The notes below the pieces were generated by a model. The model was not told where the DNA came from, did not search any database, and was given only the letters and a program-made list of their open reading frames with translations. Positions 1 to 64,000 of a DNA stretch of 64,000 bases are shown piece by piece (the first letter of the stretch is position 1; each line of letters starts with the position of its first letter). A program made the position numbers and the translations under genes. This DNA is from Runella slithyformis DSM 19594 (GTDB taxonomy: Bacteria > Bacteroidota > Bacteroidia > Cytophagales > Spirosomataceae): contig NC_015703.1 of assembly GCF_000218895.1 (NCBI RefSeq), forward strand, positions 6,399,001-6,463,000, written 5' to 3'.

Positions 1-99
1 GGCAGGGACGGAGTCGTCGTTAAGTACATTCATGGGTGAGCCGGTCATGTTCCAGCTCAGGATGGCTATGTTATTATTGGTTGTGCAGTTGATAGTCAT
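1..99 (-). CDS. Possible start of a gene running off the left edge
   Basis: An open minus-strand frame begins with ATG at 97-99, six bases inside an upstream in-frame stop (TAA), and stays open for 33 codons to the window edge (MTINCTTNNN..., ending ...NDDSVPA). It would follow the thiolase gene on the same strand. No clear Shine-Dalgarno sequence is visible and the fragment is too short to assign a family. It could equally be non-coding. A small hairpin (CCTCA-TTT-TGAGG, about 117-129) lies between it and the thiolase stop. Confidence 0.22.
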   Translation of the reverse strand, partial: MTINCTTNNNIAILSWNMTGSPMNVLNDDSVPA

Positions 100-138
100 A
101 GTATAGTAGGTTTAACCTCATTTTGAGGAAAAGGGGGA

Positions 139-1344
139 TTATACCAGTTCAAAAATGGTCGCAATGCCCATTCCGCCGCCGATACAAAGCGTGGAGAGAC
201 CAAATTGCTTGCCCGTTCGCTCCAACTCATCGATCAATGTCGCCGAAATGATCGCACCCGTCGCCCCCAGCGGGTGACCCAACGCGATGGCCCCGCCGTT
301 GACATTTACTTTGGAATGATCTACCCCCAATTGTTCCATAAAGAAAAGAGGAATCGCCGCAAACGCTTCGTTCACTTCAAACAAATCAATATCCGAAATG
401 CTCATTCCCGCTTTTTTAAGCACTTTTTGGGTAGCAGGCACCGGCCCGGTGAGCATGATGGTAGGTTCTGAACCGATAATGGCAAACGCTTTGATTCGCG
501 CACGGGGTTTGAGGCCGAGCTTCTCGCCTACTTCTTTGGAGCCGATCAACAGACCCGCCGCCCCGTCCACGATTTGGGAGGAATTGCCCGCGTGGTGTAC
601 GTGGTTGATCTTATCGACGTCGGCATATTTCATCAATGCCAGTGCATCCAGCCCCATACTGCCCATCATTTCAAAAGCAGGTTTCAGCTTTCCCAATGAT
701 TCGACCGTGGTCCCCGGACGTACCCCTTCGTCGCGGTCGAGAATGGTAACGCCGATCTCATCTTTATAAGGGACCAAGGATTTGACAAAGCGGTTGGCTT
801 GCTGCGCTTCTACCGCCCGACGGTAAGATTCAGCCGCAAACGTATCAACATCCGTGCGGGAATAACCGTATTTGGTCGCGATCAAGTCAGCCGAAATTCC
901 CTGCGGCACAATATTATGACGCGCCACGATCTGCGGATTCATGAACAATGCCCCGCCGTCGGTACCCATCGGCACGCGACTCATGGATTCGACACCACCC
1001 GCCACGATCATATCTATCTGTCCGGACATGACATACGCAGCGGCCTGATTGATGGCCTCCAGCCCTGACGAACAAAACCGATTAAGTTGTACACCCGCCA
1101 CGCTTTCGGCGTAGCCGGCTTCGATCACGGCCGTCCGGGCAATATCCGCGCCCTGCTCGCCCACGGGCGTAACACACCCCATGATCACATCGTCTACATA
1201 ACTCGTATCCAATTGGTTACGCTGTTGTATCTCTTTTAATACAGAAGTCAGCAGTTGAATCGGTTGCACTTCGTGCAGCGATCCGTCCGACTTACCGCGT
1301 CCGCGCGGAGTTCTGACGGCGTCATAAATAAATGCCTCGGCCAT
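139..1344 (-). CDS. Acetyl-CoA C-acyltransferase (thiolase)
   Basis: This 401-residue protein is a full-length thiolase. It would carry out thiolytic cleavage of 3-ketoacyl-CoA, or the reverse Claisen condensation, in the cytoplasm. The nucleophilic cysteine is Cys91 in [10 protein letters not shown], the catalytic His357 is in the GHPLGATGA motif, and the acid/base Cys387 is in the C-terminal CIGGGMG motif, all at the usual spacing. Length matches FadA/AtoB-type thiolases. No fadB-like partner is adjacent within the window, so a choice between beta-oxidation (FadA) and acetoacetyl-CoA synthesis cannot be made from context; the long substrate-loop sequence resembles broad-specificity acyltransferases. 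The start at 1344 fits a good Bacteroidota promoter about 70 bases upstream. Confidence 0.95.
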
Positions 1345-1413
1345 AGGGGTTTCTAAAGGTTAAAAAGTAGAAAGAGAACTGCGGCAATACTCTGCCTGCA
1401 TACGGTTAGAGAA

Positions 1414-1443
1414 CAAAAATACAGCGCATTTTGATAAAATCAA
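1414..1443 (-). promoter_or_regulatory. Promoter of the thiolase gene
   Basis: On the minus strand TTG (1441-1443) is followed after 19 bases by TATTTTTG (1414-1421), matching the Bacteroidota -33/-7 consensus TTG-N17-23-TAnnTTTG. It would give a leader of roughly 60-65 bases before the ATG at 1344. Confidence 0.6.
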
Positions 1444-1472
1444 GACGAAATGAGGGAAAAGAAAACGAGGCG

Positions 1473-2033
1473 TTACCCCAAAAATATCTTCTTCAAAGCC
1501 CCCCACAGGGCCCGTTTATTTTTATCGTCGGCCTGAACGATGTCCAACGATTCAGCCAATAAAAAGTTCACTCCCGCAATGCGCTTAGGATCATAACGAT
1601 TCATCATTATTTCCAGATTAATGTTGATGAACGGTACCCCGAAGGAAATAAAATGATGTACTTTTTTATGTTGAAGCAACGGTCGAAAATCCATTTGTTT
1701 GGAACCGGCTACGTTAAGGATATCCACGCCATCAAGGTTTAGGTTGACGGCTTTCAGTACCTTTTCCAGAAAGATGGTATTACTCGCCGACATGGCCGGG
1801 GTTTCATCCACCAAGATAAGAATCTGATGATTGAGCGAAGGCAAAGGTGCCGCAGCCAAAGCGGGGGGAACGCTCACCGGCGGCGGTACAGGCGGAGCCA
1901 TCGAAATCGGCGGTTCCTGTACGACATCCGCGACAGAAACAGGTGCTTCGACCTGCGCACTGACGGTTTCTTCTCCGCTGACCCGATACAGGGTCTCGTT
2001 TTGATACAGTAATTGGTAAAATGACTTGCTCAT
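1473..2033 (-). CDS. Conserved hypothetical protein, possible DNA polymerase III psi (HolD)-like domain
   Basis: The 186-residue protein has no signal peptide or membrane segment. Residues about 1-30 form a short N-terminal part, residues about 35-70 are a Pro/Val/Ala-rich linker, and residues about 75-186 are a compact alpha/beta domain. That last part reads like HolD, the psi subunit of the polymerase III clamp loader: a hydrophobic strand ending in VDE-P-A, a helix (FLEKVLKAVNL), a second strand (GVDILNV), and a C-terminal RALW-LKKIF segment resembling the R-ALW-I end of E. coli psi. This is my own pattern match, not a database hit, so the function is tentative. A TAGCTTTG promoter element sits four bases before the ATG. 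Confidence 0.75.
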   Translation of the reverse strand: MSKSFYQLLYQNETLYRVSGEETVSAQVEAPVSVADVVQEPPISMAPPVPPPVSVPPALAAAPLPSLNHQILILVDETPAMSASNTIFLEKVLKAVNLNLDGVDILNVAGSKQMDFRPLLQHKKVHHFISFGVPFININLEIMMNRYDPKRIAGVNFLLAESLDIVQADDKNKRALWGALKKIFLG

Positions 2034-2037
2034 GGTA

Positions 2038-2045
2038 CAAAGCTA
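2038..2045 (-). promoter_or_regulatory. -7 promoter element directly upstream of the HolD-like gene
   Basis: TAGCTTTG on the minus strand fits TAnnTTTG and ends four bases before the ATG at 2033. A TTTG lies at 2057-2060 but the spacing is only 11, so the -33 part is uncertain. If used, the transcript would be leaderless or nearly so. Confidence 0.4.
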
Positions 2046-2316
2046 AAAAGACTTGTCAAATTAAGATAACAGCCTCCCTGTTTTAGTGTATTTAATACTT
2101 GGTACCCGGTTGTCCGTTAAAGCCCTGAGCCTTTTTTAATGAATTGATTCCCCGGCACAGCATCCAATACTGCCCATCGTGCCTTATCGCCCGTTTCAGA
2201 TTTCAAATTGCGGCTTATTTCAGCAGTAAGTCAAGCCCCGGATGAAAGCACCATTAACGATCAGCTGCCCTGAACGTGTAGCTCTCCAAGGTTCAATAAG
2301 AAGTGTAAGAAGAATA

Positions 2317-3564
2317 TCAGGCTTTTTTCAAATCCACCGTTTTGGTCGGGTCAATTTTAAACCAAAGCAACGCCGCCACAAAAAGGCATCCCGAAATCAG
2401 GTACAGTGGAATATTGAAGTTTTTGGTGCTCTCCACCACCGAACCAAAGATAATGGTAATGAAAAAGCCGCCCATCTGTCCGGCAAAGTTCATCGAACCG
2501 GCCACGGTTCCGGCGTTTCGTTTGCCGATGTCTACGCACACCGCAAACGAAACCGGCAACGCCAGGTCTTTGGTCAATACGCAAATAGCCAGTAAATAAC
2601 CCGCCAATTGATGGTCGGACGTGAGCCCGGCCGCCATAAAGAAAACACTCGATAATCCCAATCCGGTGATGGCCACGGCCCTCCTGCCAATTTTGAGGCC
2701 GTATTTTTTAGTCAGAAAATCGCTCATCAATCCCCCGACTACGCAGCCGATGGCCCCTAAAAAATACGAGAGGGAGATAAAGTTTTTGGATTGTTCTTCG
2801 GTCATGCCGCGCCCTTCCTGAAAATACGTAGACGACCAATTGGTAAAAAAATACGCCCCGTAAAAAAACAGGTGACACATGAGCATCAACGCCCAAATGT
2901 CAGGATTGAGAATAATGGTTTTCCAGGGAATGGCATGGTCGGCGCGTTTGATGTTGCGTCCCACCTCGATCTCTTCCACTTCTTCGGCGGAAACTCCTTC
3001 TTTTTCGGCGGGTTCGTCACGAAACCACAGGTACCAGGCCAGCGCCCAAACGGCTCCTGCCAGCCCCAGTATGACAAATGACCAACGCCAGCCTACAGCG
3101 TGTACCAACGGAATGACGAGCAGCGGAGTAAGCGCCCCACCGATACGGCCCGCCGCCCAGATCACCGACTGGGCCCGACCGACCTCAACCGCCGGAAACC
3201 AGCGCGAAATGGCAATCGTGGCGTTGGGATACGCGCCCGCTTCGCCTACGCCAAACAAAAACCGTACGACGAGCAGGTAAAAGAAACTAAAAGCTGTGCC
3301 TGTAAGGGCCGTAAAGCCTGACCACCATAAGACCACCCGGGTCAATACCCGACGGGGGCCAAGGGTATCTCCCATGGCCCCCGTCGGGATTTCAAACAAA
3401 GCATAAGCCAATGAAAATGCGCCTAATATCCAGCCAAATTCTTCATTATTTAAGCCCAAATCGGCTTTGACGTACTTACTGACCACGTTCATACAGACAC
3501 GGTCAAGAAAGGTAATAATCGAAAGGGCAAACAAAAAAGCTAAGGCACGGTAGCGATATTTCAT
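2317..3564 (-). CDS. MFS transporter, anion:cation symporter (ACS)-like
   Basis: A 415-residue inner-membrane protein with about 12 hydrophobic segments and no cleavable signal. The first half carries the MFS motif-A loop (GDTLGPRRVLTR, near residues 65-76), repeated in weaker form in the second half (SDFLTKKYGLKIGRR). The N-terminal FLDRVCMNV and the GEAGAYPNA motif in helix 4-5 are typical of the ACS family that imports organic anions such as sugar acids (hexuronate, glucarate). The gene lies 12 bases after the stop of the secreted DUF1080 protein on the same strand, so the two are very probably co-transcribed. I infer that it imports a product released outside by that protein; the actual substrate cannot be read from sequence. 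Confidence 0.9.
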   Translation of the reverse strand: MKYRYRALAFLFALSIITFLDRVCMNVVSKYVKADLGLNNEEFGWILGAFSLAYALFEIPTGAMGDTLGPRRVLTRVVLWWSGFTALTGTAFSFFYLLVVRFLFGVGEAGAYPNATIAISRWFPAVEVGRAQSVIWAAGRIGGALTPLLVIPLVHAVGWRWSFVILGLAGAVWALAWYLWFRDEPAEKEGVSAEEVEEIEVGRNIKRADHAIPWKTIILNPDIWALMLMCHLFFYGAYFFTNWSSTYFQEGRGMTEEQSKNFISLSYFLGAIGCVVGGLMSDFLTKKYGLKIGRRAVAITGLGLSSVFFMAAGLTSDHQLAGYLLAICVLTKDLALPVSFAVCVDIGKRNAGTVAGSMNFAGQMGGFFITIIFGSVVESTKNFNIPLYLISGCLFVAALLWFKIDPTKTVDLKKA

Positions 3565-3576
3565 TGAGTCGGGAGG

Positions 3577-5367
3577 TTACCACATCAGCGAGTAATTGAT
3601 TTTTGCAGCTGCCGGTACCACCAACTCCTGTCCTCCGCTCACGTTTCTTATGGCAGCACCATCCACCTGAATATAATATTGCTTATCAACGGAATAAGTA
3701 GTATCATTGATTTTCCTGATCTCTTTACCTGCCGCCAAACGACATTTCAGCGTTGCCGGAAGACTGCCCGTCACGCGCAGTTCACGCGTAAAGAATTTAG
3801 CATCGGCATCGGGGCGAATTTGGTCTTCGACCTTTACACCCGCCAGATCATATTTAAACGTCGGGCGACCGGCCGCATCGACATCATACCCGCGAAAACG
3901 ATACCCGTCGGTCTCGCCGTACATCGTTGGCCAGGCGGTTTGGTCATTGGCTATCAGGGCCAAAGTAGGCTGATTGCTCAAGTCCAGCACACTGCCCTGC
4001 GGCAGGCTCATGCCGTTGCCACGGTCATTCCACATAGGCGTTACGTCCAAAAAGTCACCTTTCCATACACGGGCCAAGGCCCCTTTTTCGAGATTGACGG
4101 CGTAATGAATGCCCGAAGGCTCTCCTACCGAAAGGCCGTGGGATACGTTTTCGTTATTGATACGGAAGAAACTGCGGTGAATCAGCGGTTCACTGCCGGG
4201 GCGGGCCAAAATAGGATTGGTTGGATTGCTCAGGTTGATGGATCCCAATGCATGAAGTTCAACGGGACGGTTGGCATCACTTTCGACGGTCAGACCCAGC
4301 GATGATTTTGCCCAGTCGGTGTTCTTATTGTACACAAACTCAAAGGGCACTTCACCGGCGGGCAGGGTAGCTTTGGCCTGCCCTTCCCACCACTGCCATT
4401 TGAGCGGCTCCTGACCCGCCACCCGCAATACGCCGTTGCCTCCGTTATTAACGACCTGAAAACGGTATTCTCCCGCCACCGGAACGACTAATTTACCGGT
4501 GAAGCGTAACAGATAGCCGTTGGGTTTGCCCGACACATCGTGTGCAAGCTTTTCTAACTTCCCTTCTTTTACGGGTTTAATTTTAGCATAATCGGGCTCT
4601 GCCATAAAAATACCATCATACAGTGCGTATTTCAGGTCTTTCAACTGAGGCTGTTGGTTACCGAACCGTTTTATCGTGAAATTGCGAAAAGCGACGCAAC
4701 CGTGGTCGCCCTGAATCAGGATAGGACCTTGCGCCACTTCTCCCGGCAGGCTGCCGCGCGTAGGGCCCGACAGCTCTACATTTTCCTGAATGGTCACGCC
4801 GTTCAGCTCGATTTTAATCACTTTAGCGTTGGCAATTTTTTTGCCGCCTGCGTCGAAGCGAGGGGCTTGAAATGAGATTTTCATCTTTTGCCACAGGCCG
4901 GGGGCACGGCTGGCATTCATACGCGGTGCATAGCCTTCATAGCCTTTTTGTCCGTCGGGCTTTGTTTCGTCCCAACGCTCGTAGATGGCACCTGCATCGT
5001 GCGCATGAGGCTGTTTGACGCCCCAGCTGTCAAACAGCTGAATTTCATAACGGCCTTGCAGATAGATTCCCGAGTTGGAACCTTTGGCCATCATAAATTC
5101 CACTTCCAGGTCGGCATCACCATGTTCGAAAGCGGTGAACAGGTCAAACTCACGACCGTATTTGCCCCTTGGGTGCTGACACACCAAAACACCTTTGCCG
5201 GGAGTGGCGGTCATGACGTTGTTTTGACTTAAATCCGCCGCCGCATCACCCGCAATTGACCAGTTGGAGGACGGATTTTTAAAAGCACTTAAATCGTTAA
5301 ATGAAACGGTTTGGCCTTGAACAGCCAAAGAGAGTACACTGAAAAACGGCAATAATCTGCGTATCAT
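3577..5367 (-). CDS. Secreted DUF1080 (3-keto-disaccharide hydrolase-like) protein with PA14-like domain
   Basis: The frame is open from 5445, but the ATG at 5367 gives a normal signal peptide (MIRRLLPFFSVLSLAVQGQ), so I use that start; the protein is then 596 residues. Residues about 25-240 form a DUF1080 lectin-like beta-sandwich (GREFDLFTAFEHGDADLEVE, GSNSGIYLQGRYEIQLFDSW), a family that includes 3-keto-glycoside hydrolases. Residues about 250-380 resemble a PA14 carbohydrate-binding domain (YDGIFMAEPDY, FTGKLVVPVAGEYRFQV). The last 200 residues are a further beta-rich region of unknown function that often accompanies such proteins. It is followed at 12 bases by an MFS transporter, suggesting extracytoplasmic glycoside cleavage coupled to uptake. 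Confidence 0.85.
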   Translation of the reverse strand: MIRRLLPFFSVLSLAVQGQTVSFNDLSAFKNPSSNWSIAGDAAADLSQNNVMTATPGKGVLVCQHPRGKYGREFDLFTAFEHGDADLEVEFMMAKGSNSGIYLQGRYEIQLFDSWGVKQPHAHDAGAIYERWDETKPDGQKGYEGYAPRMNASRAPGLWQKMKISFQAPRFDAGGKKIANAKVIKIELNGVTIQENVELSGPTRGSLPGEVAQGPILIQGDHGCVAFRNFTIKRFGNQQPQLKDLKYALYDGIFMAEPDYAKIKPVKEGKLEKLAHDVSGKPNGYLLRFTGKLVVPVAGEYRFQVVNNGGNGVLRVAGQEPLKWQWWEGQAKATLPAGEVPFEFVYNKNTDWAKSSLGLTVESDANRPVELHALGSINLSNPTNPILARPGSEPLIHRSFFRINNENVSHGLSVGEPSGIHYAVNLEKGALARVWKGDFLDVTPMWNDRGNGMSLPQGSVLDLSNQPTLALIANDQTAWPTMYGETDGYRFRGYDVDAAGRPTFKYDLAGVKVEDQIRPDADAKFFTRELRVTGSLPATLKCRLAAGKEIRKINDTTYSVDKQYYIQVDGAAIRNVSGGQELVVPAAAKINYSLMW

Positions 5368-5482
5368 AATTGTAATAAATGTGTGCCGAAGCACGTATGG
5401 TTTGGATGAACTCTGTATTTTGCTGAAATTATATACTAAAACCAATTCCCCGACTATTTGCCTTACGCCGAACAGTAAAGCC

Positions 5483-5503
5483 GGGCAGACGTAAAGCCTG
5501 CCC
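5483..5503. repeat. Dispersed hairpin GGGCAG-N9-CTGCCC, copy 1
   Basis: GGGCAG-ACGTAAAGC-CTGCCC followed by CCTAAGG overlaps the stop codon (5504-5506) of the next minus-strand gene. The same sequence in inverted orientation, with two or three differences, occurs at 27283-27303 downstream of rsmI. It may act as a terminator or be a small mobile palindromic repeat. Confidence 0.55.
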
Positions 5504-6382
5504 CTAAGGGGCTAATGCGGTCCATTCGGCTACTCTTATGGTGGCTACATAGCGTGCCGGCTGACCTGCCACCAGCTGAAACACGGCGGCGTCTCCCCAA
5601 TTAAGGCTCGACAACGGTGCCGGCGAAGGCAGCGTCCCGGAAAATCCCGTATGGCCTACAATTACGGTATTTTTTGCATCAATGATTTGACTGTCAACCA
5701 GCTTCATCGTGTTTTCGTAACGCTTTGCCTCATCGTAAACATAGTAGGTCAACTCCTTCGCCTGTTGCACGGTCACTCCCAAATCCATCAGGTTGGCCGT
5801 GGTATAACATCGACAATATTCACTGGAAAAAAGCTTACCCACGGGGATTTGTACATTTTTGAATGCTTTCCCAATATCCACCGCGTCTTTTTTACCCTGG
5901 TCATTAAGCTGTCGGGCCAGTTTTGAATCACACGATTGCCACCAGTTGAACTCGGCAGAACCGGCTTGGTCAACGCCCACATCTGCGGCTGCATGACGAA
6001 ACACCAACACGTACCCTCCCTTTTGCAACGGTCGAAACACTTCGGCGCGCGGTGTGGTGATGACGTTGATTACCATGCTATCGTTGGCGTTGCGTTGGCT
6101 TTTAACCGTTATCTGTTGCCTGCCTACCGAGTTGGCAGCCATGTAGATCAGCGAATCGCGGGCATCCTGCGTGGCTGTTCCGGCCGAAATTTGCCATGTA
6201 ACGCGTTGATTGAATTTTATACTCAGTTTGCCCGAAGGTATAATAATAGCCGTTTTTCCGTCAAAGCCTATCGCCTGCAAAGGCAGGGCGGGGTCCTCTC
6301 TCTGGCAGGCGACCCATCCGAGGCCCATGCACAGTGTCAGCATCAATAAAAACGGAACGCGTCGACGATCAGCAGCTTCCAT
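5504..6382 (-). CDS. Histidine-phosphatase superfamily lipoprotein
   Basis: A 292-residue protein with an N-terminal hydrophobic segment ending in GWVAC, a plausible lipobox. Residues about 35-110 look like a beta-rich Ig-like leader domain (ISAGTATQDARDSLIYMAAN). From residue about 115 it reads as a histidine phosphatase: VFRHAAAD carries the catalytic Arg-His pair, SSEYCRCYTTA is the second Arg motif, and VIVGHTGF carries the late His. RHA replaces the more familiar RHG, which is common in secreted members. It would act in the periplasm on an unknown phosphorylated substrate. It starts 30 bases after murA on the same strand, so it probably shares the murA transcript. An upstream alternative Met at residue 14 would also keep the lipobox. 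Confidence 0.85.
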   Translation of the reverse strand: MEAADRRRVPFLLMLTLCMGLGWVACQREDPALPLQAIGFDGKTAIIIPSGKLSIKFNQRVTWQISAGTATQDARDSLIYMAANSVGRQQITVKSQRNANDSMVINVITTPRAEVFRPLQKGGYVLVFRHAAADVGVDQAGSAEFNWWQSCDSKLARQLNDQGKKDAVDIGKAFKNVQIPVGKLFSSEYCRCYTTANLMDLGVTVQQAKELTYYVYDEAKRYENTMKLVDSQIIDAKNTVIVGHTGFSGTLPSPAPLSSLNWGDAAVFQLVAGQPARYVATIRVAEWTALAP

Positions 6383-6412
6383 CCTTCGGATTTCGTTAGG
6401 ATTCTGAGGTCA

Positions 6413-7720
6413 TTATAATCGCACGATCTCCGCTCCGATGGCATTCAGGCGCGTATCAATATTCTGGTACCCTCGGTCTATCTGTTCAATATTATCAATG
6501 ATACTTACCCCCTGCGCCGACATGGCTGCAATCAGCAGTGATACTCCCGCCCGAATATCCGGCGAAGTCATGCGAATGCCCCGGAGCTGTGTGGCACGGT
6601 TCAGGCCCACAACGGTGGCGCGGTGCGGGTCGCACAGAATGATCTGGGCCCCCATCTCAATGAGCTTATCGACAAAGAACAGCCGGCTTTCAAACATTTT
6701 TTGGTGGATCAATACCGTTCCTTTAGCCTGAATGGCCGTTACCAGTACGATACTCAGCAAATCCGGGGTAAAACCCGGCCAAGGCGCATCCGCTACTACA
6801 AGCATGGAGCCGTCGATAAACGATTCCACTTCATACCGCTCCTGCGAAGGGATGAAAATATCGTCGCCGCGAAATTCCATCTGAATCCCAAGCTTTTGAA
6901 AAACGCCCGGAATGACGCCTAAATCGGGGATTGAACAGTTTTTGATGGTCAACTCACTCTTTGTCATGGCCGCCAAACCGATAAACGAACCGATTTCGAT
7001 CATATCCGGTAACATGGTATGCTCGGTACCGTTCAGAGAGGCAACACCCTCGATCGTCAGAAGGTTTGATCCCACGCCGCTGATCTTGGCCCCCATGCGG
7101 TTGAGCATTTTGCAAAGTTGCTGCAGGTATGGCTCACAGGCCGCGTTATAGATAGTTGTGGTACCTTCGGCCATCACCGCCGCCATCAGAATGTTGGCTG
7201 TGCCGGTTACGGAAGCTTCATCAAGGAGCATGTAAGTGCCGTGCAGACCGCTGGCGTCTACCTGATAAAAACCGCCGTCGTTGGGGTCATAGTCAAACCT
7301 GGCCCCCAAACGCTCAAATCCCAAAAAGTGGGTATCCAATCTCCGACGCCCGATCTTATCACCGCCCGGACGCGGGATACGGCCTTTTTTGAAACGTGCC
7401 AACATGGGCCCCAACAGCATGACCGAACCCCTCAGGGCCGCCGCTTTTTGGCGGTACATGTCGGTTTCCATAAATTCGAGATGCACATCGGAGGCTTCGA
7501 ATCGAATGGAACTGTTATTTAAACGCGTGCGTTTTACGCCCAGATCACCCAAAAGGTCAATGAGTTGGTTTACATCGCGAATATTGGGAATATTATGAAT
7601 CGTAACAGGTTCTTTCGTCAACAACACCGCACAAAGTATTTGAAGTGCTTCGTTTTTGGCGCCTTGCGGTGTAATTTCACCTTTCATCTGACGACCACCT
7701 GCTATTTTGAATGAAGCCAT
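6413..7720 (-). CDS. murA: UDP-N-acetylglucosamine 1-carboxyvinyltransferase
   Basis: This 435-residue enzyme transfers enolpyruvate from PEP to UDP-GlcNAc, the first committed step of peptidoglycan synthesis, in the cytoplasm. N-terminal GGRQMKGEITPQGAKNEAL includes the conserved Lys/Asn (KNEAL, residues 22-26), and the fold is the two-domain EPSP-synthase type. The catalytic loop reads ARFKKGRIPRPGGDKIGRRR. The position occupied by the catalytic, fosfomycin-reactive cysteine in E. coli (Cys115) is Asp121 here (codon at 7358-7360). Asp variants are known to be active and intrinsically fosfomycin resistant in other bacteria. A good promoter lies at 7777-7809. The histidine-phosphatase lipoprotein follows at 30 bases. 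Confidence 0.95.
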   Translation of the reverse strand: MASFKIAGGRQMKGEITPQGAKNEALQILCAVLLTKEPVTIHNIPNIRDVNQLIDLLGDLGVKRTRLNNSSIRFEASDVHLEFMETDMYRQKAAALRGSVMLLGPMLARFKKGRIPRPGGDKIGRRRLDTHFLGFERLGARFDYDPNDGGFYQVDASGLHGTYMLLDEASVTGTANILMAAVMAEGTTTIYNAACEPYLQQLCKMLNRMGAKISGVGSNLLTIEGVASLNGTEHTMLPDMIEIGSFIGLAAMTKSELTIKNCSIPDLGVIPGVFQKLGIQMEFRGDDIFIPSQERYEVESFIDGSMLVVADAPWPGFTPDLLSIVLVTAIQAKGTVLIHQKMFESRLFFVDKLIEMGAQIILCDPHRATVVGLNRATQLRGIRMTSPDIRAGVSLLIAAMSAQGVSIIDNIEQIDRGYQNIDTRLNAIGAEIVRL

Positions 7721-7776
7721 ATGGGGGACTTTCGTTTGGAATTAAATAGGATTCGTTAATTATTGTTTGTTTTGTG

Positions 7777-7809
7777 CAAAGCTATCAATTTTTGAAAAAA
7801 GATAGCAAA
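7777..7809 (-). promoter_or_regulatory. Promoter of murA
   Basis: Minus-strand TTTG (7806-7809), 21-base spacer, then TAGCTTTG (7777-7784), a close match to the Bacteroidota consensus. The predicted start lies about 50 bases before the murA ATG at 7720. It overlaps the leader of the divergent pseudouridine synthase gene. Confidence 0.6.
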
Positions 7810-7821
7810 AAAACACGCTCC

Positions 7822-8430
7822 ATGACTCCCGCTTCGCATCGTTATTTTATTGTCAACAAGCCCTACGACATGCACTCTCAGTTTACGGGGGTGGAAGGGC
7901 GGCCCATGCTGGGCGAATTAGACTACCCATTTCCGGAAGGCACGCACTGCATCGGGCGCCTTGATCACAATTCTGAAGGGTTATTGATCCTGACGACCAA
8001 CAAAAAAATTACCCGCCTGCTTTTCAAGAGCGAAACACCGCACCAACGCACCTACCTATTGCAGGTCTATCGAAAAGTTCAACCTGAGACCTTACAAAAA
8101 CTGGAAAAAGGGGTAGAGATTCGGGTCAAGGACAACAAACTTTACAAAACCGCTCCCTGTCGGGTAAAAATCATTGATAAGCCTGAAAACCTCTTTCAAA
8201 GCGGTTGGGAATATCCCGACAGCATCCCCCACACTTGGCTGTTGATGACCCTCACCGAAGGTAAATTTCGACAGATCCGGAAAATGATGACCGTGGTTAA
8301 GCACCGTTGTCTGCGTCTGATCAGGCTTTCCATCGAAAACTTAACCCTCGACGCCCTCCAACCCGGTGAAGTAAGAGAAATTTCGGAAAGGGACTTTTTT
8401 GAAAAGGTTTTCGGGGTACGAGTTGAATGA
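7822..8430 (+). CDS. rRNA pseudouridine synthase, RsuA/RluE type without S4 domain
   Basis: The ATG at 7822 gives a 202-residue protein starting MTPASHRYFIVNKPY, the normal N-terminus of this family; an in-frame ATG at 7774 would only add unrelated residues that overlap the murA promoter. It carries the signature GRLDHNSEGLLILT with the catalytic Asp, and the C-terminal GKFRQIRKMM motif of the RsuA/RluB/E/F group. It has no N-terminal S4 RNA-binding domain, as in RluE, which modifies U2457 of 23S rRNA in E. coli. The exact target here is inferred. It diverges from murA and is followed by a lipoprotein gene. Confidence 0.88.
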   Translation: MTPASHRYFIVNKPYDMHSQFTGVEGRPMLGELDYPFPEGTHCIGRLDHNSEGLLILTTNKKITRLLFKSETPHQRTYLLQVYRKVQPETLQKLEKGVEIRVKDNKLYKTAPCRVKIIDKPENLFQSGWEYPDSIPHTWLLMTLTEGKFRQIRKMMTVVKHRCLRLIRLSIENLTLDALQPGEVREISERDFFEKVFGVRVE

Positions 8431-8605
8431 GGAGCGATGAGTTATAAGAGATAAGTGATGAGTATTAAAATTCGTTCTTCTGTACTTTTGCAGTTCATCA
8501 TTTTACATTTCTCGGTTCCCGTCTCTGCGTTTTCCGTTCTCCGTTTCCTCCTTCTCCCCTTCCTCCGGAACAGTTTTTTTTGATTGGGTAAAAAAACGAA
8601 CGATC

Positions 8606-9304
8606 ATGAAAACAACAATTAAACCATGGATGGCTCTTTTGCTGGCAGGAGGAGTCATCGCCTGCGATCCTTCCGGCCATAACTCCAATAATCAATACCA
8701 AGAGGGTGAGAACAAAAGTACCGAATCGGATTTGGTGACAAAAGTAAGAACCGACGACGGGATTGAACGAAATGAAGAAGCCGTAAAACGGGGCGATATC
8801 CACACCGCAGATGCCAATTTTCTCTCGGATGCCGCCAATCGAGGCATTCTGGAAGTGGAACTAGGGAAATTGGCGATCCAAAAGGCATCGTCAGCGCCGG
8901 TAAAAGCATTTGCCCAAATGATGGTCAATGACCATACAAAAGCCAACAATGACCTGAAAGCGCTGGCCGACCAAATGAAACTTCGGATTCCCGCGAGTCT
9001 GTCCGATCAAAACCGCATGAAAATAGAGGCAATCACCAAAAACGACGACAAGGACTTTGACCGCGAATACATACACGCCATGGTAAAAAACCACAGGACC
9101 ACGACCGAGATCTTTCAGTCGGAAGCACACGACGGCTACGATTCGCTCATCAAAGCCTATGCGTCCAAAACATTGCCCGTTTTGATGCACCATCGGGAAA
9201 TGGCCGAAAAACTCAGTAAAGCTTACGGCCCTCCTCAAACTCCCACGAACGACCGCACCAACCAACGCGTGGAAACCGGCCAAAATCCCAAACAGAAACA
9301 GTAA
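8606..9304 (+). CDS. DUF4142 domain lipoprotein
   Basis: A 232-residue protein with a lipoprotein signal (MKTTIKPWMALLLAGGVIAC, Cys20). Residues about 65-205 are a four-helix ferritin-like DUF4142 domain: ADANFLSDAANRGILEVELG, the repeated His-rich helices around VNDHTKANNDL and MVKNHRTTTEIFQ, and HHREMAEKLSKAY near the end. It is probably periplasmic and anchored to a membrane. The molecular role of DUF4142 is unknown; members are often linked to envelope stress. The last 20 residues are polar (PPQTPTNDRTNQ). It stands alone and is followed by a strong hairpin terminator. Confidence 0.88.
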   Translation: MKTTIKPWMALLLAGGVIACDPSGHNSNNQYQEGENKSTESDLVTKVRTDDGIERNEEAVKRGDIHTADANFLSDAANRGILEVELGKLAIQKASSAPVKAFAQMMVNDHTKANNDLKALADQMKLRIPASLSDQNRMKIEAITKNDDKDFDREYIHAMVKNHRTTTEIFQSEAHDGYDSLIKAYASKTLPVLMHHREMAEKLSKAYGPPQTPTNDRTNQRVETGQNPKQKQ

Positions 9305-9320
9305 GCTGCCCAGCCGTTGG

Positions 9321-9377
9321 GCATAAAAAATCCCAAAATGGGGAGCGAATCACTCCCCATTTTGGGATTTTTTATGC
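9321..9377. terminator. Bidirectional rho-independent terminator
   Basis: A perfect 25-base inverted repeat (9321-9345 with 9353-9377) around a 7-base loop, with A-rich and T-rich ends (AAAAAATCCC...GGGATTTTTT). It separates the convergent DUF4142 lipoprotein and metallo-hydrolase genes and can stop transcription from both sides. Confidence 0.92.
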
Positions 9378-9400
9378 CGGAAAAGTAACGAAACTTCCTA

Positions 9401-10249
9401 TCAGATATCGTCTTTGCTTTCCACAAATTTTCCGTATTCGGGAATAGCCAGCGTGTCAAATTCATTGACAAGCTTTTGAAGACCTGTGCGCAGTTCCTCT
9501 CCTTTCATGGCCGTTCCATGCCCGGGCACCACAACCTCCGGCCGAAGTGCCTCCAACGTTCTGACAGACGTCCACGCGGCGGTCCAGTCCGTGGTCAGAT
9601 ACCTTGGCGGCCCGTTGACCTCCTCTTTCTGAATCAGCACTTTATACAGAGAGTCCTGACGAACCGTAATGAAGGCATCGCCGGAGAGGAGGGTGCGGTC
9701 GCTCTCCCGAAAAAAAGACACGTGACCGGGAGAATGTCCGGGCGTATGAATCCACTTCCAACCGGGCAGGCCCGGCACGCTGCCATCGGCCGGCAACGGC
9801 TGAACCGCCTCGCGGATATCGATCGGCTCATGCGGATAGAGGAACGATATCTTGGCCAATAACCCTCCTTCAACGGACGTATCAGGCTCCGGATACGCCT
9901 CCATTCCGGTAAGATAGGGCAGTTCGAGGGGGTGCGCCCAAACGGGCACTTTCCACGTTTTGAGCAGGTCTACAATACTGCCGACATGGTCAAAATGGCC
10001 GTGGGTAAGCAAAATGGCCGAAGGTTGGACTCCCCGTCCAAAACGTTCTTCCACCACCGCCAAAATCTCCGCCCCTGAGGCAGGCATTCCGGCATCGATC
10101 AACACCCACGCGTCTGAGCCGGGCGTTCCCACCATGATCAGGTTAACAATTTGATTGGTGTAATAAAACACATCCGGGCATACCTCGCGACCTTTCCCCC
10201 CTGATACCGAGGTCATAGGAATAAATTTACTGTCTTCACTTTGTTTCAT
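9401..10249 (-). CDS. Metallo-beta-lactamase-fold hydrolase
   Basis: A 282-residue cytoplasmic protein. The metal-binding signature THGHFDH supplies His83, His85, Asp87 and His88; later ligands appear as HTPGHSPGH and the Asp in LLSGDAF, with a final PGHG. This arrangement is that of the glyoxalase II/MBL-fold group with two metals. There is no signal peptide, so a true secreted beta-lactamase is unlikely. The substrate is not evident. It is downstream of a large hybrid kinase on the same strand, separated by about 48 bases, so co-expression is possible. Confidence 0.88.
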   Translation of the reverse strand: MKQSEDSKFIPMTSVSGGKGREVCPDVFYYTNQIVNLIMVGTPGSDAWVLIDAGMPASGAEILAVVEERFGRGVQPSAILLTHGHFDHVGSIVDLLKTWKVPVWAHPLELPYLTGMEAYPEPDTSVEGGLLAKISFLYPHEPIDIREAVQPLPADGSVPGLPGWKWIHTPGHSPGHVSFFRESDRTLLSGDAFITVRQDSLYKVLIQKEEVNGPPRYLTTDWTAAWTSVRTLEALRPEVVVPGHGTAMKGEELRTGLQKLVNEFDTLAIPEYGKFVESKDDI

Positions 10250-10297
10250 ACAACATGCTGTTAGTGGTTTGACATGTGTACAAAAAAAGTAAGCCGG

Positions 10298-13200
10298 TCA
10301 ATTCACTTCATCATAAGGCAGAAAGATATCAAACGTTGCCCCTTTGTTTAACTGCCCCGACGCAGAAATGCTGCCGTTGTGATTTTCCACGATCTTTTTG
10401 ACAATGGCCAGACCAATCCCGGTTCCTTCGTATTTTTCGCGGGTGTGCAATCGCTGAAACACTTCAAAGATCTGTCGGTTAAAGCGGGGCTCAAACCCAA
10501 TACCATTATCACTTATGGAAATATGACAGTAGTTTTTTTGAGGAGAGAGTTTCTCTTGGGGCCATTGGCTGCCCGGTCCGATTTCGCTTTTTATGATAAC
10601 ATGCGGTAAACGATCGGAAACTGAAAATTTAAGGGCATTACCGATGAGGTTTTGCATTAATTGTCGAAACTGAAAAGGAATAACATAGGCTTCACACATA
10701 TTACTGGATTCAACCACGGCGTGCTTTTCCTGAATAGACTCTTTAAATTCGGCTTTTACATCCTCTACAATGGGGCCGAGGTGAATGTATTCAAATTTGC
10801 GCTCGGTGCTGTTGACGCGTGAAAAAGCCAACAGATCTTCAATAAGCGCCTGCATGCGATTGGCCGCCCCCTGAATACGGCTGAAATAATCCTTCCCGCT
10901 TTCTGACAAATTATGAAAATCTCTTTCCAGAATGCGGGAGGCAAAGGTCTGTATTTTACGCAAGGGCTCCTGCAGGTCGTGGCTGGATACGTAGGCAAAG
11001 GATTTCAGCTCGGTATTCATCTGCTCCAACTCTCGGTTTATCTGCTCCAGTTCCCGGGTGCGTTCCAGGACCTGCCGCTCCAGCTCATTGGTAAATACTT
11101 TCTGCTCCTCAATGTCGGTGCTTGTGCCCACCCACATCTGCAGGGTTCCATTGGCGTCACGCTGCGCTATGGCGCGACTCAATTGCCAACGATAGCTGCC
11201 GTCGTACCGGCGAAACCGGTGTTCAAAGAGAAAATCTTTGCCGGTACGCACCGACTCCATCCAAGACCGTACATTTTCTTCCCGCTCATCGGGATGCACG
11301 ATTTGCAGCCATCCTTCCTTTTCTATTTGCTCTCGCATTAAGCCGGAATAGTTGTAGACCGATTGGTTAAAGTAGGTCAGATTTCCGGCGGCATCGCCGG
11401 TCCATACAAATTGGGGCATAGAGTCGGCGAGCAAACGGAATTTTTGCTCTCGTTCCTCCAATTCCCGGCGGTAGCGTTTTTCTTCGGTGATGTCCTGAAT
11501 GGTTCCCAATAACTTAACCGGCTCCCGGTCCTTATTGTAAAAAACCTTTCCTTTGGCAGCCACCCACCGGATGGATTGGTCATTGAGGATCAGTCTTGAT
11601 TCATACTGAAGGTGCCCGGTACGGTAGGCCTGCTCAAAAGCCTCGTTGCGTCGCGGTCTGTCTTCGGGGTGTAAGTGCTTCAACAATTGGGCATGCTCCA
11701 GTACAGTCCCTTTTTCATAGCCCAGTATTTCCAGATATCGGTCGGAATAGTGTGTACCTCCTGTTTTAAGGTTAAGCTCCCACATGCCCAGCTCACTGGC
11801 GGTGAGGACAATGTTTAATCGTTCTTCGTTCTCTTTCAGAATATTTCCGGCAATGACCCGATCGTGAATATCCATACAGGCACCGATATATCCTTCAAAA
11901 ACCCCTTCGGCCGTAAAACGCGGCGTGCTGTGATCCGAAATCCAACGGTACATTCCGTCATATCGTCGCAAGCGGTATTCCATATAAAGCTCCTCCCTGT
12001 TCTCAAAAGAGGCGAGGTAAGTGGCATGGCAGCGTTCAATGTCGTCCGGATGCACGCCTTCGGCCCAGCCGGTCCCCATTTCCTGATCCATGGTCCGCCC
12101 CGTAAAGTGCAGCCATGCTTTGTTGAAAAAGTGGTAAAGCGTATCAGTACCCGACATCCGGATCAACACGGGCGCACTGTCGGCTACGTAGCGAAAACGC
12201 TTTTCGCTTTCTTCAATTTTTTTACGCGCCTGCGCTTCGTTCAACGCGCTTTCCCGCAGGGTTTCTTCGGCTTTTTTTCGTTCCGTAATATCAATACACG
12301 AACTGATATAACCGGCAAAGGCACCGTCGGGCCGAAAACGGGGGGTTACGGTAGCCAGCAGCCACTTATATTCATTGTCTTTGGTCAATATTCTAAATTC
12401 GCTTTTGAAAGGTTCTTTTTTCTCGAACTTGCTGAGAAAAACGGCCACGTAGTCCTTTCGGTCGGCCGGATGCAGAAGCTCCATCCATTTCATCGCTGTA
12501 AGGTTTTCCATGGATTTGCCGGTCAGGTTCATCCACGCCTTATTGAAATACGTAGCAGATCCGAGCTCATCTCCCACCGCGATCAAAATATCGGTTCCTT
12601 CCGACATGGTCCGAAACCGCTCTTCGCTTTCTTCCATTTGCTTGCGAGCCATTACCTGCTCCGTCACCTCCTGCAAGGTACCATTGAAACGATAGGCGAA
12701 ACGGTTTTCATCAAACCGGGCTTTTCCTTTGGCCTGAACGATAATTTCTTTCCCCGTAATGGGGTTGCTAATGGTATATTCGCTCTGAAAATTTCCGCCG
12801 GACGAATACTCCAATGCTGTCTGAATGGCCTCCGTAATGCGTTTTCGGTCTTTTTCTGCAATGGCCCTCAACGCCGCCGGAAGCTCCAACTCATTCTCAG
12901 GAGGCAACCCAAACCACTCTTTTAAACGATCGTTGGCGGTAAATTTATCGGTTGCGGGGTCATAATCCCACGTACCCAATTCAGCGGCTTCAATGGCAAA
13001 CTGAAGCTGTTCATTGCTTTCGTTCAGGCTTTGTAGATTTCTGACTTTTTCAGTGGTTTCGGTACAGATGACCAATACCCCCGCCGGCGTTACGGATTCA
13101 TCATATACCGGGCTGTAGCTAAAAGTCCAGTAGACATCTTCCAGGTGGCCGTTTCGATAGATAGGGATCAGTTGATCTTCACTCCAGGTGGCTTCTCCAT

Positions 13201-13534
13201 TCAATAATACACTGTCGATCAATGGCTTGATAATACTCCATATTTCCGGCCACACTTCTTCTCCGGGCTTACCGAGGGCATAGGGATGCTTTCCGTTATT
13301 GCCCAAGCTGGGTCGATACGCGTCGTTGTAAAAACAGATCAGTTCGGGCCCCCACCACAGGAACATGGGAAACTTCGAATTCAACAGGATGCCTAAGGTT
13401 GTACGCAGGCTTTGAGGCCACCGCCCGGGTGGACCCAAGGAGGTATGACCCCAATCATATCTACGCATGAGTTCCCCCATTTCACCGCCTCCTGACAAAA
13501 ACAGGAATGGTGCACCGGGCGTATTATCGTTCAT
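10298..13534 (-). CDS. Soluble multi-PAS sensor histidine kinase
   Basis: A 1078-residue protein with no predicted membrane segments. The N-terminal 160 residues are a PAS-like domain with the opening SGGGEMGELMR--DW, shared with the 1280-residue kinase at 15750-19592. About five further PAS/PAC repeats follow, roughly at residues 175-295, 305-425, 440-560, 570-690 and 695-815, with typical W-HPDD and F-G-I-DI ends. A short coiled coil (LERTRELEQINREL) leads into HisKA with His852 in SSHDLQEPL, then HATPase_c with the N box near residue 962, the DNGIGF G1 box and GTGIGLAIVKK. There is no receiver domain, so the partner regulator must be elsewhere; the single-domain regulator at 21399-21776 is a candidate only. 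Confidence 0.93.
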   Translation of the reverse strand: MNDNTPGAPFLFLSGGGEMGELMRRYDWGHTSLGPPGRWPQSLRTTLGILLNSKFPMFLWWGPELICFYNDAYRPSLGNNGKHPYALGKPGEEVWPEIWSIIKPLIDSVLLNGEATWSEDQLIPIYRNGHLEDVYWTFSYSPVYDESVTPAGVLVICTETTEKVRNLQSLNESNEQLQFAIEAAELGTWDYDPATDKFTANDRLKEWFGLPPENELELPAALRAIAEKDRKRITEAIQTALEYSSGGNFQSEYTISNPITGKEIIVQAKGKARFDENRFAYRFNGTLQEVTEQVMARKQMEESEERFRTMSEGTDILIAVGDELGSATYFNKAWMNLTGKSMENLTAMKWMELLHPADRKDYVAVFLSKFEKKEPFKSEFRILTKDNEYKWLLATVTPRFRPDGAFAGYISSCIDITERKKAEETLRESALNEAQARKKIEESEKRFRYVADSAPVLIRMSGTDTLYHFFNKAWLHFTGRTMDQEMGTGWAEGVHPDDIERCHATYLASFENREELYMEYRLRRYDGMYRWISDHSTPRFTAEGVFEGYIGACMDIHDRVIAGNILKENEERLNIVLTASELGMWELNLKTGGTHYSDRYLEILGYEKGTVLEHAQLLKHLHPEDRPRRNEAFEQAYRTGHLQYESRLILNDQSIRWVAAKGKVFYNKDREPVKLLGTIQDITEEKRYRRELEEREQKFRLLADSMPQFVWTGDAAGNLTYFNQSVYNYSGLMREQIEKEGWLQIVHPDEREENVRSWMESVRTGKDFLFEHRFRRYDGSYRWQLSRAIAQRDANGTLQMWVGTSTDIEEQKVFTNELERQVLERTRELEQINRELEQMNTELKSFAYVSSHDLQEPLRKIQTFASRILERDFHNLSESGKDYFSRIQGAANRMQALIEDLLAFSRVNSTERKFEYIHLGPIVEDVKAEFKESIQEKHAVVESSNMCEAYVIPFQFRQLMQNLIGNALKFSVSDRLPHVIIKSEIGPGSQWPQEKLSPQKNYCHISISDNGIGFEPRFNRQIFEVFQRLHTREKYEGTGIGLAIVKKIVENHNGSISASGQLNKGATFDIFLPYDEVN

Positions 13535-13556
13535 TCTAAAAAATGTATTTTATTTT

Positions 13557-13564
13557 CAAATATA
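13557..13564 (-). promoter_or_regulatory. -7 element before the multi-PAS kinase
   Basis: TATATTTG on the minus strand fits TAnnTTTG, 22 bases before the ATG at 13534. No TTTG is found at the expected -33 distance, so this is a weak call. Confidence 0.35.
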
Positions 13565-13983
13565 CTTTTTGGTACAACATAAAAACTGCCTCCGGCCAAT
13601 AAAATATCGGGACGGTGGCTTTTTACCCAAAACACACCTTCATTAATATGCCCGGTTCAGGCTGTTTTAATGCCTTTCAACCTTCTGCTTTTACCACTCA
13701 ATAGCCCCTTCATCACAAAACTTCCTAATTCCGCTAATATATATACGAAAATGGCTTGCCTTTTTTTCTGACTTTCGGCCCCAAAAAGTCAACTAGAGGT
13801 GCGGATTTTTTGTCATGAAGACCCAATTCCCCTTTTGGGATATTAATAACGAACACTTAATGCAGTATACTATCCCCTTTTCCCCTCTATTTATGACAAA
13901 TATCATTGTGCATATTCTCTTATCAAGGTATCCTTTCATTTGTATTCTTTTAAGTTACAGGCAATTTATCCCTTTTAAAAAGC
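13565..13983. other. AT-rich intergenic region between divergent kinase genes
   Basis: About 420 bases separate two divergent kinase starts. I see no convincing gene, hairpin or RNA; an open frame at 13815-14045 has no coding character. Confidence 0.5.
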
Positions 13984-15123
13984 ATGATTCCGGAAAATGC
14001 ACTCACTATAGAAGGCCTTTCTGCCATAAAATCACTTTACAATAATGCCCCCTGCGGTTATCATTCGTTGAATGCAGAAGGCATTTTTACCATGATCAAT
14101 GATACTGAGCTAAAATGGCTGGGCTATACACGCAGTGAAGTCGTTGGAAAAATGGCATTTTGGGATATGTTACCTCCGGAAAGTCTGAAAAAATACCATG
14201 ACAATTTTCCTTTGTTCAAAGAAAAAGGTACAATCAGAGAACTAGAATTCGACCTGATCTGCCGTGACGGAACTTTATTTCCCGCCTCTATCAGTTCATT
14301 GGCTGTATATGATGCAGAAGGAAATTATCTGGTCTCACGCAGTGCCGTTTTTGACCTGCGCAAGCGGAAAGAATTGGAAGCATTACTCCAACAACAGAAC
14401 GAAGGACTAAAGGCTGCCAATGAGGCCCTGTATGCACTCAATCAGGAAAAGAATCGGTTTTTAGGCATTGCCTCCCATGATTTGCAAAACCCTTTGACCA
14501 AACTTTACTTACTGGCCGATAAACTTGAATTTACCGGGAAGAATCTAACTCCATTACAACTTAAATGTGTTCACAGTATTCGGGAAACTGTTGAACAAAT
14601 GACCAACCTGGTCCGTAATCTCTTGAATTTTAACCTTATTGAGCAGGGAATCCCTATTCCTTCGTATGAAATCATCAATTTGCCGCTTTTTTTACCTACG
14701 CTGCTGTATCGCTTTCAACACTTGGCCGACCGCAAACGGATCGCGCTGAAATTTGAGTGTGAATACACCGCTGTGCTGGTAAAAACAGTGCCGTCTTATT
14801 TGACCGATATTATTGAAAACCTGCTCTCCAATGCCCTGAAATTTTCACCGCCTGACAGTGTTGTCTTCTTACGGGTACATTCTCAGGAAGCATGGGCAGA
14901 GGTCTCAATCATTGACGTTGGTCTGGGCATTAAACCCGAAGAAATGCCGCTTTTGTTCGGTAAGTTTTGCAAACTCAGTACCCGCCCTACTGCCGGAGAA
15001 AATTCAACCGGATTGGGACTTTCGATCGTAAAAGAATTGATTACCAAAATTGAAGCTGATATTACGTGTACAAGTGACTATGGCCATGGAGCCACATTTA
15101 CCGTAAAACTCCCCAAAGCCTGA
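13984..15123 (+). CDS. PAS sensor histidine kinase
   Basis: A 379-residue soluble kinase. Residues about 12-125 form one PAS domain (YNNAPCGYHSLNAEGIFTMIND). A short helix (LEALLQQQNEGLKAANEAL) leads into HisKA with His165 in ASHDLQNPL. HATPase_c follows with the N box at residues 279-283 (ENLLSNALKF), a slightly altered G1 box (DVGLGI in place of DNGxGI; Asn replaced by Val) and GLGLSIVKELI. It has no receiver and no membrane segment. It sits between the two large multi-PAS kinases on the opposite strand and is followed by a strong terminator. The start is the only ATG that keeps a complete PAS domain. Confidence 0.92.
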   Translation: MIPENALTIEGLSAIKSLYNNAPCGYHSLNAEGIFTMINDTELKWLGYTRSEVVGKMAFWDMLPPESLKKYHDNFPLFKEKGTIRELEFDLICRDGTLFPASISSLAVYDAEGNYLVSRSAVFDLRKRKELEALLQQQNEGLKAANEALYALNQEKNRFLGIASHDLQNPLTKLYLLADKLEFTGKNLTPLQLKCVHSIRETVEQMTNLVRNLLNFNLIEQGIPIPSYEIINLPLFLPTLLYRFQHLADRKRIALKFECEYTAVLVKTVPSYLTDIIENLLSNALKFSPPDSVVFLRVHSQEAWAEVSIIDVGLGIKPEEMPLLFGKFCKLSTRPTAGENSTGLGLSIVKELITKIEADITCTSDYGHGATFTVKLPKA

Positions 15124-15154
15124 TACTGTACTTTCACCATTTGCCTGTGTAGTT

Positions 15155-15194
15155 ACTAAAAACCCGCAAAACGTTGATTTTGCGGGTTTTTAGT
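15155..15194. terminator. Rho-independent terminator after the PAS kinase
   Basis: A 17-base perfect stem, ACTAAAAACCCGCAAAA (15155-15171) with its complement at 15178-15194, and a 6-base loop. The T-rich right arm serves the plus-strand kinase; the A-rich left arm would also allow reverse termination. Confidence 0.9.
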
Positions 15195-15268
15195 GGTTAA
15201 GGCTTGTTTAAAAGCATCAAAGAAGGGTACTTTCAGGCCATCCTTGACAGGAATGAAAGCGTGGCTGC

Positions 15269-15391
15269 TTACCGACGTATCGGAATAAGCGCGAGCGATT
15301 TGCTGAGCCGTGCGTACGGGTTGCAAATATCAAAAATCATGATAAGTAACCCAATGGCAAGGACGGCTGATTTTTCTAGTGTGAGTATCAT
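15269..15391 (-). CDS. Possible 40-residue small membrane protein
   Basis: A short minus-strand frame encodes MILTLEKSAVL followed by a hydrophobic stretch (AIGLLIMIFDI) and a basic tail ending IPIRR. It reads like one transmembrane helix with a cytoplasmic tail. AATAAAG precedes the ATG but is a poor ribosome site. It lies in a region that otherwise appears to hold debris, so it may be a gene remnant. Confidence 0.25.
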   Translation of the reverse strand: MILTLEKSAVLAIGLLIMIFDICNPYARLSKSLALIPIRR

Positions 15392-15749
15392 CTTTATTTT
15401 AGTTACTGTTAAAAAGCATGTAAAAGTGTCAGAATTTCTGTAAAACGTTACTCGGTTTCCTTTCCGTCAGAATTAAACCAATCGGGTGGGCGTTCAATGA
15501 TTTGCTTAAAGTTAGTCGGTAAAAAATGAATTAACTAACGATTGGTAAACTTAAAAAAAATAAGGGCTGTTTAAAAACTTTAGCTATTTACAAATATCTG
15601 ATGATCAGGTAATTTACAAAACAAAAGCCTAAATTTCAGAAGAGCTTCCATTGTATCACTTTCTCAATGTCGGTCCGGTCTGTTTAGGTATCATATGTAT
15701 AGAACGCTCATTGGGTAACATTAGTTTTGATTCTTCCCCTAAATACTTT
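15392..15749. other. Gene-poor region with a possible minus-strand gene remnant
   Basis: Between the terminator and the end of the double kinase there is no full gene. A short minus-strand frame at about 15460-15530 reads FLPTNFKQIIERPPDW and ends at a stop, which looks like the tail of a protein whose body is missing; an in-frame stop lies just upstream. GGCTTGTTTAAAA (15203) and GGGCTGTTTAAAAA (15565) are similar short motifs that could mark the ends of a lost element, but this is speculative. Confidence 0.3.
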
Positions 15750-18700
15750 TCAGCGCCCCTCCGAAACCGTGCTGCCTCTCCCCGCCACCTCGACATGAGG
15801 AATATAAATGGTAAAGGTGGCACCTTCATTGAGCACACCGGTTGCCGAAATGACGCCGTTATGATTTTCCACAATTTTTTTCACAATGGCCAACCCGATG
15901 CCGGTTCCTTCGTACTTATCCCGGCCATGCAGCCGCTGAAACACTTCAAAGATGCGATTACTGAAACGCTGCTCAAAGCCGATACCATTATCGCTGACGG
16001 TAATACAGCAATATTTTTTGTTCGGTGCAAGTTTGTCGTGCTCAAGCAAATGCCCCTCCACAATCTCGCTTTTGATAATGATATGCGGAGGACGTTCGGG
16101 CATGGTAAATTTGAGGGAGTTGCCAATAAGGTTTTGCATGAGTTGCCGAAACTGAAACGGACTGATGTGCGCTTCACAAACTTCGTTGTACTCAATAATG
16201 GCATTCTTTTCCTGAATGACTTCGTGAAATTCGGTTTTCACTTCGTCAATGATCAAGCTCAGCGACAAATGTTCAAATTTTCGTTCGGTGCTGCTGATGC
16301 GCGAAAAAGCCAGCAGATCATCTATCAGCACCTGCATGCGATAGGCCGCATTCTGCATACGACTGAAATAATTTTTCCCGGTTTCAGACAGATTCTTTTC
16401 TATTTCCAGAATACGGGAAGAAAAGGTTTGGATTTTACGCAATGGCTCCTGCAAATCATGACTTGATACGTAGGCAAAGGATTGGAGCTCTGCATTCATT
16501 TGTTCAAGTTCACGATTTTTTTGTTCAAGAGCTTCGTTGGCCTCTCCGAGTTCACGGGTTCGGCTTTCGACCCGGCTTTCCAACTCCTGCGCAAAACTTT
16601 TTTCGGTATGAATATCTGTAAACGCACCTACCCATTTAACAATACGGCCGTCATTCTCTACTACAGGCTCACTGTTTACGGCATGCCATCGGTACTGACC
16701 CGTTTTGCTTTTAAGCCGCACCTCCTGTTTATATCTTTTGCCCGTAGTAAGGCTGTTCATCCACGCTTTACCCGTACTGTCAAGATCATCCGGGTGGACA
16801 ATGACCCGCCAGGTCTCTTCATTGTTGGGCTCAATGCCGGTATATTCCTTCCATCGGGAAGAAACGTACATTTGATTACCTTTTTCGTCGGTTACCCATA
16901 CCAACTGTGGCAGGGTTTCGGCCAGGTTGCGGAAGCGCTGTTCGCTTTCTTCGATTTTTTTGCGTGCTTTGACCAGATCCGTGATCTCATCAGCGATACC
17001 GATGATACCCGTAACGACTCCGGTTTCCTCTCTGAGCGGCTCAAACACAAACTTCAGATAGACGGTCTCTATTTTCCCCCGGCGCAACAGTACGAGCGGG
17101 ATCTCATTGACCAAACAGGGTGTTCCGTTGTGGTAGACATCCTCCATCATTTGTTCAAATCCCTGCCCGGCCGCTTCGGGAATGGCTTCAAAGATGGGCT
17201 TACCAACGATTTCCGACGCCTTTTTCCCCCATATAGCCAGCACTCTGGCGTTGGCTATCTCCACCACAAACTGAGGTCCCCGCAATACATAGATACCGGT
17301 GGGAGCCTGCGAAAACAGGTTTTTCAACTGCTGCTCAATGTGCTTACGGGTAGACGCGATCTTTAACTGTGAGCTGATCCTGGCCAATAATTCTTTAGAA
17401 GAAAATGGCTTTACCAGGTAATCGTCTGCTCCGGTCTCGTAGCCTTCGATCTTTGATTCTTCTCCGGCCCGGGCTGTGAGCAGTATCACGGGGAGTTGAG
17501 CCGTTTGCGGATTGTCTTTTATTTCCTTTAACAACTGAATTCCGTCCATGACCGGCATCATAATGTCGGAAAGAATCAGGGCGGGATTTACCGATGGCAG
17601 TAAATCAAGAGCTTCCCGACCATTTTTGGCCGTAATAACATGGTATGTTTTCCGGAGCAGGGTCTGAATATGGTCCCGCATATCGGCATTATCGTCAACC
17701 ACCAATACTGTTGGCTGTTTTTTGGCAGTACCCGGCAGAAGTACGCCGCTGCTGTGGTTTTCGGCGGGGTTATCTTCGAGCAATACCGACACTTCCTTTA
17801 CGTAGATATCCGACAGAATATCCTCATTATAGGCGGCATTATCAATAATCTGCCCTACCGGCAGGTGTTTTTTTTCGACGGGAATACTTACCCTAAAGAG
17901 GCTTCCTTCTCCTTCTGTACTTTGTACGCTGATGGTTCCTCCGTGCAGGCTGACCAATTCTTTCACCAGCGATAGACCAATACCGGTCCCTTCGTAGGTT
18001 CGGCCGGCGGTGTTTTGTACCCGATGAAAACGTTCAAACATGTGCGGGATCTCTTTGGCCGGAATCCCGACGCCGGTATCCAGCACTTCAAGCACTGCCT
18101 GCTTTTCCCGCAGAGAGAGAGAGAGAGAAATACTTCCTTTCAGGGTATATTTAAACGCATTGGACAAAAGGTTGAACACGATCTTTTCCCACATTGTACG
18201 GTCCACGTATACTGGCTCAGGGAAGGTCTCGGTGGCTATATGCAGCTCCAACCCCGCTTTCTCAATGATCGATTGAAAATTCGAGGCAACATTCTTTGTG
18301 TACACGGGCAGGTCAACCGGCGTATAGACAGCCTTTTGCCGCCCACTTGCCAAGCGACTGAAATCCAGCAGGGTATTGACCAGTTTGAGCAAGCGCAGAG
18401 CGTTGCGGTGCGTCGTTTCAATGCGGTGGCGCTCGTCGTCGTTCAAATGCCCGTCTTTAGCTGCCATCAGTTCTTCCAGCGGCCCCAGCATCAGGGTGAG
18501 CGGCGTACGAAACTCATGGCTGATGTTGGAAAAAAAGGCTGTTTTCGTTTTATCAAGCTCTTCCAGCTCAGCGGCCCGTTTACGCTCTTCGTCCAGCGCC
18601 CTTACGTTGGTTATGGCAGTAGCAATCTGATCAGCAATGAGTTGAAAAAAACGTTGGTACTTAGCATCCAGCTGTCGGTACGGATTGATGCCGATCAGCA

Positions 18701-19592
18701 AAAGAGCCAACGGAACTTTAAGGTGGGCCTGTGAGATGGGCAAAATGAGCGCTTTGCCGGGGGAATCCTGCCAGGGTCCTGCCGGCAAAGCGCCATATCT
18801 GTCTCGGAGATTTTCCACTACAACGGCCTTGCCCGTCTGAAGTACCTCTTTCCATTCGTGAAGCACCTCCTGCTGCAACGCGGGGTTTATGCGTATACCG
18901 ACAAAGGCTTCGGGCAGCGAATCGGGTATTCTCTCCCGACGAATCAACAAATTTCCCTCATCACTGACTCCATAAAAGGCGGCAAACGGAAAATCTTTCC
19001 GGTGCTGCTCAAAGACTTCCATGGCTTTTTGGTACACTTCGGCATCGTTGGCAGCGTTCAAAAGGTGTTTCCCCAGATCGGTCAGCGCCGCAAGCTGCCG
19101 CTCAGAAAGTACCAGCGACGTATCGTCGGTATTGGCGCAAAGCATTCCTGCAGTTCCTCCTTTATCTCCGGGTACCGGTGTATACGAAAAGGTATAATAC
19201 GTCTCTTCGGGATAGCCGTTACGCTCCATAATGAGCAATTGCCGCTCTACATACGTTCCTTCATTTTTCTCCATCACGCGCCGGAGCATTGGCTCAATAT
19301 CCTTCCATATTTCGCGCCATACGACTGCGGCGGGTTGTCCCAATGCTTCCGGGTGCTTGCCGCCTACTATGGCTTTGTAAGGGTCATTATAGAGCTTTAT
19401 GAGTTCACTTCCCCACCCGATCCAAATCGGCTGACTGGAGGTAAGCATAATCCTAACGCAGGTTTTCAGACTTTGCTCCCACTGCTCGGGCTCACCCAGC
19501 GGTGTTTTGGACCAATCGAACGTGCGCATTCTCTCACCCATTTCACCGCCTCCGGAAAGAAATTCAGGTTTTTTTTGGGGGTTGACTTCCAT
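15750..19592 (-). CDS. Hybrid protein with two histidine kinase cores, internal receiver, GAF and PAS domains
   Basis: A 1280-residue soluble protein. In order: an N-terminal PAS-like domain (about 1-160, GGGEMGERMRTFDWSKTPLG); a GAF-like domain (about 165-335); HisKA/HATPase number one (SNISHEFRTPL near 360; LLSNAFKYT, VLDTGVGIP, GTGIGLSLVKEL); a complete receiver (about 640-760, VVDDNADMRDH, phospho-Asp in ILSDIMMPVMDG, Lys in LVKPFSS); two PAS domains (about 770-1020); and a second HisKA/HATPase (SSHDLQEPLRKI, GTGIGLAIVKK). The second core is nearly identical in motif sequence to that of the kinase at 10298-13534. The architecture suggests a cytoplasmic phosphorelay hub. A CT dinucleotide run lies inside the first ATPase domain. 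The promoter TAGCTTTG ends four bases before the ATG. Confidence 0.93.
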   Translation of the reverse strand: MEVNPQKKPEFLSGGGEMGERMRTFDWSKTPLGEPEQWEQSLKTCVRIMLTSSQPIWIGWGSELIKLYNDPYKAIVGGKHPEALGQPAAVVWREIWKDIEPMLRRVMEKNEGTYVERQLLIMERNGYPEETYYTFSYTPVPGDKGGTAGMLCANTDDTSLVLSERQLAALTDLGKHLLNAANDAEVYQKAMEVFEQHRKDFPFAAFYGVSDEGNLLIRRERIPDSLPEAFVGIRINPALQQEVLHEWKEVLQTGKAVVVENLRDRYGALPAGPWQDSPGKALILPISQAHLKVPLALLLIGINPYRQLDAKYQRFFQLIADQIATAITNVRALDEERKRAAELEELDKTKTAFFSNISHEFRTPLTLMLGPLEELMAAKDGHLNDDERHRIETTHRNALRLLKLVNTLLDFSRLASGRQKAVYTPVDLPVYTKNVASNFQSIIEKAGLELHIATETFPEPVYVDRTMWEKIVFNLLSNAFKYTLKGSISLSLSLREKQAVLEVLDTGVGIPAKEIPHMFERFHRVQNTAGRTYEGTGIGLSLVKELVSLHGGTISVQSTEGEGSLFRVSIPVEKKHLPVGQIIDNAAYNEDILSDIYVKEVSVLLEDNPAENHSSGVLLPGTAKKQPTVLVVDDNADMRDHIQTLLRKTYHVITAKNGREALDLLPSVNPALILSDIMMPVMDGIQLLKEIKDNPQTAQLPVILLTARAGEESKIEGYETGADDYLVKPFSSKELLARISSQLKIASTRKHIEQQLKNLFSQAPTGIYVLRGPQFVVEIANARVLAIWGKKASEIVGKPIFEAIPEAAGQGFEQMMEDVYHNGTPCLVNEIPLVLLRRGKIETVYLKFVFEPLREETGVVTGIIGIADEITDLVKARKKIEESEQRFRNLAETLPQLVWVTDEKGNQMYVSSRWKEYTGIEPNNEETWRVIVHPDDLDSTGKAWMNSLTTGKRYKQEVRLKSKTGQYRWHAVNSEPVVENDGRIVKWVGAFTDIHTEKSFAQELESRVESRTRELGEANEALEQKNRELEQMNAELQSFAYVSSHDLQEPLRKIQTFSSRILEIEKNLSETGKNYFSRMQNAAYRMQVLIDDLLAFSRISSTERKFEHLSLSLIIDEVKTEFHEVIQEKNAIIEYNEVCEAHISPFQFRQLMQNLIGNSLKFTMPERPPHIIIKSEIVEGHLLEHDKLAPNKKYCCITVSDNGIGFEQRFSNRIFEVFQRLHGRDKYEGTGIGLAIVKKIVENHNGVISATGVLNEGATFTIYIPHVEVAGRGSTVSEGR
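18112..18128. repeat. Dinucleotide (AG)8 run within the double-kinase gene
   Basis: AGAGAGAGAGAGAGAGA on the plus strand encodes alternating Ser-Leu (SLSLSL) near residue 488-494 of the kinase. Gain or loss of one unit would shift the frame in the first HATPase domain. Confidence 0.9.
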
Positions 19593-19596
19593 AAGT

Positions 19597-19623
19597 CAAA
19601 GCTAAATTAAAGTTTTACAGCAA
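19597..19623 (-). promoter_or_regulatory. Promoter of the double-kinase gene
   Basis: Minus-strand TTG (19621-19623), 16-base spacer, TAGCTTTG (19597-19604). The -7 element ends four bases before the ATG at 19592, the same arrangement as at the HolD-like gene. Confidence 0.5.
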
Positions 19624-20290
19624 TGGTTTGGAAACATACTATAGAGCAAGTATATACGATCAATAAAACAAATATATACCATTTATAGACTAAATCATCA
19701 GCCCGACAGAAACGTTTTTTTCTAATTTACAGCCAAAGACGCCCCTGCCGAAGCGCCATTATGTCGTCTTAATGGCTGATACCGCAAAAGCAAACAACGC
19801 TAGCCTTTTTACACCTTGGGATCAATAATTTTTAAGTTCATTATTCATTATTTGTAAACGCAACAGAAAAAGAACGGAGGAGAAAAGAACGAACAGCCCG
19901 ACTATGACATACTTCAATGAACCCCGGCAGGCTGCTCTGCTCAACAAATCAGCACAGAAGGTATTAATTAAATAGGGTTGGAAGCAAATTACAGGAGTGT
20001 CCACACCCTTACCGCAAAATTCACCGCAAACAAGAGCAAAAGTCAGGTTCGGATGCCGTCCTGTTTCCGGCATAAGAAAATGGCTAAAAAACGGTCATTA
20101 AATCATCAAATTGGTCGAAAATAGTTGAAAAGTGGCTAAAAATGGGGTCATTCCGCCTCAAAAATTATCTATATTTCTAACAATCAGCTAATTATCTAAA
20201 AATACCCTCAAACGTTCCGCCAGACTCCGTTTTCAGTCTCCTACAACTTTTTGATATAAAAGCATACTGTAAGCTAGATTGTAAGCAACA
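19624..20290. other. Gene-free region next to tRNA-Arg
   Basis: About 670 AT-rich bases without a convincing gene. Several phrases such as GTGGCTAAAAATGGGGTC and the position at the 3' end of a tRNA are reminiscent of integrase leader or attachment regions, but no integrase and no duplicated tRNA end are visible. A minus-strand frame at 19822-20073 (Cys-rich, ends with a hydrophobic stretch) has no coding support. Confidence 0.4.
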
Positions 20291-20326
20291 AAAAACCCCT
20301 CAAATCGTGAAACTTGAGGGGTTTTT
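20291..20326 (-). terminator. Terminator of tRNA-Arg
   Basis: AAAAACCCCTCAA (20291-20303) pairs perfectly with TTGAGGGGTTTTT (20314-20326) around a 10-base loop. On the minus strand it ends in a T run eight bases after the tRNA CCA end. Confidence 0.9.
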
Positions 20327-20336
20327 GTGGTTTTGG

Positions 20337-20410
20337 TGGACGCGTAGGGATTCGAACCCCAAACCTCCTGATCCGTAGTCAGGTGCTCTATCCAATTGAG
20401 CTACGCATCC
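20337..20410 (-). tRNA. tRNA-Arg (anticodon ACG)
   Basis: The minus strand folds as a full cloverleaf: acceptor GGATGCG with CGCGTCC (one T-G pair), D arm with AGCTC-GAGC, anticodon stem CTGAC/ATCAG type with loop CTACGGA giving ACG, and T arm with GGTTCGAATCC. The discriminator is A, and CCA is encoded in the DNA at 20334-20336. ACG is read as ICG after deamination and decodes CGN arginine codons. It has its own promoter and terminator. Confidence 0.97.
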
Positions 20411-20442
20411 TTTTTATTTATTTTCCCGTTGATTTGGGACTG

Positions 20443-20473
20443 CAAAGGTAGCTGTTTAAATTTCAATTCCAAA
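20443..20473 (-). promoter_or_regulatory. Promoter of tRNA-Arg
   Basis: Minus-strand TTTG (20470-20473), 19-base spacer, TACCTTTG (20443-20450), an exact fit to the Bacteroidota consensus. It lies about 32 bases before the tRNA 5' end, leaving a short leader for RNase P to remove. Confidence 0.7.
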
Positions 20474-20561
20474 CGCCCATGACCTAAATTTTATAAAAAA
20501 ATTGCTTCACTATTGATTATCAACCTGTTTTCCTGCAAAAAAAATTTCAACCCCTATAAGG

Positions 20562-21323
20562 CTACAGTTTGATCTTTAGTCCGTCGTAGGCCAATCGAAC
20601 TCCCGAAGGCAGTTCTTTGTCTACGGCTCCGTGGCAACCCATTTTATGACTGATGTGCGTAAAGTAAGTCATCTTGGGGCTGAGCCGCTCTGCCATGTCC
20701 AACGCCTGGTCCAATGAATAGTGTGAGATATGTCGGTCGCGCTGAAGCGCCCCCAATACCAATACATCCAATCCTTTCAGTTTGGCCTGCTCCGCCTCGG
20801 AAATATGGTTGACGTCGGTGACGTAGGCAAAGTTGTCAACCCTGAAGCCAAACACTGGCAGTCTGTGATGCAGCACGTCGATGGGAATGAAGGTGACGCC
20901 CTTGATCTCGAAGGGCGCGGCGGTGATCTCGTGGAGCTGAAGGCGCGGAATGCCCGGGTAGCGGTGCTCGGCAAAGACATACTCAAATTCGCGGTGGATC
21001 TGATCCAATACTTCCGCTCGTCCATATACGGGCATATCGCGCTGCTGGAGGAAATTAAACGCCCGTACGTCATCCAATCCCGCCGTATGGTCTTTGTGCT
21101 GATGGGTGAAGAGTACGGCGTCGAGTTGGGTAATGCCTTCCCGCAACATCTGCTGCCGAAAGTCAGGGCCGGTATCAATGACAAAATGATGCCTGCCGAC
21201 CTCCAAATGAATCGACACCCGCAGTCGCTTGTCACGGTAGTCCAGCGAGCGACATACCTCACAGCTACAGCCGATCAGCGGCACGCCCGATGAAGTTCCG
21301 GTACCTAAGAGGGTGACAATCAT
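20562..21323 (-). CDS. PhnP-like MBL-fold phosphodiesterase
   Basis: A 253-residue cytoplasmic protein of the metallo-beta-lactamase fold. The N-terminus LLGTGTSSGVPLIGC with Cys19, Cys21 and Cys24 (GCSCEVC) is a structural-zinc motif characteristic of PhnP (phosphoribosyl 1,2-cyclic phosphate phosphodiesterase) relatives. THQHKDH gives His74, His76, Asp78 and His79 as metal ligands; a further TDVNHIS and a C-terminal THISHKMG complete the set. No phn genes are adjacent, so the true substrate is uncertain; many Bacteroidota carry it as a stand-alone hydrolase. It lies 75 bases downstream of the response regulator gene on the same strand. Confidence 0.88.
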   Translation of the reverse strand: MIVTLLGTGTSSGVPLIGCSCEVCRSLDYRDKRLRVSIHLEVGRHHFVIDTGPDFRQQMLREGITQLDAVLFTHQHKDHTAGLDDVRAFNFLQQRDMPVYGRAEVLDQIHREFEYVFAEHRYPGIPRLQLHEITAAPFEIKGVTFIPIDVLHHRLPVFGFRVDNFAYVTDVNHISEAEQAKLKGLDVLVLGALQRDRHISHYSLDQALDMAERLSPKMTYFTHISHKMGCHGAVDKELPSGVRLAYDGLKIKL

Positions 21324-21398
21324 TTTTTCAGGAGTGAGGAGCGAGAAGTCAGGATCGAGGGATCATTTTTACTATTTCCTCACTTCTCGCTTCCGCTA

Positions 21399-21776
21399 TT
21401 ACTCTTCCGTTAATTCATTTACAATCTCAACGAGGCGATCGAAGTTGAGTGGCTTAACGAGCACATCATTGAAGCCGGCGGCTTTAAACTCCTCTTCCGA
21501 GTAGTTTTTGGCATTGCCCGTGATCGCCACGACCGGCAGGTTTGATTTTTTCTTATCGCCGAGCGCCCGGATGGCCTTTACGCATTCCATACCGTCCATG
21601 ATGGGCATGTTGATGTCGAGCAAAACGATGTCAAAATCTTCTTTGTCTACAATTTGCATTACCTGCTCACCATTTTTGACGGCGGTGATTTCATAATTTT
21701 GAAATTCCAAAATCTTACGGGCCAGGTTTTGGATTACGGAACTGTCTTCGGCAATAAGAACGCGCTTTTGCGACAT
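21399..21776 (-). CDS. Single-domain response regulator
   Basis: A 125-residue protein that is only a receiver domain. It has the acidic pair (Glu10-Asp11), phospho-acceptor Asp54 in VLLDINMP, Thr86 in AITGNA and Lys108 in LVKPL. There is no output domain, so it works as a CheY/Spo0F-like diffusible carrier or by binding partners. Two large kinases with no attached C-terminal receiver are encoded within 12 kb, so a phosphorelay link is possible but not shown. It precedes the PhnP-like gene on the same strand. Confidence 0.93.
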   Translation of the reverse strand: MSQKRVLIAEDSSVIQNLARKILEFQNYEITAVKNGEQVMQIVDKEDFDIVLLDINMPIMDGMECVKAIRALGDKKKSNLPVVAITGNAKNYSEEEFKAAGFNDVLVKPLNFDRLVEIVNELTEE

Positions 21777-21931
21777 GGTAAAATGAAGTTTTGGTGGTTT
21801 AATGCTTTACTATTGCAAAAGAACAAAGAAAAGCGAGACTAAAAAAACAGAAAAATCAGGAAGTAAGAAACAGAAAAAGATAAAAGTGTCAAAAACTGTT
21901 TGATCTACCAAAAAACCGACACTTTTCAATA

Positions 21932-21962
21932 AAAAATCCCACGTTTTGAGCGTGGGATTTTT
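21932..21962. terminator. Terminator downstream of the DUF4397 lipoprotein gene
   Basis: AAAAATCCCACG (21932-21943) pairs with CGTGGGATTTTT (21951-21962), loop of 7 bases. It lies 26 bases after the DUF4397 stop, with a T run on the minus strand. Confidence 0.88.
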
Positions 21963-21987
21963 GTAAATAAATGGAATCATAAAGTGC

Positions 21988-22824
21988 TTAATTGTGCAAA
22001 ACTACCCCTGCCCCAAGGGCATTTGCCCCGGTGCCTCCTGCTAAGCCGCGTGCATAAAGTGTATAGATTTTTCCATCAGCCAATGTTACGTTTGGCACGG
22101 TCAATGCCACCGGCCCGGTGGCACTCCCCGTACGGACTTCAACAGTATACGTACCGGCAGTAAGTGGAGAGAAGTTAGCGAAGTTGACAGCGGTAGCACC
22201 TGTGCCCGTCGAAACAGCACGGTAGGCACGGTTGGCAAAAGAAGCAACAGGGGCCGTAACGCCTGTACGAAGTACGTTCACCCATACTGCGGGCGCATTA
22301 GGGGCCAAATGAAAGAATCGTATGTGGGCATTTCCCGCTGCGGGCGTCGCCAAGTTGTCAGTAACGTTTAAAAAACGGGGACCACCGGGATCGGTAGCTC
22401 CAATCGCCGTAGAACGGGCGCGGTTAAGCGTATCGGTTACAAAAAAGGTATAGTTGATTCCCGAGGCAGCTGTGAAATTGTTTTGGTTGGTTGCTCCTGC
22501 TCTGAACAGGATGTCATTTGAACCTAAAATTCCGCCAATGGTACCCGAAGCTGCTTTGGCACGCAACTGTAATGGGCCTACGGTAACAGTATTGTAGGCC
22601 GTATTGGCCCCGAGTGCTACGTTTGTACCTGCAGGCAGGTTATTTGTGAAAAAATTAAGCGTTGTACCCGGCGCGGCATTGACAAACAGCACCCGTGATG
22701 TAAGGGTTGAAGCAGCGGTAGCAGGTACCGGGGTTGGGTATTCTGTATCCTTGCAACTGACCATCGCTATCGTCGTCAATACGGCGACAGTTACCGAAAA
22801 AATAGTTTTATATGAAAATTTCAT
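21988..22824 (-). CDS. DUF4397 domain lipoprotein
   Basis: A 278-residue protein with a lipoprotein signal (MKFSYKTIFSVTVAVLTTIA, then MVSC; Cys24). The rest is beta-rich and low in charge, with the DUF4397 hallmarks: VLFVNAAPGTTLNFFTNN near the start, an HIRFFHLAPNAPAVWVNV repeat in the middle and a C-terminal GKIYTLYARGL. DUF4397 proteins are surface or periplasmic lipoproteins of unknown function built of immunoglobulin-like repeats. The gene follows the Oar-like receptor at 38 bases and probably forms an operon with it, so a role as its surface partner is plausible. Confidence 0.88.
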   Translation of the reverse strand: MKFSYKTIFSVTVAVLTTIAMVSCKDTEYPTPVPATAASTLTSRVLFVNAAPGTTLNFFTNNLPAGTNVALGANTAYNTVTVGPLQLRAKAASGTIGGILGSNDILFRAGATNQNNFTAASGINYTFFVTDTLNRARSTAIGATDPGGPRFLNVTDNLATPAAGNAHIRFFHLAPNAPAVWVNVLRTGVTAPVASFANRAYRAVSTGTGATAVNFANFSPLTAGTYTVEVRTGSATGPVALTVPNVTLADGKIYTLYARGLAGGTGANALGAGVVLHN

Positions 22825-22862
22825 TTTGTTTTTCTTTAAAGTGTTAACTTTTACCGTTTCAA

Positions 22863-25800
22863 TTAAAACACGACTCTGAAACCGAGTTGTGCCTGCCAGC
22901 GCGACCCCAAGCCCGTGTTTTCAAGATACGTAGTGCTTAATGGCGCACCGCTTGCCGTAACCGGGAAGGTAAAAATAGGGCGACCTGTAGTAGGCGCGGC
23001 AGCGGTATGAGGCACTTCATATCCTACAAATGAGAGCACGTTTGAACGAACTGGCGTCCGAACTAATCCTGCATTTGAGCTAATTAAATTCAGGAAGTTT
23101 TGTACTTCTCCCGAAAACTGAAGCGTAAGGTTACGGCCGGCTACTTTAAATGGAGTGATATCAACCAGCAAACGCATATCCAAACGATTCACCCACGGCA
23201 TGAAAGCACCGTTACGCTCAGCATATTGTCCCCGGCGGCTATTCAAGTATTCATCCTGAGTGATATAAGCGTCCAATTGGCTCCAAATCTCTTGAGGAGT
23301 ACGAGTGTCACGCGCATCCGTTGGCACTAAAATAACTTCATTTTGATTACGCGGGATATACATCAGATCCTTATTGGAGTAACCGTCACTATTTAAGTTA
23401 CCGCCATAATTATATGAAAAGTTTGAACCGGTAAAGCCTGTGTAAATAAATGAAAGCGATGTGGCCAAAAAGTCTTTCACCCACTCTTTGCGCCAAGACA
23501 CAAACCCATTAATACGATTGGGAACTAAGTTATTTGAATACGATAAATTGGGCAAATTGAGTGTACTTACTACGCTGTTACCCGTAAACAATGAACCGGC
23601 TGTCGAGCCACTTTGACCATTGATATCTTTTGAATCGGTACGCGTATAGGCAATCGAACCTTGGATAGGGCCGGTCGTTTTTTGCAATTGAGCGGTAAAA
23701 CTTGTAGAGTATCCCTCACTGATATTGTCAATCATCAATGCCTGTACTACACGGTCATTAACGCGACGGTCAGGACCTGAAGGTTGTGTTACATCACCGT
23801 TGGCAGCACCAAACAAGGGGCGACCATCACCCGGAACAACACCTACGGGATTCGACAAATTGGCATCACGAATGTATACCGCGTTGATGTCTTTCGTATA
23901 AATAAACTCACCTGTAGCGATTAAACCATAGGGCAAGCGTACATCAGCAGCAAAATTGGTACGCCATACCTGCGGAAACTTAAAGTCGGGTACAGTGGCG
24001 TTAATGGTAAACGTAGGTGGAATGACCGGGTTGGCAACTGTTCCGGTTACCGCCGGCAAATAGGCATCCGGATTTGGATTAAAACGGACTTGGTTCAGCG
24101 CCGGAGTTGACGTAGCAGAAGCCGACAAAGTACCGAATAATGCCCCTGTGTTAGAGACTTGGTTTGAAATCCAAACAAATGGAACACGGCCCGTGAAAAT
24201 ACCCGTACCACCGCGTAATTGAATCTTCTTGTCTCCTTTTACATCCCAGTTAAACCCAATACGTGGTGACCAAAGCGGGGTTGATTTTGGGAGTTGATTT
24301 ACTTTAATCTTTTCGCCGCCATTAAAAGTCATTTCGTCTGTTACAGGGTTTCCAACAACACTTGACCCATCAAAAGTTGGAATATCAACACGCACACCTG
24401 CCGTAATGGTAACATTTCGAATACCGGTATATTTATCCTGCGCATAAAAACCGTACTGTGCCGATTTGAACTCTGCAGCAGGGGCCGGTATACCCTGCAA
24501 AGCTGAATATTGAATTGAATAAGCGGCAGGCGCTACAAAACCCGGGGTGCCGGGAGCGTTGGTTACGTTAGCAATAAAATCATTGATGCTGTTGAATCGA
24601 TAATTCCCTTTGATTAAAGGCGTAAAAGCATTGAAGAACTTATAAAATTCATTGGCAGTACCGACTGTAAACGTATGATCTCCCGCAAATATGTCAAATT
24701 TGTCATTTAACTGGAAGATGTTCTGGTCTAAACGGTTGTTTGGAGTAAATGGCTCTGCTCCAAAAGCGGTAAGGTTTTGACCGTTGGGCCCCAGAATGTC
24801 AACCGTTGGAAAATTAGGGCTGTCTGCTCCTCCACCCGCTTGGCGGAAATCACGAAATGCCGAAAAGCCCACTTGTAAGTTATTGGCAAATTTACCGTTC
24901 TTAAACGTCGAATTCAACTCAGCAATTACGTTTTTAAGGTTATTGTTGATTCGATACCATGAGAGAGAAAAAGGCAATGTATTATTGGAGTTACTGCGAC
25001 CGCCGGCAGGGCCGGCTGCAAAACCGCCCGAACCGCTCGGTGCTACATCACGAAATGAATTCAATTGGTTATAACGAATGGTAAACTTATGATTGTCGTT
25101 GATATTCCAATCCAACTTTGCCAGAAATTTGGTGCTCGCTGTAAGGGCATTAAAGGTATCAAAAGTGCCCGGGTCAAATGTCCAATCTTTCCCGGTTGTT
25201 GTGGTAGTCAAAAAATCACGCAAACGACCGAGTTCGGCGGAAGTCTGTTGGTTGCCGGCAACATCTACCGGAAACAGGACCGCCGGATCAGTACGGGTTT
25301 CACGTTCTACATTGACAAAGTAAAACAATTTATTTTTGACGATTGCTCCCCCAAGACGCGCACCGAAGTTATTGCTCTTGAAATCAATGATTGGCGAAGT
25401 AAGATCACCTACTTTTTTATTCACATAATTTTGATTCCGCATAAAATAGTAAGCAGACCCCTGTGTTTCATTGGTTCCGGAGCGTGTTACAGCATTCACC
25501 CCTGCCCCCGTAAACGAACCTTGAGAGACGTCGTAGGGAGAAAGTGAAACCTGTAATTCCTGAATGGCGTCTACTGAAATCGGTTGTGCATTTGACTGTC
25601 CGCCCGGCAAAGCACTCAAGCCAAACACGTTATTGGAGGTAGCGCCATCAATTGAAAAATTGTTGTATAAATTGCTTCGACCGCCAAAGGAAAAGCCGGG
25701 CCCGGCTTGCGGGGTTAAGGCCGAAAAATCTGTAAAGCTCCGCGACAATGTTGGCAATCGCTCAAATGATTCACGTTTTATATTGGTAGAAGCTCCTGTA

Positions 25801-26225
25801 CGATCACCGCTGATAACCGCATTACTTCCTCCGGTCACTACTATTTCCTGCAATTGCTTGCCTTCTTCGGATAGCACAATGTTAACGGTTGAGTTAGCCC
25901 CCAAATCAGCATAAACTTCATTTTTTGATTGTTCTTGGAAACCAACAAAAGTCACCGTTACTTTATACGGGCCACCCACGCGAACTGCAGGAAATATGTA
26001 ACGTCCTTTTTCATTCGTAATAGTGCCGTACTTAGTACCGGAGGGCCCATGGACCGCAACGATTGTCGCGCCCGGCAATAATTCACCTTTACCATCAGTT
26101 ATCACTCCACTGATCGTTGAAGTTGTAACGCCCTGCGCATACAAGCCCGAGCCCACAAAAAGAGAGGCCACGACTGCGAAAAATGCAATTATTGCTCTCG
26201 TCCTTCGTAAATTTTTGAGATTCAT
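22863..26225 (-). CDS. Oar-like TonB-dependent outer-membrane receptor
   Basis: The frame is open from 26327, but the ATG at 26225 gives a proper signal peptide (MNLKNLRRTRAIIAFFAV..., cleaved after GLYAQG), so the protein is about 1120 residues. Residues about 30-115 are a carboxypeptidase-regulatory-like domain (TSTISGVITDGKGELLPGAT), residues about 125-240 a plug (GGSNAVISGDRTGASTNIKRE, ALTPQAGPGFSFGG), and the rest a large beta-barrel ending in a terminal aromatic residue (GFRVVF). The plug with FTGAGVNAVTRSGTN is the Oar/OmpA-related type, known for protein export to the surface in Myxococcus. The DUF4397 lipoprotein gene follows at 38 bases. No N-terminal STN domain is present. Confidence 0.92.
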   Translation of the reverse strand: MNLKNLRRTRAIIAFFAVVASLFVGSGLYAQGVTTSTISGVITDGKGELLPGATIVAVHGPSGTKYGTITNEKGRYIFPAVRVGGPYKVTVTFVGFQEQSKNEVYADLGANSTVNIVLSEEGKQLQEIVVTGGSNAVISGDRTGASTNIKRESFERLPTLSRSFTDFSALTPQAGPGFSFGGRSNLYNNFSIDGATSNNVFGLSALPGGQSNAQPISVDAIQELQVSLSPYDVSQGSFTGAGVNAVTRSGTNETQGSAYYFMRNQNYVNKKVGDLTSPIIDFKSNNFGARLGGAIVKNKLFYFVNVERETRTDPAVLFPVDVAGNQQTSAELGRLRDFLTTTTTGKDWTFDPGTFDTFNALTASTKFLAKLDWNINDNHKFTIRYNQLNSFRDVAPSGSGGFAAGPAGGRSNSNNTLPFSLSWYRINNNLKNVIAELNSTFKNGKFANNLQVGFSAFRDFRQAGGGADSPNFPTVDILGPNGQNLTAFGAEPFTPNNRLDQNIFQLNDKFDIFAGDHTFTVGTANEFYKFFNAFTPLIKGNYRFNSINDFIANVTNAPGTPGFVAPAAYSIQYSALQGIPAPAAEFKSAQYGFYAQDKYTGIRNVTITAGVRVDIPTFDGSSVVGNPVTDEMTFNGGEKIKVNQLPKSTPLWSPRIGFNWDVKGDKKIQLRGGTGIFTGRVPFVWISNQVSNTGALFGTLSASATSTPALNQVRFNPNPDAYLPAVTGTVANPVIPPTFTINATVPDFKFPQVWRTNFAADVRLPYGLIATGEFIYTKDINAVYIRDANLSNPVGVVPGDGRPLFGAANGDVTQPSGPDRRVNDRVVQALMIDNISEGYSTSFTAQLQKTTGPIQGSIAYTRTDSKDINGQSGSTAGSLFTGNSVVSTLNLPNLSYSNNLVPNRINGFVSWRKEWVKDFLATSLSFIYTGFTGSNFSYNYGGNLNSDGYSNKDLMYIPRNQNEVILVPTDARDTRTPQEIWSQLDAYITQDEYLNSRRGQYAERNGAFMPWVNRLDMRLLVDITPFKVAGRNLTLQFSGEVQNFLNLISSNAGLVRTPVRSNVLSFVGYEVPHTAAAPTTGRPIFTFPVTASGAPLSTTYLENTGLGSRWQAQLGFRVVF

Positions 26226-26599
26226 AAATTTGGGAATTTTGGTTAGAATTGTGTTTGGTGAAATCAGTTGGTTGATGTCAAAAATCGCTGCAAATAAACG
26301 AGAAAATTGTGGTACAAACAAAAGCACTTTGCAAGGAAAATGCTAGGTTCGCATTTACAACTCGCTGATTTATTGGAATAATACATTTTTTTATCGTTAT
26401 TTTTCCAAATCCTTATTTTAAATAATTATTAAGTGCAATTCGCTGCATACAACGTATTGGATAATGCCGAAAAAGTAAGCTATGCTAAAAATATACCAAA
26501 CTCAAAAAGATGTATCCGGAAAGACAAAAGGCAGGACACAACCTTGAAATCGTACAAATTACCAAAAAATCTAAATGACGCCCTAAATTAATATACATC
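26226..26599. other. Divergent promoter region between the Oar-like receptor and rsmI
   Basis: An AT-rich 374-base gap. On the minus strand TTTG-N16-TTTATTTG near 26290-26320 is a weak promoter candidate for the receptor; the element would lie inside the longer open frame, favouring the shorter start. No RNA structure is evident. Confidence 0.35.
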
Positions 26600-27274
26600 G
26601 TGAAACCAAAACTTTATCTGGTCCCTACGCCCATCGGCAACTTAGAAGATATAACTCTCCGCGCCATCAATATGTTGAAAAATGTAGATGTTGTTTTGGC
26701 AGAGGACACTCGCACCTCAGGACATTTGCTCAAACATTTAGGAATAAGTAAACCCTTGCAGAGCTATCATATCCATAATGAGCATCAAACGGTGCAGCGC
26801 ATCATTCAGCGAATTCTGAAAGGCGAAACCATGGCGCTGGTCTCTGACGCAGGCACCCCGGCCGTGTCTGACCCGGGCTTTTTACTGGTCCGCGAATGCC
26901 TTAAAAACGGCATCGACATCGAATGCCTGCCGGGCCCTACAGCCTTTATTCCCGCCTTGGTCAACTCCGGTCTGCCCACCGACCGATTTACGTTTGAAGG
27001 TTTTTTGCCGCACAAAAAGGGCCGTCAGACACGCCTGATCGAACTGAAAGAAGAAGAGCGAACGATGATCTTTTATGAATCACCGCACCGCCTGCTGAAA
27101 TCACTGGAACAATTTGCGGAATATTTCGGGGCCGACCGTCAGGCGTCGGTTTCTCGGGAATTGACAAAGCTCTTTGAAGAGACTATTCGTGGGACTTTAA
27201 CGGAAATTATTGCTTATTTTGCCGAAAAAACAATCAAAGGTGAAATCGTTATCATTGTTGCGGGAAAACCATAA
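26600..27274 (+). CDS. rsmI: 16S rRNA (cytidine1402-2'-O)-methyltransferase
   Basis: A 224-residue tetrapyrrole-methylase-fold enzyme. It has the family N-terminus LVPTPIGNLEDITLRA, the AEDTRTSGHLLKHLGI motif, ALVSDAGTPAVSDPG for SAM binding and FIPALVNSGLPTDRFTFEGFLP. RsmI uses SAM to methylate the 2'-OH of C1402 in the decoding centre. It is shorter than the E. coli enzyme (286 residues) and lacks its C-terminal extension, which is usual in this phylum. It begins a plus-strand series, and a hairpin follows its stop. Confidence 0.96.
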   Translation: MKPKLYLVPTPIGNLEDITLRAINMLKNVDVVLAEDTRTSGHLLKHLGISKPLQSYHIHNEHQTVQRIIQRILKGETMALVSDAGTPAVSDPGFLLVRECLKNGIDIECLPGPTAFIPALVNSGLPTDRFTFEGFLPHKKGRQTRLIELKEEERTMIFYESPHRLLKSLEQFAEYFGADRQASVSRELTKLFEETIRGTLTEIIAYFAEKTIKGEIVIIVAGKP

Positions 27275-27282
27275 AACCGTAG

Positions 27283-27303
27283 GGGCAGGCCTTGCGTCTG
27301 CCC
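27283..27303. repeat. Dispersed hairpin GGGCAG-N9-CTGCCC, copy 2 (terminator-like)
   Basis: GGGCAG-GCCTTGCGT-CTGCCC followed by TTTTT, nine bases after the rsmI stop. It is the reverse-complement relative of the element at 5483-5503. With its T run it probably ends the rsmI transcript. Confidence 0.65.
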
Positions 27304-27359
27304 TTTTTAAGTCTGCACAAGCCCTTGCATCTGTTCATATTGCATCTGCCCAAAATCAT

Positions 27360-28601
27360 ATGTTCATAAATCGTTTTACCTTAACTTGCAGGCATTTGGC
27401 TGTCAAAATAACCTCCTGCCTGAGTATATTTTACTTTATCTTCTTCACTCTTCACTCTCCACTCTATGCCCAATCTCTGAGCCCGGACGCCAAGGTAAGT
27501 CTTATTACCATTGCTCCGGGGAGCAGTGTGTTTGAAGGAAGCGGCTTCGGACACAGCTCGCTTTGGGTATATGACCCACTGAACGGCATCAGCAAAAATT
27601 ACAATTACGGAACCTTCACGTTTCAGACAGGCAACTTCCTGTTAAAATTTGTGCAGGGGACTCTTCCTTATACGCTGTCAGTAGCGCCGATGGAATACGT
27701 GGTGCCTCACTACGAAGCCGAACGGCGAGACATGACCGAGCAGGTGCTGAATTTATCCCAAAATCAAAAACAGCGTTTGTATGATTTTTTGGAAAACAAC
27801 GCTCTTCCCGAAAACCGTGAATACAAGTACCGTTTCTTTTTTGACAACTGCTCCAGTCGCATTCGAGATGTGCTCCAAGTAGCTTGCGGCGACAGCTTGG
27901 TGTACTATAACAAACCCATTGACGGCGAAGCCAAAAGTTTTCGTCAGTGGATGAATGAATACCTGGTGCATAAGCCCTGGGAGAAATTTTTAATGAATTT
28001 AGGAATAGGTCTTCCTTCCGACGCCATTGCCACTCCCCAACAGGAGATGTATCTTCCCTACAACCTCATGCACCATTTTGACAAAGCTACTCTGGGAGGC
28101 CGACCGCTGGTACGCATTACCCAACCGCTGGTGACGACCAACTTTTCCCACCGGGAGCAGCCCTCACAACCGTGGTGGCTGAGTCCAACGATGTTGTTTG
28201 GCCTTCTGACAGCCTTTGTTGTTTGGAAAACGCAGCGACAGCAAAAACAGGCGAAAATCTCCCTGATCTTCGATAAGGTGTTTTTCCCCATCATTGGCTT
28301 GGCCGGTTGGATTCTATTCGGTCTTGCCACGGCCACCGACCACGGCGTGACGGAATGGAATCTCCATCTGTTGTGGGCCCTTCCGCTGTATTTCCCGTTG
28401 GCCTTCTTTCTGACCGGCAAAAAACAGGCGGGTTGGATGCAAAAATTTATAACGTTGAGCCTTGGCTTACTGATTGCCTATGTATTGGTTGTGACTGTTG
28501 GCAGCCTATTCAAAGGTATTTTCATCGGTTTGCCTTTAGAGGCCTGGCTGCTTATTTTCTGCCTTTTTTATCGTTTATGGTTTCTTCGCAAACGGGTTTA
28601 A
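27360..28601 (+). CDS. DUF4105 membrane protein
   Basis: I start at 27360; an open frame from 27210 would overlap rsmI and cross the repeat. The 413-residue product has a signal or first membrane segment (IFYFIFFTLHSPLYAQS). Residues about 40-235 are a DUF4105 domain: SVFEGSGFGHSSLWVYDP with a conserved His, YNYGTFTF, and FFFDNCSSRIRDVL with the conserved Asp-Asn-Cys. The last 150 residues hold about five membrane helices separated by basic loops. The DNC and GH-S motifs suggest an envelope hydrolase related to NlpC/P60-like lipid or peptide enzymes, but no activity is known. It ends 60 bases before the inositol-monophosphatase-like gene. Confidence 0.87.
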   Translation: MFINRFTLTCRHLAVKITSCLSIFYFIFFTLHSPLYAQSLSPDAKVSLITIAPGSSVFEGSGFGHSSLWVYDPLNGISKNYNYGTFTFQTGNFLLKFVQGTLPYTLSVAPMEYVVPHYEAERRDMTEQVLNLSQNQKQRLYDFLENNALPENREYKYRFFFDNCSSRIRDVLQVACGDSLVYYNKPIDGEAKSFRQWMNEYLVHKPWEKFLMNLGIGLPSDAIATPQQEMYLPYNLMHHFDKATLGGRPLVRITQPLVTTNFSHREQPSQPWWLSPTMLFGLLTAFVVWKTQRQQKQAKISLIFDKVFFPIIGLAGWILFGLATATDHGVTEWNLHLLWALPLYFPLAFFLTGKKQAGWMQKFITLSLGLLIAYVLVVTVGSLFKGIFIGLPLEAWLLIFCLFYRLWFLRKRV

Positions 28602-28661
28602 GCTATGCCAAGCTATCAATCTTAAAATGCGAACGATATAGAAAAATTAAAATGAACATAT

Positions 28662-29510
28662 ATGCACCTCGAACTCATTACGCACCAAACCATAGAGATC
28701 GTCCGTGAAGCGGGAGCGTTCATCAAGCATGAAGCTGCCAAATTTGACCGCTCGCTGACCGAATACAAGGCCGCCAATAACCTTGTATCGTACGTTGACA
28801 AAGAAACCGAAAAACTGCTGGTAACGGGCCTGCGCCAAATTTTGCCCGAAGCGGGCTTTATCACCGAAGAAGGCACCGCCGGCGAAGAATCCAACCCCGA
28901 CGAACTGTATTGGATCATTGATCCGCTCGACGGCACGGCCAATTTCATCCACAGCCTGCCCGTGTACTGCGTCAGTGTAGGGTTGGTAAAGAATAATATC
29001 CCCATTGCGGGCGTCATTTACCATTTAGGCACCGAAGAGCTGTTCTTCGGCTGGCAGGGCGGCGGTGCGTGGTCCGTAAGTTTACGGTACATGCTTAACG
29101 GTTTAGCGTTAGACAGCACTTTTCTCCAGGGCGCCACCCGTCTGAAGGTTTCGTCCGCCACTACCCTCAGCGACAGCCTTTTAGCAACAGGCTTCCCGTA
29201 TTATAAGTTTGAAAAACAGGAACAATACCTCAAAGTACTCGAAACGCTCATGCAAAGCTGCCACGGGCTGCGCCGCATGGGCGCGGCAGCCATCGACCTG
29301 GCCTACGTAGCGGCGGGTCGTTTTGAAGCCTTCTATGAATACAATCTCAACTCATGGGACATGGCCGCCGGAGCACTCCTTATTTTGGAAGCGGGCGGGC
29401 AGATCACCGATTTTTCGGGCGGACAGGAATGGCTGTTTGGCGGTGATGTTATTGCCGGCTGTGCTGCCCAAACAGAACTGCTGGAAGTGATCAAACATCA
29501 TTGGGCATAA
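28662..29510 (+). CDS. Inositol monophosphatase family protein
   Basis: A 282-residue cytoplasmic enzyme of the Mg-dependent, lithium-sensitive phosphatase superfamily. Metal ligands are visible in FITEEGTAGEE (Glu), WIIDPLDGTANF (two Asp) and the late WDMAAGALLILEAGG (Asp). Closest in style to SuhB/inositol-1-monophosphatase; related members dephosphorylate 3'-phosphoadenosine 5'-phosphate, fructose-1,6-bisphosphate or histidinol phosphate, so the substrate is not settled. It is 60 bases after the DUF4105 gene and ends in a good terminator. Confidence 0.92.
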   Translation: MHLELITHQTIEIVREAGAFIKHEAAKFDRSLTEYKAANNLVSYVDKETEKLLVTGLRQILPEAGFITEEGTAGEESNPDELYWIIDPLDGTANFIHSLPVYCVSVGLVKNNIPIAGVIYHLGTEELFFGWQGGGAWSVSLRYMLNGLALDSTFLQGATRLKVSSATTLSDSLLATGFPYYKFEKQEQYLKVLETLMQSCHGLRRMGAAAIDLAYVAAGRFEAFYEYNLNSWDMAAGALLILEAGGQITDFSGGQEWLFGGDVIAGCAAQTELLEVIKHHWA

Positions 29511-29518
29511 CAGATCAG

Positions 29519-29549
29519 GACTTTCCGGGCTAATAAAACCCGGAAAGTC
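29519..29549 (+). terminator. Terminator after the inositol-monophosphatase-like gene
   Basis: GACTTTCCGGG (29519-29529) pairs with CCCGGAAAGTC (29539-29549), loop of 9, followed by TTTTC. It lies eight bases after the stop. Confidence 0.9.
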
Positions 29550-29644
29550 TTTTCATTTCAGCTCATCCCTATATTTTCAAGTCTCTCAAAGGTAAGTATC
29601 CGTAAGACAGGGCTTTCAGTAGGTAACTGTTAACCGGTACCAAC

Positions 29645-31405
29645 ATGAAAGCCCTTCTCTATTTTTTATTCTTTCCTCTTTTCCTGTATCCTTTCTCCCT
29701 CGTTTCGCAAACGCCTGAAGAATACCCCGTGCATCCCGATGCGCAGGTCAAAGAAGGCGTGCCGAAAGGAGAAGTTCTGAAGTTCACGTTTGAGAATTCC
29801 GCCATTTTTCCGGGTACGTGGCGCGAATATTGGGTTTATGTACCGGCCCAATACGACGCCTCCCAACCCGCCTGCGTGTATATAAACCAAGACGGTGTTC
29901 AGTGGCAGGCCCCGACGGTATTTGATAATTTGATCCATCAAAAAGTGATGCCCGTCACGATCGGCGTGTTTATCATGCACGGACGTGTAAAAGCAGCCAA
30001 GCCTGATGAAGCCCTCGACCGCTTCAACCGCAGTTTTGAATACGACGGTTTGGGAGACAATTACGCCCGTTTTTTGTTGGAAGAACTTCTGCCCGATGTT
30101 GAAAAAAAGAAGACCACCGACGGTCGCGCGATTCGACTTTCCAAAAACGGCAACGACCGCGCCATCGGAGGCTCCAGCAGCGGCGCGGTATGCGCTTTTA
30201 CGGCCGCCTGGGAGCGGCCCGATGCCTTTAGCCGAGTCTTCAGTGCCATCGGTACGTATGTAGGTTTGCGTGGAGCCGACCGCTATCATACGCTTTTACG
30301 CAAATACGAACCCAAGCCTTTACGCATTTTTTTACAGGACGGCACCAACGACCTCAATATCTACGCCGGCGACTGGTGGATGGCCAACCAAACCATGGAA
30401 CAGGCGCTGCAATTTTCGGGCTATGAAGTAGCACACGTTTGGGGAGAAGGAGGACACAACGGAAAACACGGCACCGCTATTTTTGCCGACGCCATGCGGT
30501 ATGTATGGAAAGACTGGCCGCAGCCCGTCAAAACAGGTGCTACCAAAAACCCTATGCTCAACGATATTCTGCTGCCCAATGAGAGCTGGCAGCTCGTGGG
30601 CGAAGGTTATCGTTTTTCAGAAGGCCCGGCCTCCAATGCAAAAGGAGAGGTCTTTTTTGACGATGGACCGGCCGGAAACATTTGGAAAGTGGGGGTCGAT
30701 GGAAAAGTAAAACGGTTTGCCGAAAATTCAGGCAATGTGTACGGACAGGCCTTTGCCCCCAACGGCGACCTCTACGCCACTGCCATGACGGCCCAAAAGG
30801 TAAACCGGTACAAACCCGACGGCAAATCCGCCATGATCACCGAAGGCTTCGCGGGGAATGACATCGTCGTGGCCAACAACGGCAATGCCTACGTGACCAA
30901 CCCTTCGTCTGATGCAAACGTGTTGAGTAAGGTATGGCTGATCAGGCCCAATGGCGAAAAAGCGGAAGTGGATACCGGACTGCGCTTTGCTAACGGTGTG
31001 ACACTCTCTCCCGACCAAACACTGCTTTATGTGGCGGATACGCGTTCGCATTGGGTCTACAGTTATTCCATTCTTGAAGATGGAACGTTGGCCAACAAAC
31101 AAAAATATTACTGGATCCACGCGCCGGATACCGCCGATGATGCGCAGGCCGACGGACTCAAAACCGACCGCGACGGGCGGCTGTACGTGGCGACGCGCAT
31201 GGGCATTCAGGTCTGTGACCAGGCCGGTCGTGTAAATGCCATCATTCCGACCCCCAACGAAAAGGTATCCAATATCTGCTTTGGCGGAGAAAATTTTGAT
31301 ATTCTTTATGCCACCTGCGGCGATAAAGTGTACAAACGTAAAGTGAAGGTAAAGGGCGCCAATGCGTGGGATAAGCCCACTAAACCCACCGCGCCGAGGC
31401 TGTAA
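29645..31405 (+). CDS. Secreted fusion of a D-type esterase and an SMP-30/gluconolactonase-like propeller
   Basis: A 586-residue exported protein; the signal peptide is MKALLYFLFFPLFLYPFSL... cleaved near SQT. Residues about 40-290 are an alpha/beta-hydrolase of the enterochelin-esterase type: nucleophile motif GGSSSGAVCAF, a later EGGHNGKHG with the His. Residues about 305-575 are a six-bladed propeller of the SMP-30/gluconolactonase group: EGPASNAKGEVFFDDGPAGNIWKV, ANGVTLSPDQTLLYVADT and PDTADDAQADGLKTDRDGRLYVAT carry the metal-binding Glu, Asn and Asp positions. The two are usually separate proteins, so this single chain would hydrolyse an ester and a lactone in sequence. The substrate is unknown. 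It has no obvious partner nearby. Confidence 0.88.
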   Translation: MKALLYFLFFPLFLYPFSLVSQTPEEYPVHPDAQVKEGVPKGEVLKFTFENSAIFPGTWREYWVYVPAQYDASQPACVYINQDGVQWQAPTVFDNLIHQKVMPVTIGVFIMHGRVKAAKPDEALDRFNRSFEYDGLGDNYARFLLEELLPDVEKKKTTDGRAIRLSKNGNDRAIGGSSSGAVCAFTAAWERPDAFSRVFSAIGTYVGLRGADRYHTLLRKYEPKPLRIFLQDGTNDLNIYAGDWWMANQTMEQALQFSGYEVAHVWGEGGHNGKHGTAIFADAMRYVWKDWPQPVKTGATKNPMLNDILLPNESWQLVGEGYRFSEGPASNAKGEVFFDDGPAGNIWKVGVDGKVKRFAENSGNVYGQAFAPNGDLYATAMTAQKVNRYKPDGKSAMITEGFAGNDIVVANNGNAYVTNPSSDANVLSKVWLIRPNGEKAEVDTGLRFANGVTLSPDQTLLYVADTRSHWVYSYSILEDGTLANKQKYYWIHAPDTADDAQADGLKTDRDGRLYVATRMGIQVCDQAGRVNAIIPTPNEKVSNICFGGENFDILYATCGDKVYKRKVKVKGANAWDKPTKPTAPRL

Positions 31406-31617
31406 TTCTTTCTCCGATCCGGCGACCGGGCTTAAACCGCAAAGAACACAAAGATTTGCACAAAGTGCTCAGAGTAAAAACGATTTTTATTTCTTTGAGC
31501 GCGTCTTTGTATTTATTTTACTTACGGCTGCTGTTACAAGTGTTTGTGACGGGATTGACCCATTTACGAAGGCTTTTTTGTAATATTGCCTTCCCTTTCA
31601 AAAACCTGAAATCCTTT

Positions 31618-32694
31618 ATGAAATTTAAAATTTCCGATAAAACCGTTTTTGCCTGGCACAGTTGGCTGGGTCTGATTGTAGGCCTGTTTTCATTGTTCTT
31701 AAGTATCACCGGCATTCTGCTGTTGTTTAGTGACGAAATAGATGCGGCCCTTTCGCCGGAATTGCTCAACGTTCAACCTGCTCCCAAAAGATTCCCGGCC
31801 GACTCTATGCTTTCAACCTTGCAGCATACGTATCCGCAGGCAGTGCTTATTGAAACCCATTTAAACACTTCTCATCCCGGCCGTGCCGTCGTAACGGAAC
31901 TCATCCTTGACGGTGAGTCACAGTTAGTATACTGGAATCCTTATACCAATCAACTCAACGGCCTCCGTAAAAAGGAAGACGTATGGAAGAACTCCATTCT
32001 TGAATGGCACGAAGAACTTACCGCAGGTGACGTTGGGCATGTGTTCCTGTTTATTGTGGGTCTGGCACTGCTGGGCTCCGTACTGACGGGCGTATGGTAT
32101 TATCGAAAATCGCTGTTGAAGGTTTTTACAGTAGGTGTCAGACGCAAAAATACGTACCTGTTCAATGCCGACCTGCACAAGTTAACGGGCGTGATCAGCT
32201 GCCTGTTTTTAGTACTGATGGCAGGGACCGGCACTTTTTTTCATTGGGAAAAAATAGAACGAATGATGGGCGAAGAAGGCGAGCAACCGCGTGAGGTCAA
32301 AGCTGACTTTTCGGCTCCCGTTCTCTCTAAAGTCAAGTTTTCTCTCGACGGGCTTCTCCGTGATGCCGCCCAAAATGTACCGGACTTTCTTCCGGAACAT
32401 ATACAGTATCCGCGCACAGAAGCCTCCGTTGTTGTTTCAGGCACTCATTCGAAAAGCATTCGCCTGTTGGGTGAATTTAACACACGTGTTGTGTTCGACA
32501 CCGGTTCATCCCAGTTCAAAGAAGTTATCCATCAGGAGGATGGAGATATGGAACAAATGATGGAAAAATCGTTTGAACAGCTTCACTATGGCCAATATGG
32601 CGGCTTGTGGAGTAAGATCATCTATGCACTGGGCGGCTTATGTTTATCGGCACTTTCCCTAACGGGTTTTGTTATTTGGCTGAAAAAGAAATGA
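31618..32694 (+). CDS. PepSY-associated membrane protein (PiuB-like)
   Basis: The frame is open from 31456, but the ATG at 31618 opens the normal family N-terminus (MKFKISDKTVFAWHSWLGLIVGLFSLF), giving 358 residues. It has four membrane helices, at about residues 14-36, 138-160, 190-210 and 328-352, and two PepSY-like periplasmic segments between them. HSWLGLIVG, HEELTAGDVGH and LHKLTGVISC are the His-bearing helices found in relatives that reduce or handle siderophore-bound iron. That role is inferred. A possible -7 element TAATATTG lies about 40 bases upstream. It converges on the haem-motif gene with only three bases between the stops. Confidence 0.88.
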   Translation: MKFKISDKTVFAWHSWLGLIVGLFSLFLSITGILLLFSDEIDAALSPELLNVQPAPKRFPADSMLSTLQHTYPQAVLIETHLNTSHPGRAVVTELILDGESQLVYWNPYTNQLNGLRKKEDVWKNSILEWHEELTAGDVGHVFLFIVGLALLGSVLTGVWYYRKSLLKVFTVGVRRKNTYLFNADLHKLTGVISCLFLVLMAGTGTFFHWEKIERMMGEEGEQPREVKADFSAPVLSKVKFSLDGLLRDAAQNVPDFLPEHIQYPRTEASVVVSGTHSKSIRLLGEFNTRVVFDTGSSQFKEVIHQEDGDMEQMMEKSFEQLHYGQYGGLWSKIIYALGGLCLSALSLTGFVIWLKKK

Positions 32695-32697
32695 GTA

Positions 32698-34866
32698 CTA
32701 ATTGAAAAACATCTCATCGACCAACAATAACGCCGGCTTTCCTTTGCCTCCGTGCCATTCGGGCATTTGGGACAACGGTTTGGCGACGATTTTGAGGTAT
32801 GAAACGGTTTGCGGTTTAAACTTCCCTCCCACCGCCTGCAATATGTGCGTTCGGTACTTGGTTGGGATAGTAGGTTTGATGATTGCGATTTTTTTCAATT
32901 GATCGGGTGAATTTCCGCCCCATACTTCAATGGATTCCGGCGGAAAAATGCCCGTTTCGGTTTCTTCCATGATACGTAATTCCACCGACGAAAGCAAAAT
33001 CGGTCTTTTGAATTCTGCCATCAGGGCCAGATCATTGTTTCGTACACCCAGCCAGTTATTGGCCCATGCAGGGCTGTTGGCATTGAACGTACCCAATTTT
33101 CCGTCAAAGAATGATTTGGCTCCTTCGGCCTGATGCACGCGATTGAGGGGTAAAAGCAGACGCACGCTGTCGGGCACATAGGTTCTTTTGAAAAAATCAA
33201 ACGCCACTGCATCGCTGCCAAACCAGCCTTCTTTGTAGGCTTTGGCGCGGATGTTGGTACTTGCCTTTATGAGTGTTTGGTTGGTAAACAGCAGCGATTT
33301 AATACTGTCGGGCTCTGTTCCATCCGTGGTGTAGCGAATCTGTACTCCTTTGACGGGGTGCGCCAACTGTACCAACAGCGGCTCATTAAAAATCGTCAAT
33401 TTGTTTTTTACCTGCGGTGGATTCAGTTTGATCGGATTTTTTCCATCATCCTTAAACCCTTCAATGAATCGAATCTGAGGATACGTTTTTTGGAGTTGTT
33501 TGATCTCTCCATCCGTCAGGCCGGTGTTCCAGACCACGAGGGTATTGAGGCTTTTAAAATCGGGCAGTACCGCCTGTAATTCCTTCACGGTTACCTTTGT
33601 TCCTGAAATCGACAGGTTTTTCAATTGTTTCAATCCTGTCAATTCCTTCAGTCCTTTACCGGTAATATCGGTAAAATTCAAGTCCAGTTTTTGCAGGTTT
33701 TCAAAAGCCGTAATTTGAGAAAGATCCGCATCTTTGACGGGCATTTTGGCCAGATTCAAAAACACCACCTGCTCTTTTATCTCTTTTAACTCCTTGATTT
33801 TTTCCGAAGTAAACGCCGTTTTATTAAAGAAATTAACCGCTAATGCCGGCGATTCGCGCGCCAGAGGGGCTATGCTCCGAAACTCGGTCGTCAGCTTCTG
33901 AATGGTCTCTTCGTCGGCCGCCGCAAAATCAAAATTTTCTTCTTCCTGCCGAACAGGTGACAGAAAAGTGGCGGCAATGAGTCTGAGCGAATCGTTGAGC
34001 GGCAAATCGATCACCTTTTTCGTAAAATCCGCTTTGGCTTTTATCCACAGGGATAATAACGCAATTTCCTGCGGATTGAGTTGAGATTTCCCGATGGGTG
34101 GCATGTGTTTCTTATCTTCCGAGGGCAGGTGAATGCGTTGCAGCAACAGACTGATCTCGGGTTGACCCGCCACAAACAGTTTTCCCGTTTTTCCGCCCTT
34201 CAGAATGGATTGAACATCGGTCAGCATCAGTTCCCCTTTAAGCTTATCAGGGTTATGGCAACTGACACATTTTTGTTCGAAAATGGGTTGGATGACATCC
34301 TTAAAAACGATGGCATCCTCCAACGGAACGGGCTCAGATTTGAGGATTGGACCCGTAATAAAATCGTCGCCGTGCGTCAAAACGGAGCCGTAATGCCCGG
34401 CCACGACGATAAACAACGCAGTAACCAACGCCAACCCTTTGGCCACGGGAGCTTGGTACCACGTCAGGGGTCGACACCAGTAACCGATAGCGGCCAAAAA
34501 GAAAGCGGCAATTCCGGTCCATTTATGCCACGGCAATGTTTCCCCTTCATAGCCGGGCTCTTTGGCTAAAAACAGCCCCATAATAACTGTCAGGGCTGCC
34601 AACAAAGCCCCAATAAGCCAAAAGTTGGTCAAAAAGGTACGGTAAAAAGCATTGGCGGCATTGGAGGGGTTGAACCGAAAAAATTCCATTCCCAATGCCA
34701 ACAGCAGCAGAACGATGGGAAAGTGAAGAAACAGTGGGTGCATGCGTCCCACGGATTGCAGCCACACAGGCACCGCCAGTTTGCTTTCAAACAGCACTAA
34801 AAAAAGGATAAAAATCGCGGAAACGATCAATGCCTGCTCGGCAATGGCTTGGAACTTTCTATTCAT
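32698..34866 (-). CDS. Membrane-anchored haem-motif protein with LRR-like, chitobiase-C-like and discoidin-like regions
   Basis: A 722-residue protein. Residues about 10-165 hold five membrane helices of a DUF2231-like domain with conserved His (GRMHPLFLHFPIV, AGHYGSVLTHGDD). Residues about 185-285 are a planctomycete-type cytochrome C domain with CVSCH (200-204) and a possible distal Met in HMPPIGK. Residues about 355-470 have leucine-rich repeats (LQKLDLNFTDITGKGLKELT, LKNLSISGTKV). Residues about 480-550 resemble the chitobiase C-terminal domain (GVQIRYTTDGTEPDS), and the last 165 residues a discoidin/F5-8C-like beta-sandwich. The mix suggests an envelope protein that binds a carbohydrate and carries a haem. 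It is the last gene of the minus-strand block starting with SusC. Confidence 0.85.
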   Translation of the reverse strand: MNRKFQAIAEQALIVSAIFILFLVLFESKLAVPVWLQSVGRMHPLFLHFPIVLLLLALGMEFFRFNPSNAANAFYRTFLTNFWLIGALLAALTVIMGLFLAKEPGYEGETLPWHKWTGIAAFFLAAIGYWCRPLTWYQAPVAKGLALVTALFIVVAGHYGSVLTHGDDFITGPILKSEPVPLEDAIVFKDVIQPIFEQKCVSCHNPDKLKGELMLTDVQSILKGGKTGKLFVAGQPEISLLLQRIHLPSEDKKHMPPIGKSQLNPQEIALLSLWIKAKADFTKKVIDLPLNDSLRLIAATFLSPVRQEEENFDFAAADEETIQKLTTEFRSIAPLARESPALAVNFFNKTAFTSEKIKELKEIKEQVVFLNLAKMPVKDADLSQITAFENLQKLDLNFTDITGKGLKELTGLKQLKNLSISGTKVTVKELQAVLPDFKSLNTLVVWNTGLTDGEIKQLQKTYPQIRFIEGFKDDGKNPIKLNPPQVKNKLTIFNEPLLVQLAHPVKGVQIRYTTDGTEPDSIKSLLFTNQTLIKASTNIRAKAYKEGWFGSDAVAFDFFKRTYVPDSVRLLLPLNRVHQAEGAKSFFDGKLGTFNANSPAWANNWLGVRNNDLALMAEFKRPILLSSVELRIMEETETGIFPPESIEVWGGNSPDQLKKIAIIKPTIPTKYRTHILQAVGGKFKPQTVSYLKIVAKPLSQMPEWHGGKGKPALLLVDEMFFN

Positions 34867-34910
34867 CTACTCCTAAAATCTACAATTTTTGCCGTTGTTG
34901 GTACAAAGCC

Positions 34911-34937
34911 GTTGTTGGTGTTTTTTGCACCAACAAC
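34911..34937. repeat. Hairpin related to the 77-bp repeat family
   Basis: GTTGTTGGTG-TTTTTTG-CACCAACAAC is a perfect 10-base stem between the DUF1501 gene and the haem-motif gene. The same TTGGTG-loop of T-CACCAA core forms the second hairpin of the repeats at 40247-40545 and 58395-58465. It lies about 45 bases upstream of the start of the 722-residue protein gene. Confidence 0.6.
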
Positions 34938-34946
34938 CACCTGTGC

Positions 34947-36401
34947 TCAACTGATTATATCTCGTACTACTTTTCCTGATACGTCGGTCAGACGATAACG
35001 GCGGCCTAAGTGTTTAAAGATGAGTTTCTCGTGGTTCAGGCCCAACAAATGCAAAACGGTGGCCTGAAAATCATGCACATGGACGGGGTTTCGACTGACA
35101 TTGTAACCGACGTCATCGGTATCGCCGTAGACCATGCCCGGCTTGATGCCGCCGCCCGCCATCCAGATCGTAAAGCAACGCGGATGATGGTCGCGACCGT
35201 AATTATCGGCCGTCAGTTTTCCCTGACTGTAACTCGTACGGCCAAATTCTCCCCCCCAAATGACCAGCGTTTCGTCCAGCAAACCGCGTTGTTTCAAATC
35301 GGTCACCAACGCCGCCGACGCCTGATCAACATCTTTGGCCTGACTGGTGATCTCAAACGGGAGGTTGCCGTGTTGGTCCCAGCCCTGGTGATACAACTGC
35401 ACAAAACGAACGCCGCTTTCGGAGAGTTTACGCGCCAGCAGGCAGTTAGCCGCATACGTACCCGGCACCAAACAATCAGGGCCGTACAGTTTCACAATAT
35501 CATCCGGTTCTTTGGACAAGTCCATTACCTCCGGCACGGCCGTTTGCATCCGATACGCCATTTCGTATTGCTTCACTTTGGCGGCAATCTCGGGATCGCC
35601 AAATTCACTATACGACAGCTGATTCAGTTCGGATAAATTGTCGAGCATCTCACGACGGGCAGCGCGGTCCATGCCTTCCGGGTCGCGTAGGTACAGTACC
35701 GGGTCTTCGCCTTTACTGAACTGTACGCCCTGGTGAATGGAATCCAAAAAGCCGTTGGACCAAAGTTTGGAATAAACGCCCTGTCCATTGCCGATGCCCC
35801 GCGACAGTAAGACTGTAAAATCAGGCAGGTTTTTGTTTTCATTCCCTAAACCATAACTCAACCATGCGCCCATACTGGGGCGGTTGCCCTGCTGCGAGCC
35901 CGTCTGGAAAAACGTCAGCGCGGGGTCGTGGTTGATGGCTTCGGTGTACATGGATTTGACGATGCACAGATCATCCACGATCTTGGAGGTGTAAGGCAAC
36001 AGATCGCTTATCCAGGCCCCGGATTGACCGTACTGTTTAAAATCCACAAACGAAGCCGCCAACGGAAACGACGCCTGATTGGCCGTCATACCCGTCAGTC
36101 GCTGCATACCGCGCACCGAAGGCGGCAGCTCCTGCCCCACCATTTCGCACAGTTTGGGTTTGTAATCAAAGGTTTCAAACTGCGACGGTGCCCCATTTTG
36201 GAACAGATAAATGACGCGTTTGGCCTTAGGCGCAAAATGAGGAATGCCGGGCACAAATCCTGCCTCGTCTACCTCCCCGCCATTGAGCAAGTTGGGAATC
36301 ATCAACGACCCCAACGCCACACTGCCCAAGCCCAAACTCATGGTAGACAGAAAACGGCGTCGGTTAAAGGTCAAACCGTGTTCTAAAAATTCTTTTTCCA
36401 T
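34947..36401 (-). CDS. Tat-exported DUF1501 protein (B)
   Basis: The ATG at 36401 gives a 484-residue protein with a twin-arginine signal: NRRRFLSTMSLGLGSVALGS (the frame extends six residues further to 36419). DUF1501 has a sulfatase/alkaline-phosphatase-like fold: LFQNGAPSQFETFDYKP near the start, HQGWDQHGN, LVIWGGEFGRTSYSQ, GRDHHPRCFTIWMAGGGI with the metal-binding His/Asp pattern and a C-terminal HDFQATVLHLLGL. The enzymatic activity of DUF1501 is not known. It follows a PSCyt/DUF1553 gene at 21 bases on the same strand, the usual pairing for this family. A paralogue lies at 38766-40199. Confidence 0.93.
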   Translation of the reverse strand: MEKEFLEHGLTFNRRRFLSTMSLGLGSVALGSLMIPNLLNGGEVDEAGFVPGIPHFAPKAKRVIYLFQNGAPSQFETFDYKPKLCEMVGQELPPSVRGMQRLTGMTANQASFPLAASFVDFKQYGQSGAWISDLLPYTSKIVDDLCIVKSMYTEAINHDPALTFFQTGSQQGNRPSMGAWLSYGLGNENKNLPDFTVLLSRGIGNGQGVYSKLWSNGFLDSIHQGVQFSKGEDPVLYLRDPEGMDRAARREMLDNLSELNQLSYSEFGDPEIAAKVKQYEMAYRMQTAVPEVMDLSKEPDDIVKLYGPDCLVPGTYAANCLLARKLSESGVRFVQLYHQGWDQHGNLPFEITSQAKDVDQASAALVTDLKQRGLLDETLVIWGGEFGRTSYSQGKLTADNYGRDHHPRCFTIWMAGGGIKPGMVYGDTDDVGYNVSRNPVHVHDFQATVLHLLGLNHEKLIFKHLGRRYRLTDVSGKVVRDIIS

Positions 36402-36422
36402 TGATGTTTTCAGTAACAAAAC

Positions 36423-38756
36423 TTACGATTTTGTGATCGTTTCCTCCAGGTTGTAGATCGTATTGACAATGCGCATCAACGCCGCCAATTGTACCTTGTC
36501 CACTTGAGCGGGAATGGGGTACTCTCCCACCGCGAGCAGTTTTTCGGCACTTTGTTTGGTGATTTTTTTAAGCTCTTTTTCGTAATACGACGACAAAATC
36601 GTCACTTCTTTCTTACCGGGCCTACGACTCACAATGAGCCGGAAAGCTTTCGTGATCTTATCTTCCGCGGTGCTTTTTTCCTGCAACAGTTTCGCGGCCA
36701 ACACCCTTGAGGCTTCCAACACCGTTGGATCGTTCATCATGACCAGCGCCTGCAGCGGCGTATTGGTTTTCAGTCGTTTTACTTCGCAAAGGTCGCGGTT
36801 ACTGGCGTCAAAAATTGTCATAGCCGGCGGCGGCACGGTGCGCTTGATCAACGTATACATACCCCGGCGATACAGGCTTGCTCCGTGGTCCTGAACGTAC
36901 ATGGAAAGCAGTCCGCGTCCCGACGTAGCCCCCTCCCACAATCCGGGCGGCTGGTATGGTTTGACGCTGGGTCCGCCGATGGTCGGCACCAACAACCCAC
37001 TGCTTGATAACACTACATCGCGGACAAACTCAGCATGAATACGGTAACGCGGGGCGCGGGCCAGATAAATATTGTCGGGGTCGGAGGCCAGCTTATCGGG
37101 CGTAACCACCGCCGACTGACGGTACGTAGCCGACATCACCATTTGTTTCACCAGCCGTTTGATGTTCCAGCCGTGTTCCATAAAATCCACTGCCAGCCAG
37201 TCGAGCAGTTCGGGATGCGTGGGCAATTCCCCCTGCATACCGAAATCACCCGAAGTTTTAACGATTCCTTTTCCAAAAAACTCCTGCCACACCTGATTTA
37301 CAAATACACGCGCCGTGAGCGGGTTTTGTCTATCTACCAGCCATTTAGCCAATCCGAGCCGATTTTTAGGGTAGGACTTATTAAACGGCAGAATAAAAGC
37401 AGGGGCATCGGGTTGGACTTCTTCCCCCGGCGCATCATACGCCCCGCGACGCAGAATGTGCGTTTTGCGCATCGTGTCCAAATCGCTCATCACCGATACG
37501 ATCAGGCGGTTGGTATCGGGCTTGTTGATGAATTTCAGGATATTTTTGACGTCGTCGTTGCTGATTTCCATCAACGGTTTTTTGGCGTAGGTTTCAGGGC
37601 CGCCAATCACCGATTCAATTCCCACTTCTTTCACACTATTAAAAAAAGCAAAAAGCTGATAGTATTCTTTTTGGGAAAAAGGATCGTATTTATGGTCGTG
37701 GCAATGAGCGCATTCGAGCGTCATTCCCAAAAATGCCTTGCCAAACAAGTCGTTACGGTCAGTGACGTAACCGATGCGGTATTCTTCGGGAATCACCCCG
37801 CCTTCTTCCGTAATTTTATGATTTCGGTTAAAGCCCGTTGCCAGCAATTGCTGTTTGTAAAGTGCCTCATTGTCACGGTTAGGAAGCAGGTCGCCCGCCA
37901 ATTGCCACGTCACAAATTGGTCATACGGCATGTTCGTATTCAACGCATGAATCACCCAATCGCGCCACGGCCACTGCGTGCGGTAGCCATCGTCCTGATA
38001 GCCGTGCGAATCGGCATACCGGGCCAGATCCAACCAATACACCGCCATTTTTTCACCATAAGCAGGCTTTTTAAGCAGTTCATCCACCACTTTTTCATAA
38101 GCCTTCGGGCTGTTATCCGCCAAAAACCGTTCCTGTAGATCAAGCGTTGGCGGCAATCCGACCAAGTCAAGGCTGAGGCGCTTCAGCAAACGTTCTTTGT
38201 CGGCTTCTTCGTTGGGGCTGAATCCTTTTTGTTCCTGTTTCTGTAAGACAAAATAATCAATCTCATTTTTAGGCCAATCTTCCTTTTTAACCTCCGGCAG
38301 CGCGGGTTTTTTAGGAGCCACAAACGCCCAGTGTTTTTCGTACTTGGCTCCCTGCTTGATCCATTTTTCAATGAGGGCAATCTCATGCGAAGACAGCTTG
38401 AGGTTAGACGCCGGCGGAGGCATCATTTTGGCGGTATCTTTGGTCGAAATTCGCAGAAAAACTTCCGAAAGTTGCGGCTCTCCCGCCACAATCGCATGGG
38501 CCGAAGGATGCTCTTTCAACGCACTGAACGCACTTTCGGGGTCGTCGAGCCGCAGGCCCGCCTGTCGTTTGTTGGCATCGGGCCCGTGGCAGGTCAGGCA
38601 TTTGTCCGATAAAATGGGCCGAATGTCAAAATTATAACTGACACGGTCCGGGATATGCTCCTGCGTAGCCTGCGTTGTAGTGGTATTCGTACACGACAGC
38701 AAATACCCGGCAACCAGCGCCGAAAACCCTATTCCTAAAAAGAATATCTTTCTCAT
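36423..38756 (-). CDS. PSCyt1-DUF1549-DUF1553 lipoprotein (B)
   Basis: A 777-residue protein with a lipoprotein signal (MRKIFFLGIGFSALVAGYLL then SC; Cys22). Residues about 40-140 are a planctomycete cytochrome C domain with CLTCH (53-57). A DUF1549 domain follows (LLKRLSLDLVGLPPTLDL, YWLDLARYADSHGYQDDGYR) and carries a second haem-like motif CAHCHDHKYDPFSQ. The C-terminal DUF1553 domain has NRLGLAKWLVDRQNPLTARV and DRNDLFGKAFLG-type motifs. Family members of about 1000 residues usually have a LamG insert between DUF1549 and DUF1553; here only a short linker (MRKTHILRRGAYDAPG) remains, so this is a compact form. It sits between two DUF1501 genes, 10 and 21 bases away. Confidence 0.92.
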   Translation of the reverse strand: MRKIFFLGIGFSALVAGYLLSCTNTTTTQATQEHIPDRVSYNFDIRPILSDKCLTCHGPDANKRQAGLRLDDPESAFSALKEHPSAHAIVAGEPQLSEVFLRISTKDTAKMMPPPASNLKLSSHEIALIEKWIKQGAKYEKHWAFVAPKKPALPEVKKEDWPKNEIDYFVLQKQEQKGFSPNEEADKERLLKRLSLDLVGLPPTLDLQERFLADNSPKAYEKVVDELLKKPAYGEKMAVYWLDLARYADSHGYQDDGYRTQWPWRDWVIHALNTNMPYDQFVTWQLAGDLLPNRDNEALYKQQLLATGFNRNHKITEEGGVIPEEYRIGYVTDRNDLFGKAFLGMTLECAHCHDHKYDPFSQKEYYQLFAFFNSVKEVGIESVIGGPETYAKKPLMEISNDDVKNILKFINKPDTNRLIVSVMSDLDTMRKTHILRRGAYDAPGEEVQPDAPAFILPFNKSYPKNRLGLAKWLVDRQNPLTARVFVNQVWQEFFGKGIVKTSGDFGMQGELPTHPELLDWLAVDFMEHGWNIKRLVKQMVMSATYRQSAVVTPDKLASDPDNIYLARAPRYRIHAEFVRDVVLSSSGLLVPTIGGPSVKPYQPPGLWEGATSGRGLLSMYVQDHGASLYRRGMYTLIKRTVPPPAMTIFDASNRDLCEVKRLKTNTPLQALVMMNDPTVLEASRVLAAKLLQEKSTAEDKITKAFRLIVSRRPGKKEVTILSSYYEKELKKITKQSAEKLLAVGEYPIPAQVDKVQLAALMRIVNTIYNLEETITKS

Positions 38757-38765
38757 AGTGAATCG

Positions 38766-40199
38766 TTAAGCCAGTAAATCCATCACTGCTTTGCCCTTGC
38801 CGTCGGGTGTTGTATAAAAGGGACGTTTTTCGATTTCATACTGAGTATCAGGCGCAATGCCCAACGCATGGTAAATGGTTTGGTGAATACCGTCAATCTT
38901 CACGGGATTTTCGATGGTCTTACAGGGGCGCTCGTCGGCGGTTTTTCCGTAGACAAACCCTTTTTTGATTCCACCGCCAAACATCAGCATGGAACATCCG
39001 TCGGTAAAATGACGGTGCATTCCGTAAAACTTAATATCGTCCAATATCTCGGGCTGATTGACCTGCTCCTGCACTTTGGCATCAGGACGTCCTTCGACCA
39101 TCATATCGCGGCTGAATTCGCTGGCCAGCACGATCATCGTACGGTCCAAATGCCCGGATTTATCCAAATCTTTCACCAATTGGGCAATGGGGCCATCAAT
39201 CATCTGTTTCATTTTTTCCAGGCGTGTATGACCGTTTTCGTGGGTATCCCAACCGAAGAACGGCTCATATTCGGTCGTGACACTGATAAAACGGGCACCC
39301 TGTTCGGTCAGTCGTTTGGCCAACAGACAGCCTAATCCAAAGCGGCCGGTATTGTAGATGTCGTAACTTTCTTTCGGCTCGGTGCTCAGATTGAACGCCT
39401 TGGCTTCGGGCGAATTAAGCAGCATGTAGGCTTGCTCCATGGAGCGTTTCAACGATTCCTTTTGATAATCACTGCCAAACTCTCCGACAGGACTGTTACT
39501 GATCAAGTCATTGTATAATTGGTTTCGGCGTTCAAAACGCTTGGCGTCCATCCCCACGGGCGGTCGTACGCTTTCCAATCCCTGGCTGGGATCAGGAATA
39601 AAGAACGGCCCAAATTCATTGCCCAGAAACCCTGCCGTATGGAAGGCTTTCAGCTCTTCGGCCTCGCCTACCGTAAACCGCTGACCGATGTCAATAAAAG
39701 CGGGGATCACGGGATTTTTGGGACCCAGTTCTTTGGCGATCCAAGCGCCAAGATGCGGTGCGGCGACCGTTTGCGGCGGCTCATAACAGGTATGCCAATG
39801 GTACTGGTGGCGTGAGTGCAGGATATGTCCCATATCGGCCGCTACGTATGAACGAATGAGCGTGCCTTTATCCATTACTTTTCCGATGGATTGCAGCCCT
39901 TCGGAAAAGTTAATCCCGTCCAACACGGTGGGAATGGGTTTGAACGTACTCAGTACCCGATTTCCTTCCATACCTTTTTCAAAAGGCGTGTATCGTTTGG
40001 GATCAAAGGTTTCGGTATGGGCCATTCCGCCCGCCATCCACAGCAGGATCACGGTGTCGGCCGTTCCGTCCGTTTGACCCATCATTTTACTTCTACAGCC
40101 CGACAGTAAACTCGGCATGGGGGCACTCGCAGCCAAAGCGGCCAAGGTAGCGGCACTCGTTTTTTGAAGAAATTCTCTTCTATTCCATCTATTTTTCAT
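38766..40199 (-). CDS. Tat-exported DUF1501 protein (A)
   Basis: A 477-residue protein with a Tat signal (RREFLQKTSAATLAALAASA) that also ends in a lipobox-like LLSGC, so it may be a Tat-dependent lipoprotein. The DUF1501 motifs are ILLWMAGGMAHTETFDPK, SVTTEYEPFFGWDTHENGHT, LVKDLDKSGHLDRTMIVLAS and SREFS/DMM. It lacks the GEFGRT form seen in protein B, having ASEFSRD instead. The downstream PSCyt/DUF1553 gene starts 10 bases on. The tandem repeat at 40247-40545 separates it from the upstream DUF1549/DUF1553 gene. Activity is unknown. Confidence 0.92.
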   Translation of the reverse strand: MKNRWNRREFLQKTSAATLAALAASAPMPSLLSGCRSKMMGQTDGTADTVILLWMAGGMAHTETFDPKRYTPFEKGMEGNRVLSTFKPIPTVLDGINFSEGLQSIGKVMDKGTLIRSYVAADMGHILHSRHQYHWHTCYEPPQTVAAPHLGAWIAKELGPKNPVIPAFIDIGQRFTVGEAEELKAFHTAGFLGNEFGPFFIPDPSQGLESVRPPVGMDAKRFERRNQLYNDLISNSPVGEFGSDYQKESLKRSMEQAYMLLNSPEAKAFNLSTEPKESYDIYNTGRFGLGCLLAKRLTEQGARFISVTTEYEPFFGWDTHENGHTRLEKMKQMIDGPIAQLVKDLDKSGHLDRTMIVLASEFSRDMMVEGRPDAKVQEQVNQPEILDDIKFYGMHRHFTDGCSMLMFGGGIKKGFVYGKTADERPCKTIENPVKIDGIHQTIYHALGIAPDTQYEIEKRPFYTTPDGKGKAVMDLLA

Positions 40200-40246
40200 G
40201 ATATATTCGAAAAGGTTGTGGCCCGTGGTGGGGGTCCGGTCCGAAT

Positions 40247-40545
40247 TCTACAAAGGTTGCGCCTCTGCCGAGGCTTTTTGGATCTACTTATTTTTTCGCC
40301 ATTGGTGGTGTTTTCACCGCCAATCTACAAAGGTTGCGCCTCTGCCGAGGCTTTTTGGATCTACTTATTTTTTCACCATTGGTGGTGTTTTCACCGCCAA
40401 TCTACAAAGGTTGCGCCTCTGCCGAGGCTTTTCGGATCTACTTATTTTTTCGCCATTGGTGGTGTTTTCACCGCCAATCTACAAAGGTTGCGCCTCTGCC
40501 GAGGCTTTTTGGATTTGCTTATTTTCGCCTTCGGCGGTGCAGCCA
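40247..40545. repeat. 77-bp tandem repeat, four copies, each forming two hairpins
   Basis: Copies begin at 40247, 40324, 40401 and 40478 with the phrase CTACAAAGGTTGCGCC one base in; the period is exactly 77 and the first three are near identical, the fourth diverges after about 40 bases. Each unit contains GCCTC-TGCC-GAGGC and ATTGGTGGTG-TTTT-CACCGCCAAT, separated by a T-rich spacer. Partial relatives are at 34911-34937 and 58395-58465. It is not CRISPR: there are no unique spacers. It fills the gap between two DUF-family genes in one direction, so it could terminate or stabilise transcript segments. Confidence 0.95.
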
Positions 40546-40548
40546 ATT

Positions 40549-42906
40549 TCAATAGATCAGCTGAAACTCCGGATGCAGCGTCATGGCCCATACCAGATCC
40601 TGAATTCCCTCTTCCGTAGGGCGAGGGCCGATGATTTTTTTGGCGGCGGCAATCTCTTTAGGCAGCGGCTCCCTTCCCAATGATTTTCGGTACAATTCTT
40701 TGACCAATACATCGGAGGCAGGGTACTTGGCTTTCCATATTTTTGAACCGCTTTTCAGCGCTTCATTGAACTTACTGCCGTTCGTCAACTCCAACGCCTG
40801 CAACAGGTTAGCCTGCGACGTGCGGCTCGTACTGACGGTTTCGCGATTGGGGCGCCCCAAGGCGGTCTGAAAAGGATCTCTCTGAACCAACGAGGCACGG
40901 GTAAACGGAATTTCCTGTTTGATGGTTTCGGGCAATTGTTTGAACACGATCATCGTATCGCCATAGATGGGGGTAAATACCGCACTTACCGCATCCGAGA
41001 ACTGTTCTGCCGTCATTCTACGTCGTACCATTCCCTGAAATACAAAATCAGGGGCCGTCACCAAACCTGCATCCTTGATCCCGATGGAAGGCAACTGGTA
41101 GGTTTTGGACGTCAGAATGGTATACATCAGTTTCTTTATATCATAGCCGTTGGCTGCAAAATCAGAGGCCAGCCAATCCAAAAGATCCTGGCTCCAGGGC
41201 AGGTTATCCATCGCATCGACAGGCTCTACGATGCCGCGTCCCATGAGTTGGGCCCAAATACGGTTTACAAGCGTGCGGTAAAGTCGCCCGTCTTTGGGCT
41301 GTACTAAAAATTCCGCCAGCTCTTTGAGCCGCTCTTCCGTAACAGGCGTTTCCTTGATCTGCCCCAATTCTTTAAACAGCAGCCCACGTCCGGCCAATTT
41401 GCCGGTGGGTTTATCGCAACGGTGAATTTCCAGCGTTGTATCGGCAAAGACATTGGCAAAGGCATAAGCATCTTCCAACTTCCAATCGCTGATAAAACTG
41501 TCATGACAGGACGCACATTTGAGGTTCAGTCCCAGAAAGACCTGCGCCACGTTTTGGGCCGCCTGCATTTCATTGCGTTGGCTGGCATTGATGGTGCCGC
41601 GCCATTTGATGCCTCTGATAAACCCTTCGGATTCCTTGGTCGGGCTGATTAACTCTTTGACAAACAGATTGTACGGCTTATTGTTTTTAAGCGATGCATA
41701 CAGCCATTTTGTGATGTTAAAACGGCCTTTGGTAATGTAACCCGTTCCTGAGTAATCATTGCGAAGGGCATCGTTCCAAAACGTCAACCAATGCTGAGCG
41801 TAATCTTCGTTACGGCTGAGCAGGCTTTTGACCAATTGTTCGCGTTTGTCAGGGCGATTATCTTCGATGAATACCTGAATATTTTCGGGAGAAGGCAACA
41901 GACCGATCACGTCCAGATAGACCCGTCGGATGTAGGTACGGTCATCGACCACCTTTTTCCAGGCAATCTTATTTTTCTGAAAGTACGCATTCACCAGGCG
42001 GTCTACGGGTTGGGTCAATTCAGCCGTTGCGGGCGGCAGTACCGGCAAACGCGGCGCCATTTCCGCTATACGATAAATGCTTTTTTCGGGACCATCGGGC
42101 CAAGGGGCACCCTGCTTTATCCAAAACTCCAGCAACGCCACTTCTTTTTCACTCAGCCGTTTGCCTTTGGTAGGCATCGCCTCTTTATGACCCGTCGGCA
42201 GGGTGATTCTGCGTATCATCTCACTTTTTTCGGGATTGCCCGCCACGATAATGGGGCCATCTTCGCCACCTTTAAAGATAAATTCTTTTTTGTCGAGCCG
42301 TAATTCACCTTTTGTCTTGGTGGCACTGTGGCAACTGTAACAATTATGCGCAAGTATAGCCCTCACTTCTACATTTAATTCCACGAGCTGCTCTTGCGTG
42401 AGCGGTTGATTGGCAGTGGCAAAGGTAAAATTGGTTCCTCCTTGATTCTCTTCTTTGGTTTCTTTATCGAGGGGAAGTACGCTTGTGAGATAATCCTCTC
42501 CGTGCGTCAGCAAGGCACCGTAATGGCCGGCAATCGTAATTCCCGCCACCGTTAAAAAGAGCATCCCTTTGTAAAGGTTGATTTTTCCGAAACGAAGGGC
42601 CGCCAGTGCCACAACGGAAAACGCCATCGTAGTGATTCCCGACCATTGATGAACGGTCACGGTATCTCCGCCGTACTCTTCCTGATTGGCCAAAAGCAAT
42701 CCCAGCACTACGGCCACCACCGAACTGAGGGTGCCGATCCATACGAGCGCCGTGATACCGGCCCGCAATTCTGCCGACTTTCGTCGCCAGCTTATCATTT
42801 CCAAGACCAACGCTACGAAAAGCAAACTGATGGGAAAGTGAACGATCAATGGGTGCAATCGGCCTAATAACTGCCAAAGCCAGAAGATTTCTGTTGTTTC
42901 CTGCAC
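40549..42906 (-). CDS. Membrane-anchored PSCyt1-DUF1549-DUF1553 protein (A)
   Basis: A 785-residue protein with about four or five N-terminal helices (residues 10-140) of the same DUF2231-like type as the protein at 32698-34866 (GRLHPLIVHFPISLL, AGHYGALLTHGEDYLT). A cytochrome C domain follows with CYSCH (189-193) and a Met in HKEAMPTKGK. The DUF1549 region (YIRRVYLDVIGLLPSPENI, HWLTFWNDALRNDYSGTGY) includes a second CASCH motif. The C-terminal DUF1553 part has LYRTLVNRIWAQLMGRGI. No LamG insert is present. It is the first gene after SusCD, 152 bases downstream, and its stop lies three bases beyond the tandem repeat. Confidence 0.92.
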   Translation of the reverse strand: MQETTEIFWLWQLLGRLHPLIVHFPISLLFVALVLEMISWRRKSAELRAGITALVWIGTLSSVVAVVLGLLLANQEEYGGDTVTVHQWSGITTMAFSVVALAALRFGKINLYKGMLFLTVAGITIAGHYGALLTHGEDYLTSVLPLDKETKEENQGGTNFTFATANQPLTQEQLVELNVEVRAILAHNCYSCHSATKTKGELRLDKKEFIFKGGEDGPIIVAGNPEKSEMIRRITLPTGHKEAMPTKGKRLSEKEVALLEFWIKQGAPWPDGPEKSIYRIAEMAPRLPVLPPATAELTQPVDRLVNAYFQKNKIAWKKVVDDRTYIRRVYLDVIGLLPSPENIQVFIEDNRPDKREQLVKSLLSRNEDYAQHWLTFWNDALRNDYSGTGYITKGRFNITKWLYASLKNNKPYNLFVKELISPTKESEGFIRGIKWRGTINASQRNEMQAAQNVAQVFLGLNLKCASCHDSFISDWKLEDAYAFANVFADTTLEIHRCDKPTGKLAGRGLLFKELGQIKETPVTEERLKELAEFLVQPKDGRLYRTLVNRIWAQLMGRGIVEPVDAMDNLPWSQDLLDWLASDFAANGYDIKKLMYTILTSKTYQLPSIGIKDAGLVTAPDFVFQGMVRRRMTAEQFSDAVSAVFTPIYGDTMIVFKQLPETIKQEIPFTRASLVQRDPFQTALGRPNRETVSTSRTSQANLLQALELTNGSKFNEALKSGSKIWKAKYPASDVLVKELYRKSLGREPLPKEIAAAKKIIGPRPTEEGIQDLVWAMTLHPEFQLIY

Positions 42907-42946
42907 GATATTAAACTAAAAATAAGGTGGTAAAATTTGGTTAAGA

Positions 42947-42997
42947 AAGTACCTGTCGCAGAAAGCAAAATAGCTTCTTTGATTACGACAGGCACTT
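42947..42997. terminator. Long hairpin between SusD and the PSCyt gene
   Basis: AAGTACCTGTCG (42947-42958) pairs with CGACAGGCACTT (42986-42997), one mismatch, with a 27-base loop that can pair further (GAAAGC / GCTTC). On the minus strand it is followed by TTTCTT, so it may act as a partial terminator or attenuator between SusCD and the downstream block. Confidence 0.5.
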
Positions 42998-43058
42998 GTA
43001 AATGTACTATATATAAAAGCGGACTCTTCATCAAATCCTACTTATAAAAGTCATCCTG

Positions 43059-44561
43059 CTATTGATAACCGGGATTTTGAGTAAGTTTAGTGTTAATCAA
43101 AATCTGCGGTGCCGGAATTGGCAAATAATATTCAAAATCACTGTACACGTAATCAAGGGCATTGAAAGCAATACCGCCTCTTGACACAGTTGGACTTGTT
43201 TTTTCTTTAGCCGCATACGCATTCATAAAGGCTGCCAATTCAGAAGGTGATTTGGTGCGCTGCAGGTCAAACCAGCGGTGGTTCTCAAAGGCAAGCTCTA
43301 CGCGTCGTTCATTCAGTACCGCCGTTCTGTAAGTGTCTTTTGTCAATCCGGCCAATTCGCCAAGTCCCGCACGTTTGCGGACCTGATTAAGATAGCCCAA
43401 TGCTTCGGCATCCGGTCCGGTGGCTTCATTGATGGCTTCGCCGAGCATCAACAACACATCAGAATACCTCAGCACCGGCCAGTTATTATCTGAGCGCCCC
43501 GTAATGGTGTGTGGATACCGATATTTATTAATGAAAGGAATAGGAACCACGACTCCGTTCAGCGTATAACTTGTCTGCAGGGAAATATCCTTACGAAGAT
43601 CTCCCGGTTCGTAGGCGGCGATCATGTCGTTGGTCGGGATATTTCGCCCGCTCGGGGTAGTATTGGCAAAACCTGTCACGGCTCCCTGCGACAGGCGAGG
43701 AGCAAATACATACACAAAGTTGCTTTGCTCTCCCAAGTCATTGCCGCCCTGATACTGAACTTCAAAAACCGACTCCACACCGTTCTTTTTGGTTGGGTCA
43801 AAGTTATCTTTGTAATTGGCGTACAACGAATACCCCAGAGGCAGCACCTGTTTCAACGTAGAAACCGCTTCAGGATAACGCTTTAAGGTCAAATATACTT
43901 TGCCTAGCAAACTCAGTGCGGCACCTTTTGTAACGCGTCCTCTGCCCGAAGCAGGATAGGTAACAGGTAGCAGATTAGCCGCCTCTTTGAGATCGGCCTC
44001 AATTTGCTTATATACTTCGGCTTGGGGCGACCTTACCAGATCAAAGGCTTCGTTAGGGCTTTTCAGGGTTTTGGTCACCAATACCACATCGCCGAAATAA
44101 CGCACCAGGTTAAAATAATGAAAGGCCCTCATAAATTTCAATTGACCACCGATAGCACTCTTTGCGGCAGCATCAATGGTACTGGGTTCAAGTTTTTCCA
44201 GGGCATAATTGATGTTGTACATGGTAGAATAATGACTATTCCACAAAGTTGCAATTTCACCGTTGCCGGGGTTAACCGTTGAAAACTCAAACGCTTCCCA
44301 ACCGGCCGCGCCACCGCGGTCGAGTGGATTAAAATCAAGGGTGGTATTGTCTGACATGAACTCCTGCCCCAGGTATGCAGTATTGGTAATCCCCTGCAAC
44401 TGTCCGTATACTCCGTTGAGAGCCTGTTCAAACTGGGTTTGGTTTTGGTAAAAAAGATCAGAGCTGATACGCGTCGGATCGGTGGTCGTCAGGAAATCAT
44501 CGTTACACGAAAACTGAACGAAACCAAGCGTTAAAAGTATAAAAGAGGTTATTTTTTTCAT
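43059..44561 (-). CDS. SusD/RagB-family nutrient-binding outer-membrane lipoprotein
   Basis: A 500-residue protein with a lipoprotein signal (MKKITSFILLTLGFVQFSC, Cys19). The TPR-like helices and the C-terminal SusD motifs are present: DLLPVTYPASGRGRVTKGAALSLLGKVYL-type middle region, NNWPVLRYSDVLLMLGEAINE, LNQVRKRAGL, LNERRVELAFENHRWFDLQR and LPIPAPQILINTKLTQNPGY at the end. It caps the SusC barrel on the cell surface and captures the ligand. It starts 12 bases after the SusC gene. The specificity cannot be read from sequence. Confidence 0.96.
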   Translation of the reverse strand: MKKITSFILLTLGFVQFSCNDDFLTTTDPTRISSDLFYQNQTQFEQALNGVYGQLQGITNTAYLGQEFMSDNTTLDFNPLDRGGAAGWEAFEFSTVNPGNGEIATLWNSHYSTMYNINYALEKLEPSTIDAAAKSAIGGQLKFMRAFHYFNLVRYFGDVVLVTKTLKSPNEAFDLVRSPQAEVYKQIEADLKEAANLLPVTYPASGRGRVTKGAALSLLGKVYLTLKRYPEAVSTLKQVLPLGYSLYANYKDNFDPTKKNGVESVFEVQYQGGNDLGEQSNFVYVFAPRLSQGAVTGFANTTPSGRNIPTNDMIAAYEPGDLRKDISLQTSYTLNGVVVPIPFINKYRYPHTITGRSDNNWPVLRYSDVLLMLGEAINEATGPDAEALGYLNQVRKRAGLGELAGLTKDTYRTAVLNERRVELAFENHRWFDLQRTKSPSELAAFMNAYAAKEKTSPTVSRGGIAFNALDYVYSDFEYYLPIPAPQILINTKLTQNPGYQ

Positions 44562-44573
44562 TTCTGCGTAGAA

Positions 44574-47500
44574 TTAAAAGTTAAACTTAGCACCAACCGC
44601 CAACGTTCTTGGAACAGGGTATGACTCATCGTCATTGTTCAATTCAGTGCCGCCTCTTACCCCTGCATCCGGATTGTTACCGGGGTATTTCGTAAACAAG
44701 AACAGGTTATTGGCCGTCACGAAAATGCGGGCATCACTCAGTATTGATTTGAATTTAGGAAGGTTATATCCGATGGTTACGGCTTTTAACCAAACATAAC
44801 TGCCATCATATACATAACGCTCACTGCTCTCGCGTGACCACTTGAAGTAGTTGGTGCCACCCTGTGAATTTTTAGCATTTGGATTTGAACCCGGATTGGA
44901 AGGTGATCTCCAACGGTCTTTTGCTTTGTCCAACACGTTAAATACTCCGTCCATATTCATGGTCGATGCTTCGATGTTACGATAGATATCAAAGTCGTGC
45001 GCTCCCACAAACAACACGTTCAGGTCAAAGCGACGATAATCGGCCGCAACGGTCCACGCCCACGTAAAGGCAGGGTTGGGATTACCGATCTCGACCATGT
45101 CCTGGGTATCGTAAGATACTACGCCGTCGCCGTTGGTATCGGCAAATTTCATACCGCCCGGAATCACACCGTCCTGCTTAGGCCACGCATCTATTTCGGC
45201 CTGCGTGTTGAAAATACCCATTTTCTTATACCCATAGATCATCCCGATCGGGCGCCCTACTTTCTGGACGTTGTATCCGCCGTAGAAACTTCCGTAATAC
45301 AGCATATCATTAGCTCCTTTGATGGCTAATATTTTGCTGCGGTTTACCGTAAGGTTGGCATTGGTACGAAAATTCACTTTTCCGATGGTTGTCCTGAAAT
45401 CAGCACTTACTTCTACGCCACGGTTCTGCACTTTGCCGATGTTGTCCAAGCTGGTAGTAAATCCTGACACGGCCGGGATGGAAATCGGCAACAACATATC
45501 GTTGGTAATTTTGCTGTAGTATTCAAAGGTGAATGTCAACTTGTTGTTGAAAGTAGACACGTCTAAACCAATGTCCAACTGATTTGATTTCTCCCATTTC
45601 AGGTTGGAGTTTGCAAATGAACTGATTACTTTGCCCGGGGCAAAGGCATTACCCAAAATGTAGTTGTTAGCCCCCACAAACGCCAAACTTGGGTAGTTAC
45701 CTATGTTGTTGTTACCGGTTACCCCCCAGCTTGCGCGCAATTTCACATCCGTCAGCCAAGATGCTTTAGGCATAAATGATTCTTCGCTTAATCTCCAACC
45801 TACCGAAGCCGCCGGAAAATCTCCGTATTTATTATTCGCCCCAAACCGTGAGCTGCCTTCCCGTCGGAAAGAGGCTGAGAGCAGGTATTTATCCTTAAAA
45901 GAATAATTGACCCGGGCAAAATACGCCAGCAGGCCCCAGCCATTTTCGTATGAGTTGGACGAGCGAATCGACGCGGCACCCAAATAAGGGACCAAATCAT
46001 CCGGGAAGGTATTTCCTGAGCCATCCACACCGTAGACTGTTTCTTTTTGAGAGGTTACTCCCAGCAACACATCCATCGTTTGATTCGCTCCGATTTTCGG
46101 AGCGTAAGTCAGAAGTTGGTCAAAAGAGTAGTTACGCAACTGCTCATTGATGTCACGTGCCGTGGCAATTCTCGGCGGCGCACCTGCTGTACCTGAAGCC
46201 ACGGATAAACCAATGGTCGAAGGCACGTATTCCTTATAGGTATTGAAGTTAATCTTGGCATTGACCGAAGTACGAAATTTCAGATTTTTCAAAATGGCAA
46301 TTTCTGCAAAACCGTTAGCAAGTACATCTCCGATATTTCTTCTTCGGATAACATTATTAAGCACAAATACAGGGTTAGGAAAACCAAACGCTCCATCCAC
46401 CCCGCCAATGTAAGGGCGCATCGTACCGTTATCGTTATAAATCGGCTCGCGCGGATCCATCAACAACGCACCGCCCACCAAGGCACTGCGACCATCGGTA
46501 TTGGCTACGTTTTGCTTGGTATAGCTGCCGTTTACGTTCATCCCAACGGTCAGGAACTTAGTAACCTCCCCCCCGATATTACTGCGAATGGAAATCCGGT
46601 CATAATTTGTTTTGATAATCGACCCTTCTTCTTTAAAGTACCCCACCGAAAGCATTGATTTAAGCGGCCCTTTTCCCGACGAAATCGTCAGGTTTACATC
46701 CATATAGGGTGCGTTATTACGCATAATGGCGCCAAACCAGTCGGTCGAGTACTTGGTCTGCTCCGGATACCGGAAACCAATAGGCACCTCCTCCAGCGTC
46801 GGCTCTCTTTTCTGGAAATAACGGATTCCATCCTCAAAAATCTCCTTTTTAAACTGCGCAAATTCTACGCCGTTCAGCATTTTTACCCTTCTGGAATCAG
46901 GCACATTTTGAATACCATAATCAATGGAAAGATTGACATTCACTTTTCCTTCTTTGGCGCTTTTCGTGGTAATCAACACTACTCCGTTAGAACCTCTCGC
47001 TCCGTAAATCGCGGTAGAGGCTGCATCTTTCAACACAGTGATGCTTTCGATGTCATTGGGGTTTAAGTTTGCTCCCACGGAGGTACCCACGGCAAAGCCG
47101 TCAATTACGTAGAGAGGGTCACTGCCCGCACCTAACGAACCTATACCCCGTACCCGTACTTCAAATATCCCACCCGGCGTACCGCTTTTTTGTTTGACCA
47201 CCACCCCGGCCGCCCGGCCCTGAAGCAATTGGTTCATGTTGTTGGCGGGCTGCTCACCGATATCTTTCATATTGATGACCGATACCGCCGACGTAATGTC
47301 CTGCTTACGCTGTGAGCCGTACCCTACGACAATCACTTCCTGCAGCGCTTTCAGATCTTCCTCCAGCTGTATATCAATGGTTTTCCGGCCCTGAATTGAT
47401 ATCGTTTGACTGATAAGTCCTACGTATGAAAAAACCAGTACCCCATTAGCCTTTGTGGTAGTGATCTTATAGTCTCCCTCCGCATTGGTCGTAGCTCCAT

Positions 47501-47642
47501 TGGCGGTTCCCTGTTCAAGGACGGTTGCTCCGGGTATCCCCAAACCGTTGGCAGTAGTTACCTTGCCCTGAATTTGCACTCCCTGTGCTACTCCTTTAAA
47601 GGCAAGCAGCATACAAAGAATAAACAGTCGAATTTGTTTCAT
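44574..47642 (-). CDS. SusC/RagA-family TonB-linked outer-membrane transporter
   Basis: A 1022-residue protein with signal peptide (MKQIRLFILCMLLAFKGVAQG). Residues about 20-105 are the carboxypeptidase-like beta-sandwich (VQIQGKVTTANGLGIPGATV), residues about 110-225 the plug (VIVVGYGSQRKQDITSAVS, AASTAIYGARGSNGVVLITT, the SusC signature) and the rest a barrel ending in GAKFNF. It imports large ligands, mostly oligosaccharides or peptides, together with SusD. It has no N-terminal STN/secretin domain, so regulation by a transmembrane FecR signal is unlikely. No strong Bacteroidota promoter was seen just upstream. Confidence 0.96.
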   Translation of the reverse strand: MKQIRLFILCMLLAFKGVAQGVQIQGKVTTANGLGIPGATVLEQGTANGATTNAEGDYKITTTKANGVLVFSYVGLISQTISIQGRKTIDIQLEEDLKALQEVIVVGYGSQRKQDITSAVSVINMKDIGEQPANNMNQLLQGRAAGVVVKQKSGTPGGIFEVRVRGIGSLGAGSDPLYVIDGFAVGTSVGANLNPNDIESITVLKDAASTAIYGARGSNGVVLITTKSAKEGKVNVNLSIDYGIQNVPDSRRVKMLNGVEFAQFKKEIFEDGIRYFQKREPTLEEVPIGFRYPEQTKYSTDWFGAIMRNNAPYMDVNLTISSGKGPLKSMLSVGYFKEEGSIIKTNYDRISIRSNIGGEVTKFLTVGMNVNGSYTKQNVANTDGRSALVGGALLMDPREPIYNDNGTMRPYIGGVDGAFGFPNPVFVLNNVIRRRNIGDVLANGFAEIAILKNLKFRTSVNAKINFNTYKEYVPSTIGLSVASGTAGAPPRIATARDINEQLRNYSFDQLLTYAPKIGANQTMDVLLGVTSQKETVYGVDGSGNTFPDDLVPYLGAASIRSSNSYENGWGLLAYFARVNYSFKDKYLLSASFRREGSSRFGANNKYGDFPAASVGWRLSEESFMPKASWLTDVKLRASWGVTGNNNIGNYPSLAFVGANNYILGNAFAPGKVISSFANSNLKWEKSNQLDIGLDVSTFNNKLTFTFEYYSKITNDMLLPISIPAVSGFTTSLDNIGKVQNRGVEVSADFRTTIGKVNFRTNANLTVNRSKILAIKGANDMLYYGSFYGGYNVQKVGRPIGMIYGYKKMGIFNTQAEIDAWPKQDGVIPGGMKFADTNGDGVVSYDTQDMVEIGNPNPAFTWAWTVAADYRRFDLNVLFVGAHDFDIYRNIEASTMNMDGVFNVLDKAKDRWRSPSNPGSNPNAKNSQGGTNYFKWSRESSERYVYDGSYVWLKAVTIGYNLPKFKSILSDARIFVTANNLFLFTKYPGNNPDAGVRGGTELNNDDESYPVPRTLAVGAKFNF

Positions 47643-48167
47643 AATAGAAGGTTGTCTTAAGGATTGTTTAAATTGTTTACTTAACTTTTGAAACGGGTAG
47701 TAATGGATTAATAAACTTTACACATGGGTGGATTTAAAGGGTGATTTTTTAGGGTGAATGAATAAAGAACGGCACTTTTTCACTTTCAATCAACATACTG
47801 AAATTCAAATACTTACATTTCAATATTCGTTTACTATATACGATTCACCATCGAATTTATCCTGTACTAGCCTGCCTGAATACTTTACGGTGGGCTATGG
47901 TTCCTGCGATTGGTCGTACATTGGTGTAAGCACTGAAATTCATTCATTTATATAAACATATTAAGTTTTTATTTAACAAATCTAATCCAAAGCCAAAGCA
48001 CAGTATTTGCTCAAAATGCTCATTCTTTTGCACTTTTTGATATTTAAATAGTATTAAACTTATTATAAACGATGCTGTATTCAGAATCTCTTCCAATCAC
48101 AATCCTCACACAATCATCTCATTATCAACATTTTATTCTAGACCCGAAAAATGTATAAAATAAAAAA
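47643..48167. other. AT-rich intergenic region upstream of susC
   Basis: Carries the leader of the SusC gene and probably its promoter, but no consensus element stands out. The plus-strand frame at 47758-47955 has no family features and is not called. Confidence 0.4.
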
Positions 48168-48195
48168 GGAGGTATCCACCATGGTGAATACCTCC
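48168..48195 (-). terminator. Terminator of the SGNH hydrolase gene
   Basis: GGAGGTATCCACC (48168-48180) pairs with GGTGAATACCTCC (48183-48195), one mismatch, two-base loop. On the minus strand it ends in TTTTTTATTTT. It sits 30 bases after the SGNH stop. Confidence 0.9.
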
Positions 48196-48225
48196 AACGC
48201 TGAATAAGCTGAGCGCTCCGACAAC

Positions 48226-48933
48226 CTATTTAAAATACCGCATGATTTCGTTTGCGATTAATTCATGGCCCTTTGCATTAGGATGATTTACCTGCGACAT
48301 ATAGTCTGAAATTTTTTCTCCTTTCTGCTGTTTTTTTTTAAAAAGGGCATAGCTGTCCACTAACCCTACCATAGCTCCCGTGGCGAGCTCAATGATCTGC
48401 TTTCGGTGCTTCTCCAACGTGCTCTCCTCATCCGCCACATCAACGCGCTGATCGGGTGAAGGGGTAAGAAGAATCACTTTTATCTTTTTCTCGGTCGCTT
48501 TTTCAATCATAAATTTCCATGCCTTTTGGGCTTCTCCCAACCCCAATGCCTGATCATTCAACGCATAGTCTATGCATACCACATCGGGCCGATGCGTCAG
48601 TACTTCCGTTTCAAACCTACCTGCGCCGCTTTTTGAATTTTCCCCGCCAACAGAGGTGTTAATAACGTTGATAACGGCAAATGGATAGTGTGTTTTCAGT
48701 TGTTTTAATACCTGAAGAGGATAGGCTTCCAGGGTATTGACAATGGGTGTTTTGAAATAGCCCGCCGGCACCGAATGACCGTGAAAAACCAAGTTGATGA
48801 TTCTGTTTTTAGGCCATTCTTTTGTCAGTTCCACTTGAAGATCACGCAGATAATCGACAGGGTCAGCCCATTGATCTCGTATTTGGCATTGTACTGAAAA
48901 AGAAATCAGAAGCAGGGTCACTATTTTTTTCAT
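48226..48933 (-). CDS. Secreted SGNH/GDSL hydrolase-like protein
   Basis: A 235-residue protein with a signal peptide (MKKIVTLLLISFSVQCQ; the Cys at 16 could also be lipidated). It has SGNH-fold features: VFHGHSVPAG in the place of the GDS block, NTSVGGENSKSG (Gly block) and DYALNDQALGLG (Asn block), and a final NHPNAKGHELI. The block-I motif is GHS rather than GDS, and the usual Asp three residues before the catalytic His is Gln (SQVNH), so the catalytic triad is doubtful as written. Substrate unknown; relatives act on acetylated sugars or lipids. It lies upstream of the ECF sigma gene on the opposite strand. Confidence 0.83.
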   Translation of the reverse strand: MKKIVTLLLISFSVQCQIRDQWADPVDYLRDLQVELTKEWPKNRIINLVFHGHSVPAGYFKTPIVNTLEAYPLQVLKQLKTHYPFAVINVINTSVGGENSKSGAGRFETEVLTHRPDVVCIDYALNDQALGLGEAQKAWKFMIEKATEKKIKVILLTPSPDQRVDVADEESTLEKHRKQIIELATGAMVGLVDSYALFKKKQQKGEKISDYMSQVNHPNAKGHELIANEIMRYFK

Positions 48934-49260
48934 CGTCTTTTGTAATGAGATAAGAGGTACATTGATTGTTTTTTACGGTAGTACTCACCATGGATAAGAA
49001 ACGGCAGACGCACAACCTACTCAATTATCTTTCATCACAGCAGCTTTATTTTTCGACGGCAGTTTATTTTTCGGAAATATTTAGGCAGAAATTTTTAAAG
49101 AATAGTTAAACAAAAAGGAAGAAACGTGACTTTCTGCTTTCAAAAGCGACAACTTAACCGTTCATTTTGGCATTCATTACTCCACGTCTACAAAAAAACA
49201 GTAACTTTTCGGATTCATAGACGCAACCAATCTTTTCAAATTTCCGTAAACCATTGTCGG
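48934..49260. other. Divergent region before the ECF sigma gene
   Basis: No gene. Part of it (49126-49260) is in frame with the sigma factor, but the residues there resemble no sigma sequence and the ATG at 49261 is preferred. TAACTTTT at about 49200 is a weak promoter candidate. Confidence 0.4.
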
Positions 49261-49842
49261 ATGTTATTTTCTCGTGCGTTGAAAACTTTACCGGAATTGC
49301 TTGAAGGCTGTCTGCAAAACGACCGCAAGTGCCAGGAATTGCTTTATAAACAATTCTACGGTTACGCTATGGGAGTTTGCATGCGCTATGTTCCCAATCG
49401 GGAAGAGGCTCTTGAAGTGGTAAACGATGGTTTTCTGAAGATATTCCAGAAAGTCCAGAAATATGATGCAGAAAAATCCTTTAAAATATGGTTGCGGCGC
49501 GTCATGATTAATACAGCCTTGGACCACTATCGTCAAAATGTAAAATACCAAAACCACACTGATCTCAGTGTAGCGGAAAATACCATTGCCACCCCCGACG
49601 GTGACAATGCCTATAATACGTTGGCGCATGAGGATTTGATCGAATTGATTCAACAGCTTACTCCATCCTACCGAACTGTATTCAATTTATACGTTATTGA
49701 TGGTTTTTCTCATGAGGAAATATCCCGGCAACTGGGCATCAGCGAGGGTACTTCCAAATCCAATTTGGCCCGTGCCCGCGAAAATTTAAGAGTTATGTTA
49801 TCTAAAAAGAAAAGCAATGAGTATGCAAGAGTTTCCAGATGA
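49261..49842 (+). CDS. ECF-type RNA polymerase sigma factor
   Basis: A 193-residue protein from the ATG at 49261. Region 2 is clear at about residues 20-90 (LLYKQFYGYAMGVCMRYV, EALEVVNDGFLKIFQKVQKYD, SFKIWLRRVMINTALDHYR) and region 4 at about 125-180 (LTPSYRTVFNLYVIDGFSHEEISRQLGISEGTSKSNLARARENLR). This is the standard two-domain ECF sigma of Bacteroidota. Its last 26 bases overlap the start of the next gene, so translation of the two is coupled and the downstream protein is the likely anti-sigma factor. Confidence 0.95.
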   Translation: MLFSRALKTLPELLEGCLQNDRKCQELLYKQFYGYAMGVCMRYVPNREEALEVVNDGFLKIFQKVQKYDAEKSFKIWLRRVMINTALDHYRQNVKYQNHTDLSVAENTIATPDGDNAYNTLAHEDLIELIQQLTPSYRTVFNLYVIDGFSHEEISRQLGISEGTSKSNLARARENLRVMLSKKKSNEYARVSR

Positions 49843-51466
49843 TTCGCTGGACGAACTCTTCAGAAAATCTGCTGAGGAGTTTGCGCCTGACTTTGAAGCC
49901 CGGGCATGGGCTGCAATGCGCAAAAAACTGGATACTAACGAAGGCACTCAAAAAAGGCCTGTAGTAGTACCGGTTCTTCTATTATTATTACTGCTATCGA
50001 GCCTCAGCGTTGGCGGTTACTTACTGTGGCCTCGACTTACCGGATTGGTATCCAAAAACTCCACCGATACCTCAACCGTGACGCCGCAAACCGCATCGAA
50101 ACACCCCAAAACAGGAAACCAAAACGAGGCCGTACTTGCGCCAAAAAATACGTCCAACAATCTCACTCAAAACGTTCTTTCACCACAAACGGAATTGAAG
50201 CAAAGCGAAACAGAGCAAACCAAAGCCGCTTCCCCTACCGCTATTTCTGAAAATACCGAGAATATTTCAGAAAAAGCACCTTCGTCTGCCTCCAATCCTG
50301 CTCCGGCAACTCATACAAAGGATGTAATCACAACGATCAAAAAAACGATTTCTTCCAAATCACTTTCCAGCCTATCGACAACCGCCGACAAAACGGATCG
50401 TTCGAAAGTAAAATCAGCTCAGAAAGTGCGCGGTGCCCAACCCGACCTTTCCCGTACTCCATCGGCCACTCTTTCAAAAAAACGCGCTTCGTTTAATAAT
50501 GAATTAACAACAGACCGTCTACCGGGGAACGTTGCCGACAAAAGAGCCAAAGACGGCTTCTCAGGTCCGTCAGATACGAAAAACGGGCTGATAACGACCG
50601 ATCAGAACCGGCCTTTATCGCCTCGCCGTTCGGCTGCCTATACGCCTGCTTCAGAAAAATCTACCCCACCAAATTCTGCCATATTGGCGGACAATAACGG
50701 TCAGAGTACAGAAATTACGGCAAAGCCAATCAGCACTCCCAATAAGCTTGCCATCCATCCTCTGAAGCAACTGAGCGTGGCTTATGCCCGAATTGAAATG
50801 TCGTATACCGCTCCCCCGCCGCCTTTAGCCATCGTTAAGAAACCGGAAACTGAGGCATCACCTGTTTTCAAAAAAGGCTTAAGTATCAGAATTTTAGCAG
50901 CCCCCGATTTGAGTTTTATCGGATTTGACCAAATGAAACGCCCCGGCGGTACCTTTGGCGCTCTGTTGGAATACCGATTCAGCAGACGATTCAGTGTACA
51001 GGCAGGTGCTGTACGATCCATGAAACTTTACGATGCCCTCGGCAGTCAGTATGTATGGCCCGAAAGATGGAATACCCAAAAGGCACGTCCTGTAAATATT
51101 GAAGCCTCCTGTAAAGTATTGGATATTCCCATCAATCTGCGCTTTGATATCACTCAAGCAGCCGACAGACGTTGGTTTGTGTCAGCGGGTATTTCCAGTT
51201 ATAAAATGCTCAACGAAAAATACATCTATACCTATGCTCCCCATACGTACGGTATAAAATGGTACACCTGGGAAGGCTCTACCGGCGACTATTGGCTTGG
51301 GGTATTGAATGTATCGATGGGTTTTGAACGTCAACTGGGCAAACGATTCACTTTGCAGGCAGAGCCGTATTTTAAAGTACCACTGGCTCAGGTGGGTTTA
51401 GGACAGATTAAATTAAACACGGCCGGCATTTACATTTCGACCCGCTATCGATTCGGCCGTTTTTAA
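49817..51466 (+). CDS. Possible anti-sigma protein fused to an outer-membrane beta-barrel domain
   Basis: A 549-residue protein. Residues 1-45 are short, acidic and alpha-helical (FRKSAEEFAPDFEARAWAAM), a cytoplasmic segment resembling the sigma-binding part of Bacteroidota anti-sigma factors. Residues about 53-75 form one membrane helix (VPVLLLLLLLSSLSVGGYLLW). Residues about 80-310 are a Ser/Thr/Pro/Lys-rich low-complexity stretch. Residues about 345-549 are beta-rich and end in RYRFGRF, resembling PorT/OmpA-type barrels. It overlaps the sigma gene by 26 bases. If both ends insert as predicted, the linker would cross the periplasm. Another possibility is that the C-terminal part is a soluble periplasmic beta-barrel. 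Confidence 0.82.
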   Translation: MSMQEFPDDSLDELFRKSAEEFAPDFEARAWAAMRKKLDTNEGTQKRPVVVPVLLLLLLLSSLSVGGYLLWPRLTGLVSKNSTDTSTVTPQTASKHPKTGNQNEAVLAPKNTSNNLTQNVLSPQTELKQSETEQTKAASPTAISENTENISEKAPSSASNPAPATHTKDVITTIKKTISSKSLSSLSTTADKTDRSKVKSAQKVRGAQPDLSRTPSATLSKKRASFNNELTTDRLPGNVADKRAKDGFSGPSDTKNGLITTDQNRPLSPRRSAAYTPASEKSTPPNSAILADNNGQSTEITAKPISTPNKLAIHPLKQLSVAYARIEMSYTAPPPPLAIVKKPETEASPVFKKGLSIRILAAPDLSFIGFDQMKRPGGTFGALLEYRFSRRFSVQAGAVRSMKLYDALGSQYVWPERWNTQKARPVNIEASCKVLDIPINLRFDITQAADRRWFVSAGISSYKMLNEKYIYTYAPHTYGIKWYTWEGSTGDYWLGVLNVSMGFERQLGKRFTLQAEPYFKVPLAQVGLGQIKLNTAGIYISTRYRFGRF

Positions 51467-51473
51467 CCGCAAC

Positions 51474-52472
51474 TTAGATTAAATTCATCAGTTCATTGAC
51501 CATAGTCTCTGAGCCGATATACAGCGGAGCCCGCTGATGAAGGAATTCGGGTTCTACTTCCAATATTCGTTGAAAGCCGTTGCTCGCTTTGGCCCCTGCC
51601 TGCTCGGCGATCATGGCCAGCGGAAAACATTCATACAAAAGACGCAGCTTACCCTTGGGGTCTTTGTGGGTAGGCGGATACAGATAAATACCGCCCTTTA
51701 AAAGATTGCGGTGAAAATCGCCCACCAATGAGCCGATGTAGCGCGCCGAATAATTGCGCTTTCGGCATTCGATCAGATACTCCCGCACAAAACTGTCATA
51801 GCTGTTATAATTACCTTCATTATAAGAAAAAATCTTCCCGTCCAACGGACTGCGAATGTTGTTGTGGGAAAGGATAAATTCTCCCAGCGAAAAATCGTAG
51901 GTAAACCCTGCTACTCCATTGCCGGTCGTATAGACCAAAATCGTAGAGGAGCCGTACAGAATATAGCCCGCCGCCACCTGCTTATCACCACCCTGTAAAA
52001 AATCCTCCGGGGTGGGTTTTTCGCCCAATGGGCTGACCCGACGATAAATGGAAAAAATAGTCCCAATGGATACGTTTACGTCGATATTGGAAGAACCGTC
52101 CAAAGGATCAATGGCCACCACGTATTTGCTTTGGTTGTTGCCGGTATAAATGATCTCATCTTCTTCTTCCGAGATGATCCCGCATACTTCTCCCCCGTTG
52201 ATGAGCGCCCGAATAAATCGAATATTGGCGATCACATCCAATTTTTGCTGGGCTTCTCCCTGTATATTATCGGTTCCAAAGCCTCCGGTGATATCGATCA
52301 GCCCGGCACGGTTAATTTCGCGATTGATGATCTTTCCGGCCAGCGCTATATCTCTTAGCAGTTGAGAAAGCTCCCCCGTAGCAAACGAAAATGCATTTTG
52401 GTTGTGCATGATGTAACGATCTAAGGTTACACCTACAGGCACGGCAATGCGATGATCAATATTGGTTTCCAT
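51474..52472 (-). CDS. fbp: Fructose-1,6-bisphosphatase, class I
   Basis: The ATG at 52472 is used (332 residues). A longer frame from 52514 would place the start inside the promoter, so it is unlikely. Motifs are GIISEEEDE (metal-binding Glu), [21 protein letters not shown] (metal and phosphate site), and the C-terminal [18 protein letters not shown]. The enzyme dephosphorylates fructose-1,6-bisphosphate in gluconeogenesis. The gene converges on the barrel protein with seven bases between stops and no obvious terminator. A clean Bacteroidota promoter precedes it. Confidence 0.96.
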
Positions 52473-52511
52473 AATCTTTCGTTGAGTTGTCAGTGTGATG
52501 AACTGTTCACA

Positions 52512-52544
52512 CAAAACTATAAAATATTATATTTTTATAGCCAA
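52512..52544 (-). promoter_or_regulatory. Promoter of fbp
   Basis: Minus-strand TTG (52542-52544), 22-base spacer, TAGTTTTG (52512-52519). Transcription would begin near 52505, which rules out the longer open frame and supports translation from 52472. Confidence 0.65.
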
Positions 52545-52637
52545 CAAAAAGGAAATATTATTTCGATAAATTATAAAAAATATACAATTATGCCTACCCC
52601 TCATTTCTATCCAACTTTTTACTGAAAACGTGAAATT

Positions 52638-53525
52638 TTAAGCCCCGAGGTACCGCCTGACAAGCCGCTCTATCGGCGGAAGATAACTTTTTCCGAAAAG
52701 GTTGACATGAACGAACAACGGGTACAGATTATAAATCGGAATTCGGGCTTCCAATTGAGGTTCAAGCGGGAAGACATCGGCGTAACTTTCGTAAAATTCG
52801 TCATCAAATCCGCCAAAAAGGTGCGTAAACGCCAATTCGGCCTCGCGCAGACCATAATACGGAGCGGGGTCGACCAATGAGGGGAGGCCCTGTTCGTTAA
52901 TGAGGAAATTGCCCGACCAAAGATCTCCGTGCAGGAGAGCGGGCCGTTCATTGGGCAGCAGCCCTGCTAAGAGAGGAAAAAACCGTTCCATGCGGCTGTA
53001 GAGTTTATAATCAATCAGGCTATTGTACAATGCCAACCCTGCCTGCGGCCGCAGACGACTTTCTATAAAAAAGTCAATACCATTTTCATTTAATGAGTTG
53101 GTTTGCTCCAACGAACCGATGTAATTATCAAAATCCAGTCCAAACGAATGGTGGGTATGGGCATGCAGTTTCGCCAGCGACTGCCCGAATGTTCGCCAGA
53201 AAGCCGGGTGTTGTCCGCCGTTTTCCACAAATTCCTGAATCAAATAAGCTTTGCCACCGTTTTTGCCGTATCCGTACACCTGAGGAATGTGAATGGTCTT
53301 TGTACTTCGTAAAATACGCAGACCACGCACCTCTTTTTCAAACATATCTTCTTTTTCGGCATGATTAAATTTAACAAAAAACGTACCTTCGGGCGTCAGA
53401 ACGCGGGCCGCCGTATTGATGCTTCCTCCCGAAACGAAACGAACTTCAATCACTTCCGTGGAATACCCCAGTGTTTCAAAAAGAATACTTTCAAAAAATT
53501 GATATTGATCGTTGCCAAGCCACAT
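52638..53525 (-). CDS. Fructosamine kinase family protein
   Basis: A 295-residue cytoplasmic kinase of the aminoglycoside/fructosamine kinase fold. Motifs include GGSINTAARVLTPEGTFFVKFN (ATP loop and Lys), ALLHGDLWSGNFL (catalytic loop with Asp) and SLVDPAPYYGLREAELAF (metal-binding Asp). Family members phosphorylate Amadori-type glycated protein lysines or ribulosamines, so a protein deglycation role is inferred. It diverges from anmK with a 59-base gap, in which no clear promoter was found for either side. Confidence 0.92.
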   Translation of the reverse strand: MWLGNDQYQFFESILFETLGYSTEVIEVRFVSGGSINTAARVLTPEGTFFVKFNHAEKEDMFEKEVRGLRILRSTKTIHIPQVYGYGKNGGKAYLIQEFVENGGQHPAFWRTFGQSLAKLHAHTHHSFGLDFDNYIGSLEQTNSLNENGIDFFIESRLRPQAGLALYNSLIDYKLYSRMERFFPLLAGLLPNERPALLHGDLWSGNFLINEQGLPSLVDPAPYYGLREAELAFTHLFGGFDDEFYESYADVFPLEPQLEARIPIYNLYPLFVHVNLFGKSYLPPIERLVRRYLGA

Positions 53526-53584
53526 ACCTAAGAATTAAGTACCCATTTGTGTGTATACTGCACCTTTAGATTTCTGAACAGTCT

Positions 53585-54781
53585 ATGAATCCAAACCTAA
53601 CAAAACTTTTCCGAATCGCCCAAAAACCGGAGCGCCGAATCGTAGGCCTGATGTCGGGCACTTCCATGGATGGGCTGGACATTGCCGTTTGCCGTTTCAG
53701 CGGCAGCGGCTCCGATACCCGCGTGACGCTCGAACATTTTACCACCCTTGATTTCAGCGAAGACATCAAAGAGGAAATACGAAAAGTATTTGCTAAAAAA
53801 GAAATAGATTTTCAGCATCTCTGTCTGTTGAACTCCTGGATTGGGCAGCTTCACGGGAAACTGGTGTTGGAGAGCCTGAAAAAATTTCGTCTTGAACCGC
53901 ACGACATAGACATTGTGGCCAGCCACGGACAAACTGTTTTTCACGCCCCGAAAATCCTCCATCAACTCAAAAAATACCCCAACGCCACGTTACAGATCGG
54001 CGATGGCGACCATATCGCCGTCACGACGGGAATTATCACCCTGAGTGATTTTCGTCAAAAACACTGTGCTGCCGGTGGAGAAGGCGCGCCGCTGGCGGTT
54101 TACGGTGATTATTTTATTTTTTCTAAAAAAGGCGAAAATCGCATCATGCTCAACATGGGCGGGATCGCCAACTTCACGTACCTGCCCGGCACCATGAAGG
54201 CAGACGAGGTGTTTGTGACCGATACCGGCCCGGGAAACACATTGATAGATGCCTTTGCCCGTAAATTCTTCAATCTGCCGTACGATAAAGGCGGACACAT
54301 TGCCGCGAGTGGCAAAGTACATACCGAATTATTGAAATACCTCAAGAAAGACCCCTTCTTTGAAGCACCTTTTCCCAGAACTACCGGTCCTGAGTCATTC
54401 AGTTTGGAGTATGTCCGTCTGGCCCAGCAGCGCAGCGGCACTACCTCCTTATCCCCCGAAGACCTCATGGCCACCCTGACGCGGTTTTCGGCCGAAACCA
54501 TTGCTGAATCCATCCTGAGGGTTTGTAAGAGAGAAGAAAGTTATCGACTGTACCTGAGCGGCGGCGGCATGCACAATCCGGTATTGGTAGAGGCTTTGCG
54601 CGAGTTATTGCCTGATTTTCCCATGGAGGCCACAGACACCCTGGGAATTGCCGGAGATGCCAAAGAAGCGGTGCTGTTTGCAATACTGGCCAATGAAACG
54701 ATTTGCGGTCAACCGACCGATTTCGGCAGTCGCGAAGGCGTACCGAGTGTTTCGATGGGTAAGATTTCGTTTCCCTCCTAA
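53585..54781 (+). CDS. anmK: Anhydro-N-acetylmuramic acid kinase
   Basis: A 398-residue cytoplasmic kinase of the ASKHA fold with the AnmK hallmark LMSGTSMDGLDIAVCRF, VASHGQTVFHAP, LNMGGIANFTYL and VTDTGPGNTLIDAF. AnmK converts anhydro-MurNAc to MurNAc-6-phosphate in cell-wall recycling. No murQ (the next step) is nearby in this window. It diverges from the fructosamine kinase gene. The C-terminal half ends with YLSGGGMHNPVLV, the sugar-binding end of the fold. Confidence 0.95.
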   Translation: MNPNLTKLFRIAQKPERRIVGLMSGTSMDGLDIAVCRFSGSGSDTRVTLEHFTTLDFSEDIKEEIRKVFAKKEIDFQHLCLLNSWIGQLHGKLVLESLKKFRLEPHDIDIVASHGQTVFHAPKILHQLKKYPNATLQIGDGDHIAVTTGIITLSDFRQKHCAAGGEGAPLAVYGDYFIFSKKGENRIMLNMGGIANFTYLPGTMKADEVFVTDTGPGNTLIDAFARKFFNLPYDKGGHIAASGKVHTELLKYLKKDPFFEAPFPRTTGPESFSLEYVRLAQQRSGTTSLSPEDLMATLTRFSAETIAESILRVCKREESYRLYLSGGGMHNPVLVEALRELLPDFPMEATDTLGIAGDAKEAVLFAILANETICGQPTDFGSREGVPSVSMGKISFPS

Positions 54782-54866
54782 AAGCAGAACTGGCTATAAA
54801 ACAGACAGTGCGAAGGAAGGCGAACAGTGGATTGACTGAGAAGACAAACGACTGTTCGATTTCCTG

Positions 54867-56123
54867 TTAAATCATTCGTTTCAATTGAAACCGAGTCAAT
54901 TGAATGATTCCGTTGCGGCGAATGAGAAGCGTTATTTCTTTACCTTCCCCTTTTTGAAGAAGTTTGTATACTTCACTGATGACGAGGTTTTCTGAAGATT
55001 TATTATTGATAAACAGTACTTCATCTCCTTCCTGCAAGCCGGCTTCCCAGGCGGGAGAACCTTCTATGACCTTGTCAATGTAAAACTTACGCAGGTCGAC
55101 TCCGGTAGCTCGCAATTCCATCCCGCTCATATCATGCTCAAAGGTTTCTTTCAGACGGCGTTTAACGGGTTTAAGAATGATATAACGCTCTGCGTAGTTG
55201 AATGTTACGCGAAAACGGCGCAGCAATTCACAGCCAATATTCCCCTGCCGCTCGCTGCGAGATGAAAATTTCACCCCAAACGCCAGACTGTCCGGAAACG
55301 AAGCCAGCACGTTGTCCAGTTCATATTTTCCGAAACGCACTTTATCAATTCGCCCCAGGCTGCCGTTAATGACCCCGTTGAGTCCGCGCCCCAATTGCGC
55401 CCGCAGCACTTTTTCGGGAAGCTGAATTTTATTATCGTACGATTTATCGATCAATAACGCATGTCCAGCCCCCGTATCGATCACGACCCGAATGGGCAGT
55501 TCCGTGCCATTGCCCACGAGCGCAATGACATCAGCGTACGGCTTTGTATCTTCTATAATAATGGGATAGCGATCTCCCTGTTTACGGCGGTACCTGTAGT
55601 TTTCGGGATTGACCAACACCAATTCACGATTGGTAAAATCAATCGTTACCACAAAGTTGTTAAACACTTCATACCCAAATATACCGTCAATGGGAATGCC
55701 GACGTATTCTGAAAGTTTGAGTACATCTTCTTCCAGCACAACAATATTTTGGTACGTGGCCCGCATTCGCCCCATTTCGATGACATTGCCGATCGCGACC
55801 GATGCGTTCAGGGATTGTCCTTCGCCCGCTCCCGTCAGTTGTACCCGGCGGGTAAACTTCAATTTCTGATTCCTGATGGCATCGGGATTGGTAATAATGA
55901 GCGAGCTTACGCCTGTGTCGAGAATAAAATGAAGGGTGTCTGAGCTGTTGACTTTGAGGGGAACAACAATGAGATTGGCATGTAATTCAAAAGGGATTCG
56001 GGTAAATTTGGCATTACCAACTAAAAAGTACCCGAATTTATCTTCTTTCCCGGTGCTTTTTTGAGCGAAGATGAAAAAAGGTAAAAAGAACAAAAGGGCC
56101 AAGTGAATATAACGTCGTACCAT
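54867..56123 (-). CDS. Secreted pseudodimeric aspartyl protease with PDZ domain
   Basis: The ATG at 56123 gives a signal peptide (VRRYIHLALLFFLPFFIFAQ) and 418 residues; the longer frame to 56273 has none. Two DTG catalytic motifs occur, Asp69 in FILDTGVSS and Asp216 in VVIDTGAGHA, so the two retropepsin-like lobes lie in one chain. Residues about 330-410 form a PDZ domain (IEGSPAWEAGLQEGDEVLFINN). The protein would act in the periplasm or on the surface. Such proteins are widespread in Bacteroidota and their targets are not known. It converges on anmK; 85 bases separate the stops. Confidence 0.9.
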   Translation of the reverse strand: MVRRYIHLALLFFLPFFIFAQKSTGKEDKFGYFLVGNAKFTRIPFELHANLIVVPLKVNSSDTLHFILDTGVSSLIITNPDAIRNQKLKFTRRVQLTGAGEGQSLNASVAIGNVIEMGRMRATYQNIVVLEEDVLKLSEYVGIPIDGIFGYEVFNNFVVTIDFTNRELVLVNPENYRYRRKQGDRYPIIIEDTKPYADVIALVGNGTELPIRVVIDTGAGHALLIDKSYDNKIQLPEKVLRAQLGRGLNGVINGSLGRIDKVRFGKYELDNVLASFPDSLAFGVKFSSRSERQGNIGCELLRRFRVTFNYAERYIILKPVKRRLKETFEHDMSGMELRATGVDLRKFYIDKVIEGSPAWEAGLQEGDEVLFINNKSSENLVISEVYKLLQKGEGKEITLLIRRNGIIQLTRFQLKRMI

Positions 56124-56373
56124 AGCTACCCCCCGGAAAAACGATCGGCTGTCAGTAAAGTTATTTTTATTTCTTAGAAAAACAAAAAATATACCTAAAA
56201 AAGTGCCGTTTTGAATTAATATATTCTTACTAATTTCGCAACACTTTCTGTGCCCGTCAAAGCTCTTTTTCAACTGATTTTGAAGATTCTCATTATACAG
56301 TAAAAAAGCACTTTTAAAGCCTGAATATACAAAATAAAATCAACCCAATATTCATTCAAACTCCTCTATTCCA

Positions 56374-57138
56374 ATGAGAAAAAAAATAGTAGCCGGCAAC
56401 TGGAAAATGAACAAAACCCTCGAAGAGGCCCTCATTCTTACCTCCGAAGTGGTCAACATGGTTCGCGACGAAGTGATTGGTGACGTAGAAGTCGTCCTGT
56501 GTACTCCTTACATTTACCTGCCGGTCTTACAAAAATACGTCGAAGAAGTAGACCGTATCTCGTTGGGAGCCCAAAATTGCCATCAAAAAGCATCGGGCGC
56601 ATATACCGGCGAAATCTCTGCCGCTATGCTTGCCGCGCTCGGTACTCCTTACGTACTCATCGGTCACAGCGAGCGTCGTCAGTATTTTGGCGAAACCAAC
56701 GAACTGTTGGCCGAAAAAGTAAAGATCGCATTGGCCAACGGTCTGAAACCCATCTTCTGCTGCGGCGAATTGCTGGAGCAACGTCAGAATGAAGATTTTA
56801 CAGCCATTGTCAAAGCTCAGATCACCGCCGCTCTCTTTGACCTTTCGGCCGAAGACTTCGGAAAAGTGGTCATTGCCTACGAACCGGTATGGGCGATCGG
56901 TACGGGCCTTACGGCCTCATCGCAGCAGGCCCAGGATATGCACGCCGCACTGCGCGAGCACATTGCCGGCCAATACGGCGCAGAAGTAGCCGATGATACC
57001 ACCATTCTGTACGGCGGAAGCTGTAATGAAAAAAATGCCGCTGAACTGTTTGCCTGCCCCGACGTGGATGGCGGACTCATCGGCGGTGCCTCCCTCAAGT
57101 CACGCGAGTTTACCAACATCATCAAAGCACGGATGTAA
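56374..57138 (+). CDS. tpiA: Triosephosphate isomerase
   Basis: A 254-residue TIM barrel that interconverts dihydroxyacetone phosphate and glyceraldehyde 3-phosphate in glycolysis. Lys12 is in AGNWKMNKT, the electrophilic His in IGHSERRQYF, and the catalytic Glu in VIAYEPVWAIGTG; the phosphate loop GGASLKSREF is near the end. Length is normal. It is followed by a long imperfect hairpin (57161-57223). Confidence 0.98.
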   Translation: MRKKIVAGNWKMNKTLEEALILTSEVVNMVRDEVIGDVEVVLCTPYIYLPVLQKYVEEVDRISLGAQNCHQKASGAYTGEISAAMLAALGTPYVLIGHSERRQYFGETNELLAEKVKIALANGLKPIFCCGELLEQRQNEDFTAIVKAQITAALFDLSAEDFGKVVIAYEPVWAIGTGLTASSQQAQDMHAALREHIAGQYGAEVADDTTILYGGSCNEKNAAELFACPDVDGGLIGGASLKSREFTNIIKARM

Positions 57139-57160
57139 TTTTCCGCAGAATAGGTGCTTT

Positions 57161-57223
57161 AACAGTCCGACGGGCCAGGTCGGTACGCCGATGCGGCCCC
57201 CCGTTTAAAACCGTCGGACTGTT
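57161..57223. terminator. Large hairpin after tpiA
   Basis: AACAGTCCGACGG (57161-57173) pairs perfectly with CCGTCGGACTGTT (57211-57223), and the loop can pair further (GGGCC...GGCCC, TCGG-TACG-CCGA). T run on the plus strand is short (TTTTAC). It may be a terminator with a structured loop, or a small structured RNA. Confidence 0.55.
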
Positions 57224-57292
57224 TTACTTCCGACTTGGATGAAGTCCTCCCTGCCCATTGCATTCCTTCGTTCCAAAAAATGCCTTAAAATC

Positions 57293-58390
57293 ATGAAAAT
57301 CATTCGTTTACCCTTACTCTTAAGCTTTCTTTTCGTGCTTAACGCCTGCCAACGCCCGGCGTCAAAACTGCAAACCGGAGGAAGCATCGTAAAAGAAGGA
57401 TTTATCGACTGTTTTCAACCGGGGCTTCAGGCTGCGGGCCGAGAAGTATGGTGTGAAGCCTCAGCGGTGCTGAACGACGGTTCCACGATAACCATTGCCA
57501 ACGACAAAGACATGCCCGGCACCGATGCCTCAGTCTTTTACTGGGCTTATGCCGAAGCGGGAGTTTTCAGCAGCAAACCAACCTATCTTACCCAAAATCT
57601 GTTCAAGACATCGCAGAAATACGAAGACTTTGCCCTCACCCCTGATCGTAAAACAGCCTTTCTGACCACGGCCTTTGATCGAGTCAAAGAAGGGAGTACC
57701 GAATGGGACAGCTACAATGCGCTGCTTTATTGGCCGGTCAACGCTGATCCTACGGCCATTCAACCCAAAGCCGTTCATTTCGCTGAGGGCGAGAAGTTTT
57801 CGATGGGATTACGGAAGGCATTATCCAAAGCCCTGCGCTCGGCGGATTTTCCCGAGGGTATGCCGTATTTTAAAGTGGAGGGATTTGCCGCCACCAACAA
57901 TAAACTCTTTTTCGGGATTCGGGAAGAAGGCAAAAAGTACGATGATTTTAAGTACAAAGCCAAAGTGCTGACGGTCTCGTATCGTTTGGAAAAGGATTCA
58001 TTGATCGCCGGCACCGACTTCCAAACCCTGGCCGATATTGATATTACCGCCTTAGAACCTGCGCTTCCCAAGCCGCTGGCCCTTTCGTGCCTCGAATTTG
58101 ACGCCAAACGAAATATCTTTTGGGTGCTGACCTCCATGGAAAGCGAAACCCAACTCAACAGCGCCTACCTGTGGTGGGCTACGGAAGCCGAATTAAAAAG
58201 CGGCAAGCTGCATTTGGTCAAAGATCGCGCCACGGGCCAACCCCTCAAATTTACGCACAAAGCCGAAGACCTGACGCCTATCGGCTCCAATCGTCTGTTC
58301 GTCATTCACGACGACGACCGCAACCGTACCAAAATCGGCGACCAAACCCGCCAACCGCATCAGGCAGCGTATTCGATTGTGGAATTTTGA
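57293..58390 (+). CDS. Lipoprotein of unknown function
   Basis: A 365-residue protein starting at 57293; the frame extends upstream to 57239, but the ATG here gives a signal with a lipobox (LPLLLSFLFVLNAC, Cys19 of MKIIRLPLLLSFLFVLNAC). The rest is beta-rich without cysteines beyond the signal; it has repeated short acidic and aromatic motifs (YWAYAEAG, LLYWPVNAD, WWATEAEL) that look like a propeller or sandwich. I do not recognise a family. It lies between tpiA and the nitrilase-family gene and is followed by a member of the dispersed-repeat family. Confidence 0.8.
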   Translation: MKIIRLPLLLSFLFVLNACQRPASKLQTGGSIVKEGFIDCFQPGLQAAGREVWCEASAVLNDGSTITIANDKDMPGTDASVFYWAYAEAGVFSSKPTYLTQNLFKTSQKYEDFALTPDRKTAFLTTAFDRVKEGSTEWDSYNALLYWPVNADPTAIQPKAVHFAEGEKFSMGLRKALSKALRSADFPEGMPYFKVEGFAATNNKLFFGIREEGKKYDDFKYKAKVLTVSYRLEKDSLIAGTDFQTLADIDITALEPALPKPLALSCLEFDAKRNIFWVLTSMESETQLNSAYLWWATEAELKSGKLHLVKDRATGQPLKFTHKAEDLTPIGSNRLFVIHDDDRNRTKIGDQTRQPHQAAYSIVEF

Positions 58391-58394
58391 ATTT

Positions 58395-58465
58395 CTACAA
58401 AGGTTGTGCCTCTCCGAGGCAGTTAATGCAATACGAATGCCGTCGTTGGTGTTTTTCACCAACGA
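58395..58465. repeat. Diverged single copy of the two-hairpin repeat
   Basis: CTACAAAGGTTG, then GCCTC-TCC-GAGGC (58408-58420), a 22-base spacer, then TCGTTGGTG-TTTTT-CACCAACGA (58443-58465). The order and phrases match one unit of the tandem repeat at 40247-40545. It lies between two convergent genes and probably terminates both. Confidence 0.75.
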
Positions 58466-58466
58466 A

Positions 58467-59240
58467 CTATTGAATCTCAAACGCATCGGCATCCAAATGC
58501 GCCGGAAAACGCTCCCGAAAGGCCTGCAACGCTTCGTGATCCAGTGTTTGTTCGATGATGATCTCATTGGCACTGCGGCGATTCAGTAATTCTCCCTTAA
58601 AATCAACCACGGCCGAGTCCCCCGCATGATACAGGCCCATGCCGTCTTCTCCCACGCGATTGACGCCTATCGTGTAACTGAGGTTTTCGATGGCCCGCGC
58701 CTGCAACAGCGTATTCCACACCTGCCGCCGAACCGCCGGCCAATTGGCTACGTAAAGCAGCAAGTCGTATTCCAGATGTTGGTTGCGCGCCCAGACCGGA
58801 AAGCGCAGGTCATAGCATATCAGCGGGCAAACGCGCCAGCCTTTGAGTTCTTTGATGATGCGGCGCTCACCGGCCGCGTAATGCTCATGCTCCTTGCCCA
58901 TCCGAAACAAATGCCGCTTATCGTATGTGTCAAATTCGCCGTCGGGCTGCATCCAGAGCAGGCGGTTGAAATAGTTTCCGTTCTCTTTCGCCACAAAGCT
59001 GCCCGTCACCACAGCGCCCGTTTGGGCCGCCATCTGGCGCATCCATTTAAAGGTCGTAAAATTCATGGGCTCAGCTACTTTTTCGGGGTTCATGGTAAAA
59101 CCCGTCGTGAACATTTCGGGCAATACAATGAGGTCGGCCGGTTGATTCAGCATGGCAATTTTCTCTTCCAACATGGCCAAATTGGCCGTCGGATTTTCCC
59201 AATACAAAGAGGTCTGTACAAGCGCAACGCGTAGTTCCAT
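58467..59240 (-). CDS. Nitrilase-family amidohydrolase (omega-amidase-like)
   Basis: A 257-residue cytoplasmic enzyme of the carbon-nitrogen hydrolase superfamily. The catalytic triad is visible: Glu in LPEMFTTGF, Lys in YDKRHLFRMG and Cys in LICYDLRFPVWAR. The sequence closely resembles YafV/omega-amidase (Nit2), which removes the amide from alpha-ketoglutaramate and repairs deaminated metabolites; that specific activity is inferred. It is 26 bases downstream of the PhoD-like phosphatase gene on the same strand. Confidence 0.92.
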   Translation of the reverse strand: MELRVALVQTSLYWENPTANLAMLEEKIAMLNQPADLIVLPEMFTTGFTMNPEKVAEPMNFTTFKWMRQMAAQTGAVVTGSFVAKENGNYFNRLLWMQPDGEFDTYDKRHLFRMGKEHEHYAAGERRIIKELKGWRVCPLICYDLRFPVWARNQHLEYDLLLYVANWPAVRRQVWNTLLQARAIENLSYTIGVNRVGEDGMGLYHAGDSAVVDFKGELLNRRSANEIIIEQTLDHEALQAFRERFPAHLDADAFEIQ

Positions 59241-59266
59241 AACGATTCGGTTTCCTGCGGTGAGTA

Positions 59267-60580
59267 TCAGTTCAATTCACTTGCTTTGATTTCGCGCGAC
59301 CAAAGCGGCTTATTCTGCGCATTATAAACGGTCACTTTCAGGACGCGCTCTTTGGCCGGGCCGGTGATCTCAAACAGGCCGAAATTGCGCGTATTTTCCA
59401 CCACGGTTCCGTCAACAAATGTCTGCGCTTTTTTCTCCTCATCGCTTGGTTTTCCCGCCCCGGAAGTCAGCGGCGAAATGGTAAAATCATACAGCGGATA
59501 AGTACCGAAACGGTCGAGTTTATGCAAAGCCGTATGGTGGCGGTCGCCGGTCAGAAAAATTACCCCGGGGATTTTTGCATCGGCGATCTTTTGCAGAAAA
59601 CGGGCTCTTTCTTCTCCGTAAATGGCGTAATTTTCAAAAAGTGCGGCAGAATTAATGACCTGTCCTCCCGTAACAATAAATTTAAAAGGTGCCTTGCTGA
59701 GGGTCAATGCATCGATCAGCCAACTGATCTGCGCCTCTCCAAAGTACGTACGGTCATCCGCGCGGTTGTTGGGGGCACGAAACCAACGGTCATCAAGCAG
59801 AAAAAACTGGGCATCGCTCCACTCAAAAGTTCCCGTACAGGCACCCTCAAAAATATAATTCGGATTTCCCCAAAACAACCGAAAGGCTTCCGACGTCACA
59901 TTTTTCAGCGCAAAACTGCGGTCGGAGTCGTTGGGCCCGTAATCGTGGTCGTCCCAGATGGCGTAGTGGTGGACCGAACCCAGCAAAGGCTGCATTTCGG
60001 GTAACGAACGGGTATGCGTATTGCGGTACAAAACGCCCGTGCGGGAGTTCCAATCGGCTTCCCTGGTGTAGACATTATCACCGCCCCATACCATAAAATC
60101 AGGTTTTTGGGCGGCAATGCTTTTAAATATTTCGTACTCTCCTCCGTACGCATTCGGGCGGTCGTACGGGGCATCATTGACGTACGCGCAGCTTCCAAAG
60201 GCAAACTTGAACGCCGGCGGGTCTGTCCGCCATTGCCAAAGTGCCTGCGACTGAAAGCTTAACGGATACGTAATGGCCACTTTTTTACCATCCAGCCATA
60301 CTTCATAGTCATATTTTTTGCCGGGCTGCACTTGGTCGGCAATGAGGCGGGCCACAAAGGCTGAATTTTTGACAGTGGCGACTTCGTCGGTGGTCCATTT
60401 TTGGGCCGTATTCCCCTGCTCCCAATACACAAATTTTACCTTGGCCGACTGTTTGGTCTGTACCCATAAAAGTACTTCCCGCATCTCAGAATACCCCACC
60501 ATCGGTCCCGATTGGATCTGGGCATACAATGAAAACGTAACACAACAAAGAAGGAAATGAACGAAGAGCAGTTTTCTCAT
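59267..60580 (-). CDS. PhoD-like alkaline phosphatase/phosphodiesterase
   Basis: A 437-residue secreted protein with signal peptide (MRKLLFVHFLLCCVTFSLYAQ). An N-terminal Ig-like domain (residues about 25-115) is followed by the metallophosphatase core: FAFGSCAYVN, DFMVWGGDNVYTREADW, AIWDDHDYGPND and LTGDRHHTALHKL give the metal-binding Asp, His and Asn set of PhoD-type enzymes. It would hydrolyse phosphodiesters or phosphomonoesters outside the cytoplasm. The gene probably forms a pair with the nitrilase-family gene downstream. Confidence 0.93.
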   Translation of the reverse strand: MRKLLFVHFLLCCVTFSLYAQIQSGPMVGYSEMREVLLWVQTKQSAKVKFVYWEQGNTAQKWTTDEVATVKNSAFVARLIADQVQPGKKYDYEVWLDGKKVAITYPLSFQSQALWQWRTDPPAFKFAFGSCAYVNDAPYDRPNAYGGEYEIFKSIAAQKPDFMVWGGDNVYTREADWNSRTGVLYRNTHTRSLPEMQPLLGSVHHYAIWDDHDYGPNDSDRSFALKNVTSEAFRLFWGNPNYIFEGACTGTFEWSDAQFFLLDDRWFRAPNNRADDRTYFGEAQISWLIDALTLSKAPFKFIVTGGQVINSAALFENYAIYGEERARFLQKIADAKIPGVIFLTGDRHHTALHKLDRFGTYPLYDFTISPLTSGAGKPSDEEKKAQTFVDGTVVENTRNFGLFEITGPAKERVLKVTVYNAQNKPLWSREIKASELN

Positions 60581-60757
60581 GGTTTTGGTTATTTTTGACG
60601 CAAGTTAAAAAACAATCCGGTGAGCAGGGACGGCTCCGGAAACAGAAAAATATAAAACTGAAAAATATAAAACACAAAAGGTTAATAACCAATTATTTAC
60701 ATGAAAAATACTGCAGCAACAGCCTTCCATTTAACGATTAAATAAAATTACTTTGCG

Positions 60758-61492
60758 ATGAAAGATCTTTTTTCAGGCCATGCCGCCGACTATGCCCTTT
60801 ACCGTCCGGATTATCCGGAGGCGTTGTACCAATGGGTGTTCCGGCACGTCAGGCAGTTTGATGCTGCCTGGGATTGCGGCACGGGCAACGGGCAGGTAGC
60901 CTCGGTCTTAGCCAGGCACTTTACGGCAGTAGAAGCCACCGACCTCAGTCAGGCTCAGATCAATGAGGCCGTTGCTTTGCCTAATGTACATTACCGGGCC
61001 GTACCAGCCGAAACAACGCCCTTTGAAGAAAATACCTTTGATCTGATCACCGTTGGACAGGCGCTGCATTGGTTTGATTTTGCACGGTTCAATCAAGAAG
61101 TAAAGCGAGTTGCGAAAAAAGGAGCCATTATCGCCGTTTGGGGCTATGAACTGCTGAACATTTCCTCCGAAATTGATGCCGTCATTCTGGATTTTTACCG
61201 ACATACCATCGGCGATTACTGGGACCCCGAGCGCCACCACATTGAGAATGAATACGCTGAAATTCCCTTTCCATACCGGAATACAGAGAAGAGCGTTTTT
61301 CCGCAGACGTACGAATGGACGTTGGCACAACTCTGTCACTACCTCAACACCTGGTCGAGTGTACGTAAGTTTGAAAAAGCCAACGGGTACAACCCCATCG
61401 AATCTTTATACGACCGTTTGCATGATGTTTGGGGAGATTCTCCAAGCCGCCCGGTTACCTTTCCCGTTTTTGCACAACTCGGGGAGGTTTGA
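60758..61492 (+). CDS. Class I SAM-dependent methyltransferase
   Basis: A 244-residue cytoplasmic protein. Motif I is WDCGTGNGQVASVLARHF, motif post-I near ATDLSQAQINEAV, and FDLITVGQALHWFDF gives motif II. Resembles the trans-aconitate/UbiE-type methyltransferase group; the substrate is not identifiable. The ATG at 60758 follows ATTACTTTGCG with only two bases between, close to the -7 promoter consensus, so a leaderless mRNA is possible. The lysA promoter overlaps its stop codon. Confidence 0.9.
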   Translation: MKDLFSGHAADYALYRPDYPEALYQWVFRHVRQFDAAWDCGTGNGQVASVLARHFTAVEATDLSQAQINEAVALPNVHYRAVPAETTPFEENTFDLITVGQALHWFDFARFNQEVKRVAKKGAIIAVWGYELLNISSEIDAVILDFYRHTIGDYWDPERHHIENEYAEIPFPYRNTEKSVFPQTYEWTLAQLCHYLNTWSSVRKFEKANGYNPIESLYDRLHDVWGDSPSRPVTFPVFAQLGEV

Positions 61493-61518
61493 AAAAGAAG
61501 ATGCATCAACTATCTTTG
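61488..61518 (+). promoter_or_regulatory. Promoter of lysA
   Basis: TTTG (61488-61491), 19-base spacer, TATCTTTG (61511-61518), an exact fit to the Bacteroidota consensus. TTTG overlaps the stop codon of the methyltransferase gene. The start would be about 65 bases before the lysA ATG. Confidence 0.7.
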
Positions 61519-61587
61519 CGGCTTCATTTTCCACCAATCAACTTTTTTTGACCGTTATCATTATACAATCCGTGAGGCAAACGTGTA

Positions 61588-62850
61588 ATGGTCAACGAAT
61601 TAGACCCGTCCATCATGCAATTAGTCAACGACCGTTACGAAATCCAAGGGTTACCTGTTTTAGACATCGCGCAGCAGTTCGGCACCCCGCTTTATGTATA
61701 TGATGCCGACAAAATTGTCGATAAGATCAATCAATTACGCACAGCTTTCCCGGCGGTCGATCTGAAAATAAAATTTGCCTGTAAAGCCCTGACCAACATT
61801 TCCATCCTCAAACTGATGCGCCAAAACGGCGTGGAGCTGGATGTGGTCTCGCCGCAGGAACTGCAACTCGGCCTGCACGCGGGCTACGAGGGCACTCAGA
61901 TCACGTTTACACCCAGCGGTGTTTCGTTTGACGAGATCGAAGCGGCCGTCGCCGCAGGGTCTATCATCAACCTGGATAACCTTATTGTGCTGGAAAAATT
62001 CGGGCAGAGCTACGGCGGAACGGTGCCGTGCATGATCCGCATCAAACCCAACGTGGCCGCCGGCGGAAACGCCAAGATCATGACTGCTCACGAAGGCTCT
62101 AAATTCGGAATTGACATTCGTCAGCGGGAGGATATTTTACGCATTGTCAATCAATACGGTATCAACGTAGTAGGACTGCACCAACATACCGGCTCGGATA
62201 TCAAGGAAGCCGATGCCTTTGTGCGCGCGGCCGACGTTATTTTCAGCTTTGCGGGCGATTTTCCCAACCTGCAAATCATCGACTTAGGCGGCGGATTTAA
62301 GGTGGCGTACAAAGAAGGGGACCCTATCACCGATATGCCGGCGTTGGGTGCCAAACTCAGCGAAGCCTTTTTGAACCTCAGTGAAAAATTAGGCCGTAAA
62401 CTTCAGTTGTGGTTTGAGCCGGGCAAATTTTTGGTGAGTGAAGCGGGAACCCTGCTGGTCAATGCCAACGTGGTTAAGCCCTCCCCCAACCGTACCTTTG
62501 TGGGCGTCAATTCGGGGCTTAACCATTTGATTCGCCCGATGATGTACGACGCCTACCACCACATCGTCAATGTTTCCAATCCGGTGTCTGACCAACTCAA
62601 CACCTACGACGTGGTCGGCTACATTTGCGAAACCGATACTTTTGCTACTGACCGTCCGCTCACGGAGGTTCGCGAGAATGATACCCTTGCCCTGCTCAAC
62701 GCCGGCGCGTATGGCTTCACGATGAGCAGTCAGTACAACAGCCGCTTCCGGCCCGCGGAGGTGTTGATCTACCAAGGCAAGCCGCACATCATTCGCCAAC
62801 GCGAAACGATGGAAGACATACTGAAAAATCAAGTACTTTTAGAGCTATAA
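61588..62850 (+). CDS. lysA: Diaminopimelate decarboxylase
   Basis: A 420-residue PLP enzyme of the alanine-racemase fold that makes lysine from meso-diaminopimelate in the cytoplasm. Active-site Lys is in IKFACKALTNISI, His in GLHQHTGSDIKEA, the phosphate loop is IDLGGGFKVAY, EPGKFLVSEAGTLL gives the Glu, and Cys is in YICETDTFA. A second ATG at 61615 (MQLVNDRYEI) is also a possible start. yebC-like gene follows at 24 bases. Confidence 0.96.
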   Translation: MVNELDPSIMQLVNDRYEIQGLPVLDIAQQFGTPLYVYDADKIVDKINQLRTAFPAVDLKIKFACKALTNISILKLMRQNGVELDVVSPQELQLGLHAGYEGTQITFTPSGVSFDEIEAAVAAGSIINLDNLIVLEKFGQSYGGTVPCMIRIKPNVAAGGNAKIMTAHEGSKFGIDIRQREDILRIVNQYGINVVGLHQHTGSDIKEADAFVRAADVIFSFAGDFPNLQIIDLGGGFKVAYKEGDPITDMPALGAKLSEAFLNLSEKLGRKLQLWFEPGKFLVSEAGTLLVNANVVKPSPNRTFVGVNSGLNHLIRPMMYDAYHHIVNVSNPVSDQLNTYDVVGYICETDTFATDRPLTEVRENDTLALLNAGAYGFTMSSQYNSRFRPAEVLIYQGKPHIIRQRETMEDILKNQVLLEL

Positions 62851-62874
62851 ATAATAAACATTTAGTCACTTACT

Positions 62875-63588
62875 ATGGGACGCGCATTTGAATACCGAAA
62901 AGCCAGTAAATTAAAACGTTGGGGAATGATGGCGAAGGTCTTCACCCGTATCGGTAAAGACATCGTAATGGCCGTAAAATCCGGAGGCTCTGATCCGCAG
63001 AACAACTCCCGTTTGCGGGCCATTATCCAAAATGCCAAGGCCGCCAACATGCCCAAAGAAAACGTAGAACGGGCCATCAAGCGGGCAATATCCAAAGATC
63101 AGGAAGATTACAAAGAGATCGTATACGAAGGGAAAGGTCCGCACGGAATCGCCATTCTGATCGAGGCTACAACCGATAACACCAATCGTACCGTGGCCAA
63201 CGTGCGCAGTTATTTCAATAAATTGGGCGGCACCCTGGGCACGTCCGGTATGCTGGATTATTTGTTTGACCGCAAATGCCTATTCAAGATCGCCAACGAA
63301 GGCATTGACCTGGAGGAACTGGAATTTGAACTCATTGACCTGGGCGGCGACGAGGTGTTTTTGGACGATGAAACCAACGAAATCAATATCTACGGCGAAT
63401 TCTCCGCTTTCGGGGCTATCCAGAAGTTTCTGGAAGAAAAAGGCTACGAACTGAAAGGCGCGGAATTTACGCGTATTCCGACGGAATTGAAGGAACTGAC
63501 CGAAGAGCAAATTGCCGAAGTGGACAAACTCATTGAGCGTCTGGAAGAAGACGATGACGTGCAGAATGTCTATACCAATATGAAGTAA
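62875..63588 (+). CDS. YebC/PmpR-family DNA-binding regulatory protein
   Basis: A 237-residue cytoplasmic protein of the YebC/TACO1 family (MGRAFEYRKASKLKRWGMMAKVFTRIGKDI, NMPKENVERAIKRA, YEGKGPHGIAILIEATTDN). Members act as DNA-binding transcription regulators or translational activators of polyproline stretches. The N-terminal GRAFEYRKASKLKRW is that of the Bacteroidota/gamma type. It is co-directional with lysA and 24 bases downstream, so the two are probably co-transcribed. Confidence 0.95.
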   Translation: MGRAFEYRKASKLKRWGMMAKVFTRIGKDIVMAVKSGGSDPQNNSRLRAIIQNAKAANMPKENVERAIKRAISKDQEDYKEIVYEGKGPHGIAILIEATTDNTNRTVANVRSYFNKLGGTLGTSGMLDYLFDRKCLFKIANEGIDLEELEFELIDLGGDEVFLDDETNEINIYGEFSAFGAIQKFLEEKGYELKGAEFTRIPTELKELTEEQIAEVDKLIERLEEDDDVQNVYTNMK

Positions 63589-63593
63589 AAAGG

Positions 63594-63627
63594 CTGTGCA
63601 GCAGGGTTCTCAAACCCTGCTGCACAG
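63594..63627. terminator. Hairpin after the YebC-family gene
   Basis: CTGTGCAGCAGGGTT (63594-63608) pairs perfectly with AACCCTGCTGCACAG (63613-63627), loop of four. There is no T run on either side, so termination may depend on Rho or the hairpin may protect the mRNA end. It lies between convergent genes. Confidence 0.7.
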
Positions 63628-63673
63628 TATCACCACCTTCAAGCCCAACAGAGGCTTCAGCACCGAAAATCTT

Positions 63674-64000
63674 CTATTCCAACTCTGCCTTTATTGATTG
63701 AATATATGTGAGTATTCCTTCAAAGTCTTCGGCTCGGAATCCTTTAAAATTTCCCTGATGTTTAAACCACGTGATCTGCCGTTTGGCATATCGTCGGGAG
63801 TTACGTTTCAGGAGACGAACCATTTCTTCGTACGCATATTGACCGTCCAAATACTCAAATACTTCTTTGTACCCCACCGTTTGAAGAGCATTGTGCGAAC
63901 GATACGCTGCCAGCGACCGAGCTTCTTCTACAAGCCCGGCGGCAAGCATGGCATCCATGCGAAGGTCAATACGGCGGTATAATTCATCGCGATCACGTTC
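63674..64000 (-). CDS. miaA: tRNA dimethylallyltransferase, C-terminal part (runs off the right edge)
   Basis: The minus-strand frame is open to the window edge and encodes about 108 residues ending at 63674. ERDRDELYRRIDLRMDAMLAAGL and NALQTVGYKEVFEYLDGQ, then VRLLKRNSRRYAKRQITWFKHQ, are the conserved C-terminal part of MiaA (the GYKE and RRYAKRQITWF motifs). MiaA adds a dimethylallyl group to A37 of tRNAs reading codons that start with U. The N-terminal P-loop half lies outside the window. Confidence 0.95.
   Translation of the reverse strand, partial: ERDRDELYRRIDLRMDAMLAAGLVEEARSLAAYRSHNALQTVGYKEVFEYLDGQYAYEEMVRLLKRNSRRYAKRQITWFKHQGNFKGFRAEDFEGILTYIQSIKAELE

Follow-up and report, generated by a model that had tools for sequence, protein, structure and literature searches.

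A tandem array between two genes of Runella slithyformis, probably a composite of two REP-like hairpin elements linked to different TnpA transposases

Transposases (TnpA) of the IS200/IS605 type bind the hairpins at the ends of their elements in single-stranded form, and a tetranucleotide beside the foot of the hairpin sets the cut site, while the E. coli TnpA_REP cleaves at a CT dinucleotide situated 5' or 3' of its REP (PMC6006769, PMC8266576). Quentin et al. 2018 (PMC6006769) defined a TnpA subclass 1.2, which they placed also in Cyanobacteria and for which they give REP association as 'no', as well as a subclass 2.6 with atypical hairpins in Bacteroidetes. Subclass 1.2 was thus described as near to the IS200 enzymes, without the properties of an insertion sequence and without REPs, leaving its job open. 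Di Nocera 2013 (PMC3733652) reported GTAG repeats from other phyla and listed Bacteroidetes among the groups with CGTC repeats. The RepRanger paper gives counts for three Bacteroidota genomes, the word transposase being absent from its accessible text (PMC12306157), and the available portion of an NAR 2021 study on TnpA_REP groups 2.2 and 2.5 leaves Bacteroidetes unmentioned (PMC8266576). Within the accessible open-licence literature we found no description of a hairpin class tagged with YTAY.

Here we describe a repeat array in the window, that is, the whole 64,000-nucleotide stretch of the R. slithyformis genome that was analysed. An initial annotation had claimed a 77-bp tandem repeat with paired hairpins, neither CRISPR nor microsatellite, lying between PSCyt and DUF1501 genes and ending just before the stop of the upstream gene. 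Tandem Repeats Finder and inspection of the sequence bear out the repeat and rule out both a CRISPR and a microsatellite, and Pfam confirms the genes on both sides. Tandem Repeats Finder places the array at 40247-40525, with a period of 77, 3.6 copies, 97% matches, 0% indels and a score of 530, and it is one of just two arrays reported by that program across the window. Together with the sequence itself, this delimits four composite 77-bp units at 40247..40547, the fourth incomplete; against the 77-bp consensus unit 1 matches at 100%, units 2 and 3 at 99% each and unit 4 at 89% (query bases 1-64). Another short tandem repeat, with a 15-bp unit AAACAGAAAAATATA in 2.7 copies, was observed at 60640-60679.

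Each unit joins two hairpins, A and B. Hairpin A consists of CTACAAAGGTTGC followed by GCCTC TGCC GAGGC, and hairpin B of GCC (ACC in unit 2) followed by ATTGGTGGTG TTTT CACCGCCAAT. Both stems had been ascribed to every unit; the GCCTC/GAGGC stem is indeed present in all four, the ATTGGTGGTG/CACCGCCAAT stem in the first three, the fourth being degenerate. On the + strand, element A (CTAC tag, 9-nt spacer, GCCTC/GAGGC hairpin) occupies 40248..40274, 40325..40351, 40402..40428 and 40479..40505, each copy scoring 33.8 bits with covariance model R2. Element B occupies 40297..40324 (44.8 bits with model R1, in whose building set this sequence itself is included), 40374..40401 (41.2 bits) and 40451..40478 (44.8 bits) on the same strand. 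The degenerate fourth B at 40527..40547 (+), read from the sequence and giving no match with model R1, abuts the upstream gene's stop codon (40549-40551), in agreement with the earlier claim. Between 40248 and 40505, a second CTAC lies 9 nt past the A hairpin in three of the four units, giving the order CTAC-N9-hairpin-N9-CTAC. Unamplified copies are also present in the window: a single B at 34907..34937 (+, model R1, 34.5 bits), in another gap of the same gene block, adjoins the stop of the second DUF1501 gene, and a single A at 58395..58420 (+, model R2, 44.2 bits) is directly followed by a single B at 58438..58466 (+, model R1, 38.6 bits).

The array fills most of the 349-base gap at 40200-40548. 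Upstream of it lies a gene for a PSCyt1/DUF1549/DUF1553 protein with DUF2231 (40549..42906, -) and downstream a gene for a DUF1501 protein (38766..40199, -), and this gene pair is itself located downstream of a SusC/SusD-like pair. A coding role for the array was rejected, as the + strand ORFs of 73-161 aa that cross it are translations of the repeat, on the strand opposite to that of the neighbouring genes. Rfam gave no structured-RNA match up to an E-value of 1 in the region 39900-40900.

That the array is a locus-specific regulatory device, setting the expression of the flanking genes through termination or stabilisation of their mRNA, had been suggested by the initial annotation. Its position within a same-strand gene block is consistent with this, as is the folding of single 77-bp units, which surpasses that of shuffled sequences on both strands (z of -3.05 for a single unit folded as the + strand, and of -2.70 and -2.77 for two units folded as the - strand), and REPs elsewhere have been reported to affect mRNA stability and termination (PMC6006769). 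However, all six terminator-like sites of the array, three of the form GCCTCTGCCGAGGC-TTTTT and another three that overlap B, read in the + direction, opposite to that of the genes. The region's two - strand sites lie outside the array, and the regional total of 9 differs little from the 6.4 sites that shuffled sequences give on average. An intrinsic terminator serving the operon is accordingly not in evidence, and termination of the block's own transcript finds no support. The array possibly terminates antisense transcripts, it is possible that its hairpins protect the upstream mRNA, and by analogy an influence on mRNA stability or relative expression is likewise possible. Judging from REPs inside operons, any effect on the operon is probably modest, amounting to a longer spacing and mRNA hairpins between the two genes. 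The distribution of the elements, as set out below, also weighs against the regulatory explanation, which we regard as unlikely.

The 77-bp unit is a composite of two dispersed hairpin families and not a repeat private to this locus. It is matched at 27 places in the genome, many of which match the A half only or the B half only, and with the covariance models at an E-value of 0.05 the genome holds at least 45 copies of A and at least 47 of B, both being lower bounds given that the best 150 first-look candidates were scored per genome. In the re-searched stretches of the genome, A is found at 11 separate places and B at 26, which argues against a function tied to the PSCyt gap. Arrays elsewhere have periods of their own: a 73-bp array that also joins A to B (about C4:5910064-5910262), a 50-bp array of 9.5 copies (from C4:2533493), a 79-bp array of 3 copies (C4:6518545-6518778) and a 56-bp array of A in 8.4 copies (from C4:1377930). 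As periods and linkers differ from one array to another, the hairpin element is the part in common and the linkers are local, the 73-bp array being the exception in that it too combines A and B. In the 79-bp array A is joined to a longer palindromic variant, CGGAACGGTCTGCCGCACGGAAGCGC, and similar ones are seen at other A places (L010, L015); this longer palindrome may be a further hairpin form within the same family. A search with the 15-base tag alone, allowing 3 mismatches, gave 103+88 matches vs 140+112 in the reversed control and was uninformative, and inspection by eye of tag-type base frequencies in A revealed nothing clear for guide-tag pairing.

Pairing of the stems is supported by covariation. 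Two-sided changes occur in 5 of 9 pairs for B, with a score of 0.406 vs a shuffled mean of 0.130, and in 4 of 5 pairs for A, with 0.507 vs 0.179; none of 500 shuffles reached the score in either case. The A alignment was picked for perfect stems and its 100% paired cells are therefore circular, which does not apply to the two-sided changes. The B model was built from 18 copies and left out two unrelated-looking hairpins (window position 23781 and L050) as well as the copies at the loci of the B-linked TnpA described below. The elements lie mostly outside ORFs of at least 200 aa: 15/17 A sites (one or a few per place, picked among the 45 A matches) vs 34/133 shifted positions, and 35 of the 40 B sites examined vs 61/319 shifted positions. 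One of the 2 intragenic A cases and three of the 5 intragenic B cases share a single ORF, possibly called too long, that extends across the 73-bp array. Both A and B are thus short palindromes with many dispersed, mostly extragenic copies, as is expected of REPs.

Each family is found beside a TnpA gene. Nine matches to Y1_Tnp (PF01797) are present in the genome, eight of them above the curated cut-off and two being pieces of one broken gene. The best, here termed the A-linked TnpA (C4:1377267-1377725, -, 153 aa), adjoins the 56-bp A array, with 11 A-model matches within the 0.6 kb beside it. Its motifs PDHIH (HUH) and YILHQKEHH, the latter with the Y---Q--HH signature, assign it to subclass 1.2. 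Orthologs of 71-83% identity in four genomes (G006, G008, G005, G003) are flanked by A-like hairpins with other stem letters and a similar tag, an observation that is not a blind test since the A model holds copies from all of these genomes except G006. Beside the 52-55% TnpA relatives at L120-L122, A copies from outside the model were detected at E-values of 0.001-0.012, with one more at 0.64.

Since the A-linked TnpA scores 78 bits as an IS200/IS605 transposase (cut-off 55) and 30.2 as a REP-associated transposase (cut-off 80), and its relatives of solved structure include the ISHp608 transposase, A might represent one end, left or right, of an active IS200/IS605 element and the array a MITE-like relic; the order of tag, spacer and hairpin is also similar to that of an IS left end. 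The gene, however, is present in a single intact copy, and the next match in the genome is broken and has 43% identity. The orthologs in G005 and G008 share their neighbours, a helicase gene on one side and a cytochrome gene on the other, and in G006, at a contig edge, the cytochrome neighbour is kept, for which reasons the A-linked TnpA has the appearance of a resident gene and not of an IS that moves about. At the G003 ortholog neither neighbour occurs within the stretch examined. Taken with the orientation of the tagged hairpins reported below, these points make an active IS origin quite improbable, and we favour a resident enzyme with dispersed hairpins. A broken relative of the A-linked TnpA, at C4:5543379-5543824, matches in two pieces, one of which contains a stop.

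The copy numbers of A and of its TnpA were compared across 13 genomes. A match to the A-linked TnpA of at least 58% is present in 5 of 6 A-rich genomes (at least 20 copies) vs 1 of 7 A-poor ones (Fisher p 0.029), a weak statistic as the cut-offs here, and in the corresponding test for B, were fixed post hoc, after the counts, and kinship was ignored. Against the link, 69 A copies occur in G010, where the A-linked TnpA finds no match, and G006 possesses the gene but carries only 10.

The B-linked TnpA (C4:3367589-3368107, -, 173 aa) has inverted B-type hairpins on both sides. Its NHIH and YIHNNP motifs fit subclass 2.6 (NH[LIV]H, YIH[QN]NP), as do its occurrence in Bacteroidetes and the atypical flanking hairpins with copies elsewhere, an assignment judged by motifs; its NCBIfam REP_Tyr score of 69.3 is below the cut-off of 80. 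No copy from this gene or its orthologs was used in the B model, which therefore serves as a blind test: it recovers the two copies beside the gene, at 38.1 bits, along with five around the 91% ortholog, and at 14 other TnpA loci its best match has an E-value of 0.22. That ortholog (L141/L152, G011 C1:1093684-1094198), with its five surrounding B copies, matches in two pieces and so looks broken. Among the 13 genomes, the trend for B is weaker than that for A, the B-linked TnpA being present in 3/6 vs 0/7 (p 0.07, with one case a contig-edge fragment and one in two pieces), and the B count stays at 23-37 in three genomes lacking a close B-linked TnpA. For A and B alike, then, palindrome copies flank a Y1 tnpA gene, the arrangement termed a REPtron in the wide sense.

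Further Y1 TnpA genes of this genome were also inspected (C4:1688586-1689059, 1233720-1234136, 2898240-2898434 and 2954916-2955329), and at least three have repeated hairpins of their own nearby. Three carry the hairpins CGTTGGGATT/AATCCCAACG, CCGGCCT/AGGCCGG and GACGGTT/AACCGTC, and the fourth has a repeated palindrome of the CTCCTGCTTTAGC type on each side. In three Runella genomes (L144, L145, L146), class-2 TnpA genes are embedded in extended hairpin arrays (TTTCGGTTT/AAACCGAAA and CTTTGGTTT/AAACCAAAG) that flank them on either side.

At an E-value of 1e-20, 114 of 296 Bacteroidota genomes contain relatives of the A-linked TnpA. We examined 60 subclass-1.2-like loci (11 in Runella, the other 49 chosen among the stronger matches), 58 of which have the Y---Q--HH signature and 53 the HUH motif by a narrow pattern. 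Repeated 13-mers lie within 500 bases of the gene at 52 of the 58 loci with enough flank, compared with 8 at 1000-1500 bases. YTAY stands exactly 13 nt ahead of the 5-bp stem core in 169 of the 631 hairpins found within 600 bases, each palindrome being counted on both strands, and at 54/60 loci (45/49 outside Runella); at other offsets the mean is 13.2 hairpins and the maximum 30. The distal flanks gave the tag at this distance in 6/122 hairpins (4/60 loci), class-2 TnpA controls in 0/154 hairpins at 19 Runella loci, and the end regions of 31 PSCyt loci in 0/34 hairpins. Ten more distant 1.2-like Runella paralogs gave it in 6/82 hairpins at 4 loci, so the rule is weaker there, and at four Runella loci outside the 60-locus set with matches of at least 42% (L124, L129, L130, L135) it was found at all four, in 15/39 hairpins.

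When all tetranucleotides were scanned at offsets 4-39 over the 49 non-Runella loci, TCTA at 14 (29), CTAC at 13 (23) and TTCT at 15 (22) led, with TTTT at 17 tied for third, and the consensus is about TTCTACAAAYATNNN, followed by GYCCC and a loop of 3-4 bases. Tagged hairpins flank the gene on at least one side at 45 of these 49 loci and on both sides at 19, in either orientation, which speaks again against the single end of an insertion sequence. A strict tag-plus-hairpin pattern was matched in 12 of 15 gene-bearing genomes, 3 to 29 times each, although these were no random sample, having been taken from loci already examined that mostly show the tag. In most of them the matches also lie away from the gene, G182 having them only beside it. 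Two of 15 genomes without a match at 1e-20 contained the pattern, once each, and the reversed control gave 6 matches over all 30.

These observations also bear on the reading of A and B as dispersed bidirectional or antisense terminators, spread by ordinary duplication and gene conversion, that simply lie near TnpA genes. A T run does follow A on one strand, at the window array and at several others, and 16 of the 40 B sites lie between convergent ORFs. Other A copies, however, lack the T run, the number of terminator-like sites in the region is near that of shuffled sequences, and termination does not explain a YTAY held at a fixed distance from the stem at TnpA loci and absent from the class-2 control hairpins; we therefore consider such an origin very doubtful. 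The likelier account is that A is the Runella form of a Bacteroidota-wide REP-like class built as YTAY-N9-hairpin (consensus near TTCTACAAAYATNNN-GYCCC-loop), for which the subclass 1.2 TnpA would be the cognate enzyme. In its layout it is similar to an IS200/IS605 left end standing alone, YTAY being the likely point of cleavage, and the array in the window would represent two systems, A and B, amplified jointly as a composite unit.

The history of the locus could be followed in relatives by comparing the orthologous gap at 22 loci. One B+A unit is present in R. aurantiaca (L060), Runella sp. CRIBMP (L061) and the MAG C1_75 (L062), with gaps of 107, 108 and 159 bases, and additionally in G009 (L039). 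At the other 19 of the 22 loci, including the other six from Runella, no unit was seen; one unit at 3 of 22 loci is a further point against a locus-specific regulatory array. The gap measures 19 bases in Runella MFBS21 and R. zeae and 11 in Telluribacter, and in R. defluvii, R. limosa and HJF.20 (L064, L065 and L066) it holds 83-118 bases of other, unrelated simple repeats of the TTATCAGTTACTGG and AACAGGAAACCC types, which makes the gap after the PSCyt gene seem a recurrent site of repeats. Among the remaining relatives the gap ranges from 10 to 178 bases, with no unit seen. Scans of the unit-less loci with the A model (13/19; L063-L073, L075 and L087) and the B model (12/19; the same minus L069) gave nothing in the gap save a weak B-like hairpin in Spirosoma fluviale (L072 6384-6425; 18.9 bits, E 0.0064), whose stem ATTGGTGGTG/CACCACCAAT encloses a longer loop. 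No clean empty site that would show insertion was found in a near relative.

As single units occupy the orthologous gap, one B+A unit predates the split of five Runella species, and among these amplification to about four units is seen in the window's species only. At this site the A stem is GCCCC/GGGGC in the four relatives and GCCTC/GAGGC here, the pairing being kept, and the second CTAC after A is missing from the single units of L060-L062. The four one-unit relatives (G012 for R. aurantiaca, G011 for CRIBMP, G002 for the MAG, and G009) have 1-4 A copies each and no match above 39% to the A-linked TnpA, the absence in G002 resting on a genome that is 83% complete. The idea of a composite A+B unit scattered across relatives was dropped, because L035, L038 and L039 proved to be the orthologous site. 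The suggestion that copy number may vary between strains is supported in the form of a difference between species (one unit in four relatives, about four here), the variation being shown across species only; the search for the unit in related genomes, which returned the single units at L060, L061, L062 and L039, establishes that copy number is not constant.

On balance we think it likely that REP-like elements of two kinds are clustered in the array, A belonging with a TnpA of subclass 1.2 type and B with a subclass 2.6-like TnpA_REP, and that a B+A unit ancestral to the five species was amplified here only. In such a system, a Y1 (HUH) single-strand DNA transposase would recognise the short palindromes of A and B as folded hairpins, and the subclass 1.2 TnpA would recognise the A hairpin and cut at or beside the YTAY tag, represented here by CTAC. 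This proposal is drawn from the resemblance of YTAY-9 nt-hairpin to a solitary IS200/IS605 left end and from the CT contained in the common CTA(C/T); IS608 uses TTAC. Since three of the four window units carry a second CTAC, 9 nt beyond the hairpin, A could be cut on both sides there. Tandem growth may have come about by TnpA-assisted copying, with the enzyme acting on neighbouring copies, or by slippage between hairpins, and plain replication slippage could suffice.

A and its subclass 1.2 TnpA, as read from the sequences, amount to a REPtron-like system with a displaced tag resembling that of an IS200 end, in which cleavage and movement are putative. In its Y---Q--HH signature, HUH motif, length of about 150 aa, low copy number and presence in Bacteroidetes, the enzyme agrees with subclass 1.2 (PMC6006769); the difference is that REP association is given as 'no' in that source, whereas tagged hairpins accompany nine in ten of the loci examined here. 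The fixed geometry of tag and hairpin therefore offers a candidate substrate for the subclass 1.2 transposases and could account for hairpin repeats of a class that is widespread among Bacteroidota genomes. The B-linked TnpA resembles subclass 2.6, or RAYT group 5 with its 'atypical secondary structures', in its motifs, its occurrence in Bacteroidota and its dispersed non-GTAG flanking hairpins, and departs from it in the REP_Tyr score below the cut-off and in the joining of B to A as a composite unit.

With the classical GTAG REPs, BIMEs and RAYTs of E. coli and Stenotrophomonas, the elements share short intergenic palindromes in many copies, beside a Y1 transposase gene and sometimes in arrays. 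A, however, has YTAY 13 nt from the stem and is without GTAG at its foot, and near the subclass-1.2-like genes GTAG or GTGG feet were counted in 4 of the 631 hairpins vs the 169 with YTAY at -13, so A is not a classical GTAG REP. Neither are the window units a BIME, being direct repeats of two families and not alternating inverted REPs of one. With the end hairpins of the IS200/IS605 elements IS608 and ISDra2, A shares a conserved tetranucleotide at a fixed distance 5' of the hairpin and a homologous transposase, but here there is no bounded element, the hairpins occur in many orientations, and a single intact gene copy with kept neighbours does not fit a mobile insertion sequence. For the question of how such repeats act on an operon, the Runella locus provides a natural series, the same gene pair being separated by no unit, one unit or four units in related species.
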